DNA of 64,000 nt from Burkholderia metallica. Lineage in GTDB: Bacteria; Pseudomonadota; Gammaproteobacteria; Burkholderiales; Burkholderiaceae. This document shows, one piece after another, positions 1-64,000 of this stretch (positions are counted from its first letter, which is position 1; every line of letters starts with the position of its first letter). The notes beneath the pieces were generated by a model. The model did no database searches and was not told where the DNA came from. It worked only from the letters and a program-made list of their open reading frames with translations. The DNA lies in contig NZ_CADFDB010000008.1 in the NCBI RefSeq assembly GCF_902832845.1, positions 335,333 through 399,332 of the forward strand. Direction: 5' to 3'. The translations under genes and the position numbers were made by a program.

Positions 1-1
1 G

Positions 2-607
2 CTGCCGAAGATCATCCGGCGTTTTCGCGGCGAGTATCCGGCCGTCGAGCTGAGCCTGCACGAGATGTCGACGATGGACCAGATCAAGGCGCTGAAGGAA
101 GGGCGCATCGACGTCGGGTTCGGGCGCATCCGCCACGAGGATCCGAGCGTGCGGCGCGTCGTGCTGCGCGAGGAGCGGATGATCGTCGCGCTGCCGGTCG
201 GCCACGTGCTCGACAGCGCGAAGCCCGTGCTGTCGCTGCACGATCTCGTGAACGACACGCTGATCATCTTTCCGAAGGCGCCGCGCCCGAGCTATGCGGA
301 CCAGGTGCTCGCGGCGTTTCACGACCGCGCGTTGCAGCCGCGCAAGATCTACGAGACGCGCGAACTGCAGATCGCGCTCGGCCTCGTCGCGATGGGCGAG
401 GGCGTGTCGGTCGTGCCGCAGAGCGTGTACGGGCTGAAGCGCGACGACATCAGCTACAAGCCGCTCGACGATCCGAACCTCGTGTCGCCGATCATCATGA
501 GCATGCGGATGCTCGACGAATCGGAGGACATCCGCGCGATGCAGGCGCTGATCTACCGGCTGTACGACGAGGCGAAGATGGACTATCTGCCGCCGCAGCC
601 CGAATGA
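2..607 (+). CDS. LysR-type regulator, BenM/CatM-like, C-terminal part (5' end outside window)
   Basis: About 201 residues are visible; the helix-turn-helix lies upstream of the window. What remains is the effector-binding domain of a LysR-type transcriptional regulator. The stretch LHEMSTMDQIKALKEGRIDVGFGRI at its start and the later GLVAMGEGVSVVPQSV are typical of the BenM/CatM/CatR branch, which senses muconate or benzoate and activates aromatic catabolism. No aromatic catabolic genes lie to the right, so its targets are probably to the left. The frame is open from base 2 and stops at TGA 605-607. LysR family membership is near certain; the effector is inferred from family resemblance only. 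Confidence 0.85.
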   Translation: MPKIIRRFRGEYPAVELSLHEMSTMDQIKALKEGRIDVGFGRIRHEDPSVRRVVLREERMIVALPVGHVLDSAKPVLSLHDLVNDTLIIFPKAPRPSYADQVLAAFHDRALQPRKIYETRELQIALGLVAMGEGVSVVPQSVYGLKRDDISYKPLDDPNLVSPIIMSMRMLDESEDIRAMQALIYRLYDEAKMDYLPPQPE

Positions 608-725
608 ACGCGCGGGCGGTGGGGGCTTGCTTGACGCTGCGGGCGGCCGCGGGCCACCATCGCGCAATTCGATGCGGCCGCCGGCGGGCGGCCGTTCTCA
701 TGCAGACGACAGGCACATCACACAC

Positions 726-1535
726 ATGACCGCAATCGTGACCGAGGAGACCACCGTCGAGACGCCGCAAGGGCGTCTCTTCGCGAAACGCTGGCGCGGC
801 GGCCCCGCGCAACCGGCGGCAGGCGAGCCGGCCGCACCGATCGTGCTGCTGCACGATTCGCTCGGTTGCGTCGAGCTGTGGCGCGACTTCCCCGCGCAGC
901 TCGCGCGCGCCACGCAGCGCGACGTGATCGCATACGACCGTCTCGGCTTCGGTCGTTCCGATCGTCATCCGGGCACACTCGGCACGACGTTCGTGCGCGA
1001 CGAGGCCGATCATGCGTTCGCGACGCTGCTCGAACAGCTTGGCGTCGATGCGTTCGTCGCGTTCGGGCACAGCGTCGGCGGCGGGATGGCGATCGGTTGC
1101 GCGGCCGCGCATCCGGAGCGCTGCCGCGCGCTCGTGACGATCGCCGCGCAGGCGTTCGTCGAGGATCGAACGCTGGCCGGGATTCGCGACGCGGGGCAGC
1201 AGTTCGACGAACCGGGGCAGCTCGACCGGCTCGCGCGCTATCACGGCGACAAGGCCGAATGGGTGTTGCGCGCGTGGGTCGACACGTGGCTGTCGCCGGC
1301 GTTTCGCGACTGGAATCTCGACGACGACTTGCGGCGCGTGCACTGCGCGACGCTCGCGATTCACGGCGAAGACGACGAATACGGGTCCGACGTGCATCCG
1401 AAGCGGATCGCCGCGCAGGTCGCGGGGCCGTCGTCGTATCTGTTGCTCGGCCGGTGCGGACACATGCCGCACCGCGAGCGGACCGACGACGTGCTGGCCG
1501 CTGTCGCGACGTTCCTGCGCGACGCGCGCGCGTGA
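726..1535 (+). CDS. alpha/beta hydrolase
   Basis: A 269-residue alpha/beta-hydrolase-fold protein. The nucleophile elbow is GHSVGGG near residue 116, the acid is probably the Asp in HGEDDEYG near residue 215, and the base is the His in GRCGHMPHRE near residue 246. The oxyanion-hole strand is IVLLHDSLG. The frame is open upstream to 627, but the ATG at 726 fits the usual start of this family, although no strong ribosome-binding site precedes it. It resembles the MhpC/DhaA-like group of small-molecule esterases or C-C hydrolases; substrate unknown. It lies 118 bp after the LysR gene on the same strand and converges with the next gene. Confidence 0.85.
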   Translation: MTAIVTEETTVETPQGRLFAKRWRGGPAQPAAGEPAAPIVLLHDSLGCVELWRDFPAQLARATQRDVIAYDRLGFGRSDRHPGTLGTTFVRDEADHAFATLLEQLGVDAFVAFGHSVGGGMAIGCAAAHPERCRALVTIAAQAFVEDRTLAGIRDAGQQFDEPGQLDRLARYHGDKAEWVLRAWVDTWLSPAFRDWNLDDDLRRVHCATLAIHGEDDEYGSDVHPKRIAAQVAGPSSYLLLGRCGHMPHRERTDDVLAAVATFLRDARA

Positions 1536-1546
1536 GCGCGACCGCC

Positions 1547-1570
1547 GTCGGCGGGCCTGCGCCCGCCGAT
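1547..1570. terminator. GC-rich hairpin between convergent genes
   Basis: CGGCGGGC-CTGC-GCCCGCCG forms a perfect 8-bp stem between the two converging stop codons at 1535 and 1573. There is no T-run on either side, so it is at best a weak or Rho-assisted bidirectional terminator. Confidence 0.4.
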
Positions 1571-1572
1571 CG

Positions 1573-1926
1573 TCAGAACGCGAGCTGGATCGCGAGATCG
1601 ATCGCGAGCAGTGCGATCGAGCAGCCGATCCCGAGGACCACGTTCGGCAGCCGGTGCTCGAAGTCGCGATGATCCTTGCGCATCGCGGCGCCGAGCAGGA
1701 AGATCGCCTCGACGACGATCTGCAGCCCGACGAACAGCAGCATCAGCAGATATTCGTAACCCATCTGCTTGAACGCGGCGAACTGCATCCCGTGATCGCG
1801 GATCCATTGGCCGACGCGCAGCAGTTCGTACACGAACAGCAATGCGGGAAACAGGTAGCTGATGAAATAGGTCGGCGCGGTGGCGTGCCGTAGTTCGAGG
1901 TGGAAGTGCTGATGCGTGGATGCCAT
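1573..1926 (-). CDS. small four-helix-like membrane protein, hypothetical
   Basis: 117 residues when started at the ATG at 1926, which has a strong ribosome-binding site (AAGGAGGG) about seven bases upstream; the longer open frame to 2016 is not needed. It has hydrophobic segments around residues 20-40 (TYFISYLFPALLFVYELL), 60-80 (YLLMLLFVGLQIVVEAIFLLG) and 97-117 (VVLGIGCSIALLAIDLAIQL). The N-terminus is His-rich and cytosolic-looking (MASTHQHFHLELRH). I do not recognise the family. It ends by converging with the alpha/beta hydrolase gene. Function unknown. Confidence 0.75.
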   Translation of the reverse strand: MASTHQHFHLELRHATAPTYFISYLFPALLFVYELLRVGQWIRDHGMQFAAFKQMGYEYLLMLLFVGLQIVVEAIFLLGAAMRKDHRDFEHRLPNVVLGIGCSIALLAIDLAIQLAF

Positions 1927-2229
1927 CACGAATCCCTCCTTGCAACGCATGATTGCGGTCGCGACGGCGGCGTGACGACGTGCCGATGAAGGGATTACCC
2001 GAGGCGTCGTGCGCAACCGTACGACATCAGCATACCGCTGCGCGGGAAATTTGGCATGCGATGGTTGCGATCGTCGTAAAAATGCCTACGCGCTGCGCGA
2101 CCGGCGGTGCTTGCAAGTATCGATGGCAATCCGTCGCAGGGGATCGGGCACCCGCATTCGGCCGTGCGGGCCGTCAGAGCGATCGAGCGCTGGGCGCAGC
2201 CGGGCGCGCGGTAAGCGCGCGCATCGGCA
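1927..2229. other. intergenic region, 303 bp
   Basis: It lies between the start of the small membrane protein gene and the end of the hutC-like gene, both on the minus strand, so it should carry the promoter of the membrane protein. It is less GC-rich near 2030-2090. I see no convincing gene, terminator or operator. Confidence 0.5.
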
Positions 2230-2925
2230 TCAGAAATGCCCGGTGAACCGGTAGCGGCTGCCCGGGTGCCACAGATTGGCGACCGACGCGACCAGCCCTT
2301 GCGACCATGTGCGCCGATGCAGCAGCAGGCACGGCTCGCGGTCGTCCATCGCGAGGTGGCGGCGCGTTTCGGCGTCGGGCATCGCGGCCTCGATCCGGTA
2401 TTCGACGCGCTGCAGTGGCGCGACGCGCGTCAGGTACTGGTTCGGCGTCGTCGTCGTGAAGTCCTGCAACGCATATTCCGGCGCGCAGGCCGGATTGACC
2501 CAGCGCTCCTCGAGCTGCACGGGCGTGTCGTTCTCGAAGTGCAGCACGCGCGAATGGAAGATCGGGCTGCCGGTGTCGATCTGCAGCTCGTCGGCGAGCT
2601 TCGCGTCGGCGACGGCCGCGCCGACCTGCAGCACCTGCGCGCGATAGCCGTGGCCGCGCGCGGCGACTTCGTCCGAGATGCTGCGGATCGCGACGAGCGT
2701 CGATTCGTACTTCGGCGACGCGACGTAGGTGCCGGAGCCGCGCGTACGCGTGAGCACCTGTTCGGCGGTCAGCTCGCGCAGCGCGCGGTTGACGGTCATC
2801 CGCGCGACGTTGAATTCGCGCGCCAGCTCGTTCTCCGACGGCACCTGGTCGCCTTCCGCCCATTCGCCGGCATGAATGCGCGCGAGGATGAAGTCCTTGA
2901 TTTCCTGATAGATCGGTGTGGTCAT
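2230..2925 (-). CDS. hutC: GntR/HutC-family transcriptional repressor
   Basis: 231 residues. The N-terminal GntR winged helix (about 5-75) contains VPSENELAREFNVARMTVNRALREL and the wing RTRGSGTYVA. The C-terminal UTRA ligand domain (about 90-230) has the HutC signature blocks EVAARGH, FHSRVLHFENDTPVQLEERWVNP, DFTTTTPNQYLTRVAPL and HPGSRYRFTG. HutC represses histidine utilisation genes and is relieved by urocanate. No hut catabolic gene is next to it, which is unusual. A site resembling a HutC operator lies upstream of the amino-acid transporter at 5257-5274. Family assignment is strong; identity as the genome's only HutC is not established. Confidence 0.85.
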   Translation of the reverse strand: MTTPIYQEIKDFILARIHAGEWAEGDQVPSENELAREFNVARMTVNRALRELTAEQVLTRTRGSGTYVASPKYESTLVAIRSISDEVAARGHGYRAQVLQVGAAVADAKLADELQIDTGSPIFHSRVLHFENDTPVQLEERWVNPACAPEYALQDFTTTTPNQYLTRVAPLQRVEYRIEAAMPDAETRRHLAMDDREPCLLLHRRTWSQGLVASVANLWHPGSRYRFTGHF

Positions 2926-3108
2926 GGGATCACGATTCCAGAGTCGGCAGCGGCCCGCCGCCGAATGCCGATCCGGCGCGCGCCCGGCGCCGAGTGTACC
3001 GGTTTCGCGGACGCGCGGGCCCGGATTCCCCCGAATGATCCCTGTTCGGCCGGCGCGCGTCCATGCGGGATTGCACAGAGCGGCCGGCCTTTGCCGACGG
3101 GCGTGCGC

Positions 3109-4236
3109 TCAGAACCGATGCCGGATGCCGACCGTCCCGACCACCTGCGTATGGTTCGACGAAGCCGCGAGCCCCGTGACGTTCGCAAACCCGAGCGTCG
3201 CGCCCGACGGCACGCCGAACTGATGCTGATAGACGGTTTCCGCATAGACGTCGGTGCGCTTGCTCAGCGCGTAGTCGGCCATCAGCGTTACCTGATGCCA
3301 TTTCGGCCGGTGGCTGCCGGCTGCGTCGTCGTAGCGGCCGTCGGTGAACGTATAGGCGCCCGCGAACGAAACCGCTGGCGTCAGCGCGTAACGCGCGTTG
3401 ACTTCGTAGTTGTCGAAGCGCAGCGCGTTCAGCGCGCCGGGCAGCGACGATGCGGCCGTGTCGTCGAACATCGAATGCGTCCACAACGCGCCGACCGTCA
3501 GCCGGTCGAACGCATAGCTGCCGCCCGCGCCCATCACGCGCTGGCGCACGGCCGGGAAGTTCGGCGCGTCGTTGGTCGACAGCGCACCGCCGGGCGTCAG
3601 CCCGCCGCGGTTGAGTTGCAGATACGCGGCGCCGAGGCTGACCGGCCCGTTCGCATACGACACGCCGGCGCTGTACGCACGGTTGTTCGCGAAGCCGCCG
3701 GCCGCGTTGCTGAACCCGTACAGGCCGCCGAACTGCCAGCCGGCGAGCGTCGGGCTCGTGTATTTCACCGCGTTGTCGATGTAGAACGAATCGTCGAGGT
3801 TGTCGTTGTCGAACGGATGCGACGCGAGGTTGTTGCCGTCGCCGTTGTTCGCCATTGCGAGCGGGCCGAGCGTGTCGACCACGGCGTCGTATTGGCGGCC
3901 GAGCGTCAGCGCGCCGTACCGGTCGCTCTGCAGGCCGACGTACGCGCGACGGCCGAACATCGTATTTCTGTAGGACTGCGTGCCGTTGTTCAGGTTGAAG
4001 CCGCTTTCGAGGCGGAACAGCGCATGCAGGCCGCCACCGAGATCCTCGTTGCCGCTCAGGCCGAACACGGTGTTCGACAGCAGGCCGCTGCCTTGCTGCC
4101 ACGCGCTTTTGCCCGACTGGTTGTTCGTGTAGGCGATACCCGCATCGAGCATCCCGTAGAGCGTGACGCTGCTTTGCGCATGCGCGGCGGCGCCGAAGAA
4201 CGCGAGGGAGAGGGTACCGACGACTGCTTTTTTCAT
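3109..4236 (-). CDS. outer-membrane general porin (Porin_4 type)
   Basis: 375 residues from the ATG at 4236, with AGGAAG upstream; the long upstream extension of the frame is discarded because a signal peptide begins exactly here (MKKAVVGTLSLAFFGAAAHA, cleavage before QSSVTLYG). The mature protein begins with the beta-strand SSVTLYGMLDAGIAYTN that typifies betaproteobacterial 16-stranded trimeric porins and ends in a C-terminal Phe (IRHRF), the signal for BamA assembly. Alternating aromatic strands and Gly/Asn loops run throughout. It allows passive diffusion of small hydrophilic solutes. It is the last gene before the hutC-like gene on the same strand, 183 bp away, so probably its own unit. 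Confidence 0.93.
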   Translation of the reverse strand: MKKAVVGTLSLAFFGAAAHAQSSVTLYGMLDAGIAYTNNQSGKSAWQQGSGLLSNTVFGLSGNEDLGGGLHALFRLESGFNLNNGTQSYRNTMFGRRAYVGLQSDRYGALTLGRQYDAVVDTLGPLAMANNGDGNNLASHPFDNDNLDDSFYIDNAVKYTSPTLAGWQFGGLYGFSNAAGGFANNRAYSAGVSYANGPVSLGAAYLQLNRGGLTPGGALSTNDAPNFPAVRQRVMGAGGSYAFDRLTVGALWTHSMFDDTAASSLPGALNALRFDNYEVNARYALTPAVSFAGAYTFTDGRYDDAAGSHRPKWHQVTLMADYALSKRTDVYAETVYQHQFGVPSGATLGFANVTGLAASSNHTQVVGTVGIRHRF

Positions 4237-4423
4237 TGAGTGTGCTTCCTGGAAAGGCCCGTTGCGACGGGAACGACGATCCGGCGCGCGCGCCGACGGC
4301 GTAACGGCGCGGCGCGTGGCGAAGACGAGCCGCATGCGTTCGCGCCGGAAACGCGCGTTCGAATCGATGAAAGGGGGGGGCGGGCGCGAGACGTGTGTCG
4401 TGCGCGACCGCAACGGATGCCGG

Positions 4424-4738
4424 CTAGTGCTGCAGCAGGCGGATCGCGCCGAATTCGGCGGCCGGCAGCAGGCGGAGGATCGACAGGATCGCGGGCGACG
4501 CCTGCGACCGCGCGACTTCAAGCTCGATGCACGCGCGCCCGGTACGGTTGTCGATCGCAGCCGTGTAGAAATTGAGCGCGGCACCGACGGCCTGATGCAG
4601 CAGGCGGCGCACGACGGCGAGGTTGTCCGATTCGATGCGAATCGACAGCAGCACGAATTCGTCGGCGGCGGTCCGGCGCCGCGATCGAACGATCGGCAGC
4701 GCGCGTGAAGCGGCGGTTTCGGTTGTGGTCGGTTTCAT
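4424..4738 (-). CDS. small ACT-like domain protein, hypothetical
   Basis: 104 residues. After a basic, polar N-terminus of about 24 residues, the segment DEFVLLSIRIESDNLAVVRRL, then NFYTAAIDNRTGRACIELEV, follows the beta-alpha-beta pattern of an ACT-like (small-molecule sensing) fold. Family membership is an inference from secondary-structure pattern only. Coding potential is supported by clean codon use, and it has the same orientation as the porin gene 188 bp downstream. It might be a small regulator of amino-acid or aromatic metabolism; no function can be assigned. Confidence 0.6.
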   Translation of the reverse strand: MKPTTTETAASRALPIVRSRRRTAADEFVLLSIRIESDNLAVVRRLLHQAVGAALNFYTAAIDNRTGRACIELEVARSQASPAILSILRLLPAAEFGAIRLLQH

Positions 4739-5463
4739 GCTGGCACCCCGGTTCGCATCGTGCTTCGCACTGCGGAGATTTCATGCTGGACATGCCGCCC
4801 ATTCTAGGAATCGCGGTGACGATACGGTGTATAGACTCGAACCGGCCGCGAAAAGAACGCATAAAAAACGATCGCGACCGCGGATGCGCCGCGAGAGGCG
4901 CGCGAACGTGTTCGCGACGTTGGGCCGCGCGCACGACGTGCGCGTGTCCATGACATGACGAACCTGCGGCAGAAACATCGAACCGATGCCGGCACGCCCG
5001 CGGCATCCGCTGACGGAACCGTCGTTCGGCTACCGGCTGGTCGGTCTGGAAACGGTCCGCATGACCGAGGGGCTGCGCGATGCGGCCTTGTCAGGTCTAG
5101 ACAGGTGAAAGCTGGCGCCCGATGCGCTCGGAAAGCTTCCGTTTAGCTCGATGTAATCCGTAATCAATTGAAATTGAAGGGAAAATTCCACCGGCGAAAC
5201 AATCCGGCGACAACTAGAGATAAACACGGATTGCCGGTGGACGGGCTGAAAAGGCAAAGTTGTATGTACAACTTGGGGCGCCGCCGGAACGGGCGATGTC
5301 CGGGTTGGAAGGGTTCGCGGCGGGGTGTCGTACAGCGGCGCCGGCGCGCGCCGGCCGCGTGCGTGCCGCGCTGTCGTCGGGCGCCGCGCACGGTGCGCGA
5401 TGCGTGCGGCTTGATGAGCAGGCTGCATCACGTCGTGCGTAAGTATCGTTTGATGCGCAGTTA
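4739..5463. other. intergenic region, 725 bp, no convincing gene
   Basis: The several short open frames here overlap one another in all frames and have no good ribosome-binding sites, so none is called. The right half (about 5140-5280) is AT-richer than the surroundings and probably holds the promoter of the hisQMP-type operon; it includes the palindrome at 5257-5274. A periplasmic binding-protein gene, which often precedes such permeases, is absent. Confidence 0.6.
5257..5274. promoter_or_regulatory. perfect palindrome, candidate HutC/GntR operator
   Basis: AAGTTGTA-TG-TACAACTT is an exact inverted repeat of two 8-bp arms around a 2-bp centre, 190 bp upstream of the first permease start. 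The core TTGTATGTACAA is what I recall for HutC operators in pseudomonads. The hutC-like gene ends 3 kb away. Binding is inferred, not shown. Confidence 0.6.
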
Positions 5464-6195
5464 ATGGCTATTGACAATCCAGCCACTTCGATCTGGGTCC
5501 CTCATATGATCTTCCAAGGATTTGGCCCGCTGCTGTGGGCCGGCACGGTGGAAACCGTGAAGCTCGCGGTGCTGTCGCTCGCCGCGTCGCTCGTGCTCGG
5601 CCTCGTCGGCGCGAGCGCGAAACTGTCGACGAATCGCATGCTCAGGTCGGTCGGCACCTTCTACACGACGCTGATCCGCGCGGTGCCCGACCTCGTGCTG
5701 ATGCTGCTGCTGTTCTACGGAATCCAGATCCTGCTGAACAACGTGACCGACATGCTCGGCTGGGACCAGATCGACATCGATCCGTTCGTCGCGGGCGTCA
5801 TCACGCTCGGCTTCATCTACGGCGCGTACTTCACCGAGACCTTCCGCGGCGCGTTCCTCGCCGTGCCGCGCGGCCAGCTCGAAGCGGGCTTCGCGTACGG
5901 AATGAGCGGCTGGCGCGTGTTCCGCCGCATCCTGTTCCCGCAGATGATGCGCTTCGCACTGCCGGGCATCGGCAACAACTGGCAGGTGCTGGTCAAAGCC
6001 ACCGCGCTCGTGTCGATCATCGGCCTCGCGGACGTGGTGAAAGCGTCGCAGGACGCGGGCAAGAGCACGCTCGATTTCTTCTTCTTCACGCTGGCGGCAG
6101 GCGCGATCTACCTCGCGATCACGACGGTGTCGAACGTCGTGCTGCATCACCTCGAGAAGCGTTATTCCGTCGGTGTCCGGAGGCTCGCACTGTGA
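5464..6195 (+). CDS. hisQ: amino-acid ABC transporter permease, HisQ-like
   Basis: 243 residues from ATG 5464; an internal ATG at 5506 (MIFQGFGPLLWAG) matches the usual HisQ N-terminus and may be the true start, as neither has a strong ribosome-binding site. About five membrane helices are visible. The cytoplasmic EAA loop, with ATP-binding-protein contact, reads QLEAGFAYGMSGWRVFRRIL near residue 140. This family works as a HisQ-HisM heterodimer that carries basic amino acids such as histidine, lysine or arginine. The stop overlaps the next start in GTGA. The symbol is by family; the substrate is inferred. Confidence 0.85.
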   Translation: MAIDNPATSIWVPHMIFQGFGPLLWAGTVETVKLAVLSLAASLVLGLVGASAKLSTNRMLRSVGTFYTTLIRAVPDLVLMLLLFYGIQILLNNVTDMLGWDQIDIDPFVAGVITLGFIYGAYFTETFRGAFLAVPRGQLEAGFAYGMSGWRVFRRILFPQMMRFALPGIGNNWQVLVKATALVSIIGLADVVKASQDAGKSTLDFFFFTLAAGAIYLAITTVSNVVLHHLEKRYSVGVRRLAL

Positions 6196-6905
6196 TCGAA
6201 CTCGTCAGCCAGTACTGGCAAAGCTATCTCTATACCGACGGCTACCGCTTCAGCGGCCTCGCGATCACGCTGTGGCTGCTGGTCGTGTCGATCGCGCTGG
6301 GCTTCGCGCTCGCCGTGCCGCTGGCAATCGCGCGCGCGTCGTCGAACCGCTGGATCTCGGGCCCCGTGTGGCTCTATACGTACGTGTTCCGCGGCACGCC
6401 GCTCTACGTGCAACTGCTGATGTGCTACACGGGCATCTACAGCCTGCAGGTCGTGCATAACCACGTGCTGCTCGACACGTTCTTCCGCAACGCGATGAAC
6501 TGCACGCTGCTCGCGTTCGTGCTGAACGAATGCGCGTATGCGACCGAGATCTTCGCGGGCGCGATCAAGGCGACGTCGGCCGGCGAGATCGAAGCCGGGA
6601 TGGCCTACGGGATGTCGCGCTTCAAGCTCTATACGCGGATCATCCTGCCTTCCGCGCTGCGCCGCTCGCTGCCGAGCTACAGCAACGAGGTGATCCTGAT
6701 GCTGCACGCGACCACGCTCGCGTTCACCGCGACCGTGCCCGACATCCTGAAGGTCACGCGCGACGTCAATTCGGCGACGTACATGTCGTTCCAGGCCTAC
6801 GGCATCGCGGCCGTGCTGTACGCCGCCGTCGTGTTCACGCTCATCTGGGCGTTCCGCAAGCTCGAGACGCGCTGGCTCGCGTACCTCGCGCCGCGCGGCC
6901 ACTAA
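6192..6905 (+). CDS. hisM: amino-acid ABC transporter permease, HisM-like
   Basis: 237 residues from a GTG at 6192 that overlaps the hisQ stop by four bases, which implies translational coupling. It begins VIELVSQYWQSYLYTDGYRFSGLAITLWL, the typical HisM/ArtM start, and has about five membrane helices. The EAA loop is EIEAGMAYGMSRFKLYTRII near residue 130. The longer upstream open frame in this phase is the shadow of hisQ. Together with the preceding permease and the ATPase it forms the membrane part of a polar amino-acid importer. Confidence 0.88.
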   Translation: MIELVSQYWQSYLYTDGYRFSGLAITLWLLVVSIALGFALAVPLAIARASSNRWISGPVWLYTYVFRGTPLYVQLLMCYTGIYSLQVVHNHVLLDTFFRNAMNCTLLAFVLNECAYATEIFAGAIKATSAGEIEAGMAYGMSRFKLYTRIILPSALRRSLPSYSNEVILMLHATTLAFTATVPDILKVTRDVNSATYMSFQAYGIAAVLYAAVVFTLIWAFRKLETRWLAYLAPRGH

Positions 6906-6938
6906 CGCTTTCGCAAGATTCGCAAGGAAGGATTCAGC

Positions 6939-7706
6939 ATGTACAAGCTCACCGTCGACAACCTGCACAAGAAGTTCGGCGACAACGAGGTGTTGAAGGG
7001 CGTGTCGATGAAGGCAAAGGCCGGCGACGTGATCAGCATCATCGGCTCGAGCGGCTCCGGCAAGAGCACGTTCCTGCGCTGCATCAACTTCCTCGAGCAG
7101 CCGTGCTCGGGGCAGATCACGATCGGCAGCGAGCCGATCGGGACCACGCGCGACCGCAACGGCTCGCTGCGTGTCGCCGACCCGAAGCAACTTCAGCGGA
7201 TGCGCACGAAGCTGTCGATGGTGTTCCAGCACTTCAACCTGTGGGCGCACATGACGGTGCTCGAGAACATCATCGAAGCGCCGATGGCGGTGCTCGGCGT
7301 CGGCAAGGACGAAGCGATCGCGCGGGCGCGCAAGTATCTGGAGAAGGTCGGCCTCGCGCCGCGCGTCGAGGGCATGTATCCGTCGCACCTGTCGGGCGGC
7401 CAGCAGCAGCGCGTGGCCATTGCGCGTGCGCTCGCGATGGAGCCGGAAGTGATGCTGTTCGACGAGCCGACGTCGGCGCTCGATCCGGAACTGGTGGGCG
7501 AAGTGCTGAAGGTGATGCAGAAGCTCGCCGAGGAAGGCCGCACGATGGTCGTCGTCACGCACGAGATGGGCTTCGCGCGCAACGTGTCGAATCACGTGAT
7601 CTTCCTGCATCAGGGGAAGATCGAGGAGGAAGGGAACCCGCAGGAGATTCTCGTGAATCCGAAGAGCGAACGGCTCGGGCAGTTCCTGTCGGGGCGGTTG
7701 AAGTAA
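6939..7706 (+). CDS. hisP: amino-acid ABC transporter ATP-binding protein, HisP-like
   Basis: 255 residues, preceded by the ribosome-binding site AAGGAAGG. The Walker A is GSSGSGKST near residue 36, the Q-loop is [13 protein letters not shown], the ABC signature is LSGGQQQR near residue 152, the Walker B is [12 protein letters not shown], and the H-loop is VVTHEM. The length and sequence are those of the HisP/GlnQ/ArtP group. It lies 33 bp after the second permease and closes the operon. No periplasmic binding protein is encoded in the window, so the transporter must use one made elsewhere. Confidence 0.93.
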
Positions 7707-7733
7707 ACCGGTCGTTGCGCGGCGCGATGCGTT

Positions 7734-7762
7734 GCCCGTGACGCCGCACCGGCGCCACGGGC
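7734..7762. terminator. hairpin between convergent genes
   Basis: GCCCGTGACGCC and GGCGCCACGGGC pair in 11 of 12 positions around a 5-base loop, in the short gap between two converging stop codons. No T-run follows on either strand, so its strength as a terminator is uncertain. Confidence 0.45.
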
Positions 7763-7778
7763 GTCGCCGTGAAAACGC

Positions 7779-10100
7779 CTACTGTTGCGCGAGCGCGTCC
7801 GTCAGCGGCCGCTGCGCGACACGCACCAGATTGTCGCGGCTCGCACCGGGGCTCGACCATTGCAGATGCATGCTGGCCGGCCCGCTCGCATGCACGTACT
7901 CGATGCGGATCGGCACGTTGCGCTTCTGCGTCAGGTGAATGCGGCCCTTCGCGGTCGCGAGCCCCGGCTGTTCCTTGTCGATCACCTTGCGGCCGTCGAT
8001 CCACACGCGCGCGACGTTGTCGCTCGTCACGCTGAACGTGTAGTTGTCGGCCTTCGGAATGTCGAGCGCGCCGGTCCAGCGGATCGCATAGTTCGTCGCA
8101 TTCATCCCCTTCGACGCGTCCGGCGAATCGGTGCCGCGCTCGGTGTTCAGGTCGAAATCGACGAGCGGCGTGATCGACGAGAACACCGGCGTCGTGAACG
8201 TCGTGTCGTTGTAGTACGTCGCATTGAGCACGCGCAGCCGCGAGCTGAACGCGCTCGCGAGCGCCTGCACCTCGGCCGTGCTCCACGGGTGGCCGTCGGG
8301 GTAGAGCGTGCCCTGGAACGGCGTGCCCGGTTCGACGGTCGCCGGGGCGGACGCCGTCTGTCCCCAGTGGAAGCGCGTATTCGTGCGGCCGATCATCAGC
8401 TCCCACACGAGGAAGCCCGTCGTGCCGCCGTAGGTGGATGCGATGCCGGCCATCGTCTGGCCGGCCTGGCCGCCCGGCCAGCCGCGCTGCAGCGTTTCCG
8501 AATTCAGGCTGTCGAGCAGGCTCGGCGGCAGCGAGTAGTCGGGCGTCGTCGCGTTCTTCGCGTACGGGTGGAACGCGTGGAAATCGGAGAAGTAGTCGCC
8601 TTCCGGCTCCTGCACGTTCGGCGAATTGATCGGCTGCGTCGCGCCCGCGTTCAGGATCGCGATGCGGGCGTCGTTCATCATCAGCGCACGCGTGGGCTGC
8701 AGCGCGCCGTTGCCGCTGCAGCCGGGCTCGTTCATCGGTTCCCAGTACAGGATGCGCGGGTCGTTGCGGTGCGCGGACACGAAATCGGCGATGTAGTGCT
8801 GCAGGTCCTGCTTGTACGTGGTCGACGCGCCCGCCGCGACCGGCTGCAGGTACTGCTGCTCGACCGACTGCCCGGGCGACTGCACCCAGCGGCTGTTGTG
8901 CACGCCGAAGATCGGCGCAGGCTGCGGGCCGTAGGCGGGATCGACGTGCCAGCAATCGTCGTAGAAGATCGGCGCGACCTTCAGCCCGTGGCGCGCGGCG
9001 ATACCGAGCAGGCTGTCGAACTTCGCGAGGAACGCGTCGCGGTCGTTGACCCAGTTCAGGTAGTGCAGGTACACGGTGATCGTGTTCATGCCGTACGTCT
9101 GCGCGTAGTCGAGCTCGCGGTCGACGGTCGCCGGATCGTAGTTCTCCCAGAAGTCGATCGCGTTGACCGCATTCCACGGGTTGTACACGGCGCCGACCAC
9201 GCGCGAGAAGTCGTAGGTTTTCGGTGCGACGTCCGGATAGCGGCTGACCGTCACGTTGCTGAACGCGACGCTCGCGCCGAAGCGGCGCAGCCCGAACGCG
9301 CCCGCGCGCAGCGCGGTCGTCAGGCCGCTCGTCGCGTCGTTGATGCTGATCGTCTGCGTGCCGTCGACGTACACGTCGATCGCGTTGTTGCGCGTGACGA
9401 CCTTCAGGTGGTGCGTGCTGCCCGGCACGATCGCCGGCGCCGGGTAGTCGATGAAGTCGGTCCAGTCGTTCCGTTCGCGGCCGACCTGCACCACGTGCCG
9501 CACCGCGTCGAGCCCGATGTAGTAGCCCGTCAGCGCGTCGGTGCCGACCGTCGGGTTCGTCACGTGCACGATGAAGCCCGCGTTCGCGGTGTTCGCGCCC
9601 GGCGCCGGTGCGCCGATCGTGACGTCCGCTTCGTACGACGCGTGGCCGTACGCCGGATGCTGCGCGTTCGTGACGAGCTTTGCGCCGTCCGTGTTCGTGC
9701 CGTCGATCCGGATCGTATTGCCGCCGCCGCTCGTCCACGCCGGGCCGTACGTATCGAAGTCGGCGAGCGTCAGCGTCTGCGTGTCGGTCGCGACGGGCGG
9801 CGCCGGCGGTGCATAGGGCAGCACGCCGTGCGGCGACACGCGCAGCGCGGGCGTCGGCCCCGGCAGGCCGAGCGTGACGAGCTGATTCGGGAAGTGCGAC
9901 GGGCCGCCGTAGCCCGTGTTCATGAAATCGCCGGACGCCGTTGCGTTCGCGGCTGCGGCGCTGTCGGTCGATGCGGCATCGACGGACGCACGCGCGGCGA
10001 GCGCGGACGCCGACGGCGCGGACGAATCGTCGCCGCCGCACGATGCGAGCACGATGACGACCGCCAGTGCGGCGGGCTTGAGACGAGACGTGATAGTCAT
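7779..10100 (-). CDS. lipoprotein glycoside hydrolase (GH5/clan-A type) with jelly-roll and PA14 domains
   Basis: 773 residues. The N-terminus is a lipoprotein signal with lipobox LASC (Cys21) followed by GGDDSS, suggesting outer-membrane or surface anchoring. A concanavalin-like jelly roll (about 100-290, starting FDTYGPAWTSGGGNTIRIDG) is followed by a TIM-barrel glycosidase. In it WEPMNEPG (around 450) carries the clan-A acid/base Glu and GFLVWELMIGRTNT (around 575) the likely nucleophile Glu. The C-terminus (about 650-760) is a PA14-type carbohydrate-binding module (NYTFSVTSDNVARVWIDG). It is likely to cleave an external polysaccharide or glycoside; the substrate is unknown. It sits beside a LacI regulator and a sugar importer, which suggests a shared job. 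Confidence 0.82.
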   Translation of the reverse strand: MTITSRLKPAALAVVIVLASCGGDDSSAPSASALAARASVDAASTDSAAAANATASGDFMNTGYGGPSHFPNQLVTLGLPGPTPALRVSPHGVLPYAPPAPPVATDTQTLTLADFDTYGPAWTSGGGNTIRIDGTNTDGAKLVTNAQHPAYGHASYEADVTIGAPAPGANTANAGFIVHVTNPTVGTDALTGYYIGLDAVRHVVQVGRERNDWTDFIDYPAPAIVPGSTHHLKVVTRNNAIDVYVDGTQTISINDATSGLTTALRAGAFGLRRFGASVAFSNVTVSRYPDVAPKTYDFSRVVGAVYNPWNAVNAIDFWENYDPATVDRELDYAQTYGMNTITVYLHYLNWVNDRDAFLAKFDSLLGIAARHGLKVAPIFYDDCWHVDPAYGPQPAPIFGVHNSRWVQSPGQSVEQQYLQPVAAGASTTYKQDLQHYIADFVSAHRNDPRILYWEPMNEPGCSGNGALQPTRALMMNDARIAILNAGATQPINSPNVQEPEGDYFSDFHAFHPYAKNATTPDYSLPPSLLDSLNSETLQRGWPGGQAGQTMAGIASTYGGTTGFLVWELMIGRTNTRFHWGQTASAPATVEPGTPFQGTLYPDGHPWSTAEVQALASAFSSRLRVLNATYYNDTTFTTPVFSSITPLVDFDLNTERGTDSPDASKGMNATNYAIRWTGALDIPKADNYTFSVTSDNVARVWIDGRKVIDKEQPGLATAKGRIHLTQKRNVPIRIEYVHASGPASMHLQWSSPGASRDNLVRVAQRPLTDALAQQ

Positions 10101-10457
10101 TCTGGACTCCGTATGAATGAGGAGAAGCGGACGACTGGTGACTCGATGCGGATGAAGCGGTGCCCGGACAGGAAGCGTCCGGAGCGGTACGCGTGTGATG
10201 TGCGGACGGGCGGAGCGGGCAGCGCGGCGGGGTTCGCGCGCATTCGCTTCCGGTCACCGTCTCGTCGTGTTGCCGTGTCGTGGCGCGGGGTTTTGTCCGA
10301 TGCCGACGCAAGTATAGAAATGCTTTGAAATTATTACTAATAATTTAGCGATGGTGTTTACCCTGAAGTGTTCGACGGCAAGGACAAGCAGGCCGGGCGG
10401 CGAAGCCGCCGCACCGCGTAGTTGTGTTGGGGGAATGAAAATAAGGCGGGTGCTCGC
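10101..10457. other. intergenic region upstream of the glycosidase, 357 bp
   Basis: It lies between the LacI gene end and the glycosidase start, both on the minus strand. It contains an unusually AT-rich patch (10310-10350) with a perfect 19-base palindrome, likely promoter and operator sequence. No gene is supported. Confidence 0.6.
10328..10346. promoter_or_regulatory. perfect AT-rich palindrome upstream of the glycosidase gene
   Basis: AAATTATTA-C-TAATAATTT, two 9-bp arms around one base, in a GC-rich genome. Similar AT-rich inverted repeats occur upstream of the LacI/epimerase pair and of the sugar-binding-protein gene. It may be the operator of the local LacI-family regulator or a nucleoid-protein site. 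Confidence 0.5.
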
Positions 10458-11528
10458 CTACGCGCTGGCCGATTGCGCGGCCGTCTCGACGGCGCGCACC
10501 GACCCGCGCTCAACCAGCGGCCCGTCGAGCTTGATCGCGCGACGGCGCACGGGCATTCCGACCGCGCGGTTCTGCTCTTCCTGCAGCAGAATCTCGACCG
10601 CCCAGCGGCCGAGCTCGTAGTTCGGCAGCACGATCGTCGACAGCGGCGGGTGCGTGTGCCGCGCGATTTCCTGGTCGTCGTAGCCGAGCACCGAGATGTC
10701 GTCGGGCACGCGCATGCCCAGATGCTTGACGGCCTCGATCGCGCCGAGCGCCATCAGGTCGTTCGCGCAGAAGATCGCAGTAGGCGGATGCGGCTCGCGC
10801 AGCAGCGACAGCGCCTGCTCGAAGCCGGTGTCCGAACCCCAGTCGCCGTCGCGCACGAGTTCCGGCGCGAACGGGATGTCGGCCGTCGCGAGCGCGGTGC
10901 GATAGCCCTTCAGGCGGTCCTTCGCGGCGTCCTGCCACGGTTCGCCGTTGATGTAGCCGATGCGCCGGTGGCCCGCGCGCAGCAGGTATTCAGTGGCCGC
11001 AAGCCCGCCGGCGACTTCGGCCGGCACGATCGACGACAGCCCGCCTTCCGTCGTATAGCAGTTGAGCAGCACGGCCGGCACGCGCAGCAGTTCGGACGGC
11101 GGCGTAACCTTGCGCGTATAGACGGTCGCATAGACGACGCCGAGCAGGTTCGGCATCGCGAGCACGGATTCGAGCACCTGGCGCTCGATGTCGACGTTGC
11201 CGTGCGTCGAGTACACGGCGAGGAGCTTGCCGTTCGCGTAGGCCGCGTCGCGCGCGCCGTCGACGTTGACGACCGGGTGCGGGCTCGTCGAGATTTCGTC
11301 GGCGAGATAGACGATCAGGTCGCGCTCGCCGTCGTGCGTCATCGTCACTTCACGCGGCAGGAAGCGGTAGCCGAGCTCGTGCGCGATCTTCACGACCTTG
11401 TCGCGGGTGGCGTCCGAGAATTTCGTGCCCGCCGCGTTGTTCAGCACGAGAGAGACGGTGGATTGCGACACGCCGGCCAGCTTGGCGATGTCGGTCATCG
11501 TGGGGCGACGTTGAGTAGAGCGTTTCAC
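10458..11528 (-). CDS. LacI-family transcriptional regulator
   Basis: 356 residues from a GTG at 11528; an internal ATG at 11498 is the alternative start. The N-terminal LacI helix-turn-helix reads MTDIAKLAGVSQSTVSLVLN followed by the hinge helix region near residue 60. The rest is a type I periplasmic-binding-protein-like sensor domain with AIFCANDLMALGAIEAVKHLG and ISVLGYDDQEIARHTHPPL, as is standard for the family. It is divergent from the aldose 1-epimerase and sugar importer genes and just upstream of the glycosidase, so it most likely controls all of these in response to an imported sugar. The sugar is not known. Confidence 0.92.
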   Translation of the reverse strand: MKRSTQRRPTMTDIAKLAGVSQSTVSLVLNNAAGTKFSDATRDKVVKIAHELGYRFLPREVTMTHDGERDLIVYLADEISTSPHPVVNVDGARDAAYANGKLLAVYSTHGNVDIERQVLESVLAMPNLLGVVYATVYTRKVTPPSELLRVPAVLLNCYTTEGGLSSIVPAEVAGGLAATEYLLRAGHRRIGYINGEPWQDAAKDRLKGYRTALATADIPFAPELVRDGDWGSDTGFEQALSLLREPHPPTAIFCANDLMALGAIEAVKHLGMRVPDDISVLGYDDQEIARHTHPPLSTIVLPNYELGRWAVEILLQEEQNRAVGMPVRRRAIKLDGPLVERGSVRAVETAAQSASA

Positions 11529-11678
11529 GGTAGGAGCGCGGTCCGGCCTCGGCAGGGTGGGCAAATAAAATCGGTAATGAACAGCGGGTCGGATCAACCT
11601 GACCCGACGGTAACATCGGCCATTCGGGCCGGCAATCAAGCTTTACGCGGGCTGCGCCGGATTCGTCGACATTCGGAT

Positions 11679-11700
11679 AATAATATCAACAAATATTATT
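11679..11700. promoter_or_regulatory. AT-rich inverted repeat in the lacI/epimerase divergent promoter
   Basis: AATAATAT-N6-ATATTATT, perfect 8-bp arms, about 150 bp upstream of the regulator start and 100 bp upstream of the epimerase start. It fits an operator shared by the two divergent genes. Confidence 0.5.
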
Positions 11701-11799
11701 GACCACGCGGGCCGCGCCATGCCATTCTTTGCCGCACATGCCCGCGGCCGGATGCTGCACGCCGGCCGCGGGGTCGCCAGCTTCATCCCGGGATGAACG

Positions 11800-12729
11800 A
11801 TGCCGATGGGAACGCCCCGCAATGCCGGCCTGATCGAACTCGCCAGCGGTACGGCCCGCGTGCGCGTCGCGCCGCAGGCCGGCGGCGCGATCGCCGCGTA
11901 CTACGAACACGGGCCCGACGGCCCGCAGCACTGGTTCCGGCCGACCACCGACGCGGCGCTCGCGAGCGGCGATCCGCTGCGTTTCGCGAGCTTCCCGCTG
12001 TTTCCGTATTGCAACCGCATCCGCGACGCGAAGTTCGAATTCGACGGCCGCACGATCGATCTGTCCGGCCCGGACGATGCATATCGCCATGCGCTGCACG
12101 GCCACGGCTGGCGTCGCCCGTGGGAAGTCGAGCGGTGCGAGGCGGCGCGGGCCGACCTGCGTTTCGAGCATCGTCCGTCGCCCGGCCGCCCGGGCGACTG
12201 GCCGTTCCATTACGAGGCGCGCCAGTCGATCCGGCTCGACGGCGCCGTGCTGTCGATCACGCTGTCCGCGCGCAACCTCGGCGCGTCGCCGATGCCGTTC
12301 GGCATGGGCCATCACCCGTATTACCCGCGCACGCCGGATACCGTCGTGAAGGCGCACGTCGATGCGATGTGGCACGCCGATGCGGACGTGCTGCCCGTTC
12401 GCGTCGGCGCTCATCCGGCTGTCGACGCGCTCCGAAACGGGATGCCGGTCGATGCGTTCGATCTCGACAACAATTTCGTCGGCTGGTCGCGCGAAGCCGC
12501 GGTGATCTGGCCGGCGCGCGGCCGGCAGGTCGTGATGCACGCCGAGCGGCCGTTCGACCAGCTCGTCGTGTACGCGCCGGCCGGCGCCGACGCGCTGTGC
12601 GTCGAGCCCGTCACGAACACGACGGACAGTTTCAATGCGAAGGAATCCGTATCGCTCGTCGGAGGCTGCGTGCTGGCGCCGGGCGAGTCGCTGCAGGCGA
12701 TGCTGCGGTGGACGCCGGGCCCTGCCTGA
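11800..12729 (+). CDS. aldose 1-epimerase
   Basis: 309 residues of the galactose-mutarotase-like fold. Diagnostic pieces are FPLFPYCNRIRDAKFEFDGRTI (substrate-site Arg in NRI), HALHGHGWRRPWEV (catalytic His) and GMGHHPYYPR (second His). The conserved catalytic Glu is probably in the LCVEPVTNTTDSFN block near the C-terminus. The enzyme interconverts alpha and beta anomers of aldoses. It begins the block that continues into the sugar ABC importer and is divergent from the LacI gene, so it likely prepares the imported sugar for metabolism. ATG 11800 is chosen; ATG 11806 is also possible. Confidence 0.88.
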   Translation: MPMGTPRNAGLIELASGTARVRVAPQAGGAIAAYYEHGPDGPQHWFRPTTDAALASGDPLRFASFPLFPYCNRIRDAKFEFDGRTIDLSGPDDAYRHALHGHGWRRPWEVERCEAARADLRFEHRPSPGRPGDWPFHYEARQSIRLDGAVLSITLSARNLGASPMPFGMGHHPYYPRTPDTVVKAHVDAMWHADADVLPVRVGAHPAVDALRNGMPVDAFDLDNNFVGWSREAAVIWPARGRQVVMHAERPFDQLVVYAPAGADALCVEPVTNTTDSFNAKESVSLVGGCVLAPGESLQAMLRWTPGPA

Positions 12730-12768
12730 CGGGTTCGGCGGTACGGGATTATCCCGAGTCGGGCAGGC

Positions 12769-12790
12769 GATAATATCGAGTAATAATATT
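12769..12790. promoter_or_regulatory. AT-rich palindromic cluster upstream of the sugar-binding-protein gene
   Basis: GATAATATC and AATAATATT, each a short palindrome, lie three to four bases apart about 70 bp upstream of the start codon. They resemble the AT-rich repeats at 10328 and 11679 and could serve as promoter or operator. Confidence 0.45.
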
Positions 12791-12859
12791 AGTTCGTGAC
12801 GTCGAAGCCGGCCGTATGTGCGACGGCGCGCGGGCCGATCACAACACTTGGAGACGATG

Positions 12860-13885
12860 ATGCCGAGCCGTGCAAAGCTGCAACGTATCGTGGTGACATT
12901 GGGGGTGACGCTCGGGTGCGTCGCGATCGCGCACGCGCAGGACAATGCGCAGAAGGTCGGGACGAGCTCCGCGCAGACCTGCACGAATCCGAAGCCGGGC
13001 AGCGTGAAGCTGACCGATCTCGTGGTCGGCTTCTCGCAGTCGGAGAACGAGCAGAACCCGTTCCGCGCGACCGAAACCGCGTCGGTGCGTGCCGCGGCGA
13101 AGGCGGCCGGCGTCAAGCGGCTGCTGTACACGAATGCGAACGCGAACCAGGCGAAGCAGGTCGCCGATATCGAAAGCATGATCAACCAGGGCGCGCAGGC
13201 GCTGATCGTTGCACCGAACGATTCGACCGGCCTGCAGCCCGCGCTTGCGCAGGCGCGCGCGAAGGGCATCCCGGTCGTGACGATCGACCGGCAGACGGCC
13301 GGCACGCCGTGCCAGGATTTCATCACGTTCCTCGGCTCCGACTTCTTCCGGCAAGGGCAGCGCGCCGCGCAGGCGCTCGCCGATGCGACGGGCGGTAAAG
13401 CCACGATCGCCGAGATCCAGGGCGGCTACGGCAATACCGTCGAGAGCCAGCGCACCGACGGTTTCGCCGACGGCCTGAAGAAATTCCCGAACATGAAGAT
13501 CGTCGCGTCGCAGACGGCGAACTGGTCGGCCACCGAAGCGCAGAAGGTGATGGAGCAGGTGCTGCTCGCGCATCCGGACGTGAACGCCGTCTACGCGCAG
13601 GCCGACACGATGGCGCTCGGCGCGATGACCGCGCTGCGGCAGGCCGGCAAGCAGCGCGGCGTGACGGTCGTGTCGATCGACGGCACGAAGGATTTCGTCA
13701 CCGCGATCGCGAACGGCTCGGCCGCGGCGAGCGTCGAGACGAACCCGCGCTTCGGCCCGCTCGCATTCAAGTCGCTCGAAGCGTGGTTCGCCGGCAAGCC
13801 GGTCGCGCAGAAGCAGATCATGGAAGACGCGCTGTACGACAAGGCGAACGCGAAGCATTCGCTCGAAGCGAATCTCGTGTACTGA
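12860..13885 (+). CDS. ytfQ: sugar ABC transporter periplasmic binding protein, YtfQ-like
   Basis: 341 residues from the ATG at 12860, six bases after GGAG; ATG 12857 is too close to that site. The signal peptide ends around CVAIAHAQ. The mature protein is a type I periplasmic sugar-binding protein with VGFSQSENEQNPFRATETAS, IVAPNDSTGLQPAL, IPVVTIDRQTAG and VVSIDGTKDFVTAI. The pattern VGFSQ-x-RAAET and the four-gene order match the E. coli YtfQRT-YjfF galactofuranose importer rather than ribose or xylose systems. An extra Cys pair (AQTCTNPKPG, TPCQDF) is notable. The symbol reflects the closest family I recognise; the ligand is inferred. Confidence 0.82.
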   Translation: MPSRAKLQRIVVTLGVTLGCVAIAHAQDNAQKVGTSSAQTCTNPKPGSVKLTDLVVGFSQSENEQNPFRATETASVRAAAKAAGVKRLLYTNANANQAKQVADIESMINQGAQALIVAPNDSTGLQPALAQARAKGIPVVTIDRQTAGTPCQDFITFLGSDFFRQGQRAAQALADATGGKATIAEIQGGYGNTVESQRTDGFADGLKKFPNMKIVASQTANWSATEAQKVMEQVLLAHPDVNAVYAQADTMALGAMTALRQAGKQRGVTVVSIDGTKDFVTAIANGSAAASVETNPRFGPLAFKSLEAWFAGKPVAQKQIMEDALYDKANAKHSLEANLVY

Positions 13886-13943
13886 TCCGGCAACCGGCAG
13901 GTAACCGGTCGGCAACCGCTCACACGCGAACACGAGGCGCACG

Positions 13944-15500
13944 ATGGACGCAACGCTACCCGCCGGACCCGGCGCCGACGATGGCGCCGGCGGCAAACCC
14001 GTCGTGCTCGAGACGCGCGGCATCGGCAAGACGTTCGGCGTCGTGCGCGCGCTGGCCGGCGTGTCGCTGTCGCTGCGCGCGGGCGAAGTGCACGGGCTGA
14101 TGGGCGAGAACGGCGCCGGCAAGTCGACGCTGATCAAGATCCTCACCGGCTTTCACCAGCCCGACGCGGGCGAGATCCGCGTCGACGGTGCACCCGTGTC
14201 GTTCGACAGCCCGCGGGCCGCGCAGCGCGCGGGCATCTGCGCGGTCTACCAGGAAATCAACCTGATTCCCGAGCGCAGCGTGGCCGAGAACATCTTCCTC
14301 GGCCACGAGCCGCGCCGCTTCGGCCCGTGGATCGATCGGCGCGCGATGCGCGCGCGCACGCGCGAGATCGTCGAGCGCTACGGGCTCTCGGTCGATCCGG
14401 CCGACAAGGTCGGTTCCCTCGGGCTCGGCCAGCAGCAGATGGTGTCGATCGCGCGCGGCGTGTCGCTCGGCGCGCGCGTGCTGATTCTCGACGAGCCGAC
14501 GTCGGCGTTGAGCGGGGCGGAAGTGGAAGTGCTGTTCGGCGTCGTCGATCAGTTGCGCGCGACGGGCATCGCGATCGTGCTCGTGAGCCACCGGTTGTCC
14601 GAGTGCTACCGGATGTGCGACCGGCTCACCGTGCTGCGCGACGGCGCGGTGGTGCGCAGCGACACGCCCGACCGGCTGCCGCGCATGGCGCTGATTGCGG
14701 CGATGCTCGGCCGCGAAGTCGGCGCGCACGGGCCGCGCGAACAGGCGCAAGCCGCCGCGGCCGATCACGCGCAGGCGCCGGCGCTCGCCGTCGACGGGTT
14801 GCGCTGGGGTACGCGTTTGCGCGACGTGTCGTTCCGCGTCGCGCCGAAGGAAATCGTCGGGCTCGCGGGATTGCTCGGCGCCGGCCGCACCGAAACGTTC
14901 AAGGCCGTGTTCGGCGCGCAGCAGCCGGACGGCGGCGCGGTGCGCATCGGCGGCCGTGCGCTCGACGGCGCGGACCCGGCGCGTGCGATTCGCGCGGGGC
15001 TCGCGTTCCTGTCCGAAGATCGCCGTTCGGAAGGCATTTTCTCGAAGCTGTCGGTGCGCGAGAACATCGTCGTGTGCGTGCTGCCGCGCATCGCGCGCTT
15101 CGGCTTCATTTCCGTGCGCAAGCAGGACGCGCTCGTCGAGCGCTACATCCGCGAGCTGGGCATCAAGACGTCGCACGCGAGCGCGCCGATCTCGACGCTG
15201 TCCGGCGGCAACCAGCAGAAGGCGCTGATCGCGCGCTGCCTGTCGACCGAGCCGACGGTGCTGCTGCTCGACGATCCGACGCGCGGCATCGACGTGGGCG
15301 CGAAGGCGGAAGTGCATGACCTCGTCAAACGGCTCGCCGACGACGGGCTGGCAGTCGTCGCGACGTCGTCGGAGATGGACGAGCTGCTCGAGCTGGCCGA
15401 CCGGCTCGTGATCCTGCATGAAGGGGCGACGAGCGGCGAGCTGTCGACGCGCGGCGCGAGCCCCGACGACGTGACCGCGCTGCTCGCGAATCAGGCTTGA
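13944..15500 (+). CDS. ytfR: sugar ABC transporter ATP-binding protein (two ATPase domains), YtfR-like
   Basis: 518 residues with two tandem ABC domains, the normal arrangement for sugar importers of the CUT2 group. Domain 1 has Walker A GENGAGKST near residue 53, signature LGLGQQQM and Walker B LILDEPTSAL. Domain 2 has a degenerate Walker A (GLLGAGRTETF), signature LSGGNQQK and Walker B LLLDDPTRGID. It lies 58 bp after the binding-protein gene. It powers the two permeases that follow. Degenerate second Walker A motifs are common in this family. Confidence 0.92.
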   Translation: MDATLPAGPGADDGAGGKPVVLETRGIGKTFGVVRALAGVSLSLRAGEVHGLMGENGAGKSTLIKILTGFHQPDAGEIRVDGAPVSFDSPRAAQRAGICAVYQEINLIPERSVAENIFLGHEPRRFGPWIDRRAMRARTREIVERYGLSVDPADKVGSLGLGQQQMVSIARGVSLGARVLILDEPTSALSGAEVEVLFGVVDQLRATGIAIVLVSHRLSECYRMCDRLTVLRDGAVVRSDTPDRLPRMALIAAMLGREVGAHGPREQAQAAAADHAQAPALAVDGLRWGTRLRDVSFRVAPKEIVGLAGLLGAGRTETFKAVFGAQQPDGGAVRIGGRALDGADPARAIRAGLAFLSEDRRSEGIFSKLSVRENIVVCVLPRIARFGFISVRKQDALVERYIRELGIKTSHASAPISTLSGGNQQKALIARCLSTEPTVLLLDDPTRGIDVGAKAEVHDLVKRLADDGLAVVATSSEMDELLELADRLVILHEGATSGELSTRGASPDDVTALLANQA

Positions 15501-15532
15501 GCACCGCACATCGACCAGAGAATGAGGGAAGC

Positions 15533-16510
15533 GTGAATCTAGCCAACCTGACGAGCGAGCGGGACGACGCACGCCGCACGTCGCGCCGCGCGTTGTTCGC
15601 CCAGGCGCGCGACCGCAGCGTGTATCTCGCGTTCGTCGCGCTCGCGGTCTTCAACCTGATCGTCACGCCCGGGTTCTCGAATCCGCTCGCCGCGCGCAGC
15701 CTGCTGTTCCAGGCCGCGCCGATCGTGCTGATCGCGCTCGGGCAGAACCTCGCGATCGCGACGCGCGGCATCGACCTGTCGGTCGGGTCGGTGATGGCGC
15801 TGTCGAGCGCGGTCATCGCCGTGTGTCTGCCGTACGGAACGGGCGCCGCATGCGCGGCGGCGATCGCGATCGGGCTCGCGGTCGGCCTCTTCAACGGCGG
15901 TCTCGTCGCGCGGCTCGGCATCGATCCGCTGATTTCCGGGCTGGCGCTGCTCGTTGCCGCGCGCGGGCTGGCGCAGGCGTTGCTCGGCGGGTCGCGCGTG
16001 AGCCTGCCGCCTTCCGATGCATTCGATTTCATCGGCATCGGTACGTTCCTCGGGCTGCCGGTCGTGATGCTGATCGCGCTGGCGTGCGCGGCGATCGTGT
16101 TCTTCGTCGTGCGCAATACCACCTTCGGGCGCTACACGATCCTCGTCGGTGCGAGTCGCGAGGCCGCACATCTCGCCGGCGTGCCGGTGCGGCGCACGCT
16201 GCTCGCGGTGTACGCGGCAAGCGGTGCGCTCGCGGGCCTTGCCGGCCTGTTCGCCACCGCACGGCTCGGCGCCGGCGATCCGAACTATGTCGGGGTGAAC
16301 TTCGAACTCGATGCGATCGCCGCGTCGGTGATCGGCGGCACGCCGCTCTCCGGCGGGCGCGTGTCGATCGTCGGCACCGTGTTCGGCGTGCTGCTGCTGC
16401 AACTGCTCGACGCCAGCTTCATCATGAACAACATCAGCTACACGTATGCGCAGATCCTGAAGGCCGCGTTCATCCTCGGCGCGCTGTACCTGCAGCGCTC
16501 GGGAGCCTGA
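15533..16510 (+). CDS. ytfT: sugar ABC transporter permease, YtfT-like
   Basis: 325 residues from a GTG at 15533 that follows the ribosome-binding site GAGGGA; a TTG at 15497 overlapping the previous stop is in frame but has a poorer site. It has eight to ten membrane helices of the CUT2 permease family (BPD_transp_2), with the conserved LIALGQNLAIATRGIDLSVGS and GRYTILVGASREAAHLAGVPV blocks. It pairs with the next permease as a heterodimer, as in YtfT-YjfF. The window overlap with neighbours implies one transcript. Confidence 0.9.
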   Translation: MNLANLTSERDDARRTSRRALFAQARDRSVYLAFVALAVFNLIVTPGFSNPLAARSLLFQAAPIVLIALGQNLAIATRGIDLSVGSVMALSSAVIAVCLPYGTGAACAAAIAIGLAVGLFNGGLVARLGIDPLISGLALLVAARGLAQALLGGSRVSLPPSDAFDFIGIGTFLGLPVVMLIALACAAIVFFVVRNTTFGRYTILVGASREAAHLAGVPVRRTLLAVYAASGALAGLAGLFATARLGAGDPNYVGVNFELDAIAASVIGGTPLSGGRVSIVGTVFGVLLLQLLDASFIMNNISYTYAQILKAAFILGALYLQRSGA

Positions 16511-16511
16511 C

Positions 16512-17507
16512 ATGTCGACCGCGCCGATTCCCACGCACACCGCGCAGGACGCGAGCCGCGCGCGCCGCGCGCAGTTCGTCCGGCTCGTGAAGTCGCGCGG
16601 TGCGATCGCGATCCTCGTGCTCGTGTGCCTGATCGCCGGCCGCGTGTTTCCGCATTTCCTCAGCGCGCCGAACCTGCTCGACATCGTCGCGGCCGCCGCC
16701 TTCGTCGCGCTGATCACGATCGGGCAGAGCTTCGTGATCATCCTTGGCGGGTTCGACCTGTCGGTCGGCTCGCTCGTCGGGCTCGGCACCGTGATTGCCG
16801 CGTATGCGGCGCCGTATGGCTGGGGCGCCGCGCTCGCCGCGCCCGTTTGCGCCGGGCTGATCGTCGGGCTCGTGAACGGCTGGCTGATCGCGCGCGCGCG
16901 GATGGCGCCGTTCATCGTCACGCTCGCCGCGCTGCTCGGATTGAAAGGGCTGTCGCTCGTGCTCGCGAGCCAGGACATGCTGATCGCGAATCCGGGGTTC
17001 TTCGCGACGATCGCGAACGGCGCGCTGTTCGGCGTCGGCAATCTCGTGTGGATCGTGTTGATCGCGTATCTCGTTGCCGCGTTCGTGCTGAATCACACGC
17101 GCTACGGTGCGGGCGTGTTCGCGATCGGCGGCAACGAGGAGGCGGCGCGTATGCTCGGCGTGAACGTCGAAGGGCTCAAGATCGTCACGTACGGGCTGAG
17201 CGGCGCGCTCGCCGGGCTGGCCGGCGCGCTGCTCGCGTCGCGGCTCGATTCGGGGTTGCCGGGTGCAGGCAACAGCTACGAGCTGCAGTCGATCGCCGCG
17301 GCGGTGATCGGCGGCGTGCTGCTGACGGGCGGCGTCGGCACGCTGTTCGGCCCGCTCGCCGGCGTGCTGCTGCTCGGCGTGATCGAGAACGTGATCAACC
17401 AGGTCGGCACGCTGAGCCCGTACTACCAGAACCTCGCGAGCGGCGCGTTCCTGCTGCTCGCGGTGATCGCGCAGACGCTGCTGACCGGCAAGCGGCGCAA
17501 GCGGTAA
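16512..17507 (+). CDS. yjfF: sugar ABC transporter permease, YjfF-like
   Basis: 331 residues, one base after the previous stop. It is a second CUT2 permease with the matching blocks LITIGQSFVIILGGFDLSVGS and GAGVFAIGGNEEAARMLGVNV, and about eight to ten helices. Two different permeases in one operon are characteristic of the galactofuranose-type system; ribose-type systems use one. It is the last gene of the importer operon. A GC hairpin without a T-run (17513-17530) follows the stop. Confidence 0.9.
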   Translation: MSTAPIPTHTAQDASRARRAQFVRLVKSRGAIAILVLVCLIAGRVFPHFLSAPNLLDIVAAAAFVALITIGQSFVIILGGFDLSVGSLVGLGTVIAAYAAPYGWGAALAAPVCAGLIVGLVNGWLIARARMAPFIVTLAALLGLKGLSLVLASQDMLIANPGFFATIANGALFGVGNLVWIVLIAYLVAAFVLNHTRYGAGVFAIGGNEEAARMLGVNVEGLKIVTYGLSGALAGLAGALLASRLDSGLPGAGNSYELQSIAAAVIGGVLLTGGVGTLFGPLAGVLLLGVIENVINQVGTLSPYYQNLASGAFLLLAVIAQTLLTGKRRKR

Positions 17508-17590
17508 CGACCCGGCGCGGTGTCGCGCCGCCGCACACTGGAACGCTAAATGCTTGTCACGCGGGATCCTTTCGATGAAGGAGCACCGCG

Positions 17591-18025
17591 ATGAGCACCC
17601 CGACCCCCACCGCCTTTTCCCATGTGAAGCCGCAGGACACCGCGTATCGCGGCGAAGGCCTGCGCGACTTCTTCCTGTATCGCGATCTCGGTATCGCGGC
17701 CGCGACGAACGGCAAGGTCGTCGCGCAACTCGTCAGGGCAAATCATGCACCGGAGGCGGGCACCGGCTGGCACCGTCACGAGGCCGAGTTCCATATCGTG
17801 ATCATGCTGAAGGGCTGGGCGCGCTTCATGTACGGTGAACAGGAGACGCTGGTGAGCGCCGGCGATTGCGTGCACCAGGCGCCGGGGATCGTCCACTACC
17901 TGTTCGACTACTCGCCGGACATGGAGTACCTGGAGATCGTCGGGCCCGCCGATTTCAAATCGATCGACGTCGACGGCCCGTGCGCGGTGCCGCCACCGAC
18001 ACCGTGGGCAGAGTCGGGGGCGTAG
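17591..18025 (+). CDS. cupin-domain protein
   Basis: 144 residues with ribosome-binding site GAAGGAG. The single cupin barrel shows motif 1 GTGWHRHEAEFHIVIMLKG (two His and a Glu as metal ligands) and motif 2 DCVHQAPGIVHYL (the last His). Such small cupins bind a divalent metal and may be enzymes or sensors. It follows the sugar permease by 83 bp but has its own ribosome-binding site and a strong terminator after it. The substrate is unknown. Confidence 0.85.
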   Translation: MSTPTPTAFSHVKPQDTAYRGEGLRDFFLYRDLGIAAATNGKVVAQLVRANHAPEAGTGWHRHEAEFHIVIMLKGWARFMYGEQETLVSAGDCVHQAPGIVHYLFDYSPDMEYLEIVGPADFKSIDVDGPCAVPPPTPWAESGA

Positions 18026-18337
18026 CGGTGCGGTGTTTCCGCATGCATCGTCCGTCCGCCTGTTTGTGAAAACCGCCTTCGGGCGGTTTTTTGTTGGGCC
18101 TTCCATGGAAGCCCACGTGGGGTCCGCGTTCCCGTGTTCACATTCTTTCGAATTCCGAATGACCGCGAAGCTGAAGATCCGGAAAGAAAAGAAAGTCGTT
18201 CGTCAGCTTCGACGCGTTGGCGCCGTCGCGATGTCAAAGATCGTCAATTGCGCGTGAACGCGGTGCACGGCCCGTCGACGACCGGCGTTAAGGAGGTACC
18301 AGCCGGATCACCGGTTGACCTACCCGGGAGAGATTTC
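18026..18337. other. intergenic region, 312 bp
   Basis: It starts with the cupin terminator. The middle (18130-18230) is AT-richer and purine-rich and probably holds the promoter of the following small gene. A perfect TAAGGAGGT lies at 18289-18297 but has no start codon at the right distance. No gene is called. Confidence 0.5.
18069..18092 (+). terminator. Rho-independent terminator after the cupin gene
   Basis: AAAACCGCC-TTCG-GGCGGTTTT with a UUCG tetraloop and a run of T. A textbook intrinsic terminator, 43 bp after the cupin stop; the A-rich 5' arm also allows action on the other strand. Confidence 0.9.
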
Positions 18338-18478
18338 ATGAAGCGCATCGCAAAGATCCTGACGGCCACCGCAGTGGCATGTGCCGTTCTCGTGCCGGCA
18401 CTGGCGGAAGCGCATTCGCACCGTGTGTGTCACTTCGATCACCACCACCACCATCGCGCGTGCCGCTGGGTGCGGTAA
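18338..18478 (+). CDS. tiny secreted His-rich peptide (HHHH-motif type)
   Basis: 46 residues. A clear signal peptide (MKRIAKILTATAVACAVLVPALAEA) leaves a mature peptide of about 21 residues, with His-Ser-His at its start and five consecutive His, two Cys and a basic end. The ribosome-binding site GGGAGAG is close to the ATG. The composition suggests binding of a transition metal in the periplasm, but this is an inference. It resembles the small HHHH-motif proteins annotated in Burkholderia. It sits 61 bp upstream of another small secreted protein and may be cotranscribed with it. Confidence 0.7.
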   Translation: MKRIAKILTATAVACAVLVPALAEAHSHRVCHFDHHHHHRACRWVR

Positions 18479-18539
18479 CCGCGACTTTCCCGGGAATACC
18501 CGGAACGCATTCTTCATACAGGCAAATCAGGAGAGGACC

Positions 18540-19007
18540 ATGAAAAAGACAATGTTGATCGCCGCGCTGGTCGCCGGCATGGGTATGTCGATCGGTGCGT
18601 TCGCGCAGGTTCCGGCCAGCGCGCCGGCCGGCACGACCGGTCTGTGCAAGGACGGCTCGTTCTACTCGGGCGCATCGAAGAAGGGCGCATGCGCGGGCCA
18701 CAAGGGCGTGAAGGCCTGGTACGGCGCATCGTCGGCGGCCGCCGCGAGCGCGCCGGCCGCAGCGCCGGCCATGGCGGCCTCCGCCGCCCCTGCGTCCGGC
18801 ACCGCGCCGGCGAAGAGCGCGGCCGCAACGACCGCGGCGGCGGCACCCGGCGGCGGCCCGGGCAAGGTGTGGGCCAACGACAGCACGAAGGTCTATCACT
18901 GCTCGACCGACAAGTATTACGGCAAGACGAAGCACGGCAGCTACATGTCGGAAGCCGACGCGAAGGCGAAGGGCTACCACGCGTCGCACGGCAAGGCCTG
19001 TTCGTAA
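18540..19007 (+). CDS. secreted DUF3761-like protein
   Basis: 155 residues with ribosome-binding site AGGAGAGGA. A signal peptide ends at GAFAQ. A first short motif, CKDGSFYSGASKKGACAGH then GVKAWYG, is of the DUF3761 type. An Ala/Pro-rich linker of about 60 residues follows (low complexity). The C-terminal segment has VYHCSTDKYYGKTKHGSYMSE and ends HGKACS, with two further Cys that may form a disulfide. It is probably periplasmic; function unknown. The terminator after it suggests it ends the transcript started by the His-rich peptide. Confidence 0.8.
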   Translation: MKKTMLIAALVAGMGMSIGAFAQVPASAPAGTTGLCKDGSFYSGASKKGACAGHKGVKAWYGASSAAAASAPAAAPAMAASAAPASGTAPAKSAAATTAAAAPGGGPGKVWANDSTKVYHCSTDKYYGKTKHGSYMSEADAKAKGYHASHGKACS

Positions 19008-19064
19008 CGCAGGCTGACGCGCGAGGCCGCTTCCTCGCGCGTCGTCCGCAAGCTGCAGCAACGC

Positions 19065-19098
19065 ACGCCCCGCCATCGATGGCGGGGCGTTTCATTTT
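19065..19098. terminator. strong palindromic terminator
   Basis: ACGCCCCGCC-ATCGAT-GGCGGGGCGT, a perfect 10-bp stem with a T-rich tail on the plus strand, located between converging genes. It probably terminates the DUF3761 gene and may also slow readthrough from phaZ on the other strand. Confidence 0.88.
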
Positions 19099-19113
19099 CA
19101 GTGTCGTAGGCCT

Positions 19114-20469
19114 TCAGTGGGCTGGATGCAGCGGCGCGTCGGTCGCCGCGTCGTGCGCGGTTGTGCGGGCATCGAGCAGCGCGCGCAGCGTCACGTAGTG
19201 CGTGCCGTCCGCGTTGCCTTCCGCATCCGCGGTGCGATCGTACGGCTCGTTGTCGTGGATCGTCGCGCGCACGATCGGATAGATCTGCGTTTCCCAGCGG
19301 CTGCCGTTGAACACACCGTAGTGGCCCGCTCCCGTCTGCACGTGGTGCGTCTTCAGGTACGGCGGCAACCCCGAACACAGCTCCTGCGCGGCGACCGTCT
19401 GGCCGACTGCGCAGATATCGTCCTTCTCCCCTTCGATCGTCAACAGCGCGGTGCGATGAATCGCCGCCGGTTCGACGAGCCGGTCGCCGACCGTCAGCTC
19501 GCCGCGCGCGAGCGCGTATTGCTGGAACACCTTCTCGACCGTTTCCAGATAGAACTCCGCGGTGAGATCGGCGGTGGCGAAGTATTCGTCGTAGAAGTGC
19601 CGCAGCGTGTCGGCTTTTGCCGGGTCGCCTTTCGCGCGCTCGTAATACAGGTCGGCGAACGACGCCGCATGGCGATCGGGATTCATCGACATGAACGCGC
19701 CGACCTGCACGAACCCCGGATACACGCAGCGTTGCGCACCGACGAAGCCAGCCGGCACGACGCTGATCAGGTTCCGCGCGAACCATTCGATCGGCTGGCT
19801 CGTCGCGAGCGCGTTGACCTTCGTCGGATTCACGCGGCAATCGATCGGGCCCGCCATCAGCGTCAGGCTCGCGGGCTGCGCCGGATCGCCGCCGGCAGCC
19901 ATCAGCGCGACCGCCGCGAGTGCGGCGACGGTCGGCTGGCAGATCGCGAGCACGTGCGCATCGGGGCCGATCTGACGGATGAAGTCGATCACGTGCGCAA
20001 CGTATTCGTCGAAGCCGAACCGTCCGGCCGTGAGCGGGATGTCGCGCGGGTTGTGCCAATCGGTGATGTACACGTCGTGGTCGGCCAGCATCGTATGCAC
20101 CGTGCCGCGCAGCAGCGTCGCGAAATGCCCGGACATCGGCGCGACGATCAGCACGCGCGGCTGGCGCGCCACTGGCAACGCCTTGCGGAAATGCAGCAGC
20201 GTGCCGAACGGCGTGGCGGCGGCGGCTTCCTCGACGACCGGCACCGTTTCACCGTCGACGACGATCGACGTGATGCCGAACGGCGGACGCCGATGCGAGA
20301 ACGCGCAGCATTCGAGCAGTTCGCACAGCGCGTCGAGCATGCGGCCGGTCGGCGTCGCGGTGGACGGCGGCCACAGCGCCATCGTCGCGCGTGTGGCCGC
20401 GGCCCATGCGCGCGCCGGGCGCGTGCATTCTGCAGACCATTGGTAGAACGGATAGGCAAGCAGATTCAT
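19114..20469 (-). CDS. phaZ: intracellular polyhydroxyalkanoate depolymerase
   Basis: 451 residues from the ATG at 20469. It begins MNLLAYPFYQWSAE and has the PhaZ-type alpha/beta hydrolase core with LIVAPMSGHFATLLRGTVHTMLADHDVYITDW. The nucleophile lies in ICQPTVAA near residue 176, where Cys replaces Ser, as known for the Cupriavidus intracellular PHB depolymerases. The Asp/His partners are probably in EGEKDDICAVGQT and GAGHYGVFNG. It releases hydroxybutyrate from the storage granule polymer in the cytoplasm. The glutathione S-transferase gene is divergent. The longer upstream extension is discarded. Confidence 0.93.
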   Translation of the reverse strand: MNLLAYPFYQWSAECTRPARAWAAATRATMALWPPSTATPTGRMLDALCELLECCAFSHRRPPFGITSIVVDGETVPVVEEAAAATPFGTLLHFRKALPVARQPRVLIVAPMSGHFATLLRGTVHTMLADHDVYITDWHNPRDIPLTAGRFGFDEYVAHVIDFIRQIGPDAHVLAICQPTVAALAAVALMAAGGDPAQPASLTLMAGPIDCRVNPTKVNALATSQPIEWFARNLISVVPAGFVGAQRCVYPGFVQVGAFMSMNPDRHAASFADLYYERAKGDPAKADTLRHFYDEYFATADLTAEFYLETVEKVFQQYALARGELTVGDRLVEPAAIHRTALLTIEGEKDDICAVGQTVAAQELCSGLPPYLKTHHVQTGAGHYGVFNGSRWETQIYPIVRATIHDNEPYDRTADAEGNADGTHYVTLRALLDARTTAHDAATDAPLHPAH

Positions 20470-20758
20470 GACCGTCGCTCGTTGTGCCGCGTTGCATTGA
20501 ACGAGGCAAGCGATGTGCCAGCTTGCGGCTGGCACGCGCGTTGCACGCGGTTCGGGAACGCGACGACGCAGATGGCACGCGCCACACGGCAGCCGCGCGC
20601 GATGCGTTGCCCAGCCGGCCTGGCGTGCGGCATGTGCCGCGACAGCGTGCGGTGCTGCGCCAGTTCGGCGAATGGGCGGCACCGGCATGGTGCGGGTGGC
20701 GCGACGCGGCGTCCGTTTTCGGTGCAGGGGCGCGAACGGTTTTGAACAGGGGAGCGAC

Positions 20759-21421
20759 ATGGAAGTCACCGGACGGACGACGTTGACCATCAGCAGCCGC
20801 AATTACTCGTCGTGGTCGATGCGCGGCTGGCTGCTCGCGAAGTTGAGCGGGCTCGGGTTCGACACGGTCAGCGTGCCGATCGACGCCGCGTCGCGCGCGG
20901 AGTTGCTGTTGCTGTCGCCGTCGATTCTCGTGCCGTGCCTGACGCACGACGGCAACACCGTGTGGGACACGCTCGCGATCGCCGAATACCTGAACGAAAT
21001 CCGGCCGCACGCGCGGCTGCTGCCTGAAGACCGGAAAGCCCGCGCGCATTGCCGGTCGATCTGCGGCGAGATGCATTCCGGTTTCAGCGCATTGCGATCC
21101 GCGTTGCCGATGAACCTGCGCGCGCACTTTCCCGGCTTTCGCATCTGGTCGCGCGCGCAGCACGACATCCAGCGGATCGTGACGATCTGGCGCGAGTGTC
21201 TGGCCGCGTACGGCGGCCCCTGGCTGTTCGGCGCGGAGATCGGCATCGCCGACGCGATGTATGCGCCCGTCGTCACGCGCTTCCTGACCTACGACGTGAA
21301 ACTGGAGCCCGACATCGCCGAGTACTGCATGCAGGTGCTCGCCCATCCGTTCGTGACGGAGTGGACCGACGCGGCGAAGGCGGAGCACGAGGACATCGAC
21401 GAACTCGACATGGAGTTCTGA
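20759..21421 (+). CDS. glutathione S-transferase family protein
   Basis: 220 residues from the ATG at 20759, after GGGGAGC. The N-terminal thioredoxin-like domain begins ISSRNYSSWSMRGWLLAK and ends with the SPSILVPCLTHDGNTVWDTLAIAEYLNEI block, which carries the glutathione-binding cis-Pro and the Asp-Thr/Ser site. The C-terminal helical domain includes GPWLFGAEIGIADAMYAPVVTRF. This looks like the YfcF/maleylacetoacetate-isomerase-like group. Its substrate is unknown. It is transcribed away from phaZ across a 289-bp promoter region. Confidence 0.9.
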   Translation: MEVTGRTTLTISSRNYSSWSMRGWLLAKLSGLGFDTVSVPIDAASRAELLLLSPSILVPCLTHDGNTVWDTLAIAEYLNEIRPHARLLPEDRKARAHCRSICGEMHSGFSALRSALPMNLRAHFPGFRIWSRAQHDIQRIVTIWRECLAAYGGPWLFGAEIGIADAMYAPVVTRFLTYDVKLEPDIAEYCMQVLAHPFVTEWTDAAKAEHEDIDELDMEF

Positions 21422-21658
21422 CGCACGGGACCGCTCGCCGCTTTCAATTGCACTACACGCGCAGGCGATGAAATGAACTTTCCCGTGCGGCTGCGCGACC
21501 CGCAAACGTTTTACGTTGATTTCGGTTCGAAACGAGGACGAATTCCCTAAAGGATGTTGAGCCCGATGACGTAAACGGGTCACGGGGACGACTCGCGATC
21601 GCATGCTTTCGACATGCGACGCGCAGTCCGCAACATTCAGCGCAGCAGGGGAATCGAC

Positions 21659-22900
21659 TTGAATCGTCAGCAATCGTGGACGCGTACGGCGGCGCCCGGG
21701 GAAATCATTTACTCCGAGGGTTTTGCGGGCGAGCCCGTCATCTTTCTGATCGCCGACGGCAAGGTCGAGCTGTCCACGCGATGCGACGACAAGCGCGTGA
21801 TCGTCGCGACGCTCGGCCGCGGCGAGTTCTTCGGCGAATCGGCATTGCTCGCGGCCGAACCGCGTGCCCATACCGCGAAGGCGCTTTCATTCTGTCAGCT
21901 GACGGTCGTGCCGGCCGGCATGCTCGACGAGGAAATCGAGCGCGTGTCGGCGCTGCTGCGCCACATCGTGCGAACGATGATCCGCCGCGTCAAGCGCAAG
22001 GACGACCAGCTCGCCACCTACACGCATGCCGACTTCATGCCGGGCGTGCTGTCGTATGCGCATGTGCTGGCGCTGATGGCGGGCGCCGAAGCGCGCGACG
22101 GCGGCGACGCGTGGGTGCGCCGGCCGATGCAGGCCCATGCGGCCGAAACCTCGGTGCCGCTTGCCGAAGTGATCCGCAAATGCCGCGCGATTGCCGGCCA
22201 TTCGCGCCCGCACGTGCTCGCGATGCTGCGACGCATGGAGAAGCTCAACCTCGTCACGATCGAAGCGGCGCAGGCGGACCATGCGGGCGGGGCAGTCGAC
22301 TATGCGGCTTCGTCGGATGCGCGCCAGGTCGTCACGTTCGACGCCGCGCGCGTGATCGATCGCGCGCAGCAGGTGGCCGATCACGATCTCGATCTGTCGA
22401 TCAACAGCGAGCTCGAACTCATCGAACTGGCCGATCTCGAATCGCTGATCGGCGTCGAGAGGACGATGCTGCTCAACAAGCTGTCGAACGGCGAGATTGC
22501 CGACGAAGTGTTCGCGTTCCGCAAATCGAAGGTGCTCAGCTACGTCGAGCAAAAGGGCGTTGCGTACTTCTCGCGACGCAACGCGCGTCGCGCAGAGGTG
22601 CGCTCGCTGGAGGATCTCGTGTCGATCGACCAGCGCACGCTGTTCGACGTCATCGGCACATTCGACACCTACGATCTCGCGAAGCTCATCGCGAATCTCG
22701 ACGATCGCGCGGTGGCCGACAAGCTGTTCTCCGTGATGACCGAGGCGCGGCGCAACGAGGTGTCGTGGGTGATGCGCCGCGAGCTCAAGCTCGATCCGGT
22801 TGAGATCGAGGACATCGAGCGGCGCGTGCTGGATGCCGTTCGCGCGGCGAAGGCGCCGGCGGCAGGCACTGCGCCTGTCGCGTCGGCATCGGATGCATGA
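21659..22900 (+). CDS. cyclic-nucleotide-binding / winged-helix / FliG-C-like fusion protein
   Basis: 413 residues from a TTG at 21659 with AGGGGA seven bases upstream; ATG 21614 is an alternative without a good site. Residues about 10-115 form a cyclic-nucleotide-binding domain with the phosphate cassette GEFFGESALLAAEPRAHTAKA intact. Around 145-200 a Crp-like winged helix is suggested (RKCRAIAGHSRPHVLAMLRR). From about 250 to 390 the protein resembles the FliG C-terminal motor-switch domain: LEDLVSIDQRTLFDVIGTFD, then LAKLIANLDDRAVADKLFSVM and DPVEIEDIERRVL. The next two genes are MotA- and MotB-like. Fusion of a nucleotide sensor and a rotor-type domain is unusual. Domain calls are by eye; the FliG call is the least certain. 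Confidence 0.75.
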   Translation: MNRQQSWTRTAAPGEIIYSEGFAGEPVIFLIADGKVELSTRCDDKRVIVATLGRGEFFGESALLAAEPRAHTAKALSFCQLTVVPAGMLDEEIERVSALLRHIVRTMIRRVKRKDDQLATYTHADFMPGVLSYAHVLALMAGAEARDGGDAWVRRPMQAHAAETSVPLAEVIRKCRAIAGHSRPHVLAMLRRMEKLNLVTIEAAQADHAGGAVDYAASSDARQVVTFDAARVIDRAQQVADHDLDLSINSELELIELADLESLIGVERTMLLNKLSNGEIADEVFAFRKSKVLSYVEQKGVAYFSRRNARRAEVRSLEDLVSIDQRTLFDVIGTFDTYDLAKLIANLDDRAVADKLFSVMTEARRNEVSWVMRRELKLDPVEIEDIERRVLDAVRAAKAPAAGTAPVASASDA

Positions 22901-22913
22901 CGAGGAGGCGCGT

Positions 22914-23678
22914 ATGGATCTGTTGACCCTGGCCGGTGTGGTGCTGGGCGGCGCCGCGATCGTGTTCGGTTTCGCGCTGGAAGGCGGGCACTTCTCGATG
23001 CTGTTCCAGTTCGAGGCGCTCGTGATCGTGCTTGGCGGCACGCTCGGCGCGGTGATGATCCAGAACACCTGGGCGCGCTTCTTCGACGCGGTGAAACAGC
23101 TGCGGCTCGCGTTCGTCCGTGCGCGCGAGGTCGATCGCAAGAACCTGTCCGACCTGCTCGAATGGGGCGACCGCGCGAAGCTCGACGGGCTGCTCGCGTT
23201 CGAATCGATGGACGTGAGCGGTATTCATCCGTTCGCGCGCCGCGGGCTCGAACTGCTGGCCAACGGCGTGTCGACCGCCGTGCTCGAAGATGCGTTGCAG
23301 CGCGAACTCGATGCGTACGAACGCAGCCGCCTCGCTGCCGCGCGCGTGTGGCAGCAGGCCGGCGGGTATGCGCCGACGTTCGGCATTCTCGGGTCGGTGC
23401 TCGGGCTCGTGCAGGTGACGAGCCACATTCTCGAACCGGCGCAGCTCGGGCCAGGCATCGCGGTTGCGTTCATCGCGACGCTGTACGGGCTGGCGTTCGC
23501 TAACCTCGTGTTCCTGCCGCTTTACGGCAAGCTGCGCGCGCAGATCGACAGCGAATTGCGGTTTCGCAAGCTGTATCTCGACGGCTTGCTGGCAATATCG
23601 CGCAAGGAATCGCCGCATACGATCGAAACGCGGTTGACCGGTGACGTGCGCGGGCGTGCGGTCGAATCGCTCGCGTGA
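22914..23678 (+). CDS. MotA-like stator / proton-channel subunit
   Basis: 254 residues, ribosome-binding site GAGGAGG. Four membrane segments as in MotA/PomA: about 4-24, 33-50, 145-165 (GGYAPTFGILGSVLGLVQV) and 178-200 (VAFIATLYGLAFANLVFLPLYGKL). The two membrane prolines typical of MotA (APTFG and FLPLY) are present. The cytoplasmic loop contains FARRGLELLANGV and a predicted helix where MotA contacts FliG. It is 13 bp after the FliG-like gene and 39 bp before the MotB-like gene, so one operon. Not adjacent to any flagellar gene here. ExbB/TolQ is the alternative, but the PxxG and PLYGKL blocks favour MotA. Confidence 0.88.
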   Translation: MDLLTLAGVVLGGAAIVFGFALEGGHFSMLFQFEALVIVLGGTLGAVMIQNTWARFFDAVKQLRLAFVRAREVDRKNLSDLLEWGDRAKLDGLLAFESMDVSGIHPFARRGLELLANGVSTAVLEDALQRELDAYERSRLAAARVWQQAGGYAPTFGILGSVLGLVQVTSHILEPAQLGPGIAVAFIATLYGLAFANLVFLPLYGKLRAQIDSELRFRKLYLDGLLAISRKESPHTIETRLTGDVRGRAVESLA

Positions 23679-23717
23679 TGGGCGCATGTCGTACGACGAA
23701 CCCGGATTCCCAATCGC

Positions 23718-24392
23718 ATGACTGCTCGAACTGACGGTGCATCTGCCGCCGATCGCGACGACGACGAACTCGACGGCGTGCAATCGGGCCGCTGGCTGAT
23801 TTCGTACGCGGATCTCATCACGACGCTGATGGTGCTGTTTCTCGCGCTGTATGTGCTTCAGCTCGCGAAATACAACGCGCTCGATGCGCGGTATCAGACG
23901 CTCGCGCGGCATGCCGACAGCGCGGCGAGTGCATCCGCTGCCTCTGCCGTAACACCTGAGCGCTCGCCGCCGTGGCTCGCGTTGCTCGATTCGTTGAAGT
24001 CGAACGGCCGGATCTCGCTGGTGAAGGCACCGCATGGTGTCGAGATCGGCATCGACGCGAAGATCCTGTTCAACGTTGGCGATGCGCGCTTGCTGCCCGA
24101 TTCGTCGCCGGTGCTGAACCAGATTGCGCAGGCATTGAGCGCGCATGCAACCGGTGACATCCTCGTCGAAGGCCACACCGACAGCGTGCCGATCGCGAAC
24201 GCGAAATACGAATCGAACTGGGAGCTGTCGTCGGCGCGCGCGGGGAGCGTCGTGCGCTACCTGACCGAGCGCGGCGTCGCACCGCATCGGCTCGCGGCCA
24301 TCGGGCGGGCCGATACGCAGCCGCTCGTCGCGGGTGACGATGCGGCCGCGCGGGCGCGGAACCGGAGGGTCACGATCTTCGTGGCGTATTGA
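23718..24392 (+). CDS. MotB-like stator subunit with OmpA peptidoglycan-binding domain
   Basis: 224 residues. A short acidic cytoplasmic tail is followed by one membrane helix with the ion-carrying Asp (SYADLITTLMVLFLALYVLQL, Asp near residue 38). The plug/linker is short and Ala/Ser-rich. The OmpA-C domain (about 110-220) has ILFNVGDARLLPDSSPVLNQIA, the peptidoglycan-binding VEGHTDSVPI, and RNRRVTIFV. All the features needed for a working, wall-anchored ion channel are kept. Operon with the MotA-like and FliG-like genes. Whether it powers flagella or another rotor is unknown. Confidence 0.88.
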   Translation: MTARTDGASAADRDDDELDGVQSGRWLISYADLITTLMVLFLALYVLQLAKYNALDARYQTLARHADSAASASAASAVTPERSPPWLALLDSLKSNGRISLVKAPHGVEIGIDAKILFNVGDARLLPDSSPVLNQIAQALSAHATGDILVEGHTDSVPIANAKYESNWELSSARAGSVVRYLTERGVAPHRLAAIGRADTQPLVAGDDAAARARNRRVTIFVAY

Positions 24393-24440
24393 TTGGATTG
24401 CTCGCGCTCACCCACGATCTGAACCTGAGGGAATGTATAG

Positions 24441-25412
24441 ATGTCGACCGAGAATAATGCCGGGGCCGCTGCCAATCGCGAGAACACACGAAACCCTCGC
24501 GGTGTTGTCAGGCTGCTGGTGCGTGTGCTGACAGCTGATTTGTCGCTTAGAAACCTGATCATCCAGACGATTGTGCTTTCCTTGGCGATTGCATTCGCCT
24601 GCTATTACTGGCTGGGGCCGTGGATGGCCACACATAGTGATTACGCATGGTTGAGCCAATGGCGCTGGATGCCGTTGCCGGCGGCATTGGGATATCTGGC
24701 GTTGATTGGAGTCATACGGCATCGGTCGCTGATGGCGGCGCATGCTGCATTTCGCGATTTGCCGAAGGGCACGCCAGACGAGAAGAAAATTCAGCTCAAG
24801 CACCAGGTCGAGAGAAAGCGCAGTCTGTACAAGATGATCGGTGAGGTATTCGCCGCGATGTCGGTACTCAGCGCCGCATTTTCGCTGATGGGCTCCTATA
24901 CGTCGTTCGACGCGCGATTTTTGCGACCCGGCCCCGCTGTGATTGCAGCGGATCTGGCACGGATCCGCGTGTTGACTGAGCGGTCGTGTCGTATGGGTGT
25001 GACGGCGGACATTTGCACGACTCCGCCTTCCGTGCGCCAGATGATTGACATCGTCGAGAAGGAAACTGATCCGATTGAGCGGCGGGCTGCCGTAATGGAG
25101 ATGCTGGAGCGTGTCGGTCCGGTGCTGGCCGCGATTCAGGACGTCGGGCATGACGAGCTGGCGCGTCTCATCAAGAAGGTCGATGCTGAAATTCCCGACG
25201 AGGCGGGGTTCTCATTACTTCAGATGGCCATTGCATCATTTCTGGTTTTGACGGTGACTATTGCGGTCGGTTTCAAGCTTGCTGTTGCCGTGTACGAGTA
25301 CCGGCTCACGTTCTTGGCAATTGATGACGTTGCGAAGCAAACCGTCACGCCCCATGTTTCGCAGCGTACGAATATGCCGCAGGTCGCCGAATCGCAGGAG
25401 TCGTCAAAATAA
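24441..25412 (+). CDS. four-helix membrane protein of unknown function
   Basis: 323 residues after GAGGGA. Hydrophobic segments lie near 40-60, 78-95, 130-150 and 252-280, with a Lys/Glu-rich cytoplasmic segment (GTPDEKKIQLKHQVERKRS, about 108-126) and a mostly helical loop of 100 residues between helices three and four. The codon use is clearly less GC-rich than the motor genes 48 bp upstream, which hints at a different origin. No family recognised. Its close spacing to the MotB-like gene makes a role in the same system possible, but not shown. Confidence 0.7.
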   Translation: MSTENNAGAAANRENTRNPRGVVRLLVRVLTADLSLRNLIIQTIVLSLAIAFACYYWLGPWMATHSDYAWLSQWRWMPLPAALGYLALIGVIRHRSLMAAHAAFRDLPKGTPDEKKIQLKHQVERKRSLYKMIGEVFAAMSVLSAAFSLMGSYTSFDARFLRPGPAVIAADLARIRVLTERSCRMGVTADICTTPPSVRQMIDIVEKETDPIERRAAVMEMLERVGPVLAAIQDVGHDELARLIKKVDAEIPDEAGFSLLQMAIASFLVLTVTIAVGFKLAVAVYEYRLTFLAIDDVAKQTVTPHVSQRTNMPQVAESQESSK

Positions 25413-25545
25413 ACAGCCCGAATGCCGCCGGTGCTGAGATATAACGAATCTCGCATGATGAACATCTGAAATCAGCGATGCGGTTCTGCGCGCGCATGCC
25501 GATAACCCAAACTGGCTCAGACCGAGCGGCTATCGAGGGTTCCCC

Positions 25546-27408
25546 ATGCATTTCTGGCGCAAGCTTTCCATTCAGAACAAGCTGATTCTCAGCATGACGA
25601 GTTGCCTGCTCGTGTTCGTCGCGATCTCGAGCGGGCTCAGCATCCGCCTGATCGGCAACGCGGTGCGCGATCGCGTCGTGCGCGAAGAGCTGCCGACGGC
25701 CGTGAACGGCATCCGCGCCGACGTGCAGCGGCAGATGGCCGGGCCGATCGCCGCGTCGCGGATTCTCGCGCGCGATGCATTCCTGCTGCAATGGGAAGCC
25801 GACGGCGAACCGGACGCCGGCACGCGCAACTGGATCCAGCTCGCGAAGAACGTGAAGGACGAGCAGAAGGCCGCGTCGGTGCAGTGGGTGTCGGTGAAGA
25901 GCGGCAACTACTACAACGAAGCCGGTCTGCAGCGGAAGGTGACCGACAAGGATCAGTGGCTGACCGGCTTCCTGTCGTCCGGCAAGGCGTTCGACGTGAA
26001 CATGGACCGCGAGGTGACGGTCGGCGGCTACATGATGTTCATCAACAGCCGCGTCGAACTCGACGGCGTGCCGATCGGCGCGGCGTGCATGAGCTTGTCG
26101 GTCGATGCGCTCGCGAAGGGCATCGCCGCTTACCGGATCGGCGAGACCGGCTTCGCGTATCTCGTGCGTCCCGACGGCGCGATCATGATGCATCGCGATT
26201 CGTCGCTGATCGACGGCAAGCATTTCATGAAGGACCAGCAGGGGCTGCCCGGCGATGCGTCGTCGACGCTGCTGGCCGGCAAGCCGTATGCGTACCTGAG
26301 CTACAACGGTGAAGGCGGCGCGCGTTTCATCGCGACGTCGTTCATTCCGGAGTTGAACGCATATGTGGTCGTCGAGGTGCCGCAGGTCGAACTCCTCGGA
26401 CCGGTGACGCGTGCGATCCGCAGTGCTGCGCTGGTCGCGGCGGTGGTGGGGCTGGGTGTCGCGTTGCTCGTGATCTGGCAGGTGGGGCGTGCGATCGCCG
26501 CGCCGATCCGACGGGCGGCGACGCTGCTGTCGGAGATCGCAAGCGGTCAGGGCGATCTCACGCGCCGGATGACGGTCGAGAGCCAGGACGAGATCGGGCA
26601 ATTGTCGGATGCGTTCAACCGGTTCGTGTCGTCGCTGTCGACGCTGGTGCATAGCATTCGGGCGGCTTCTGCATCGATCGCGACCGGGTCGGCGCAGATT
26701 GCGACCGGCAATGCCGACCTCAGCGAACGTACCGAAGGGCAGTCGAGCAACCTGGAGCGCACGGCTTCATCGATGGAACAAATCACGGCCGTGGTGCGGA
26801 ACAACACCGAGACGGCGACGACGGCCGCGAAGATGATCAACGGCGCTTCCGATGCGGCGGCGCGCGGTGGGCAGGTGGTGGGCGAGGTGGTGAGCACGAT
26901 GCAGGAGATCAGCGACGCGTCGCAGCGGATCTCCGAGATCATCGTGATGATCGACAGCATCTCGTTCCAGACGAATATTCTTGCGTTGAACGCGGCGGTG
27001 GAAGCGGCGCGGGCCGGGGAGCAGGGGCGCGGGTTTGCGGTGGTGGCTTCGGAAGTGCGGAATCTGGCGCAGCGCAGCGCGCAGGCGGCGAAGGAGATCA
27101 AATCGCTGATCGAACATAGCGCGGGGACGGTGAATACCGGGTCGCGGCTGGTGAGTGAGGCCGGGAAGGTGATGCGCGATGTCGTGACGCAAGTGCAGGG
27201 CGTGAGCGCGATGATGAGCGAGATTGCCGAGGCGAGCCTGGAGCAGAGTGCGGGTATCGATCAGATCGGGGATGCGGTGCAGTCGCTCGATCAGATGACG
27301 CAGCAGAATGCGGCTTTGGTCGAGGAAAGTGCGGCGGCTGCGGAGAGTTTGAAGCAGCAGGCGGCGGAATTGACGCGGCTGGTGTCGGCTTTCAAGGTGG
27401 ATGAGTAA
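25546..27408 (+). CDS. methyl-accepting chemotaxis protein with dCACHE sensor
   Basis: 620 residues with GAGGG before the ATG. Membrane helices near 12-32 and 288-310 flank a periplasmic sensor of about 250 residues of the double-CACHE type ([42 protein letters not shown]). A HAMP domain follows ([26 protein letters not shown]). The signalling hairpin includes [27 protein letters not shown]. The C-terminus lacks the NWETF-type methylation-docking pentapeptide. It senses a small molecule and controls CheA. Located 133 bp after the membrane protein, with its own promoter likely. Confidence 0.93.
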
Positions 27409-27511
27409 AGCCTGATTCGCGATTTAGAATAAGGCGTTTCTGAGGGACGGCTGTAGTGGGTTCACGGCAGCCGTTTGCATATCGGCGCGGGATTCGGTGA
27501 CGTCTATAAAA

Positions 27512-28300
27512 ATGAAACGCATTTCCAGGTGGAAGATCGGGGTGGGGGCGGTGGTGCTCGTCGCGGTAATGGCTGCCGTGGGCGCGAAGGTGGTTGCGTC
27601 GCCTGCCGATTCTTATCTTGCCTATCGAAAGAAAGCCGTCGACACGGTTGCAGCGGCGCGGATTGAAGACCGGGCGGATCTGGACAAGAAATACACGGCC
27701 GACGTGAATGCGCGGTTGGTCAAGCTGGTCGGGATGGTCAGGGCGAAAGGGTTTTCCGCGAAGGCGGGGAGTAACGTGTCGAGCCTCGTTGTCGATAACG
27801 GGATGACGCCCGGGCCGGACGGACTGTTCTTGAAGTCGAATGACGGGAAGGTGAATCTCGTCGTGACGGCGGTTCCGCTTTTGAAGGCCTGGGTAGCGAC
27901 GGCAGATGCGGGGATCAAGTCGGCGGATGACGTTGCCGCGATTTTCGATAGCGAGACGTTTTACACCGACGTGCTCGGTGGCGACGCCGCGGAGTTTCGG
28001 TTTGCGGAATTACCGGTGAAGCGAAAGCCGGCTGATGCGGCGGTGAAAGCATGGCTGCTGGGTGACAGCCAGGACGGCATGCCGGATGGGCCGAAAACGT
28101 TGGCAGTGTCGATCAGGCAGGGCGCGCGGGTTTATATCCTGTGGCGGGATGCGACGTTGCCGACGATCGCCGCTTGCAGTACGGAACACGTGGCCGAGGA
28201 ACAGCGGCCAGCCTGTTTCGCGCAGCAATTGCCCAAACAGCGGCGCTATTCACGGTTTGTGTCGGAAGCGCAGGCGATGGTCGATGCGGTTGTTCAGTAG
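27512..28300 (+). CDS. hypothetical exported protein
   Basis: 262 residues from the ATG at 27512; a GTG at 27497 is an alternative and neither has a good ribosome-binding site. The N-terminus is a signal anchor or signal peptide (KIGVGAVVLVAVMAAVGAKVVASPADS). The rest is soluble and mixed alpha/beta, with two Cys close together near the end (IAACSTEHVAEEQRPACFAQQL) that may form a disulfide. I do not recognise the family. It is a standalone gene after the chemoreceptor. Confidence 0.65.
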   Translation: MKRISRWKIGVGAVVLVAVMAAVGAKVVASPADSYLAYRKKAVDTVAAARIEDRADLDKKYTADVNARLVKLVGMVRAKGFSAKAGSNVSSLVVDNGMTPGPDGLFLKSNDGKVNLVVTAVPLLKAWVATADAGIKSADDVAAIFDSETFYTDVLGGDAAEFRFAELPVKRKPADAAVKAWLLGDSQDGMPDGPKTLAVSIRQGARVYILWRDATLPTIAACSTEHVAEEQRPACFAQQLPKQRRYSRFVSEAQAMVDAVVQ

Positions 28301-28434
28301 GATGCAATTGTCTCGATGGCCGTTGAGTCAGGCGATATCGCGAGGCGATAGGGTTCGCTAGGGTTTTGAAAGAGTCGACAGTACCGGGGACATCGCCGAC
28401 AATCGCGTCGCCCACGACTACCAGAGGGGAGTAA

Positions 28435-28872
28435 ATGCAGTCCGAGCTTCCTATGGCTGATGCCCTGCCACGGGGTATCGACAAGGCAAAAATTCGATCG
28501 CAGGCGCAAAAGAAGTTCGCCGGGTCTCTGGCCAATGACACGAAATGGAACGAGCTGATTTCATTCATGCGTGGTCTGGACGGATGGCGGCCTTCGTACC
28601 GTTCAAAATGGATCAACGGGCATGTGTCGGGATGGGATGTCGAGTGGTTCTACCACCTGCCGTTTCCATTTGTGGGGGTTGAGTGGATGGATCTCGGATT
28701 GCGTGAGCAGGCTTCGGTCAGGCACGAGGTCATCGATCACTCAACGCTTGTTTTGAGTAAGCTGGCAGAAATTGGCTTCGAGTTTGAGGTCAGGGGTGAC
28801 GTCGCCAGAATCTGGGGCTATGCCCCGAAGTCCTATGAAGATTTTCCGCCGGATGACTTTTCCGGAGCTTGA
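28435..28872 (+). CDS. DUF6678-like cytoplasmic protein
   Basis: 145 residues with GAGGGGAG before the ATG. The segment NDTKWNELISFMRGLDGWRP, then WINGHVSGWDVEWFYHLPF and VEWMDLG, follows the pattern of the DUF6678 family of small proteins. Members often sit among toxin-immunity genes, but no toxin neighbour is evident here. The C-terminal half (DHSTLVLSKLAEIGFEFEVRGDVARIWGY) has a helix-strand pattern. Codon use is less GC-rich than average. Role unknown; the family call is moderate. Confidence 0.65.
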   Translation: MQSELPMADALPRGIDKAKIRSQAQKKFAGSLANDTKWNELISFMRGLDGWRPSYRSKWINGHVSGWDVEWFYHLPFPFVGVEWMDLGLREQASVRHEVIDHSTLVLSKLAEIGFEFEVRGDVARIWGYAPKSYEDFPPDDFSGA

Positions 28873-29289
28873 TCGTCTTGCGTCAGTGGGCGCCGACGAT
28901 GTCTTCTGCGTCGACCGCTGACTGGCGTTGTACCGACGGCTACCGCAGCACATCCCGACGCCGTGGTGAATGGGCCACTACAGGCAAATCCGATGGACCG
29001 CTCAGGGGCGAGGCCGACCATCGATTTCGCGCGCAAGCGCATCGTTCGACGCGCGTCACGGACGGGGGGGCACCGATAGACGCAAGCATCGAATTCCGGT
29101 TTCGTTCGAAACAGCGGGCGTCAAATCGTGGAGTAGTATTCCCCCATGTCCAGGTTATTGCCCGGCCCATACGGCGCACAGTCGACCCATCCGTGACGAC
29201 GGCGGCAAGCTCGTTAAAGAGTTTGGAAACTGCTTCAACGATACGTGTGATGGCACAGGCCGCGGCGATGACATTGATGGGAAGGCATC
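28873..29289. other. intergenic region, 417 bp, no gene seen
   Basis: Several overlapping frames are open here, but none has a ribosome-binding site or protein-like composition. It may contain the promoter of the next small membrane protein, or be the remains of decayed genes. Confidence 0.5.
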
Positions 29290-29703
29290 ATGTCAACCGA
29301 GTGGAAGCACCGCGTCAGACTGTTTGTCCAGCGCTTCTGGCAGCCGACCAGTGCGTGCATGACCTGCATGCCCGGGAGCTGGGGAAATATCATGAGCGTT
29401 ACCCACTGGACTATCGCAATTCATACGGGTCTGCTTACCGGACTCCTGGCCGTACTGTTGACTTTCACGCCCGCGGCGAAACTCTACCCGCATCGATACG
29501 GCAATGCGCTGGTCGTTGGCATCCTGACAACGTTGGGCGACGTCTACTCGCACACGAGTCACTACCGTATCCCCTATGTCGAGCACATCGTGACGGGGGC
29601 AATTTCAGGTCTCCTGACGCTTGCGGCCTCCTATCTCTTCGAAGACCGCGCGCGACGTCTTCGGGTGGCGTGGGCTCGGTTTTTCGGACAATTTAGCCGC
29701 TGA
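29290..29703 (+). CDS. small membrane protein, hypothetical
   Basis: 137 residues from the ATG at 29290, preceded by GGGAAGG. Two or three membrane helices: about 38-60 (HWTIAIHTGLLTGLLAVLLTF), 70-85 (NALVVGILTTLGDVYS) and 95-113 (HIVTGAISGLLTLAASYLF). It has a basic N-terminus with Cys-x-x-Cys (CMTCMPG) and a basic C-terminus. I recognise no family. It converges with the amidohydrolase gene over 261 bp. Confidence 0.6.
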   Translation: MSTEWKHRVRLFVQRFWQPTSACMTCMPGSWGNIMSVTHWTIAIHTGLLTGLLAVLLTFTPAAKLYPHRYGNALVVGILTTLGDVYSHTSHYRIPYVEHIVTGAISGLLTLAASYLFEDRARRLRVAWARFFGQFSR

Positions 29704-29964
29704 CTTTCCGAGCCCGCCTGGCCGAACGGAAAGACGCCCCCGACGAGGCTGCGCTTCATGACCGGAGGCTGCGCACGGACATCCGGAACGCGCGACGGGC
29801 AGGAGCAGGCGTTCGACGTAGCAGGATGGACCGTCACCGATCGCCGATCATTCAAAAAAGTGCGAACCATGATCGTTCGCTCGTTGTTTCGATCGTCCGG
29901 CTCGAAGCAAGCAACGGAGCCGTCAAACGATCCGGCGACAAATCCCCGCAACCGCGAACCCACC

Positions 29965-31200
29965 CTAACCCGCCCGCGCCTTCACAACCTTCCCCCGCTG
30001 CAATACATATTCGACGCGCTCGCCTTGACCGGCCACCACGTCGATATCCTCGAGCGGATTCCCGTCCAGCACGACCAGATCCGCGATCGCTCCCGCCGCC
30101 ACGACCCCGAGCTGGCCCTGCATGTTGACGATTTCCGCCGCGACGGTCGTCGCCGACCGGAGCGCTTCCAGAGTCCCCAGCACCTCGGCCCGGATCCGGA
30201 ACTCCCCGCACTGAAATGCGTGCATTTCCCCGAGCAGATCCGACCCGAATCCCATCTTCACGCCGGCGTTCGCATAGACTTCCAGCGATTCGCGCCCCTT
30301 CTGCTGAACGGAAGCCACCTTTGCCACTGACTCGGGCGGCATCCCGAACGCCGCGCCGTGTTTCGCGAGCGCGTCATACGTGACAAGCGTGGGCACCACG
30401 AACGCGCCATGCTCGTGCATCAGTTTCGCCGCCGCGTCGTCCACCAGATTGCCGTGTTCGATCGTCCTTACCCCACAGCGCACCGCCCGCGCGATTGCCC
30501 GCCCCGTGTACGCGTGTGCCATCACATAAGTATTCGCGGCCTCGGCTTCATCCACGATGGCCCGAATCTCGTCCTCGGAGTATTGCGTGTTCGCAATCGG
30601 GTCGGTCGGTGAAGCGACGCCACCCGACGCCATGATCTTGATCTGCGTCGCGCCTTTCTGAATTTCTTCACGTACCGCGAGCCGCACACCTTCGACCCCG
30701 TCCACCACGCGCGCAATCGCGCCCGTCCTGAAACAGCACGAGCAAGGCTCCAGCAAGTCCCCGCGAGGCCGAAAGTCCCCGTGCCCGCCGGTCTGCGACA
30801 ACGCCTTTCCCGATGGAAAAATACGCGGCCCCGACACCAGCCCGGTCTCGACCGCCTGCATCAAGCTCCAGTCCGCGCCGCCTGCATCGCGTACGCTGGT
30901 GAACCCGCGCGACAACATCGCATCGAGAATCGGCAACGAGCGAATCGCCGCGAGAATGTTCGGCTGCGTCGCATTCGCGCCGAGATTCGCATTCGAAGCC
31001 AGCACATGCACATGGCAATCGATGAACCCCGGCATCACGGTCTTGCCGCGTACGTCGATGCGGTGCGCATTCGGAAAATCCACCGGCCGATCGGTCACTT
31101 CGACGATCCGGTCGCCGTCGATTACGACGTGATGATGTTCGAGCAGCACGCCCCGTTCGAGATCGAGTACGTTGCCGCCTTGAAGCACGGTAATGGTCAT
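29965..31200 (-). CDS. metal-dependent amidohydrolase, Xaa-Pro-dipeptidase-like
   Basis: 411 residues of the amidohydrolase superfamily. The metal site is indicated by the HxH motif in DCHVHV near residue 63, the probable carboxylated Lys in QIKIMASGGV, the His residues in VMAHAYTG and RTIEHGNLV, and the Asp in GFGSDLLGE. The C-terminal strands include GAIADLVVLDGNPLEDIDVV. This arrangement is like the Sgx9260/Cc3125 group that cleaves N-acyl or prolyl dipeptides. It is cytoplasmic. It lies 12 bp after the MFS transporter gene, in the same operon, so it probably hydrolyses the imported substrate. Confidence 0.88.
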   Translation of the reverse strand: MTITVLQGGNVLDLERGVLLEHHHVVIDGDRIVEVTDRPVDFPNAHRIDVRGKTVMPGFIDCHVHVLASNANLGANATQPNILAAIRSLPILDAMLSRGFTSVRDAGGADWSLMQAVETGLVSGPRIFPSGKALSQTGGHGDFRPRGDLLEPCSCCFRTGAIARVVDGVEGVRLAVREEIQKGATQIKIMASGGVASPTDPIANTQYSEDEIRAIVDEAEAANTYVMAHAYTGRAIARAVRCGVRTIEHGNLVDDAAAKLMHEHGAFVVPTLVTYDALAKHGAAFGMPPESVAKVASVQQKGRESLEVYANAGVKMGFGSDLLGEMHAFQCGEFRIRAEVLGTLEALRSATTVAAEIVNMQGQLGVVAAGAIADLVVLDGNPLEDIDVVAGQGERVEYVLQRGKVVKARAG

Positions 31201-31212
31201 GGAGAGGGATCC

Positions 31213-32529
31213 TTATCGATTGACGGAAGCGGCACGCCTGGCGTCCTTCACGAAGCGCGTTCCGATGAAGCTGACGGCCGCCGCGAGGGTCACGTAGAAG
31301 GCCGGCGCCATGTTGCTGCCGGTGCGGGCGATGAGCCACGTGATCAGGAACGGCGCGAAGCCGCCGAAGATCGTGACCGCGAAGTTGTAGGCGACGGACA
31401 GCCCGGTCGATAGCACCTTGGTCGGGAACAGTTCGGCGAACGCCGCGAGGATCGGCCCGGTATAAGTCGCGATCAGCACGCCGAACACGGCCTGGAACAC
31501 GATCAGCGACGTGAACCCGGGCGCATGGTTGATCCACGCGAACATCGGCCACGCGAGCACGAAGATCGCAAGCGCCGATCCGGACAGGAACACGCGCCGT
31601 CCCCACACGTCGGCGAGTTTGCCGACGATCGGCGAGCAGCACATGATCATCAGCCCGCCGACCATGCCGGCTGCGAACCCGGTCGATTGCGGCAGATGCA
31701 GCGTGCGCACGGAATACGTCGGCATGTAGAAGAGCAGCACGTACGTGCAGACGGTCCACAGAATGACCATCGAAAAGCTCGCGAACGTCTCGCGCGGGTA
31801 GGTGGACAGCACTTCCTTCAGCGGCGAGCTTTCTTTGGCCTGCGCCTCGACGGCACTGAAGGCGGGCGTCTCGTCGATATGGCTGCGGATGAAATAGCCG
31901 ACGGGTCCGACGATGATCCCGAGCAGGAACGGCAGTCGCCAGCCCCAGCTATGCAGCGCCTGCACGTCGAGCGACGTCGTGACGAAGGTGCCGGTCGCGG
32001 CGCCGAGCAGCACCGCGAAGCCGATGCTCGACTGGATCCAGCTCGAGTAGTACGCGCGCTTCTCCGGCGGCGCGTATTCGGTGAGGAACGCGGTGGCGCC
32101 GCCCATCTCGCCGCCGGCCGAGAAACCTTGCAGCAGCCGCGCGACGACGATCAGCAGCGGCGCGGCGATGCCGGCCTGTTCGTAGGTCGGCGCGAGCCCG
32201 ATGAGCGCGGTGCCGGCTGCCATCATGAGAATGGTGAGCGACAGCGCGGCCTTGCGCCCGACCTTGTCGGCGTAGATGCCGAGCACGATGCCGCCGACGG
32301 GCCGCATGAAGAAGCCGACGCCGAACGTCGCGACGGTCAGCAGCACGGACGTCAGTTCGTTGCCGGTCGGAAAGAACAGTTTCGCGATGATGACCGCGAA
32401 GAAGCTGTAGACGGTGAAATCGAACCATTCGAGACCGTTGCCGATCACGGTCGCGACGATGGCGCGGCGACGCTGCTGCACTGCCGCATCGACGGCAGGC
32501 GCGGCGCGCGGGGAAAGCGTTCCTTGCAT
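31213..32529 (-). CDS. MFS transporter of the metabolite:H+ symporter group
   Basis: 438 residues, ribosome-binding site AGGAAGAG. Twelve membrane helices with the MHS-type marks GNGLEWFDFTVYSFF near residue 30, a loop 2-3 motif IYADKVGRKAAL, and RLLQGFSAGGEMGGA. This group takes up organic acids or zwitterions with protons. It is just upstream of the amidohydrolase and downstream of a LysR gene, all on the minus strand. It is likely to import the amidohydrolase substrate. Substrate not determinable. Confidence 0.92.
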   Translation of the reverse strand: MQGTLSPRAAPAVDAAVQQRRRAIVATVIGNGLEWFDFTVYSFFAVIIAKLFFPTGNELTSVLLTVATFGVGFFMRPVGGIVLGIYADKVGRKAALSLTILMMAAGTALIGLAPTYEQAGIAAPLLIVVARLLQGFSAGGEMGGATAFLTEYAPPEKRAYYSSWIQSSIGFAVLLGAATGTFVTTSLDVQALHSWGWRLPFLLGIIVGPVGYFIRSHIDETPAFSAVEAQAKESSPLKEVLSTYPRETFASFSMVILWTVCTYVLLFYMPTYSVRTLHLPQSTGFAAGMVGGLMIMCCSPIVGKLADVWGRRVFLSGSALAIFVLAWPMFAWINHAPGFTSLIVFQAVFGVLIATYTGPILAAFAELFPTKVLSTGLSVAYNFAVTIFGGFAPFLITWLIARTGSNMAPAFYVTLAAAVSFIGTRFVKDARRAASVNR

Positions 32530-32652
32530 GGTCTCTTCCTTTGCCAGAAGACGGGACGGGCGCCCCGCGTGAACCCCATGCTAAGGACAGCGCGATTTTT
32601 TTCTGAAACGAAAGATTTGCATGCACGCATGCGCTACGCGCATGCATCGCGA

Positions 32653-33564
32653 TCAGGACGCGATCTGCTTCTCCGCTTGTTCGAACAGCCAGCGTGTGAA
32701 CAGGCGCGCGGCCTGGTTCTGCGCGCGGTCGTTCGGCGAGATCACGTAATAGCCGCCGCCGTGGCTCGCGGAGGCTTCCGTCACGCGCACGAGCAGGCCG
32801 GCCTCGATGCACGCGTCGATCATGTAGCGCCAGCCGAGCGACACGCCCTGGCCGAGAATGGTCATCTGTACGATCTGCGGATACGAATTGATCGTGATGT
32901 CCTGCGGCAGCGCCTTCTGCCGGTCGATGTCGTTCTGGTCGAACCATTCGGGCCACGACATCCATTGGCGCTGTCCATCTTCCAGGCGCAGCAGCGTCTC
33001 GTTCGCAAGGTCGGCTGCGTCGAGCGTGCGGCCGGCCAGATAGCCGGGCGCGCAGACGGGAAAGACTTCCTCGTCGAACAGGCGGCGAGCGGTGTATTCG
33101 GCCGGCGCCTGCTGGCGCACGTAGTAGACGCCGACGTCGAATTCCGCCGGCGACATCGACGCGAGGCCGTCTCTGACGATCAAGCGCAGCTTGATGTTCG
33201 GATAAGCGGCGCGGAAATTCGGCAGGCGCGGCGTGAGCCACAGCAGCGCGACGCCCGACGAGCATGCGATGGTCAGTTCGAGATCGCCGTACGGCTTCAT
33301 CACGTCATGCGTGGCTTCCGCGCATTGCGTGAGCAGATGATGGACCTGGGTCGCGTATTGCTCGCCGGCAAGGGTCAGCCGCAGTGAACGATGCTCGCGG
33401 ACGAACAGCGAGCGGCCGAGGTATTCCTCGAGCTGCTGGATCTGGCGGCTGATCGCGCTTTGGGTCAGGTGCAGTTCGGAGGCGGCTTTCGTGAAGCTCG
33501 CGTGCCGCACGGCGGCTTCGAACGCGACGAGGCACTGAAGGGGCGGCAGAGGCGTAATGCGCAT
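32653..33564 (-). CDS. LysR-family transcriptional regulator (GcvA-like)
   Basis: 303 residues from the ATG at 33564; the frame runs on upstream but the family start is MRITPLPPLQCLVAFEAAVRH. The helix-turn-helix is ASFTKAASELHLTQSAISRQIQQLEEYL. The effector domain follows, with the GcvA-like TIACSSGVALLWLTPRLPNF. It lies 123 bp upstream of the MFS gene in the same direction, and is therefore probably the regulator of the transporter-amidohydrolase pair. Confidence 0.9.
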   Translation of the reverse strand: MRITPLPPLQCLVAFEAAVRHASFTKAASELHLTQSAISRQIQQLEEYLGRSLFVREHRSLRLTLAGEQYATQVHHLLTQCAEATHDVMKPYGDLELTIACSSGVALLWLTPRLPNFRAAYPNIKLRLIVRDGLASMSPAEFDVGVYYVRQQAPAEYTARRLFDEEVFPVCAPGYLAGRTLDAADLANETLLRLEDGQRQWMSWPEWFDQNDIDRQKALPQDITINSYPQIVQMTILGQGVSLGWRYMIDACIEAGLLVRVTEASASHGGGYYVISPNDRAQNQAARLFTRWLFEQAEKQIAS

Positions 33565-33700
33565 GGCAGCAAGGGAGGTCGAGGAGGCTGCCGATATGAT
33601 ACGAGCGGATCGAAAGGAAATCACAAGGAAGCAGGGCGCCGCCGCCGGCCGCCGCATTCGTGCGAAGATTGAGCGCACATCACACTCGCCCGAGAACGAC

Positions 33701-34162
33701 GTGACCCCATCCAATCCTGAGAGCAACGCGAACGCCGCCCACCCGCCGTGGATGCCCGTCGCCCTGGCCGAACTCGGCATCCGCCGCCACCCGCCCGGCA
33801 GCATCAATCCGCGCATCGTCGAATACAACAACCAGACGAACCTGGTCGGCTACGACGACAAGATTTCCTGGTGCTCGTCGTTCGTCAACTGGTGCATGGC
33901 GCGCGCCGACATTCGCGGCACGGGCTCCGCGCTCGCGCGTTCGTGGCTCGAATGGGGCAGGCCGCTGGAGCGCCCGGTCTACGGCTGCATCGCCGTTCTG
34001 ACGCGCGACGATCCCGCTAGCTGGAAAGGGCATGTCGGTTTCTACCTGCGTCACGATGAAGAACAGGTGTATCTCTTCGGCGGCAATCAACTGGAAGAAG
34101 TGCGCGAACTTGCGTATCCGTTGAATGAAGTGATCGGCTACCGCTGGCCCGTTGCCGGATGA
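33701..34162 (+). CDS. TIGR02594-like cysteine peptidase / amidase
   Basis: 153 residues from a GTG at 33701, preceded by GAGAA; an ATG at 33557 would extend it by 48 residues but would overlap the divergent LysR start and leave no promoter. The catalytic Cys is in KISWCSSFVNWCM, the His in WKGHVGFYL and the Asn in LFGGNQLEE, in the CHAP/NlpC-like order. This family often acts on peptidoglycan or as a phage or T6SS-associated hydrolase. No signal peptide is evident. It stands alone between a LysR gene and the efflux operon. Confidence 0.75.
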   Translation: MTPSNPESNANAAHPPWMPVALAELGIRRHPPGSINPRIVEYNNQTNLVGYDDKISWCSSFVNWCMARADIRGTGSALARSWLEWGRPLERPVYGCIAVLTRDDPASWKGHVGFYLRHDEEQVYLFGGNQLEEVRELAYPLNEVIGYRWPVAG

Positions 34163-34231
34163 TCTCGCGGGCGATGTGTGAATAAAGGCGCAGGCCGTTC
34201 ACGCGGCGTGCGTTCGCATCAGGCGCCGGCT

Positions 34232-35668
34232 TCAGTTCTTCGCCACCGCCTCCACCCCCGGCCCACCCGCCGCGTCATTCCTGCTCCACCCACCGCCAAG
34301 CGACCGATAAAGCGCGACCGCCGCCAGCGCATGTTCGCGCCTGACCTGATTGAGCGAATCCGAATCCCGCAGATACACTTCCTGCGCCGACAGCACATCC
34401 AGAAAATCCGTCGCACCGCCCTTATAAAGCTGATTCGCCAACCCAAGCGCCTTGTCCGAAGCCGCGAGCGCACTCCCGAGCCTGCGCGTCGCCTCGTCGG
34501 AACTGACGAGATTCGCCCGCGTATCCTCGACTTCCCGCAACGCCTGCAGCATCGTCTGCCGTAACCCGAGTTCCGATTCGCGCATCCGGCTTTCGCTCTG
34601 CGAGATATCGGCGGTAATCCGCCCCGCATTGAAGATCGGACTCGTCGCGCTTAACGCGGCACTGAACAGGTTATCGGTCAATGTAGGCAACCCGAGATAA
34701 GAAGCGGCCAGAATCCCGTCCGTCAGGTTCAACGAAAACTTCGGATACCGTTCGGCCTTCGCCACCCCCACCTGTGCGGCACGCCGCTCGACCTGCGCAT
34801 ACGCCGTCAGCACATCGGGCCGCCGCAGCAACGCCTGCGAAGGCAACGTCCCCGGCGCGCCCACCGGCGGCGCCGGAATCTCCCCCGCCTGCGCGAGCAC
34901 GAGCCGATCGACCGATTCCGGCGTGCGTCCCGAATACACGGCAATCAGATTGAGCTGATGCGCGATCTGCGCCTGCGTCGGCGGAATCCGTGCTTCGAGC
35001 GCATCGAGCTGGTTCTGCGCACGCGTCACGTCGAGCTCGGTCGACAACCCGAACGCCTGCCGCTTGCGCGTGAGTTCGAGCGCATGCTGCCGGATCTTCG
35101 CGTTGTCCTGCAGGATCTTCAATTCCTGCTGTGACCAGCGCAGATCGACGTACGCGGAAGCCGCGTCGGCCGCGAGCGCGAGCCGCATCGCATCTTCCGC
35201 ATGCTGCTGCCCGACCAACTCGGCCTGCGCGGCGAGCAGGTCGAGCCGTTCACCGCCGAACACATCCGGCGACCAGCTCAGCGCGAGCCCCGCGCCGGCC
35301 TGCCGTACGTAGCCGAGCGGCGGCGGCGTGTTCTGCCGCGCGTCGGCCGCGTGCGCGGTCGCGTCGAGTTCGGGCAGCAGCACCGCGCGCTTCTGCACGG
35401 TCAGCGCCTGCGCCTGCTTCACGCGTTCGGCGGCGGCCTGCAGGTCGAGGTTGCCGTCGAGCACGGCGGCGATCAGCCGGTCGAGCACGGGATCGTGGAA
35501 TTGCGCCCACCACGCGGCGGCGTCGATGTCCGCGCGCGGCACGTCAATGTCCCACGCATCGGGTGCGAGCGTTCGAACCGAGTCCTGCAGCGCAGGATGC
35601 TGCGCGGGCTGCACCGCACACCCTGCGGCGAGTGCGCTGACGGCGAGGGCGACGAGAAGTTTTTTCAT
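34232..35668 (-). CDS. outer-membrane efflux lipoprotein, NodT/OprM family
   Basis: 478 residues with a lipoprotein signal, Cys17 in ALAAGC. The paired repeats of the TolC-like barrel-alpha-helix family are visible (AAERVKQAQALTVQKRAVL, ALELTRKRQAFGLSTELDVTRAQNQLDALE, LGLANQLYKGGATDFLDVLSAQEVYL). It forms the outer-membrane channel of the tripartite pump. It is the last gene of the marR-HlyD-EmrB-OprM unit, 19 bp after the EmrB-like gene. The pump probably expels aromatic or hydrophobic compounds. Confidence 0.92.
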   Translation of the reverse strand: MKKLLVALAVSALAAGCAVQPAQHPALQDSVRTLAPDAWDIDVPRADIDAAAWWAQFHDPVLDRLIAAVLDGNLDLQAAAERVKQAQALTVQKRAVLLPELDATAHAADARQNTPPPLGYVRQAGAGLALSWSPDVFGGERLDLLAAQAELVGQQHAEDAMRLALAADAASAYVDLRWSQQELKILQDNAKIRQHALELTRKRQAFGLSTELDVTRAQNQLDALEARIPPTQAQIAHQLNLIAVYSGRTPESVDRLVLAQAGEIPAPPVGAPGTLPSQALLRRPDVLTAYAQVERRAAQVGVAKAERYPKFSLNLTDGILAASYLGLPTLTDNLFSAALSATSPIFNAGRITADISQSESRMRESELGLRQTMLQALREVEDTRANLVSSDEATRRLGSALAASDKALGLANQLYKGGATDFLDVLSAQEVYLRDSDSLNQVRREHALAAVALYRSLGGGWSRNDAAGGPGVEAVAKN

Positions 35669-35687
35669 GATGGAGAGGACCTCAGCC

Positions 35688-37262
35688 TCAGTGCGCGTCC
35701 GGCGGCGGCGCGTTCAGGGAAATGGGTTTCGAGAAGACGACCGCGATCAGCGCGACGACGAAACACAGCGACAGCGCGTAGTACGCATCCGCATAGGTGA
35801 GCGTCAGCGCTTCGCGATAGATCAGGTGGTGCAGGTTCGCGAGCCCGGCTTGCGCGGTGTTCAGCGTATTGCCGGCCACGGACGCCCAGTACGCGGCCTG
35901 GCGATCGAGCAGGGACGCGATCTGCGGTTGGCCGGCGCTCACGTGCTCGTTCAGGCGCAGGTAATGAAAGTTCAGCCGGTCGTTGAGCATCGTCGCGCTC
36001 ACCGCGATGCCGATCGCGCCGCCGAGGTTGCGCATCAGGTTGAACAGCCCGCTCGCCGATTTCAGGCGCGATTGCGGCAGCGAACCGAGCGCCATCGTCA
36101 CGATCGGCGGCACGCTGAATTGCTGGCCGATGCCGCGCAGCGCCTGCGGCAGCAGCAGTTCGCGCCAGCCCCAGTCGTGCGTGATCGGCGTGTACAGATA
36201 GCAGCCGAGCCCGAAGCAGATCAACCCGAACACGAGCAGCGAGCGCAGGCTGAAGTAGCGCGCGGCGAACGCATACGCGCAGAGCGCGATCAACTGGAAC
36301 GCACCGACCGACAGCAGCGCGATACCGATCTGCAGCGAGCTGAACGCACGCACCTGCGCGAGAAACAGCGGCGTGAGGAACACGGTCACGAAGATCCCGA
36401 TGCCGGTCACGAACGACAGCAGGCTGCCGATCCCGAAGTTGCGCACGACGAGCGCGCGCAGGTCGACGACCGGGTCCTTCGCGGTCAGCGCATGCACGAC
36501 GAACAGGAAGCCGCAGATGCCGGAGATCCACGCGCAGATCACGATCACGTCGTCGCCGAACCAGTTCTTGCGCGGGCCTTCCTCGAGCACGTATTCGAGG
36601 CAGCCGAGGAAGCCCGACATCAGCGCGATGCCGAGATAGTCGCCGCGCTTGATGAGGCTCAGGTCGGGCTCGTCGATGTGCACGTAGCGCGGCACGAGCG
36701 CGGCCACCGCGATGCCGGGCACGAGGTTCAGGTAGAACAGCCAGTGCCACGACCATTGATCGGTGATCCAGCCGCCGATCACGGGGCCGATCGCCGGCGC
36801 GAGCGACGCGAGCGCGCCGATGGTCGTCGACGCGATCAGCCGCTGCCTGCCGGGGAACAGCACGAACGCGGTGGTGAACACGGTCGGGATCATCGCGGCG
36901 CCGAGCGCACCCTGGAGCCCGCGAAACAGGATCATCGAATTGATGTCCCACGCGATGCCGCACAGCATGCTGGTGATCGTGAAGCCGACGGCCGACGCGG
37001 CGAACAGCCAGCGCGTCGACATCACCTTCGACAGCCAGCCCGACATCGGGATCACGATGATCTCGGCGATCAGGTAGGCCGTCTGCACCCACGACAGTTC
37101 GTCCTGGCTGGCGGACAAGCCGCCGCCGATGTCGCGCAGCGACGACGCGACGATCTGGATGTCGAGCGTCGCCATGAAGAAGCCGACGCACATCAGCGCG
37201 AACGCGAACACGCGCTGCTTCGTCGGTTGCGACGCCGGGTCGCCGGAAAACGCGGTGGTCAT
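35688..37262 (-). CDS. emrB: DHA2-family drug:H+ antiporter, EmrB-like
   Basis: 524 residues with fourteen predicted membrane helices, normal for DHA2 pumps. Marks include MATLDIQIVASSLRDIGGGLSASQDELSWVQTAYLIAEII near the start and GWLSKVMSTRWLFAASAVGFT in the first loop. It works with the HlyD-like adaptor and the OprM-like channel across the envelope. It follows the adaptor by 13 bp. The symbol is by family; the substrate is not known. Confidence 0.92.
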   Translation of the reverse strand: MTTAFSGDPASQPTKQRVFAFALMCVGFFMATLDIQIVASSLRDIGGGLSASQDELSWVQTAYLIAEIIVIPMSGWLSKVMSTRWLFAASAVGFTITSMLCGIAWDINSMILFRGLQGALGAAMIPTVFTTAFVLFPGRQRLIASTTIGALASLAPAIGPVIGGWITDQWSWHWLFYLNLVPGIAVAALVPRYVHIDEPDLSLIKRGDYLGIALMSGFLGCLEYVLEEGPRKNWFGDDVIVICAWISGICGFLFVVHALTAKDPVVDLRALVVRNFGIGSLLSFVTGIGIFVTVFLTPLFLAQVRAFSSLQIGIALLSVGAFQLIALCAYAFAARYFSLRSLLVFGLICFGLGCYLYTPITHDWGWRELLLPQALRGIGQQFSVPPIVTMALGSLPQSRLKSASGLFNLMRNLGGAIGIAVSATMLNDRLNFHYLRLNEHVSAGQPQIASLLDRQAAYWASVAGNTLNTAQAGLANLHHLIYREALTLTYADAYYALSLCFVVALIAVVFSKPISLNAPPPDAH

Positions 37263-37275
37263 CGTCGTCTCCCGT

Positions 37276-38370
37276 TCAGCCTGCGTGGCCGGTATGCACG
37301 GTCACGACCGCGGACAGGCCGGGGCGCAGCACGTGTTCGATACCGGGCTGTGGATCGAGATGCACGCGCACCGGTACGCGCTGGACGATCTTCGTGAAGT
37401 TGCCGGTCGCGTTCTCGGGCGGCAGCACGCTGAAGGTCGCGCCGGTGGCGGGCGCGACGCTGTCGACGCGGCCGTGCAGCCGCGTGCTCGACGCATCGAG
37501 CGACACGTCGACGCGATCGCCCGCGCGCATCTTGCGAAGCTGGTCTTCCTTGAAGTTCGCGTCGATCCACAGGCCGGACGCGGGCACGACCGTCAGCAGC
37601 GGCACGCCGACGTTCGCGAGCATCCCGACGCGGCCCGTGCGGTTGCCGACGTAGCCGTCGACCGGCGAGCGGATCGTCGTGTATTCGACGTTGAGCGCGG
37701 CGACGCGCTGCGCGGCAAGCGCGGTGTTCACGCGGGCCCGCGCATCGGCGAGCTGCGCGCCGAGCACGTCGAGCTGCCGCTTCGACGCGAGCAGCGCGGC
37801 ATCGCTGCGTTCGACGGCGGCGCCGGCCTTCGAGTAATCGGCGTCCGCGCGCTCGACGATCTGGTTCGAGACGGCGTCCGACTTCACGAGTTCACGGTAA
37901 CGCACGCGGTCGGACGCGGCGCGCGTCAGCTCGGCCGACGACGCGTTCTTGTCCGCCGCGTGCTGGCCGATCACCGCGAACTGCAGCTGCTGCTTCGCCT
38001 CGAGCTCGGCCACGGCGGAGCGCGCGCTGTCGACTTCGGCAGTGGCCTGCGCGAGTTTCGCGTCGTAGTCGCGCGCATCGAGCTGCACGAGCACGTCGCC
38101 GGCCTTCACGCGCTGGTTGTCGGTCACGAGGATCTTGTCGACGAAGCCGCTGACCTTCGGCGCGAGCACCGTCACGTCGCCGCCGACATACGCGTCGTCG
38201 GTGCTCTCCTGGAAGCGCAGCACGAACAGCCAGTCGAGCGCGGCGGCGGCGACGACGACGATGACGGCACCCACCGCGATGCGCATCCACGGCACGCGAC
38301 GCCGTTGCTTCGCGCTCTGGTCGGGTGTGGCTGCTTCACGCGATGACGCAGCGGCTTGGGTCGTATCCAT
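37276..38370 (-). CDS. emrA: membrane-fusion (HlyD/EmrA-like) efflux adaptor
   Basis: 364 residues, ribosome-binding site AGGTGA. A single membrane helix near 30-50 (RIAVGAVIVVVAAAALDWLFVL) anchors it. The lipoyl-type half-motif lies near VSGFVDKILVTDNQRVKAGDVLVQLD, the helical hairpin (about 105-190) follows, and the second lipoyl half is TTIRSPVDGYVGNR. It bridges the EmrB-like pump and the outer-membrane channel. The candidate MarR operator at 38380 is directly upstream of its ribosome-binding site. Confidence 0.92.
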   Translation of the reverse strand: MDTTQAAASSREAATPDQSAKQRRRVPWMRIAVGAVIVVVAAAALDWLFVLRFQESTDDAYVGGDVTVLAPKVSGFVDKILVTDNQRVKAGDVLVQLDARDYDAKLAQATAEVDSARSAVAELEAKQQLQFAVIGQHAADKNASSAELTRAASDRVRYRELVKSDAVSNQIVERADADYSKAGAAVERSDAALLASKRQLDVLGAQLADARARVNTALAAQRVAALNVEYTTIRSPVDGYVGNRTGRVGMLANVGVPLLTVVPASGLWIDANFKEDQLRKMRAGDRVDVSLDASSTRLHGRVDSVAPATGATFSVLPPENATGNFTKIVQRVPVRVHLDPQPGIEHVLRPGLSAVVTVHTGHAG

Positions 38371-38379
38371 CGATTCACC

Positions 38380-38395
38380 TATGTATATGCACGTA
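38380..38395. promoter_or_regulatory. candidate MarR operator upstream of the HlyD-like gene
   Basis: TATGTATATGCACGTA, which differs at two of 16 positions from the site at 39931 and shares the core ATGCAC with the site at 38859. It lies 10 bp upstream of the adaptor start codon, next to its ribosome-binding site. Repressor binding is inferred. Confidence 0.6.
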
Positions 38396-38434
38396 TCAAG
38401 ACGATCGACGACGTGTCGTCGATCGGGAAAGGGG

Positions 38435-38872
38435 CTAGCGTTCCGGCAGGTTGTGCGTGATCCGGAACAATTCGTCTCTCAGGCGGGCCGCCTGCGCCGA
38501 CCCGAACCGCTGCTCGAACGCCTGCTGCGCGGCGAGCCAGTGCACCTGCGCGTCGGCGATCTTCGTTTCGCCGTGCGCGGTCAGCGCGAACGTCTGGCCG
38601 CGGCACGGCGGCTCGATCCGGCCGGCCACCAGCGCCGCGCCGACGAGCGGCTTGAGCGCGCGCAGCAGCGCGGTGCGTTCGATCACCAGCACGGCCGACA
38701 GCGTCGCCATCGTCAGGCCCGGCCGGTCGCGCAGCAGCGCGAGAATGCTGTACTGCGACGGCGTCACGCCCGCCTGCGACAGATAACGCTCGTAGAACTG
38801 CGAGATCCGGCGGGCGGCTTGCCGGACCGCGAAGCAATCGTCATCGTTGAGCGTCGTCTTGTGCATGTACAC
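38435..38872 (-). CDS. MarR-family regulator of the efflux operon
   Basis: 145 residues from a GTG at 38872; the ATG at 38866 is an alternative. The MarR winged helix has GVTPSQYSILALLRDRPGL, the recognition helix region LSAVLVIERTALLRALKPLVGAAL, and an unusual wing (EPPCRGQTFALTAHG). A Cys in the wing is of interest because oxidation of Cys inactivates some MarR proteins. It is the first gene of the efflux unit, 64 bp upstream of the HlyD-like gene. It is a paralogue of the MarR gene at 39960: both have RQAAR, YER and GVTP blocks and the ALLRALKPL helix. Probably autorepressed through the site at its start. Confidence 0.9.
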   Translation of the reverse strand: MYMHKTTLNDDDCFAVRQAARRISQFYERYLSQAGVTPSQYSILALLRDRPGLTMATLSAVLVIERTALLRALKPLVGAALVAGRIEPPCRGQTFALTAHGETKIADAQVHWLAAQQAFEQRFGSAQAARLRDELFRITHNLPER

Positions 38873-38874
38873 AT
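38859..38874. promoter_or_regulatory. candidate MarR operator at the marR start
   Basis: On the minus strand the region reads TGTGTACATGCACAAG, which matches the other two sites at 11 of 16 positions and keeps the core ATGCAC. It overlaps the GTG start of the marR gene, as expected for autorepression, though a site this close also affects initiation of translation. Confidence 0.5.
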
Positions 38875-38947
38875 GTTAGGGGGCTATACGGCGCGAAGCG
38901 AGCGGCGGGGCAGGATCAGATTGTTGTCGCGGCTGTACCAATCGGCG

Positions 38948-39868
38948 TCAGGCCGCGGCCGGCACGATCCAGCCTTCGCGGTCGCAGTACGCGGCCGTGT
39001 AGTCGATGAACGCCTTGACCTTCGCGGGCAGCAGCGCGCGGTTCGCGTACGCGAGCTTGATCTCGACGCACTTGTCGACGAGATCGGCATCCTCGAGCAG
39101 TTGCACGAGCGCACCCGACGCGAGTTCGGCTTCGACGAGCGTGCGCGGCACGACGCCGATCCCGAAATCGTGCATCACCATCTCGCGATTGAAGACGGGG
39201 CTGTTCGATGAGATGTCGAAGCGGAACGGCACCGTCAGCAAGTCGCCGTCGACGCGGAACGACAGCGCGGGCCGGCGCAGCGACGGCGACATCGGCACGA
39301 ACGAATGCTCGGCGAGATCGGCCGGCGCGACCGGGCGCGCATGGGCGCGCAGGTACGCGGGCGTCGCGACGATCACGAGCGGAATCCGCTCGACCAGCCG
39401 CACGACGGTCGATTCGTTCGTCAGCATGTAGGGCACGACGATGCCGATGTCGTAGCCTTCGCCGACGAGATCGACGGGCCGCTCGGTCAGCGTCACGTCG
39501 AGGCGCACCTTCGGATGCGTGGCCTTGAAGCCGGCGATCAGCGGCACCAGCCGGTTCAGCGCGGCCGTCGTGTGCGCGACGAGCCGCAGCAGGCCTTCGG
39601 GTTCGCGCGTCGGCGCCTGCGCTTCCGCTTCGAGCGAGTCGAGTTCGTCGAGCACGGCCGCGCAGCGTTCGTAGATGCGCTCGGCCGTTTCGGTCAGCGA
39701 CACCTGGCGCGTGGTCCGGTGCAGCAGCCGGCTGCCGAAGCGCGCCTCCAGATCCGCGACCGCGCGCGACACGACGGGCCGCGCGAGGCCGTGCATGTCG
39801 GCGGCGCGCGTGAAGCTGCGCATCTCCACCACCGACCGGAAAATCCGCAGCTTGTCGATGTAGTCCAT
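38948..39868 (-). CDS. LysR-family transcriptional regulator
   Basis: 306 residues from the ATG at 39868 with AAGGAGA upstream. It begins MDYIDKLRIFRSVVEMRSFTRAADMHGLARPVVSRAVADLEARFGSRLLHRTTRQVSLTETA, the usual LysR helix-turn-helix of the CrgA/DsdC-like group. The effector domain has RLVPLIAGFKATHPKVRLDVTLTERPVDLVGEGYDIGI. It is divergent from the second marR gene (39960), with the candidate operator at 39931 between the two starts, and its other side is next to the first marR. Target and effector unknown. Confidence 0.9.
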   Translation of the reverse strand: MDYIDKLRIFRSVVEMRSFTRAADMHGLARPVVSRAVADLEARFGSRLLHRTTRQVSLTETAERIYERCAAVLDELDSLEAEAQAPTREPEGLLRLVAHTTAALNRLVPLIAGFKATHPKVRLDVTLTERPVDLVGEGYDIGIVVPYMLTNESTVVRLVERIPLVIVATPAYLRAHARPVAPADLAEHSFVPMSPSLRRPALSFRVDGDLLTVPFRFDISSNSPVFNREMVMHDFGIGVVPRTLVEAELASGALVQLLEDADLVDKCVEIKLAYANRALLPAKVKAFIDYTAAYCDREGWIVPAAA

Positions 39869-39930
39869 GTCCGTCTCCTTGACGCGAGGGCCGGCCGCCG
39901 GCCGTGTTACGGCGGAGTGTACATTGACTT

Positions 39931-39946
39931 TATGCATATGCACATA
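39931..39946. promoter_or_regulatory. candidate MarR operator in the lysR/marR divergent promoter
   Basis: TATGCATATGCACATA, 14 bases before the start of the second marR gene. It matches the site at 38380 at 14 of 16 positions. The same motif at both MarR loci suggests cross-regulation by the two paralogues. Confidence 0.6.
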
Positions 39947-39959
39947 TAAATTGCCAGGC

Positions 39960-40388
39960 ATGAACGACACCTCGATTGCCCAGGCGTGCAACTGTCTCGC
40001 GCTGCGTCAGGCGGCGCGCTTCGTCACGCAACTGTACGAGCGCCATCTGGCCCCGGTGGGCGTCACGCCCGCCCAGTTCTCGATCATGGCGAACATGAAG
40101 CGCCAGCCGGGCCTGCTGATGAGCGAACTCGCCGATGCGCTGGTGATGGACCGCACGACGTTGCTGCGCGCGCTGAAGCCGCTGCAGCGCGACGGCTTCG
40201 TCACGACGGCCGCGTCCGAGCACGATGCGCGCGCCCATGCGCTGAGCCTCACGAAGCTCGGCGAGCGGACGTTCGCGCGGGCGTTGGTCGCGTGGCAGGC
40301 CGCGCAGGACGATTTCGAAACGCAGTTCGGCCGCGACCGCGCGAAGGCGCTGCGCGACGAATTGTTCAGCGTGACCGCGGAACGCTAG
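39960..40388 (+). CDS. MarR-family regulator, paralogue of the efflux marR
   Basis: 142 residues from the ATG at 39960; the frame is open upstream through the promoter, but that part is not protein-like. It reads ALRQAARFVTQLYERHLAPVGVTPAQFSIMANM and then ELADALVMDRTTLLRALKPL, which is the MarR winged helix, closely related to the first MarR (about half identical by eye). It ends FGRDRAKALRDELFSVTAER. No gene with an obvious regulated function lies immediately after it; a terminator follows 85 bp later. It probably binds its own promoter. Confidence 0.9.
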   Translation: MNDTSIAQACNCLALRQAARFVTQLYERHLAPVGVTPAQFSIMANMKRQPGLLMSELADALVMDRTTLLRALKPLQRDGFVTTAASEHDARAHALSLTKLGERTFARALVAWQAAQDDFETQFGRDRAKALRDELFSVTAER

Positions 40389-40473
40389 GCGACCGTTCGC
40401 GGCAAACTGGGGCGAAATTAGAGCCACTGGTTTCTTTGTCCGCGGGAAGATGTGTAAATTGGTTTTTTAAACG

Positions 40474-40508
40474 GTCCGGATAGATTGCTATCTGGACAGT
40501 TTTTATTT
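40474..40508 (+). terminator. Rho-independent terminator after the second marR gene
   Basis: GTCCGGATAG-ATTG-CTATCTGGAC, a 10-bp stem with one G-T wobble, followed by AGTTTTTATTT. It lies 85 bp after the marR stop and before the aconitase X operon, so it separates the two units. Confidence 0.85.
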
Positions 40509-40575
40509 CCAGTTGTAGAGTCCCCTGACGGATTTCGTGAACCGGCGCCGCCGGTTCCCGTCAGAGGAGCCACCG

Positions 40576-41823
40576 ATGCTGCAGTTGAGCGACCGCGACA
40601 GCGCGATGCTGCGCGGGGATTTCGGCGAGGGCGTCGCGCGCGCGATGCGGATCGTCGCACGCACCGCGCAAGTGATGTCCGCGCCGCACCTGATCGACAT
40701 CACGTCCGCGCATATCGACGGCTGCCTGTACCACGGCCAGACGAGCCTCGACTTCGTCGAGTATTTCGTCGAGACCGGCGCGAAGGTCGCGGTGCCGACC
40801 ACGCTGAACGTCGGGTCGCTCGACCTGATCCATCCCGAGCTGTACCACGGCGACCGCACGATCCAGCGCGACGCGCAGCGCCTGATGGACGCGCATCTGC
40901 AGCTCGGCTGCGAATCGAGCTTCACGTGCGCGCCTTACCAGTTGAAGAATCGTCCGGCGAAAGGCGAGCAGATCGCGTGGGCCGAATCGAACGCGATCGT
41001 GTTCGCGAATTCGGTGCTCGGCGCGCGCACGAGCCGCTACGGCGATTTTCTCGATCTGGCGGCCGCGATCACCGGGCGCGCGCCGTACGCGGGGCTGCAT
41101 GTCGAAGCGAACCGCGCCGCGCGGATCGTGTTCAACGCGCCGGACTTCAGCCGCCTGCCGTCGCGCGACATCCATTTCGCCGCGCTTGGGCTGCTGGTCG
41201 GCCGGATCGCGGGCGCGATCGTGCCGGCGATCGTCGGGCTGCCGGCGGACACCACCGAAGACGAACTCAAGGCGCTCGGTGCGGCCGCCGCGTCGAGCGG
41301 CGCGGTCGCGCTGTTTCATGCGGTGGGCGTGACGCCCGAAGCGCCGACGCTCGACGCCGCGTTGCATGGGCAGGCGGCGCCACGCACGGTCGACGTCGCG
41401 ATGGCCGATCTCGACGAGATTCGCCGCACGTTGAACCACGGCGCGGCCGGCGATGCGCTCGTCGCGGTCGCGCTCGGCACGCCGCATTTCTCGCTGGCCG
41501 AATTCCGCACGCTCGATACGTTGCTCGACGCGTACGACGGCAAGCCGGCCTGCGATTTCTACGTGAACACGAGCCGGTTCATCCTGTGGGAGCTGGACGA
41601 AGCCGGCCTCGCGGAGAAATTCGCCGCGCGCGGCATCCAGATCGTCGTCGATACCTGCACGTACATCACGCCGGTGATGAAGCAGCTGTCGGGGCTCGTG
41701 ATGACCAATTCGGGGAAATGGGCGTCGTATGCGCCCGCGAACATCGGCGTGAGCGTCGCGTACGGCAGCATGCGCGAGTGCGTACGGTCGGCGTATGAAG
41801 GAATGGTGCGATTCGATGACTGA
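40576..41823 (+). CDS. aconitase X large (catalytic) subunit
   Basis: 415 residues from the ATG at 40576, with AGAGGAG upstream. It is the AcnX catalytic family (formerly DUF521): LSDRDSAMLRGDFGEGVARAM near the start, AHIDGCLYHGQTSLDFVEYF, TTLNVGSLDLIHPELY, and VVDTCTYITPVM followed by TNSGKWASYAPANIGVSVAYGS near the end. Cys in GCESSFTCAPY and DTCTYI are candidate cluster ligands. Known bacterial members act as cis-3-hydroxy-L-proline dehydratase and archaeal ones as mevalonate 5-phosphate dehydratase. The partner gene overlaps its stop. The substrate here is not decided by sequence alone. Confidence 0.87.
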   Translation: MLQLSDRDSAMLRGDFGEGVARAMRIVARTAQVMSAPHLIDITSAHIDGCLYHGQTSLDFVEYFVETGAKVAVPTTLNVGSLDLIHPELYHGDRTIQRDAQRLMDAHLQLGCESSFTCAPYQLKNRPAKGEQIAWAESNAIVFANSVLGARTSRYGDFLDLAAAITGRAPYAGLHVEANRAARIVFNAPDFSRLPSRDIHFAALGLLVGRIAGAIVPAIVGLPADTTEDELKALGAAAASSGAVALFHAVGVTPEAPTLDAALHGQAAPRTVDVAMADLDEIRRTLNHGAAGDALVAVALGTPHFSLAEFRTLDTLLDAYDGKPACDFYVNTSRFILWELDEAGLAEKFAARGIQIVVDTCTYITPVMKQLSGLVMTNSGKWASYAPANIGVSVAYGSMRECVRSAYEGMVRFDD

Positions 41824-42295
41824 CGCGACGCGCAACGTATTGACGGGCGACACGCTCGTGCCGGGCCGCGCGTGCGCGCGCCCGTTCGTGCTCGACAAGC
41901 CGCTCAGCTTCTGGGGCGGCTACGATTCCGGCGCGGGAAGGATCGTCGATCGCGGGCATCCGCAGGCCGGCGCGAGCCTCGCCGGCACGGTGATGGTGAT
42001 GCCGCACGCGAAGGGGTCGAGTTCGAGCAGCAGCGTGCTGGCGGAGGCCGTGCGCAACGGCACGGGGCCGGTCGCGATCGTGCTGAAGGAGCGCGACCTG
42101 ATCATCTCGATCGGCGCGATCGTGGCCGCCGAGCTGTATGCGATTGCGGTGCCGGTGGTGTGCGTGACGGACGACGTGTACGACGCGATCGTCGCGGCAA
42201 CGGGCGACGTGCGGATCGACGCGGGCGACGGCGATGGCGGTGCGCGGATTGATCTGAGTGACGACGCGCGTTCGGGCGGCCCTGGTTCGACCTGA
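41816..42295 (+). CDS. aconitase X small (swivelling) subunit
   Basis: 159 residues from the ATG at 41816, overlapping the large-subunit stop by eight bases. It is the AcnX swivel domain (formerly DUF126): LVPGRACARPFVLDKPLSFWGGYDSGAGRIVDRGHPQAG and the polyserine TVMVMPHAKGSSSSSSVLAEAVRNGTGP, which belongs to the active site. In the two-subunit AcnX type the small subunit closes over the large one to complete the active site. The C-terminal 25 residues are Asp/Gly-rich and probably not conserved. Confidence 0.87.
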   Translation: MTDATRNVLTGDTLVPGRACARPFVLDKPLSFWGGYDSGAGRIVDRGHPQAGASLAGTVMVMPHAKGSSSSSSVLAEAVRNGTGPVAIVLKERDLIISIGAIVAAELYAIAVPVVCVTDDVYDAIVAATGDVRIDAGDGDGGARIDLSDDARSGGPGST

Positions 42296-42386
42296 ACGAG
42301 CGGCGCGCACTGGCGGCGAATCAGCCGGTGTGCGCGGCGATGCGATCCGGCGCGTGCAGCTTCGTGCGCCCGCACGAGCGGCGTGG

Positions 42387-42989
42387 TCAGATGAAGCGCA
42401 CGTGCCGGGTTTCTTCCTGCGTGAGCGACAGCGCCTGGGTTGCCGCATGCATTTCGCGTTTGCCGCCCGGCTGAGCCAGTCTTCTGATTTCGGGCCACAC
42501 GATCACGCCGAACAGGATGCGCAGGAGCGCACTCAGCGCGCACAAACCGATGGCAGCCGCGCTGATCAGCGCAAACACGTCGAACGTCGATTCCATGCTG
42601 AGCGTCACCGCGGATACGATCCCGCTGACCACGGCGGCGGCGATCACGCAAACGAGCATGACAACGAGGTCGGTCCGGGCGCCGGCGATTTTGGCGGGGC
42701 GCAGCAGATAAGCCGAGCCGTCGGTCATGTTGCGGATGCCGTAGACGATCCGGCGATCCTGGCCGTCGGTATAGGCGACATTCAATCGATCGCCGTCGGC
42801 GATGAACAGGCGTGTCGTCCGGTTGGTCCTGAATACGAGCGGGGACTCGAGCGAATCGAGCTGGAGCGTGATTTCCTCGATTGTTTGCGTGGTCGCACCC
42901 AGGTTGTTGCTCCAGACCTTCGTTTCGATCGATTGCTGGCCGATGGCCGTCACGCGACCGGACGTGGTTTGCATCGCATGGTTCGTCAT
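42387..42989 (-). CDS. hypothetical membrane protein (second of a pair)
   Basis: 200 residues from the ATG at 42989 with GGAG upstream. About 95 N-terminal residues are beta-rich and soluble (SGRVTAIGQQSIETKVWSNN, RTTRLFIADGDRLNVAYTDG). Two membrane helices follow near 108-130 and 140-165 and then a basic tail. The upstream gene has the same plan, so the two look like distant paralogues. Its start overlaps the stop of that gene by four bases, which implies coupled translation. No family recognised. Confidence 0.7.
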   Translation of the reverse strand: MTNHAMQTTSGRVTAIGQQSIETKVWSNNLGATTQTIEEITLQLDSLESPLVFRTNRTTRLFIADGDRLNVAYTDGQDRRIVYGIRNMTDGSAYLLRPAKIAGARTDLVVMLVCVIAAAVVSGIVSAVTLSMESTFDVFALISAAAIGLCALSALLRILFGVIVWPEIRRLAQPGGKREMHAATQALSLTQEETRHVRFI

Positions 42990-43531
42990 GGGCTGCTCCG
43001 TTCCACGTCGAAACCGGACGGTTCGCATTGCCAGCTATCCTGGGCTTCGCGTCGCTGCGGCTGGAAGATCAGATCGGACAGGCCGGCGATGGCGAGCAGG
43101 CTGCCCGTCAGACTGACGATGGCCACGACGGTGGCCAGTGCCGACACGAACGCCCAACCCGAATGGAGTGCCGCGGCAGCGATGCCCAGGCTCAGCACGA
43201 GCACGCACGACGCCCACGCGAGCAGCGACAGGTTCCGCCGCTTTTGCGCGACCACGTCGTACGGCGCGATGGCAACGTTGCCGCTTCTGATCCACGCGAT
43301 CCGGCGACGGCCGCGATGCGCGAAGGTGCAGGCGCGCACCCGCATGCCGGGCTTCAGTTTCTCGATCTGCTTGAACGCTTCCGAGTCGACGTCGTCGGCC
43401 GTGACGAAGTAGCAGACGTTCTGCATCGTCAAACGGTATGGCGGGGCCTTCCTGACGTCGGCCTTGAATCGGACGAGGTTGGTATCGACGCGGTCGATCG
43501 TCGCGTCGATCAGCGTGGTGCGATTGGGCAT
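42986..43531 (-). CDS. hypothetical membrane protein (first of a pair)
   Basis: 181 residues from the ATG at 43531. The N-terminal 90 residues are beta-rich (LIDATIDRVDTNLVRFKADVRK, LKPGMRVRACTFAHRG), followed by two membrane helices near 110-132 and 135-160 and a polar tail. It shares architecture with the next gene on the minus strand. The pair may form a complex in the inner membrane. No known function or recognised domain. It is 167 bp downstream of the AraC gene on the same strand. Confidence 0.7.
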   Translation of the reverse strand: MPNRTTLIDATIDRVDTNLVRFKADVRKAPPYRLTMQNVCYFVTADDVDSEAFKQIEKLKPGMRVRACTFAHRGRRRIAWIRSGNVAIAPYDVVAQKRRNLSLLAWASCVLVLSLGIAAAALHSGWAFVSALATVVAIVSLTGSLLAIAGLSDLIFQPQRREAQDSWQCEPSGFDVERSSP

Positions 43532-43697
43532 GGGTCGGAGCGGGCGCCGGTTCGCGCGGCATCGTTTTGATGTGGCGCCCATCATACGCGAACGCTTTCG
43601 GCCGACCGTCCGGGTTTGCCGGGCGACGGGTCGTCCGGCGCGCGACGCCGAAATCCGCGCGTCGCTGCCGCCGCACCATGGCGCCGACGGCTCGGCG

Positions 43698-44780
43698 TCA
43701 TTCGCGCACCGGTGCTCGGGTCGTCGCCGACCCTGTCACGCCGGCCGCCGCTTCCCGATACGCACTTGGTGTCTGCCCGGCCCAGCGCCGGAACGCGCGC
43801 GTGAAATTCGCCGGGTCGGTGAATTGCAGCCGCTCGGCGATCGTCTTCAGGTCGAGATCCGATGCGGCGAGCAACTGCTTCGCGTCGCGAAACCGCGCTT
43901 CGTCGAGCAATTGCCGGTAGCTCGACCCGGCTTCCTCCAGACGCCGCCGCAGCGTGCGCGTCGATACGAGCAGCGCGTCGGCGAGCGTCTCCGGCCCGGG
44001 GTAATCGCCGGCTCCGCGCGCCAGCTCCGCACGCACGCGCTCGACCAGATCGCCGTCCTCCTGACGCACCTGCGCATACTCGCGCTCCACCTGCACCAGC
44101 GCCTGCCGGTGCGCGACTTCGTCGGCGAGCGGCAGCGGCCAGTCGAGCACGTCGCGCGCGATCCACAGCGCATTGGCCGCGCAGCCGAATTCGACCGGCG
44201 GCAACTGGTCGCGATAGCGCGCGAAATAGGGCGGCTCCGGCCATGCGAACCGCAGCGCGATCGGCGGCGACGCGCGCCCGGCCCATTGCGAGATGTTCTG
44301 CGCGAGCCCCGTCAGCACGAATTCGAACATCACGTGATGCTGCAGCACGGGGCTCGCCTGCACGCCGTGCAGTTCGAGCGTCGCGCCGCGTTCGTCTTCC
44401 GCATAAGTCAGCCGATATTGGCGGTTGCGCATCCGGAAGTAGCGCTGCGTGACGGTGAGCGCTTCGCGGATGTCCCGCGCGGTCAGCGTCGCGTAGCCGA
44501 GAAAGCCGTGTACGGTCGGCTTCAGCAGCAGCCCGAACGCGAGCCCGATGCCCGGATCGCCGCCGATCTCGATCGCATTGAGCACGAGCCGCCCCCATTG
44601 CGACGGCGCGACGCGCGCGTCCGGCTCGGCCAGCACCGCATCGCGCAGGCCCGTGCCGGCGCGCACGGCGGCCAGGTCGACACCGCGCGCGGCCAGCGCC
44701 TGCAGCAGCAGGCGCGTATAGGCGACCGGAATCGTCGGCCGGCGCAGCCCGAGGCGGTCCTTGGCGAGAGGGGAAGTCAT
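43698..44780 (-). CDS. AraC-family transcriptional regulator (OruR/FeaR-like arrangement)
   Basis: 360 residues from the ATG at 44780. The long N-terminal part (about 1-240) is the Arabinose_bd-type domain found in OruR/ArgR-like AraC proteins: PVAYTRLLLQALAARGVDL, then LTARDIREALTVTQRYFRMRN. The C-terminal pair of helix-turn-helix motifs reads LADALLVSTRTLRRRLEEAGSSYRQLLDEARFRDAKQLL and IAERLQFTDPANFTRAFRRWAGQTPSAYR. It is divergent from fadH across 102 bp and is likely to control it. Confidence 0.9.
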   Translation of the reverse strand: MTSPLAKDRLGLRRPTIPVAYTRLLLQALAARGVDLAAVRAGTGLRDAVLAEPDARVAPSQWGRLVLNAIEIGGDPGIGLAFGLLLKPTVHGFLGYATLTARDIREALTVTQRYFRMRNRQYRLTYAEDERGATLELHGVQASPVLQHHVMFEFVLTGLAQNISQWAGRASPPIALRFAWPEPPYFARYRDQLPPVEFGCAANALWIARDVLDWPLPLADEVAHRQALVQVEREYAQVRQEDGDLVERVRAELARGAGDYPGPETLADALLVSTRTLRRRLEEAGSSYRQLLDEARFRDAKQLLAASDLDLKTIAERLQFTDPANFTRAFRRWAGQTPSAYREAAAGVTGSATTRAPVRE

Positions 44781-44876
44781 GTCATCTTGGCCGAAAATGA
44801 CAAGCATTATGGCTGTTTGCCCCCTCACGTTCAAGGCGGCGCGCGCCTACGATGTCACGCATCGCCCCTTGGCTGA

Positions 44877-46916
<2,040 letters not shown>

Positions 46917-47129
46917 CGGCAGGGTGGCGGTTGCGTTCGCGACGAGGTTCGTCGCGTGACGGCGTGCAGCCGGTGCGACGATACACGTATTGCCCGCCGC
47001 TGGGCCGAAGGCGCGCGCAGGCGGGCGGTGCGGTGACCGTGCCGTGCGCCTTTGCGGGCCTCCGTGCGCCACTCCGCAACGAGGCGGCGCGAAACCGGCC
47101 AGCCGCGCACGACCGGTGCCCGGCGCCGC

Positions 47130-47534
47130 TCAGGCCGCTTCGGCCCGTTCTTCCTCTTCCGCTTCGAGCATCGCCTTGACGATCAGATAGACGGCCGGCA
47201 GGTCGTCGTCGTCGCGACGCCAGTCGACCGGTTCCTCGACGTCCGCGGCGACCAGCCGGCTGCCGCGCAGCCGGATGAAGGCATCGACGACGGTCGGATC
47301 GTTGCGGCTCAGGAAGCCGGCATTCGAGAACGCCAGATCCTCGACGTTCAGCAGCGCCTGCCAGCTCATCGTGCGGACGGCGGCCGGGTGGGTGCGGCGG
47401 CGCAGGCCGAGCGCCCGCTGAGCGGGGCCGCCGACGACACGCTGCAGATCGACGACCGCCCGCTGCGCGGCGCGCTCGAAGTGGACGGGATTGAAGCCGG
47501 GTTGCTCGGGATCGAATGCGGATGACTGGAACAT
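47130..47534 (-). CDS. hypothetical protein
   Basis: 134 residues with GAGG before the ATG. It is soluble and mainly helical, with an acidic C-terminal helix (IVKAMLEAEEEERAEAA) and the stretch MSWQALLNVEDLAFSNAGFLSRNDPTVVDAFIRLRGSRL in the middle. I do not recognise the family. It is isolated, between fadH and a LysR gene. The codon use is normal for the genome, so I take it as a real gene; function unknown. Confidence 0.55.
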   Translation of the reverse strand: MFQSSAFDPEQPGFNPVHFERAAQRAVVDLQRVVGGPAQRALGLRRRTHPAAVRTMSWQALLNVEDLAFSNAGFLSRNDPTVVDAFIRLRGSRLVAADVEEPVDWRRDDDDLPAVYLIVKAMLEAEEEERAEAA

Positions 47535-47747
47535 GGTCGCCTCACAAAAGTCCGTCCGTCTGTGGATGACGGAATTCGGGTCAAATGGTGCAAAAGAACT
47601 GTAAATATATACAGTGTTCGACGCGGTTTCAAGTCCCGGATGAAGAATCTTGGCCGCGCGGACGCGGCGGATGTCGGGGCGGCCGATGGAGGCCGGTAGG
47701 CGAGCGCTGCCCGCTCGCTGGCGTGCCGATTCCGTCGGCCGTGCCGC

Positions 47748-48641
47748 TTACACCGATTGCGCGATTGTCTCCCGCAGCCACCGATGCGCCGGATCGCGAT
47801 GCGCGCGCTCGTGCCACAGCATCGACATTTCATAACCGGGCACGTCGACCGGCGCTTCCACGACACGCAGCGCGGGCACATCGCGCACCAGCCGCTCGGG
47901 CACCATCGCGACGAGATCGGTGCTGGCGACGGCCGACATCACGAACAGGAAATGCGGGACGGACAGCACGACGCGCCGCACGGCCCCCGCTTTCGCGAGC
48001 ACTTCGTCCGTCACGCCGAAGAAGCCGCCGCCGTCGGGCGACACGATCACGTGTTCGAGCGTGCCGAACTGCGCGAGCGTGGGGCGCCGCTTGAGCTTCG
48101 GATGGCCGGCGCGGCCGATGAGCACGTATCGCTCGACGAACAGCGGCAGGCGCCGCATGCCCGGCGGCGAACCCTCGGTCGTATGGAAGGCCAGATCGAT
48201 ACCGTTTCGTTCGGCATCCTGCTCGATGCGCGGCGGCACGAGTTCGACGACGGCGAGCCGCGTACCGGGCGCGGCCGACCGCAGCGCATTCAGCGCGGGC
48301 AGCACGATCGTCGATTCGCCGTAGTCGGTCGCGGCCACCCGCCATGTGTTCGTCGCGGTCGCGGGATCGAACGGCGTGGCCGGAATCACCGCGCGTTCGA
48401 CGGCTTCGAGCGCGTCCCGCAACGGCTCGCGCAGCGCTTCCGCGCGTGCGGTCGGCCGCATCCCGCGCGGCCCCGGCAGCAACAGGGGATCGCCGAACAG
48501 GTCGCGCAGTTTCTGCAACTGCACGCTGACCGACGGCTGCGACATGTTCAGCTTCTCGGCCGCGCGTGTGACGTTGTGCTCGGCGAGCAGCACGTCCAGC
48601 GTGACCAGCAGGTTCAGATCGAGTCGCCTGAGATTATTCAT
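47748..48641 (-). CDS. LysR-family transcriptional regulator (NodD-like)
   Basis: 297 residues. The helix-turn-helix is LDLNLLVTLDVLLAEHNVTRAAEKLNMSQPSVSVQLQKLRDLFGDPLLLPGPRGMRPT, as in the NodD/NahR/LinR branch. The effector domain follows. It is divergent from the flavoprotein gene at 48728, with an inverted repeat next to its own start (48646-48665), so it very likely controls that gene. Confidence 0.92.
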   Translation of the reverse strand: MNNLRRLDLNLLVTLDVLLAEHNVTRAAEKLNMSQPSVSVQLQKLRDLFGDPLLLPGPRGMRPTARAEALREPLRDALEAVERAVIPATPFDPATATNTWRVAATDYGESTIVLPALNALRSAAPGTRLAVVELVPPRIEQDAERNGIDLAFHTTEGSPPGMRRLPLFVERYVLIGRAGHPKLKRRPTLAQFGTLEHVIVSPDGGGFFGVTDEVLAKAGAVRRVVLSVPHFLFVMSAVASTDLVAMVPERLVRDVPALRVVEAPVDVPGYEMSMLWHERAHRDPAHRWLRETIAQSV

Positions 48642-48645
48642 CGCT

Positions 48646-48665
48646 ATACCTGGAATATCAGGAAT
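48646..48665. promoter_or_regulatory. candidate LysR binding site
   Basis: ATACCTG-N6-CAGGAAT, an inverted repeat with one mismatch, five bases upstream of the lysR start codon and in front of the divergent flavoprotein gene. Typical for a LysR autoregulation site, but not shown. Confidence 0.5.
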
Positions 48666-48727
48666 TCATTTCAAATATACCTTTGACCGCGGCATCCTGC
48701 AGTCATTCAATCGACGGAGTGACGAAC

Positions 48728-49513
48728 ATGAACGTGCTGATCGTGTATGCCCATCCCGAACCGCGTTCGCTGAACGGCGCGCTGCGCGACTATGCCGTCG
48801 CGCATCTCGAAGCGGCCGGCCACGCGGTGCAGGTGACCGACCTGTATGCGATGAACTGGAAGGCCGCGTTCGATGCGGGCGACGTGACCGATCGCGCGCC
48901 CGATGCGCGCTTCGATCCCGCGCTCGATTCGAAGCGTGCATTCGAGACGGGCACGCAGCGCGACGATATCGCGCGCGAGCAGGCCAAGCTGAAGTGGGCC
49001 GACGCGGTGATCCTGCAGTTTCCGCTGTGGTGGTTCTCGATGCCGGCGATCATGAAGGGCTGGGTCGAGCGCGTATATGCGTACGGTTTCGCATACGGCG
49101 TCGGCGAGCATTCCGACAGCCACTGGGGCGACCGTTACGGCGAGGGATCGCTGGCGGGCAAGCGCGCGATGGTGATCGTGACGACCGGCGGCTGGGAATC
49201 GCACTACAGCCCGCGCGGCATCAACGGGCCGATCGACGACGTGCTGTTTCCGATTCAGCACGGGATTCTCTATTACCCGGGTTTCGACGTGCTGCCGCCG
49301 TTCGTGATCTATCAGACGCACCGGATGGACGAAGCGCGTTTCGCCGAAACGCGTGCGGCGCTCGGCAAGCGTCTGGACGCACTGGAGACGACGCCGCCGA
49401 TTCCGTTCCGGCGGCAGAATGCCGGCGATTACGAGATTCCGGCGCTGACGCTGAAGCCGGAGATCGCGCCGGGAGCGGTGGGGTTCGCCGCGCATCTTGC
49501 GCTCGAGCAGTGA
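48728..49513 (+). CDS. NAD(P)H:quinone oxidoreductase-like flavoprotein (flavodoxin_2)
   Basis: 261 residues from the ATG at 48728. The flavin-binding start is VLIVYAHPEPRSLNGALRDYAV; the core is WADAVILQFPLWWFSMPAIMKGWVERVYAYGFAYG, then VIVTTGGWESHYSPRG and GILYYPGFDVLPPFVIY. These are the marks of the NQO1/KefF family, which reduces quinones or nitro groups with two electrons. It is divergent from the LysR gene, an arrangement common for stress-inducible quinone reductases. It converges with tssE. Confidence 0.92.
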   Translation: MNVLIVYAHPEPRSLNGALRDYAVAHLEAAGHAVQVTDLYAMNWKAAFDAGDVTDRAPDARFDPALDSKRAFETGTQRDDIAREQAKLKWADAVILQFPLWWFSMPAIMKGWVERVYAYGFAYGVGEHSDSHWGDRYGEGSLAGKRAMVIVTTGGWESHYSPRGINGPIDDVLFPIQHGILYYPGFDVLPPFVIYQTHRMDEARFAETRAALGKRLDALETTPPIPFRRQNAGDYEIPALTLKPEIAPGAVGFAAHLALEQ

Positions 49514-49526
49514 CGGCGCGAGCTCG

Positions 49527-49946
49527 TCACGGGTCGATGCGTCGTTCGACGCGCAGGCGGCCCGGCGGCTCGAAGTAGGTGCCGAAGCGCACGAGCCCTG
49601 CGTTCTTGAGATGGCAGGTCATCTCGAAGCTGACCAGGATGCCGGGATCGCGATTGTCGACGATCCCGACGTCGATCGCGCGAATACGCGGCTCGTACTT
49701 CAGCAACGTTGCTTCCATCTGCTGCTTGAGCAAATGCGCCGACGCGGGGAGTGCCTTGTAGATGTTCGTCAGGTCGGGCAGCCCGTAGTCGGGCAGGTGC
49801 TTGAGCGCGCCTGCCCGCGTATTGAGAATGCGGCGCACGTTCTGCTGCACGCTCAGGCATTCGAGCGTGCGGTCGTCGTAAGCGCCGATCGGCTCGCCGC
49901 CGATCTGGCCGAGCAGCATGTCGTAGAGCGACGGGCCGGCGGTCAT
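49527..49946 (-). CDS. tssE: type VI secretion baseplate protein TssE (gp25-like)
   Basis: 139 residues from the ATG at 49946, overlapping the ClpV stop by four bases. It has the gp25-like fold: SLYDMLLGQIGGEP near the start, LSVQQNVRRILNTRAGALKHLPDYGLPDL, and PRIRAIDVGIVDNRDPGILVSFEMTCHLKN. It is part of the baseplate that nucleates sheath assembly. It is the last gene of the minus-strand operon. The longer open frame in this phase is the ClpV shadow. Confidence 0.92.
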   Translation of the reverse strand: MTAGPSLYDMLLGQIGGEPIGAYDDRTLECLSVQQNVRRILNTRAGALKHLPDYGLPDLTNIYKALPASAHLLKQQMEATLLKYEPRIRAIDVGIVDNRDPGILVSFEMTCHLKNAGLVRFGTYFEPPGRLRVERRIDP

Positions 49947-52657
49947 CGGTCGTTCCGTTGCGTCGTGCCGGCATCGCCGGCCGTCGGCGCATCGACGAAG
50001 TCGATCGTCAACGATCCTTCGGTGGTGACCGACAACAGGATTTGCCGCGGCGTGATACCCGCTGCCATCCTGGCGAGCAGTTCGCGCGAGACGGCCGGCA
50101 GCACGCGCCGGTTCAGGAAAGCGTCGACGCTGCGTGCGCCGGACTCGCGCGATACGCAGTGCCGCGCGATCGATTCGATCAGGCCGTCCGCGCACGTCAG
50201 AGTCACCGCGTGTTGCCGATGGAGACGTTCGGCGATCTTGTCGAGCTTGAGCCGCACGATCGAGGCGAGCGCAGCGGCATCGAGCTGCCGATAGACGAGT
50301 GTCTGAAAGCGTGCGAGCAGGGCGGGCTGGAAGTGCGCGACCAACTGCGAATGCACGGCTTCGCGTAGCGCTTCGTGCGTGATTGCCGGATCCTCGGCCG
50401 TTGCATCGTCGATTTGCGCGCTGCCGAGATTGGATGTCATCACGATCACGCAGTGGCGGAAATCGATTTCGCGCCCCTCGCCGTCGCGCATCGTGCCGCG
50501 GTCGAACACCTGATAGAAAATGTCGAGCACGTCGCGGTGCGCTTTCTCCACTTCGTCCAGCAGCACGACGCTGTACGGACGCTGGCGCACGGCTTCGGTC
50601 AGGACGCCGCCGCGCCCGTAACCGACGTAGCCGGGCGGCGAGCCCTTGAGCTGCGACACCGTATGCGCCTCTTGGTACTCGGACAGGTTGATCGTCGTCA
50701 GCGCGGCTTCGCCGCCGAACAGCAGGTCGGCGAGCGCCAGCGCGGTTTCGGTCTTGCCCACGCCGGACGGCCCGGTGAGCAGGAACACGCCGAGCGGTGC
50801 GTGTTCGCTCTTCAGGCCGGCCTTCGCGGTGCGCAGGCTTTCCGCCAGCGCGCCGATCGCATCGTCCTGTGCGACCACGCGCGCGGCGAGCATCGCTTCG
50901 AGCGCGAGCAGGCTGCGCAGTTCGTCGTCGACGAGATTGCCGACCGGCACACCGGTCCATTCCGCGACGACGCGTGCGATGGCTTGCGCATCGACGTCGG
51001 CGGCGATCATCGGCGACTTGCCCTGAACTTCCGATAGCGCATCGATGGCGTCGGAAAGGGCCGCCGGATCGGGCGCAGTGACGGCCGCGCCGCGAAGCTT
51101 GCGCAACACGTCGACGCGTTCGCGTTCCCTAGCGTACTGGTCGAGCAGCGTGTCCGCGGTGTCGCGTACGGCGTCGAGTTCCGTGTCGATCGTCGCGCGT
51201 CGTCCGGCAACGTCGCCGATCCCGGCGCGGGAATCCGCATCGAGCGCGGCGCGTTCCAGTTCGAGTGCCGCCAGTGTCGCGCGTGTCTGCTGCAATTCCA
51301 CCGGTGGCACGTCGAGCGCCATGCGCGCGCGCGCGGCGGCCGTGTCGAGCAGATCGACGGCCTTGTCCGGCAGTTGCCGGGCCGGAATGTAGCGGCGCGA
51401 CAGCCGCACGGCCGCGACGATCGCGTCGTCGCGAATGTGGACGTCGTGATGCTGCGCATAGCGGCTTGCGAGCCCGCGCAGCATCAGGCACGCCGTGTCG
51501 TCGTCGGGCTCGTCGACCTTGATGACCTGGAAGCGTCGTTCGAGCGCCGCGTCGCGTTCGAAGTATTCGTTGTACTCGGCCCACGTCGTCGCCGCGATCG
51601 TGCGCAACTCGCCGCGCGCGAGCGCCGGCTTGAGCAGGTTGGCCGCGTCGGCGCCGCCGGCCGCGTTGCCCGCGCCGATCAGCGTGTGCGCTTCGTCGAT
51701 GAACAGCAGAATGGGTGTCGCCGAGTTCCGCACTTCGTCGATCACGTTCTTCAGCCGCTGCTCGAATTCGCCTTTGACGCCGGCCCCGGCTTGAAGCAAG
51801 CCGAGATCGAGCGTCAGGATGCGCGTGTCGCGAATCGTCTCCGGCACGCTGCCTTCGATCACGCGCAGCGCGAGCCCTTCGACGAGCGCGGTCTTGCCGA
51901 CGCCCGGCTCGCCGACCAGGATCGGGTTGTTCTTGCGGCGGCGCGCCAGCACGTCGATCATCTGCCGGATCTCCCGGTCGCGCCCGAACACTGGGTCGAT
52001 CTCGCCACGGCGGGCCTTCTCGGTCAGGTCGAGTGCGAAGCGCGCGAGTGCGTCGTCGTCGGTGGTGCGAGACGGTGCCGGTGGCGCGTGACGATCGATG
52101 GACGCCGCCGTCGCAACGTTGCCGGACTGATCGGCGGTGGGCGACGTCGGCGGCTGCAACGTCATGCCGTCGGACGCGTTCTCGGATGAACGTCGCCCGA
52201 TCCGGGGCAGCACGCGCCGGATCTGCGCGCTCGAAACCGACAACAGCGGCCACGCACGCTGCGTGCGCAACACGTGTGGCGCGTCGACGATCGCCTGCAG
52301 CAGATGGCCCGAGCGAATGGTGCCGTCGGAATCGTCCGACATCGCATGCGTCCACGCATCCTCGATCACCGTGGCGAGCTGCCGCGACAGCGCCGGCATG
52401 CCGCGCAGCGTGCGCGGCATGCGGTCGATCACGTCGATCAACGCATCCCACACCGCGTTGATATCGAGACCGTAGTGGCGCAGGATCGCCGGAATGTCGC
52501 CGTCGTCCGCTTCGATCAGTTTCAGCACCCAGTGCTCGACCGCGATTTCGTCGGCGAGCCGGGTCTGGCACAGGCTCGCGGCGGCTTCGAGAGCGCGCGC
52601 GCAATGGGGATTGAGGCGGCGAATGAGATGGGAGGCGTCCCGGAGAGGCGGCGTCAT
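49943..52657 (-). CDS. clpV: type VI secretion sheath-recycling ATPase ClpV/TssH
   Basis: 904 residues, normal for TssH. The N-domain begins HLIRRLNPHCARALEAAASLCQTRLADEIAVEHWVLKLIE. AAA-1 has Walker A GEPGVGKTALVEG and Walker B LLFIDEAHTLIGAG; AAA-2 has Walker A GPSGVGKTETALALADLLFGG and Walker B VVLLDEVEKAHRD. It dismantles the contracted TssB-TssC sheath for reuse. It is upstream of tssE and downstream of hcp, from which it is separated by 139 bp. Confidence 0.95.
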   Translation of the reverse strand: MTPPLRDASHLIRRLNPHCARALEAAASLCQTRLADEIAVEHWVLKLIEADDGDIPAILRHYGLDINAVWDALIDVIDRMPRTLRGMPALSRQLATVIEDAWTHAMSDDSDGTIRSGHLLQAIVDAPHVLRTQRAWPLLSVSSAQIRRVLPRIGRRSSENASDGMTLQPPTSPTADQSGNVATAASIDRHAPPAPSRTTDDDALARFALDLTEKARRGEIDPVFGRDREIRQMIDVLARRRKNNPILVGEPGVGKTALVEGLALRVIEGSVPETIRDTRILTLDLGLLQAGAGVKGEFEQRLKNVIDEVRNSATPILLFIDEAHTLIGAGNAAGGADAANLLKPALARGELRTIAATTWAEYNEYFERDAALERRFQVIKVDEPDDDTACLMLRGLASRYAQHHDVHIRDDAIVAAVRLSRRYIPARQLPDKAVDLLDTAAARARMALDVPPVELQQTRATLAALELERAALDADSRAGIGDVAGRRATIDTELDAVRDTADTLLDQYARERERVDVLRKLRGAAVTAPDPAALSDAIDALSEVQGKSPMIAADVDAQAIARVVAEWTGVPVGNLVDDELRSLLALEAMLAARVVAQDDAIGALAESLRTAKAGLKSEHAPLGVFLLTGPSGVGKTETALALADLLFGGEAALTTINLSEYQEAHTVSQLKGSPPGYVGYGRGGVLTEAVRQRPYSVVLLDEVEKAHRDVLDIFYQVFDRGTMRDGEGREIDFRHCVIVMTSNLGSAQIDDATAEDPAITHEALREAVHSQLVAHFQPALLARFQTLVYRQLDAAALASIVRLKLDKIAERLHRQHAVTLTCADGLIESIARHCVSRESGARSVDAFLNRRVLPAVSRELLARMAAGITPRQILLSVTTEGSLTIDFVDAPTAGDAGTTQRNDR

Positions 52658-52796
52658 GTCGATATCGGATCAGGAGGGGAGGCGGGCGTGCATTCGTCGA
52701 CGCCCATGCGAACCGACGGGCGCGACTGCGAATCGGCGACCGGCGCAGCGGCACCCGGCGCGCGGGCGCGCCGGATTCCGCCCGTCGGTCAGCGCG

Positions 52797-53282
52797 TCAG
52801 GAACGTTCGTTCCACGTGTCCTTGTGGATGATGTTGCCGTCCTTGTACGACCACGTGATCGTCTCGTAGCGCAGTTCGACGTCTTCGAGATGGTTGTGTT
52901 TCTCGTAGGCGGGGTTCTTGATGTCGAGCATTTTCGGTTTCACGGCGACGATCTTCACGTTGTCGAGCTTCGTGTTGAAATACTCCTTCTCCTTGCCCGC
53001 GTCGTCGATCTTGTACCACTTGATCTCGACCGACTTCAGCGTCTGGCCGCTCGTCACGGCCTTGTACAGATACGGCGTCGACGCGTCCGTCTCCTTCGTC
53101 AGCGTGATCGGCTTGTGCACGCGTGTACCGGTGAGCTTTCCCGTATTGCCGTCGGTCGGAATGTGCACGTCGTGGTCGAACGCGACCAGTTCGACGCTGC
53201 CTTCGCGATCCTGGACGGTCACCGAACCCTTGATGTCCGCACCGCCGTCGTCCTTGAGCCACATGTAGGCCGGAATTGCCAT
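52797..53282 (-). CDS. hcp: type VI secretion inner-tube protein Hcp
   Basis: 161 residues from the ATG at 53282 with AAGGAG upstream; the longer frame extension is spurious. It begins MAIPAYMWLKDDGGADIKGSVTV and has EGSVELVAFDHDVHIPTDGNTGKLTGTRVHKPITLTKETDAS, the standard Hcp beta-barrel, and ends KDGNIIHKDTWNER. Hcp rings stack into the tube that is fired by the sheath. It lies in the middle of the minus-strand operon, which is a common position. Confidence 0.95.
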   Translation of the reverse strand: MAIPAYMWLKDDGGADIKGSVTVQDREGSVELVAFDHDVHIPTDGNTGKLTGTRVHKPITLTKETDASTPYLYKAVTSGQTLKSVEIKWYKIDDAGKEKEYFNTKLDNVKIVAVKPKMLDIKNPAYEKHNHLEDVELRYETITWSYKDGNIIHKDTWNERS

Positions 53283-53376
53283 TTGTTCACTCCTTCTTCT
53301 TCGTACTGCGAATCGCCGGAACCGGATTCCGGCGCTGACAAACCCGGGACGGATGCCCCGGGAACCCAAACGTGTA

Positions 53377-55140
53377 TTACCTCGCGGCGCCGGTCGAGAC
53401 GGCCGGCGCCGGCATGTCGGGCACCAGCGTGATTTCGACTCGACGATTCCTGGCCCGGCCCGCGGGCGTGGCGTTGTCCGCGATCGGCCGTGTATCGCCG
53501 TAGCCTTGAATCGCGAATTGCGTCGTCGGCATGCCCGATGCATCGACGAGCCAGTCGCGCACGGCGGTCGCGCGGTCGATCGACAGCTTCAGGTTGCGGT
53601 CGGGGCGCCCCTGGTCGTCCGCATAGCCGGCGACGAGCACGCGCTTGCCGGGATGAGCCTTGATCAGTTCGAGCGCATCGACCATCGCGCGCGTGGTGCC
53701 GGGCTTGAGCCTTGCGTTGCCGCTGTCGAACAGCGACATGCTGTCCAGCGTGACGACGGCGGGCGGCGGCGCGGGCGGTTGGTAGGAGGCGATCGCGTCG
53801 TCGAGCACCGGCAGCAGTCGAGCGCCGCGATACGTGCCGAACGACAGTCGGAGCGGCACGCCGATGCGCGCATATCGATCGAGCTGATCGCGGTCCGACG
53901 AAAGGGTTTTGAGCGCATCGCGTTTCGCGGCCTCCTGCGTAGCGGGGAGACGGTTGTAGCGCTCGACGTGGTCGCCGATTCGGGTCATCAGCGCTGCGTT
54001 GTTTGTCGCTGCACCGCAGATGGCGACGGTGGCCGCACAAGCCGCGATCGCGACGACATGCGCGACCGCGGTGACGCGCGGCGATCGCCGCGCGCGGCGC
54101 GGCATCGCGTCGATCAGCGGCTGCGGCAGCGGCCACGGCGCGGGCGATGCCGATAGTACGGCCGGCGCGATGCCCGTGCGCGCGCGGACTTCGCGTTCCC
54201 ATGGCTTGTCGGGGGCCGTCGCCGGACCATGGTCGATCCAGCCGGCGCCGAACAACGGCCAGGGCGACGCAGGCTGGCGACGGTCTGTCAGCGTGTCGAA
54301 CACGATACGGCGAGTCCATCCGATCATGGATGCGATCCCGGCGGCGCGGGCCGCGGCAGCAGGGCTTGCGCCGGCGTGGAGGGCATCGGATTCGGCGGCG
54401 TCGATCGCGGCGTCGAACCGGCGCATGTCCGCGATCGGTGAGCGTGCCGATACGCCATACCATCGGGTTGCCGGTCCCGCCGAAACGGCCGAATCGGAGA
54501 GTCGCTGATAGATCGCGACATAGCCCGGCAGCGACGTGCCGAGCATGCGCGACGTGTCCGCCACTGCCTGCCGGATGACGCGCAGCGTTTGCGACAGCAG
54601 GTCGTCGCTCGCATGAAGTCCCGGCGCGACCGACAACACGATGCAATCGGGCGCATGACCGTTCCGCCACTGGCGGACCGCAACGGCAAGGCGGGGAAGG
54701 TCCTGCGGGCGATCGGCCCGCAACCAGATGGCGCCGTCGCCGACGTGGATGAAACGCGACGGGCTTGCGCCGCGATCGAACATGGCGGGCAGACCGTCCC
54801 CGATGACGAGAACGAGCGGCATGCTGGTGCGCAGCGCGACGGGCAGGTCGGCGGTTGCCGCGCCGAGTTGCGCGATCACGCGCACGTGCCGTTCGCGGGC
54901 CTGCGTCAATCTGCGCGCATGCAACCCGGCGATCAGCGCCGACAGCGCGACGACGATGGCAATCGATCCCCACATGACGTCGCGGTCGACGGGCAACACC
55001 CATCCGATGACGGTAAGCGCCAGAGCGGCCGAGATCGTCACGACCGTGCGCAGCGGGTAGCCGAGTCCCGACAGGGCCGCGCGTGCGGCATCGGCATCGG
55101 CGCGTGTTGCTGCCGACGGGACGGCGGTATCGACGTTCAC
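53377..55140 (-). CDS. T6SS-associated OmpA-domain membrane protein, with an IcmF/TssM-like middle
   Basis: 587 residues from a GTG at 55140 that overlaps the TssL stop. Two membrane helices near 30-75 (TVVTISAALALTVIGWVLPV, MWGSIAIVVALSALIAGLHA) precede a cytoplasmic region that resembles part of TssM but lacks a Walker A (LVLVIGDGLPAMFD at the usual place). A third helix lies near 380-400 (VAHVVAIAACAATVAICGAA). The C-terminal OmpA domain (about 480-580) has VTLDSMSLFDSGNARLKPGTT and VLVAGYADDQGRPDRN. It may anchor the TssL-TssM complex to peptidoglycan, as TagL does. TssM itself is not visible here. Confidence 0.72.
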   Translation of the reverse strand: MNVDTAVPSAATRADADAARAALSGLGYPLRTVVTISAALALTVIGWVLPVDRDVMWGSIAIVVALSALIAGLHARRLTQARERHVRVIAQLGAATADLPVALRTSMPLVLVIGDGLPAMFDRGASPSRFIHVGDGAIWLRADRPQDLPRLAVAVRQWRNGHAPDCIVLSVAPGLHASDDLLSQTLRVIRQAVADTSRMLGTSLPGYVAIYQRLSDSAVSAGPATRWYGVSARSPIADMRRFDAAIDAAESDALHAGASPAAAARAAGIASMIGWTRRIVFDTLTDRRQPASPWPLFGAGWIDHGPATAPDKPWEREVRARTGIAPAVLSASPAPWPLPQPLIDAMPRRARRSPRVTAVAHVVAIAACAATVAICGAATNNAALMTRIGDHVERYNRLPATQEAAKRDALKTLSSDRDQLDRYARIGVPLRLSFGTYRGARLLPVLDDAIASYQPPAPPPAVVTLDSMSLFDSGNARLKPGTTRAMVDALELIKAHPGKRVLVAGYADDQGRPDRNLKLSIDRATAVRDWLVDASGMPTTQFAIQGYGDTRPIADNATPAGRARNRRVEITLVPDMPAPAVSTGAAR

Positions 55141-55892
55141 GGCCGCGTCGCTTGCTGGACGAGTCGTGCCAGTTCCGCGTCGAGGATGCGATCCCACGCG
55201 AACCACACGATGATCGCGATCGCGCACGCGGTTCCCGCAATCGCCCACGGAGACAGGTGTCTGAGCCAATCGATCAGCCGCGTGTTCGAGCGGTCGGTGA
55301 CGAACCCCGGCCGCGCGGCCGGTCGCAACTGATCGATCCGGGCGACCAGCGCAGCGATCAATGCCTGCCGCTTCGCTTCGCCGTCGTGGGCATCCGGCGA
55401 CGGACCCGAGCGGGCGGCGTAACGGCCGCGGAACCCGAGGCCTAGAACGGCCGCATAGCATTCGAGCAGGTCGACGTTCGGCGCGGGTTCGCGCATCCGC
55501 TGCTCGAGGCGCTCGTAAATGCGCGTTCCCGCATCATGCGTGCCGAATCGGTCGACCTGCAGCGGTTGGGACTCCCACTTTCCCTTGTCCGACGCGGAAA
55601 GGTAGCGCAATGCCGCCTCATCGATCAGCCCGCACTGGGCGAGGACGGCGTCGTCCCGGACGTCGGCCGCGACCCCTTGCGCATCGAGCGCCGTGGCGAA
55701 CTGCGCGATGAGCGTGACGCACTGCTGACGCAGGTTCTCCTGGCCGTCGACCTGCCCGCCGTTCGACAGGTGAGTGACGAGCAGCGCGGTATCGCGCAAC
55801 TGCGCCCGTATCGAAGGCCGGGGCGCACGATCGGAGGATGGCTCGCGCGCGAGCAGCGCGGAATCGTGACGGGAGGAGACGATGGCATTCAT
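55137..55892 (-). CDS. tssL: type VI secretion membrane protein TssL (DotU-like)
   Basis: 251 residues from the ATG at 55892, overlapping tssK and the next gene by four bases on each side. The DotU-type cytoplasmic helical domain shows RDDAVLAQCGLIDEAALRYLS and ECYAAVLGLGFRGRYAA. A single C-terminal membrane helix (PWAIAGTACAIAIIVWFAWDRIL) anchors it. It forms the inner-membrane complex with TssM. No peptidoglycan domain of its own; the next gene provides one. Confidence 0.9.
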   Translation of the reverse strand: MNAIVSSRHDSALLAREPSSDRAPRPSIRAQLRDTALLVTHLSNGGQVDGQENLRQQCVTLIAQFATALDAQGVAADVRDDAVLAQCGLIDEAALRYLSASDKGKWESQPLQVDRFGTHDAGTRIYERLEQRMREPAPNVDLLECYAAVLGLGFRGRYAARSGPSPDAHDGEAKRQALIAALVARIDQLRPAARPGFVTDRSNTRLIDWLRHLSPWAIAGTACAIAIIVWFAWDRILDAELARLVQQATRP

Positions 55893-57241
55893 CAGCGCAG
55901 CACCGCATAGAGTTCGATCGACGCGTCCGGAATCGACGCGGGCAGGTAGATCTGGCAAGCGCGTGCGGCCAGCATCCGCGCATGCGCGGCGTCATGCGCG
56001 TCGAGCGCGAAGTAGTGGTTGTCCAGCCGGACGGGAATGGCACCGGGCACGCGCTGCACGGCCTTGAGCGGAATACCGGCCACCGCGGAGTTGACGATGT
56101 GCTCGACGTCGTCCGGCGCACCGATCTTGCACAGGCGCGGGAACTGCTCGACCAGATCGAACGCCGGCAATGCTGCGTTGACGGACAGGTACCAGTCCGC
56201 TGCGCCTTCGACGATCCGCTCGTCGCGGAACTGGCCGACCCACGTTGTGGTTGCCGTGTGCGAAAGCCCGATCGACACGACCCGCGACGGAATGATCGCG
56301 TCGAGCAGATCGCGGATCAGCGATTCGAGCGTCGCGAAGACGCCGTGTGCGGCGGCATGGTCGTAGGGCGGGATGTCGGTCAGCGGTACGCGCGTGGAGA
56401 ACGTGATCAACGATCCCGCCAGCTCGGCGAGTACCAGGTAAAGGCGATCCGTGGGCTGCGCCGGATGCGACGCGAGGAAGCGCAGTTGCGGCCACGCCTG
56501 ATGGATGCAGTGCAGCAGCCAGAAGAGCTGGACGTCGGCGATACCGTATTCGGCGACCTGCTCGATCCGTTCGCTGCGCCGCGCGCCGAGAAGCGCGCTT
56601 TTGGCGGCGAGGATATCCGCAAGCCGATGGATGCGCTCGATATGCAGCGGATGGCCCGACAGCGACAGACAGGGCGGCACGTATCCGCGATCGACCTGGA
56701 ACTGGCCGCTCGTCGTGCGCGTCAGGCGGGCGATTGCGCATGTCGTATCGTCTGCGTGCGATTCATGGCCGTACAGCAACCTGACCGCATGGCGTTCGGC
56801 GGCGATCTCGGCTTCCGCCGTTCCGTTCAGGTCCGTCACCTTGACGAATTCGCGGTACGCGCGACGCGGGCGGGCCAGTGCCGTTTCGTCGAAACGGCAG
56901 TTGCTGCCGTTTGCGTCGGGCAGCGCGAGTGCGGCGAGCACGTCGACGGTCTGGGCATCGGCCGGAAACTCGCGGGCGAGGTCGCGCGCCGGCGGCAACG
57001 CATCGGCGACGGTCGTGTCGACCGGCGTGCCGTCGGGGAAGCGCAGTTGCAGCCGGGTGAGCTTCAGGCGTCCGGAAGACAGTGCCTCCTCGTCGATCTC
57101 GACGCTCAGTGTTCCCCATGGCGATACGGACAATGCCGACGCCAGTTGTTGCAGCGCGAACCCGTTCCAGCGGTCCTGCTGCTGGAAGTGCTGCTGCGTG
57201 AGAATCAGCCCTTCATGCCAGAGCGGCTTTTCGATCCGCAT
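55892..57241 (-). CDS. tssK: type VI secretion baseplate protein TssK
   Basis: 449 residues, starting MRIEKPLWHEGLILTQQHFQQQDRWNGFALQQLASAL, which is the standard TssK start. It connects the baseplate to the membrane complex. It is the first gene of the minus-strand operon and faces the 570-bp AT-rich promoter region. The length is normal (about 445). Confidence 0.95.
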   Translation of the reverse strand: MRIEKPLWHEGLILTQQHFQQQDRWNGFALQQLASALSVSPWGTLSVEIDEEALSSGRLKLTRLQLRFPDGTPVDTTVADALPPARDLAREFPADAQTVDVLAALALPDANGSNCRFDETALARPRRAYREFVKVTDLNGTAEAEIAAERHAVRLLYGHESHADDTTCAIARLTRTTSGQFQVDRGYVPPCLSLSGHPLHIERIHRLADILAAKSALLGARRSERIEQVAEYGIADVQLFWLLHCIHQAWPQLRFLASHPAQPTDRLYLVLAELAGSLITFSTRVPLTDIPPYDHAAAHGVFATLESLIRDLLDAIIPSRVVSIGLSHTATTTWVGQFRDERIVEGAADWYLSVNAALPAFDLVEQFPRLCKIGAPDDVEHIVNSAVAGIPLKAVQRVPGAIPVRLDNHYFALDAHDAAHARMLAARACQIYLPASIPDASIELYAVLR

Positions 57242-57815
57242 GGTGTGGTCAATATCGATTTGGAATTATGAGGCGCCGATTCTAACCATCGTTTTCCGAT
57301 TTCGTATACCCCGCAATTAGATGAATTGTTGACAAATGTGTCATTTATATCGAGATATGATTGGATTCAATGGTTTGGATTTTGAGGGCGATCTTATTTC
57401 CTGGTTCGTGGATTTGTGATGCGTTGCTTTATTGAGGTTTTGGTGATCTTGTGTGTTGATTTTTGTGTATAAAAATCAGTGGGTTGGGCGGGGTTTTTGG
57501 TTATTTGAGATTGACTTTGGATCTGGGGAGATGTCGGTGTGATGAGGTCTGGACGGTTTTCCGTATTCGTACTTGTATTATTTTCAGTCTCGAATTGGTG
57601 ATTGAGGATCGATTTCAGATTTGGGTGGTTTACTTCATGTGAAAGTGCGTGATATTTTCTGCCGGCTGAATCGGATGCCGTGCCGCGAATATCCGAATCG
57701 GTCGTCCGTCAATACGTGCTGCGCGATTGAGCAAGGGTGACGCGAACGACAGCGCACCGGTAGTTGCGGGTGCACATCGCGGAGTCTTCAAGCTTCCTTG
57801 GATAAGGAGAACGAA
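57242..57815. other. AT-rich divergent promoter region of the T6SS, about 570 bp
   Basis: It separates the two divergent T6SS operons (tssK, minus; tssB, plus). The stretch 57280-57640 is strikingly T-rich for this genome and has runs such as TTTTGTGTATAAAAATCAG. No gene or perfect operator is seen. It probably holds the promoters for both operons and sites for a silencer of H-NS/MvaT type. Confidence 0.65.
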
Positions 57816-58328
57816 TTGGATAGCTTTCAGCGAGAGATCCCGAAGAGCCGGGTGTCGATCACCCTTGATCTGCATACGGGCGGGGCGCAAAAGAAGGTCG
57901 AGCTGCCGCTGAAGCTGCTGGTGGCGGGCGACTTCAGCGCCGGCCGGGAGCAGGCGCCGCTTGCCGAGCGGAAGAAAGTGAACATCGACAAGAACAACTT
58001 CGATGCCGTGCTGGCCGATTACGCACCGGATCTCAAGATCGCTGCGGACAACACGCTGGCCGGCGACGGCTCGGAGTTGCCCGTCAACCTGTCGTTCCGG
58101 TCGATCAAGGATTTCGAGCCCGAGCAGGTCGCGCGCCAGATTCCCGAGCTTCAGGGGTTGCTTGCGATGCGCAATCTGCTGCGCGACCTCAAATCGAATC
58201 TGCTCGACAACGGCATGTTCCGCCGCGAGTTCGAGAAGGTGCTGAAGGACGAACGCCTGTCCGCGAAGCTCCGTGGCGAACTCGCGCAGATCGCGACTGC
58301 CGCGACGCAGCCGGAAGGGCATGCGTGA
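57816..58328 (+). CDS. tssB: type VI secretion sheath protein TssB
   Basis: 170 residues from a TTG at 57816, six bases after AAGGAG; the TTG at 57798 in the same frame has no such site. The sequence MDSFQREIPKSRVSITLDLHTGGAQKKVELPLKLLVAGDFSAG is characteristic of TssB (VipA). It forms the contractile sheath with TssC. It is the first gene of the plus-strand operon. Confidence 0.95.
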   Translation: MDSFQREIPKSRVSITLDLHTGGAQKKVELPLKLLVAGDFSAGREQAPLAERKKVNIDKNNFDAVLADYAPDLKIAADNTLAGDGSELPVNLSFRSIKDFEPEQVARQIPELQGLLAMRNLLRDLKSNLLDNGMFRREFEKVLKDERLSAKLRGELAQIATAATQPEGHA

Positions 58329-58401
58329 GCGACGCCAGGCAAAGCGCGCGTTCAGCGCATTTCGCAACATCGTAGCGATTCGATCGCAGACAGGACCCGA
58401 C

Positions 58402-59952
58402 ATGAAACCCACCGAAACGCAGCAGGCCGGCGCGACCGAGACCGTCGTGCTGGACGCCCCGCACGGGGATATCGACAGCGTCTATGCGTCGCTGTGCAGC
58501 AAGATCAACCTGAAGCCCGTCAACGAAGCACGCCCGCTCGAGGCGTTCCGCGACAACGACATGCTGTCCGAGGCGTCGGCCGACGAACGCATCGCGCGCG
58601 GGATGGGCGCGTTCCTCGAACTCGTCGCAAAGGCGAGCCAGCCGGTCGACCGGCTGGACAAGTCGTTGCTCGATTTCCATATCGGCCAGATCGACCGGCA
58701 GATCGGCCGTCAGCTCGATGCGGTGATGCACGCGCCGGAATTCCAGGCGCTCGAAGCGCGCTGGCGTGGCCTGAAGATGCTCGTGAGCCGGACCGATTTC
58801 CGCAAGAACGCACGCATCGAGGTGCTGGACGTGTCGAAGGACGCGCTGCAGCGCGACTTCGAGGACACCCCCGAACTGATCCAGAGCGGCCTGTATCGGC
58901 TGACGTACATCGAGGAGTACGACACGCCGGGCGGCCAGCCGATCAGCGCAATGATCAGCGATTTCGAATTTGCCCATTCGCCGATGGATGTCGCGCTGCT
59001 GCGGAACATCTCGAAGGTGGCCGCCGCCGCGCACATGCCGTTCATCGGTTCGGTCGGGCCGGCGTTCTTCGGCAAGCAATCGATGGAGGAAGTGGCGGCG
59101 ATCCAGGACATCGGCAACTACTTCGATCGCGCCGAATACATCAAGTGGAAGAGCTTCCGCGATACCGACGACGCACGTTACGTCGGCCTGACGATGCCGC
59201 GCGTGCTCGGCCGTCTGCCATACGGCAAGGATACGGCGCCGGTGCGGGCGTTCAACTACGAGGAAGCCGTCAAGGGCCCCGACCACGACAAGTACCTGTG
59301 GATGAATGCGTCATTTGCGTTCGCGGCGAACATGGTGCGCAGCTTCGTCAGCAATGGCTGGTGCGTGCAGATTCGCGGGCCGCAGGCGGGCGGCAAGGTC
59401 GAGGATCTGCCGGTCCACCTGTACGACCTCGGCACCGGCTACCAGCCGAAGATTCCGACCGAGGTGCTGATCCCCGAAACGCGCGAATTCGAGTTCGCGA
59501 ATCTCGGTTTCATCCCGTTGTCGTTCTACAAGAACCACGATTTCGCATGCTTCTTCTCGGCGAGTTCGGCGCAGAAACCGGCGCTGTACGAGACCAAGGA
59601 AGCGACCGCGAACAGCCGCATCAATGCGCGGCTGCCGTACATCTTCCTGCTGTCGCGTATCGCGCACTACCTGAAGCTGATCCAGCGCGAGAACATCGGC
59701 ACGACCAAGGATCGCCGTCTGCTCGAACTCGAACTGAACGGCTGGATCAAGGGGCTCGTGACCGAGATGAAGGATCCGGGCGACGAGCTGCAGGCGTCGC
59801 ATCCGCTGCGCGAGGCCAGGGTGACGGTCGAGGACATCGACGACAACCCGGGCTTCTTCCGGATCAAGCTGTTTATCGTCCCGCACTTCCAGGTCGAGGG
59901 GATGGATATCGGACTGTCGCTCGTATCGCAGATGCCGAAGGCCAAGAACTGA
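58402..59952 (+). CDS. tssC: type VI secretion sheath protein TssC
   Basis: 516 residues from the ATG at 58402. It has the VipB-type core: DKSLLDFHIGQIDRQIGRQLDAVMHAPEFQALEARWRGLKMLV, LIQSGLYRLTYIEEYDTPGGQPISAMISDFEF, and the C-terminal part ending LSLVSQMPKAKN. It is the large subunit of the contractile sheath and the target of ClpV. Length slightly above average (about 495), with a longer N-terminus. Confidence 0.95.
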   Translation: MKPTETQQAGATETVVLDAPHGDIDSVYASLCSKINLKPVNEARPLEAFRDNDMLSEASADERIARGMGAFLELVAKASQPVDRLDKSLLDFHIGQIDRQIGRQLDAVMHAPEFQALEARWRGLKMLVSRTDFRKNARIEVLDVSKDALQRDFEDTPELIQSGLYRLTYIEEYDTPGGQPISAMISDFEFAHSPMDVALLRNISKVAAAAHMPFIGSVGPAFFGKQSMEEVAAIQDIGNYFDRAEYIKWKSFRDTDDARYVGLTMPRVLGRLPYGKDTAPVRAFNYEEAVKGPDHDKYLWMNASFAFAANMVRSFVSNGWCVQIRGPQAGGKVEDLPVHLYDLGTGYQPKIPTEVLIPETREFEFANLGFIPLSFYKNHDFACFFSASSAQKPALYETKEATANSRINARLPYIFLLSRIAHYLKLIQRENIGTTKDRRLLELELNGWIKGLVTEMKDPGDELQASHPLREARVTVEDIDDNPGFFRIKLFIVPHFQVEGMDIGLSLVSQMPKAKN

Positions 59953-60032
59953 TCCGACGTTCGTGTGCGAGCCGCCGGGGCGTCGATGGTTGCCCCGGCG
60001 GAGCAGCACGCGTCGTGCGACTGGGAGAATCC

Positions 60033-62384
60033 ATGTCGATGATTTTGCCTACGCAGGCTTATGAACTGAAGCTGGCGCCGCATCCGGCACCGTTCTCGAT
60101 CGTGAAGTTCACGGGGCTGGACCGCGTGAGCCAGCTTTACCGGTATGAGATCGAATTCACAAGCCCGGCGGCGGGGATTCCGATGGATCAGGTGCTGGGC
60201 CGGCCGGCGAAATTCAGTGCCGATCCGATCGACCCGAACATGGATTACCTGCGGAAGATGTTCGGGGAGAACGCGGCGCAGTTCAGTGCGAAGCCTGCGG
60301 CGTATATGGTTCACGGCGTGATCACGCAGTTCGACGAGTTGGAGACGTCGGCGGATGAAACGCGCTACCGGGTCGTGCTCGAGCCGACGCTGGCCGATCT
60401 CGATCGTGGTGTGACCAGCCGGCTGTTTCAGAAGCAGTCGGTCGAGGAGATCGTGACCGGTACGCTTCGGCATTACGGGTATCGCGCGGGTGTCGATTTC
60501 CAGTTTCAGTTGCGCGGGCAGTACAAGCGTCGCGAGTACGTGACGCAGTATCACGAGACGACGTTCGCCTTCATCCGGCGCATTTGCGCGGAAGAGGGAA
60601 TCTGGTTTCGCTGGGAGCAGAAGAAGGATCGCGCCGTGGTCGTGTTCGGCGACGATCTGGATGCGTATGCGCGCAAGCAGCGCACGGTGCCGTATCGGCG
60701 TGACTCGGGGTTGGAGAGCGCCGGGGCCGACGCGATCAAGACACTCGGGCGCGAGACGAAGCGTGTGCCGGAGGCGGTGCGGCTGCATGACTACAACCAT
60801 CGGCAGGCCGAGGTGTCGTTGCTGGTCGAGGAAAACACAGCGCGTGACGACAAGACGACGAACGCCGTCGATTATCGCTGGGGCGAGCATTACGAGACGC
60901 CCGACGAGGGTAAGCAGGTCGCCCGGTTGCGGCACGAAGCCTATCTGGCCGAGCAGATCACGTTCAAGGGGACGGGTAATCCGTTCTGGCTCGAAGCCGG
61001 TGAGGTGATGCGGATTGAGCCGAAGCCGGCCGATGCGAAGCATGGGGTGTTCGTGACGTCGGTCGAGTCACACGGCGGGCGGAACGAGTCGTACTGGGTG
61101 GCGTTCGAGGGGATTCCGTCGGATCGCGTGTGGCGTACGCCGATGGCTTCGGTGTCGCGGCCGGTGGTTGACGGGATTCTGCCGGCGCGCGTTACGTCGC
61201 CGGGGAATTACAAGTATGCGTATCTGACCGAGCAGGGCTGGTACGTGATCAAGCTGCCGTTCGATCTCGATGAATGGAGCCCGGGTGGGACGAGTCGGCC
61301 GGTGCGGTTTGCGAAGCCTTATATCGGCGACAACTACGGACATCACTTTCCGCTGATCGACGGGGCGGAGGTGGCGATCGTTCATACCGACGGCGATCCG
61401 AACCGGCCGGTGATCATCGGGGCGATGCATGACAGCGTGCATCCGGATCTGGTGAACAACCTGAACCATACGCGGAATCTTATTCGTACGGCGGCGCGGA
61501 ATGAGTTGCGGATGGAGGATAAGGAGGGCGTCGAGCATATTCATCTCACGACGCCGACTCAGACCAGTGAGCTGAATCTGGGGCACATGGTGGACGATGG
61601 CCGTAACGAACGCGGTCAAGGGGCCGAGTTACGGACGGACGGGCATCTTGCGGCGCGCGGCCCGAAGGGCTTGCTGTTGAGTACCGAAGCGCAGGCCGCC
61701 GCCTCGGGGCATCAACTCGACATGAAAGAGGCGCAGGAGCAGTTGCTGCGGGCGATTGATCGCATGGAGTCACTTTCCGAGGCGGTACGGGCGGCGGAGG
61801 CGACCGTCTCCGAGTTGCAGCAACAGAAGTCATTCTATGCGGAAGCACTGGATGGCTTGAAGCGTTCGGCGATTCTTGCGAGTGCACCATCAGGTATCGG
61901 GCTCACGTCCGGGGAGCATTTACAGGTCAATGCCGACCGGAACTTGATCGCGACGGCGGGCGGGAATTTCGACGTCGGGATCATGCGGAGCTTCACCGTC
62001 GCGGCGGGAAGGCAGGTATCGCTCTTCGCGCAAGCACAGGGGGTACGGGTCACTGCGGCTAAAAAGGATGTCGTCGTCCAGGCCCGCACGGGTGCGATGG
62101 CGTTGTCGGCGTCGAAGGACATGAACTTCACCAGTAGCGATGGTGCGATTCTCGCGGCCTCGCGCGGAGCGTTGACGCTGACAAGCGGTGGCGCCTATCT
62201 CAAGATCGATGGCGGCAACATCGAACTCGGATGCCCGGGAGATATCACGCTCAAGTGCGGAAATTTCCACTGGACCGGTCCTGCTTCGCTTTCGACTCCT
62301 CTGCCGAGTATGCCCATCGGGCCATGCAAGGAGTGCTTGCTTGATGCACACCGTGGTGTCGAAGCGATGACGGAGGTCGCCTGA
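60033..62384 (+). CDS. vgrG: type VI secretion spike protein VgrG
   Basis: 783 residues from the ATG at 60033, after GGGAG. The gp27-like base (YELKLAPHPAPFSIVKFTGLDRVSQLYRYEIEF) and the gp5-like OB domain and needle (VHTDGDPNRPVIIGAMHDSVHP) are present. It continues with DUF2345 (LNLGHMVDDGRNERG to the end). It is the puncturing tip of the T6SS. It is followed without a gap by a DUF4123 adaptor gene (overlap by one base), the usual layout for loading an effector. Confidence 0.95.
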   Translation: MSMILPTQAYELKLAPHPAPFSIVKFTGLDRVSQLYRYEIEFTSPAAGIPMDQVLGRPAKFSADPIDPNMDYLRKMFGENAAQFSAKPAAYMVHGVITQFDELETSADETRYRVVLEPTLADLDRGVTSRLFQKQSVEEIVTGTLRHYGYRAGVDFQFQLRGQYKRREYVTQYHETTFAFIRRICAEEGIWFRWEQKKDRAVVVFGDDLDAYARKQRTVPYRRDSGLESAGADAIKTLGRETKRVPEAVRLHDYNHRQAEVSLLVEENTARDDKTTNAVDYRWGEHYETPDEGKQVARLRHEAYLAEQITFKGTGNPFWLEAGEVMRIEPKPADAKHGVFVTSVESHGGRNESYWVAFEGIPSDRVWRTPMASVSRPVVDGILPARVTSPGNYKYAYLTEQGWYVIKLPFDLDEWSPGGTSRPVRFAKPYIGDNYGHHFPLIDGAEVAIVHTDGDPNRPVIIGAMHDSVHPDLVNNLNHTRNLIRTAARNELRMEDKEGVEHIHLTTPTQTSELNLGHMVDDGRNERGQGAELRTDGHLAARGPKGLLLSTEAQAAASGHQLDMKEAQEQLLRAIDRMESLSEAVRAAEATVSELQQQKSFYAEALDGLKRSAILASAPSGIGLTSGEHLQVNADRNLIATAGGNFDVGIMRSFTVAAGRQVSLFAQAQGVRVTAAKKDVVVQARTGAMALSASKDMNFTSSDGAILAASRGALTLTSGGAYLKIDGGNIELGCPGDITLKCGNFHWTGPASLSTPLPSMPIGPCKECLLDAHRGVEAMTEVA

Positions 62385-63376
62385 TGACCGGAACCGGGCT
62401 TGAGAAGCCAACCAGTGACTTGGACGCGGCATGGGACGCGTGGCGTGATCGATTGTTGGCGCAATTCGAAGCGTTCGATGCAGAGCGCGTTTCGGCGCAC
62501 CTGTACATACTTGCCGATGCGCGCGCCAATCCGGACGTCGACAAACTGCTGGCTAACGTCCCTCGGCTTGAATGGCGGTCACTGTGGGATGGCACCGTTC
62601 TCGAGTCCTATACGGACATTGCCCCCTATCTGATTGCGATCGATCGCTTCGCATTTGATGATCCGCGCGATCTACAGAGTCGGCTTGTCCGGCGGCTCTG
62701 GAGGGAGTCGAGCGGACTGCACATGCTGACGTGGATATGGTCTTCGTTTCCGATTCGGTCTCTGGTCGAGCATTTCCGATCGTTCTGCCGTTACTCGACG
62801 CCAGACAAGCGCGCGTACTTCCTGCATTTCTATGACAACCGGATTCTTGCACGGTTACGGGCAGTTTGGAGCGCGGAACAGGCTCGGACATTTCTCGCAC
62901 CATGTGCCGAGATCTGGTATCGCGAGCGTGAATTGAACGAGGTCGTCTGGCCCAACGATGCGGGTGTGGTCGATGCGGTCGTCGAGGGAGAGCAGGTGAT
63001 GACAATTGAGCAGCATATGGCGTTGCTGCATCTCGGTCGTGCCGACAAGCTCGCGATGCAGTTGCGCATGATGTATGGAGCGATGCTCGACGATTTCACG
63101 GAATTGACGCTTTATCAGTGTGTTTCCGAACAACTGGAACGTGCGCGTCGATACCGTATTGCCGACGATGACGACCTGTTGAACTACGTCTCAAAGGGCG
63201 TCGTCATTTCGCCGCGATTCGATGAGCATCCGGTGATTCGTGAGCGGTTGGCGCATGCGATGTGCGGCGAGCGGACGTTCGGAGACGCGTTGAGTCGTAT
63301 CGACGCCGATGTCTTGCGGGAGGCGACACGCGCGACTTCGGAGTCCGGGAATGATGGAGAGGTCTCGCATGATTAG
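62384..63376 (+). CDS. DUF4123-family T6SS adaptor (Tap-like chaperone)
   Basis: 330 residues, start sharing one base with the vgrG stop. It begins with a DUF4123-type domain: HLYILADARANPDVDKLLANVPRLEWRSLWDGTVLESYTDIAPYLIAID. The C-terminal half is mainly helical, with LLHLGRADKLAMQLRMMYG, and ends at a variable acidic tail. DUF4123 proteins bind an effector and load it onto VgrG. The codon use is less GC-rich than the tss genes, as is common in effector modules. The effector itself is probably further to the right. Confidence 0.85.
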   Translation: MTGTGLEKPTSDLDAAWDAWRDRLLAQFEAFDAERVSAHLYILADARANPDVDKLLANVPRLEWRSLWDGTVLESYTDIAPYLIAIDRFAFDDPRDLQSRLVRRLWRESSGLHMLTWIWSSFPIRSLVEHFRSFCRYSTPDKRAYFLHFYDNRILARLRAVWSAEQARTFLAPCAEIWYRERELNEVVWPNDAGVVDAVVEGEQVMTIEQHMALLHLGRADKLAMQLRMMYGAMLDDFTELTLYQCVSEQLERARRYRIADDDDLLNYVSKGVVISPRFDEHPVIRERLAHAMCGERTFGDALSRIDADVLREATRATSESGNDGEVSHD

Positions 63377-64000
63377 GCGGCTCTTTGCGTTGTCGGTTGC
63401 ATCGCTCGTACTAGCTGGTTGCGATGCGTTTTCATCTGAGCCGACCTACCGTGGTGTCAGCATCATGGGGCTCAACTACACGCCGTTCAATCTGAGCGGG
63501 TTCACGATTCGTGACAGATATGGCAATAGAGCAAGCGGTGGAGGGGATCTGCCGCCGGGAACTGGTGCGGGAAGATTGAGCTGTTGTTACAAGCTGAAGG
63601 GAACGGATTTCACGGTTGAGTGGGAAGTTTATGACGCGGATGAAGCCATCAAGGATCTATATGCGGCCATCAAGAAGATCTACAAAACGACGGAGGTCAA
63701 ATTTCCGCCGACAAAGATCAAGGGTGGAGCAGGAGAGGACGTGCTTGCCGTGCACTTTTATCCGGACGATCACATCGAGTTTGAGATCCGTAGCGACATG
63801 AGTGGGACGAGGATCGATTACACGGAAGTGGATCACTGGTTTCAGACTAAATACGGGAAGGCGGCGAACCCGGACGGAGACGACATGGCCGTGGCCTACA
63901 GGCGCACGGCACGTAACGCGTCACAGGGTTGGCTGAAGTATCGGCTGACCGACACGGCGGATCTGGAGCAGTACGTGTACTACAGGCAGCTTGTGAATCC
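63369..64000 (+). CDS. DUF3304-like lipoprotein, cut off by the window end
   Basis: About 210 residues are visible and the frame is still open at the end of the window. It starts at ATG 63369, overlapping the end of the DUF4123 gene. The lipoprotein signal is MIRRLFALSVASLVLAGCDA with the acylated Cys at 18. The mature part has YRGVSIMGLNYTPFNLSGFTIRD, which is DUF3304-like. Proteins of this family often follow T6SS adaptor genes, and may act as immunity or accessory lipoproteins. Less GC-rich than average. Confidence 0.75.
   Translation, partial: MIRRLFALSVASLVLAGCDAFSSEPTYRGVSIMGLNYTPFNLSGFTIRDRYGNRASGGGDLPPGTGAGRLSCCYKLKGTDFTVEWEVYDADEAIKDLYAAIKKIYKTTEVKFPPTKIKGGAGEDVLAVHFYPDDHIEFEIRSDMSGTRIDYTEVDHWFQTKYGKAANPDGDDMAVAYRRTARNASQGWLKYRLTDTADLEQYVYYRQLVN

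Follow-up and report, generated by a model that had tools for sequence, protein, structure and literature searches.

Why should a protein that begins with a cyclic-nucleotide-binding (CNB) domain end in the torque domain of the flagellar rotor protein FliG, and why should its gene be followed by a stator pair of its own? The locus that raises this question lies in a genome of the Burkholderia cepacia complex (the closest named relative in our scan was B. lata, at 96% identity), within a stretch of 64,000 nucleotides that was analyzed as a whole and is referred to here as the window. The original prediction, made from the sequence alone, described a fusion of a CNB domain, a Crp-like winged helix, and a FliG-C region in an operon with MotA- and MotB-like genes, and both the domain assignment and the operon proved to be right; in the records where annotation was seen, the fusion is labeled only as a "cyclic nucleotide-binding domain-containing protein." The features on which the argument turns are the following.

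21548..21575, + strand, sigma-28 (FliA)-like promoter: TAAAG at 21548-21552 and GACGTAAA at 21568-21575, 111 bp before the start codon
21659..22900, + strand, fusion gene (CNB, Crp-like winged helix, middle domain, FliG-C); TTG start, with a longer open reading frame (ORF) from 21614
21683..21940, + strand, CNB domain with phosphate cassette (residues 24-109 of the long ORF)
22598..22849, + strand, FliG-C torque domain (residues 329-412)
22748..22780, + strand, equivalent of the stator-facing "torque helix," in which invariant R379, E382, W385, M387, R388, and R389 replace the charges of FliG
22914..23678, + strand, MotA stator subunit, MotC type
23718..24392, + strand, MotB stator subunit: YADLIT with the channel Asp, plug, and OmpA peptidoglycan-binding domain
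25546..27408, + strand, methyl-accepting chemotaxis protein (MCP), 3' of the trio

The fusion and MotA genes are separated by 13 bp and the MotA and MotB genes by 39 bp. Between the trio and the MCP gene, at 24441-25412, the window encodes a 323-amino-acid predicted membrane protein without a Pfam match, a relative of which was found at none of 100 other loci; an MCP-like ORF lay within the fetched flanks of 37 of 101 loci. A search of viral contigs gave no match, and a viral origin is not indicated.

The two stator genes are of the flagellar kind. MotA scores above the cut-off of family NF006583, its full-length structure matches include PomA (8bri; E, 3e-38) and Paenibacillus MotA (9lu9; E, 5e-52), and it carries the flagellar torque-generating loop with the conserved basic and Glu positions; because it passes this flagellar family cut-off, an ordinary channel of the TolQ/ExbB type was rejected. 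MotB has the channel Asp, the plug, and the peptidoglycan-binding OmpA domain, with the YAD of the channel motif (YADLIT in the window) conserved in 93 of 100 relatives and the peptidoglycan-binding motif in all 100. Family cut-off, structure matches, and motifs thus agree with the MotA- and MotB-like assignments, channel Asp and OmpA domain included, that had been made by inspection.

The FliG-like part of the fusion lies at the margin of profile detection, with a FliG_C score of 22.6 in hmmscan, below the Pfam cut-off of 23.3, and of 25.7 in a six-frame search, above it. The similarity that the original prediction placed at residues 250 to 390 is real, and its location is residues 329 to 412 rather than the whole of that interval. 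In 52 relatives, 31 positions of the domain have an entropy below 0.5 bits and the stator-facing helix is among the most conserved parts, even though FliG-C as a whole is not the best-conserved domain (mean entropy, 0.91 bits versus 0.61 for the CNB domain and 0.59 for the middle domain). At the positions that we take to be the classical FliG charges (E. coli numbering), the Burkholderia clade has A for K264, A for R281, W for D288, V or I for D289, and D for R297; with all five replaced, the classical binding pose is not assured. Four distant fusions retain R281 in four of four cases and K264 in three. In the E. coli motor, FliG D288-D289 is reported to contact MotA R90, and FliG R281 to contact MotA E98 (PMC12505986). 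The Burkholderia-clade MotA has K (100/100) and E (99/100) at the equivalents of R90 and E98, with which this stator might still drive an ordinary rotor. MotA of the distant clade keeps E98 and has I, M, or L at R90, and the fusions of that clade have D/T, Q/T, K/T, and T/T at D288/D289; this comparison of three MotA and four fusion sequences is suggestive of a matched loss on both sides, as a real contact would give. An engineered complex is also on record in which MotA neighbors grip an isolated FliG-C that is joined to MotA (PMC11302681).

The remainder of the fusion resembles a soluble regulator. The CNB domain was matched with an E value of 3e-17, and its phosphate cassette, noted at the outset, is present; at an E value of 1 or less, hmmscan returned the CNB and FliG_C domains only, with no FliG_N, FliG_M, or PilZ domain, and no transmembrane stretch was seen (best 19-residue mean hydropathy, 1.18). 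The winged helix that follows the CNB domain was recognized by fold only, resembling that of CAP/NtcA, which supports its original description as Crp-like. Within the Burkholderia clade, the stretch of the recognition helix hardly varies (of 139 rows, 132 have R198 and 131 have H200), and of the three positions that we presume to be the DNA contacts of CRP, one is kept and the other two are P and A. In the distant clade, the recognition motif and part of the wing are gone. Inspection of the upstream alignment by eye showed no conserved operator to which the winged helix might bind; the promoter is its sole striking conserved element. The middle domain (window positions 22322-22597, about residues 237-325) is, with the CNB domain, the best-conserved part of the protein; it gave no convincing fold match and was spanned weakly in the search with the C-terminal half, so it may yet have a known fold. 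A weak match to AbiEi (E, 0.0015; residues 294-374) was the sole PADLOC match of the fusion. The full-length model was poor overall (pLDDT, 63.8; pTM, 0.35).

The fusion was found in 73 of 299 Burkholderiaceae genomes sampled, and in 36 of 41 genomes of its own genus, the source genome included. For comparison we used 101 loci, comprising the best 80 of 110 relatives, 20 further loci, and the window; 8 of the 20 repeat one of the 80, giving 92 distinct sequences among the 100. In 100 of the 101 loci, fusion, MotA, and MotB genes appear in this order on the same strand, as the proposed three-gene co-occurrence implies, and in two loci MotA and MotB stand about 1 kb apart. The exception is an orphan fusion, 32% identical (L039:8429-9583), that has no MotA or MotB and lacks part of the middle domain; a sigma-28-like site is present. 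In Paraburkholderia sp. PGU19, the trio (L205) resides on a mobilizable plasmid of 853 kb, where it is closely preceded by an MCP gene. MotA of the fusion clade (at least 66% identity) occurs in 72 of the 73 fusion genomes; in the 226 genomes without a fusion it was met only as two contig-end fragments in one genome (G270), with two others (G142 and G230) matching at 38% and 33%. In a survey of the class, 36 of 369 genomes gave a match, 5 of them (the source genome included) beyond the CNB domain, and the C-half profile was present at 4 of the 20 matching places read. That survey yielded full fusions at 25 to 27% identity in four further genomes (G414, G530, G531, and G402), with FliG_C scores of 38.3, 38.1, 38.3, and 27.5 bits; MotA and MotB come next on the same strand at three of these distant loci (L159, L160, and L162), and the fourth (L161) has no MotA on its 8.8-kb contig. 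Across the phylum, a C-half profile search of 339 genomes recovered the fusion only in the source genome and in G011, together with one flagellar FliG. No orthologue lay inside a flagellar operon, an arrangement that the original prediction had named as counting against it.

Several observations tie the trio to the flagellum. Its upstream region contains TAAAG-N15-GACGTAAA, which resembles sigma-28 sites; the ordinary flagellar motA of the same genome is preceded by GAAAGTTT-N11-GCCGTAAA. A pairing of TAAAG with CCGAT 10 bp on was dropped as a promoter because the canonical sites in the genome have a longer spacing. At a score cut-off of 10, with a consensus that was adjusted after Burkholderia upstream regions had been seen, all 100 relatives had a site, whereas the controls gave 51 among 2,013 regions upstream of other ORFs, 3 among 100 reverse-complemented sequences, and 54 among 2,000 shuffled ones; 79 of the sites are distinct, and 94 of 100 lie 100 to 145 bp from the start codon. 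The distant fusions scored 10.1, 8.1, 8.6, and 9.4, with only L159 reaching 10. Ordinary FliG is encoded in 72 of the 73 fusion genomes versus 157 of 226 genomes without the fusion. The sole exception, G242, gave no match for FliG or for the flagellar rod, and its copy of the trio (L188:8298-11169) has a fusion split between frames, a MotB in three pieces, and an open MotA; a nearby chemoreceptor gene is broken too, so that general genome decay is possible and a single case proves little. A B. cenocepacia array study (PMC3079749) reports that expression of the chromosome 2 "flagellar motor" genes BCAM0777 and BCAM0778 rose along with that of flagellar genes in an efflux mutant, and these two genes may be the counterparts of the MotA and MotB described here.

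Domain make-up, operon, promoter motif, co-occurrence with flagella, and decay in one flagellum-less genome, all observed computationally, are best accommodated by a second flagellar stator set equipped with its own cyclic-nucleotide regulator acting as a clutch, an explanation to which we give an even chance of being correct. Sigma-28 would turn the trio on together with the late flagellar genes, and MotA and MotB would form a peptidoglycan-anchored, MotCD-like stator able to work on the ordinary flagellar rotor. The fusion would be a soluble, probably dimeric sensor that carries from the rotor only the stator-binding FliG-C torque domain; with neither FliG-N nor FliG-M, it cannot join the C-ring through the known contacts of those domains. 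We infer that it docks on the cytoplasmic face of its own MotA, at the site of the rotor FliG and in competition with it, and that the binding of a cyclic nucleotide, its presumed ligand, would decide between keeping the stator away from the rotor and releasing or delivering it there. The direction of a clutch is favored because FlgZ of Pseudomonas aeruginosa, a c-di-GMP protein, is reported to act on MotC and to uncouple MotCD (PMC8203827); in the same species, cAMP has been linked to effects at the level of the switch complex or the stators (PMC6855561). The simplest reading is one of a dedicated stator whose rotor site is occupied by a partner under nucleotide control.

Unlikely, yet the nearest competitor to the clutch, is a docking or activating factor that makes the same contact and either brings its stator to the rotor or opens the plug, the nucleotide then raising torque. 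All of the above evidence applies to it equally, the FlgZ precedent excepted, and an obligatory partner would fit the strict pairing of the fusion with MotA; however, with no FliG-N, FliG-M, or other C-ring-binding part found, a bridge to the rotor is not visible, and the second-messenger proteins described on stators in the accessible portion of PMC8203827 are brakes or clutches.

It is rather unlikely that the fusion is a stator-sensing transcription factor, parked by its FliG-C domain at idle stators until their engagement, through load or surface contact, frees it to act on DNA, so that mechanical state would be read out as gene expression. The CAP/NtcA-like combination of CNB domain and winged helix and the near invariance of the recognition stretch would suit such a role, whereas the replacement of two of the three presumed CRP contacts and the losses in the distant clade argue against it. 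A decoy that competes with the C-ring for stators, so that the free, nucleotide-bound pool would report engaged stators and pass load or surface contact on via the winged helix or another partner, we consider improbable; if true, the fusion would amount to a natural load sensor built on mimicry of the rotor. That the trio is an ordinary second stator with an unrelated neighboring regulator, its FliG-C similarity a harmless relic, is decidedly improbable: the sub-threshold hmmscan score and the lost charges are what a relic might show, but the constrained positions of the domain, those of the stator-facing helix above all, and the recurrence of a CNB-fused FliG-C beside MotAB at about 26% identity are not.

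Other FliG-like proteins were encountered in the surveys. Proteins of 586 to 789 amino acids end in FliG_M and FliG_C preceded by a transmembrane stretch, predicted from hydropathy only. Such an anchored protein has MotA and MotB adjacent in G350 (L179:7413-14545), with a TPR lipoprotein-like protein, unknown secreted proteins, and a Sel1 protein with SPOR, and in G318 (L180:396-5376), with TPR lipoprotein-like and unknown secreted proteins related to those of G350; in G395 (L181:2053-7827), FliG-like, TPR, and Sel1 genes occur, with no MotA or MotB in the stretch read. Ordinary FliG is present in G350, and neither it nor a flagellar rod match was found in G318 (93% complete) or G395 (98% complete), so the G318 cluster, which includes MotA and MotB, is the better candidate for a non-flagellar FliG-MotAB machine. 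Another pairing of a cyclic-nucleotide sensor with a stator is seen at L173:5935-8866, where a CNB-EAL protein like Bd1971 has MotA and MotB directly after it. Five FliG_C matches occur in G531 (L182:3143-4747, L183:1-2864, and L161:3339-4520), among them those of a 534-amino-acid protein and of a protein of more than 950 amino acids with two copies, besides flagellar FliG and the CNB fusion.

The self-contained, cyclic-nucleotide-gated, non-flagellar motor that was the main idea of the original prediction, to which the location of the genes outside flagellar operons as one unit present only together and the existence of operons such as those in G350 and G318 lend some color, is very improbable and gives way to its clutch-like alternative, because of the sigma-28 promoter, the flagella in 72 of 73 genomes, the broken trio in the remaining one, and a rotor-like part that is soluble, lacks FliG-N and FliG-M and, unlike those at L179 to L181, any membrane anchor, and has lost its torque-helix charges.

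A soluble, ligand-controlled rotor piece that partners a dedicated stator would be a new mode of motor control, and the group of bacteria concerned, from soil, plants, and the clinic, is very widespread. Nature would then offer a parallel to the engineered MotA-FliG-C fusion with which the stator-rotor contact was solved, and the distant clade would provide a case of matched changes on either side of that contact. The individual parts are known, and the combination is undescribed in searchable open-licence PMC papers; our search of that literature found no account of a CNB-FliG-C fusion with a stator, in keeping with the earlier remark that no such system was known.

An identity as the Zorya defense system was rejected: MotB matches ZorB models (best E, 5e-22), but MotA is a flagellar-type stator without a PADLOC match to ZorA, and the operon holds no further Zorya protein. 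The C-terminal domain is like the torque domain of FliG (PDB 3ajc, 1qc7, and 8ucs_H), from which the fusion differs in its CNB domain and winged helix, its lack of the FliF- and FliM-binding FliG-N and FliG-M, its replaced charges, and its non-flagellar operon. CRP/FNR regulators share the succession of CNB domain and winged helix, whereas the C-terminal output of the fusion is FliG-C and not DNA binding alone; in Bd1971, that output is EAL. In family and structure MotA, and in channel Asp and OmpA domain MotB, are alike to stators of the MotCD and PomAB types, and the module differs from these in its dedicated CNB-FliG-C partner and in a MotA that occurs almost only alongside it. Functional analogues would be YcgR, FlgZ, MotI, and MotL, which are described (PMC8203827) as nucleotide-controlled soluble proteins on MotA or the MotA-FliG interface; where these use PilZ and c-di-GMP, the fusion has a CNB domain, a piece of the rotor, and a stator of its own.
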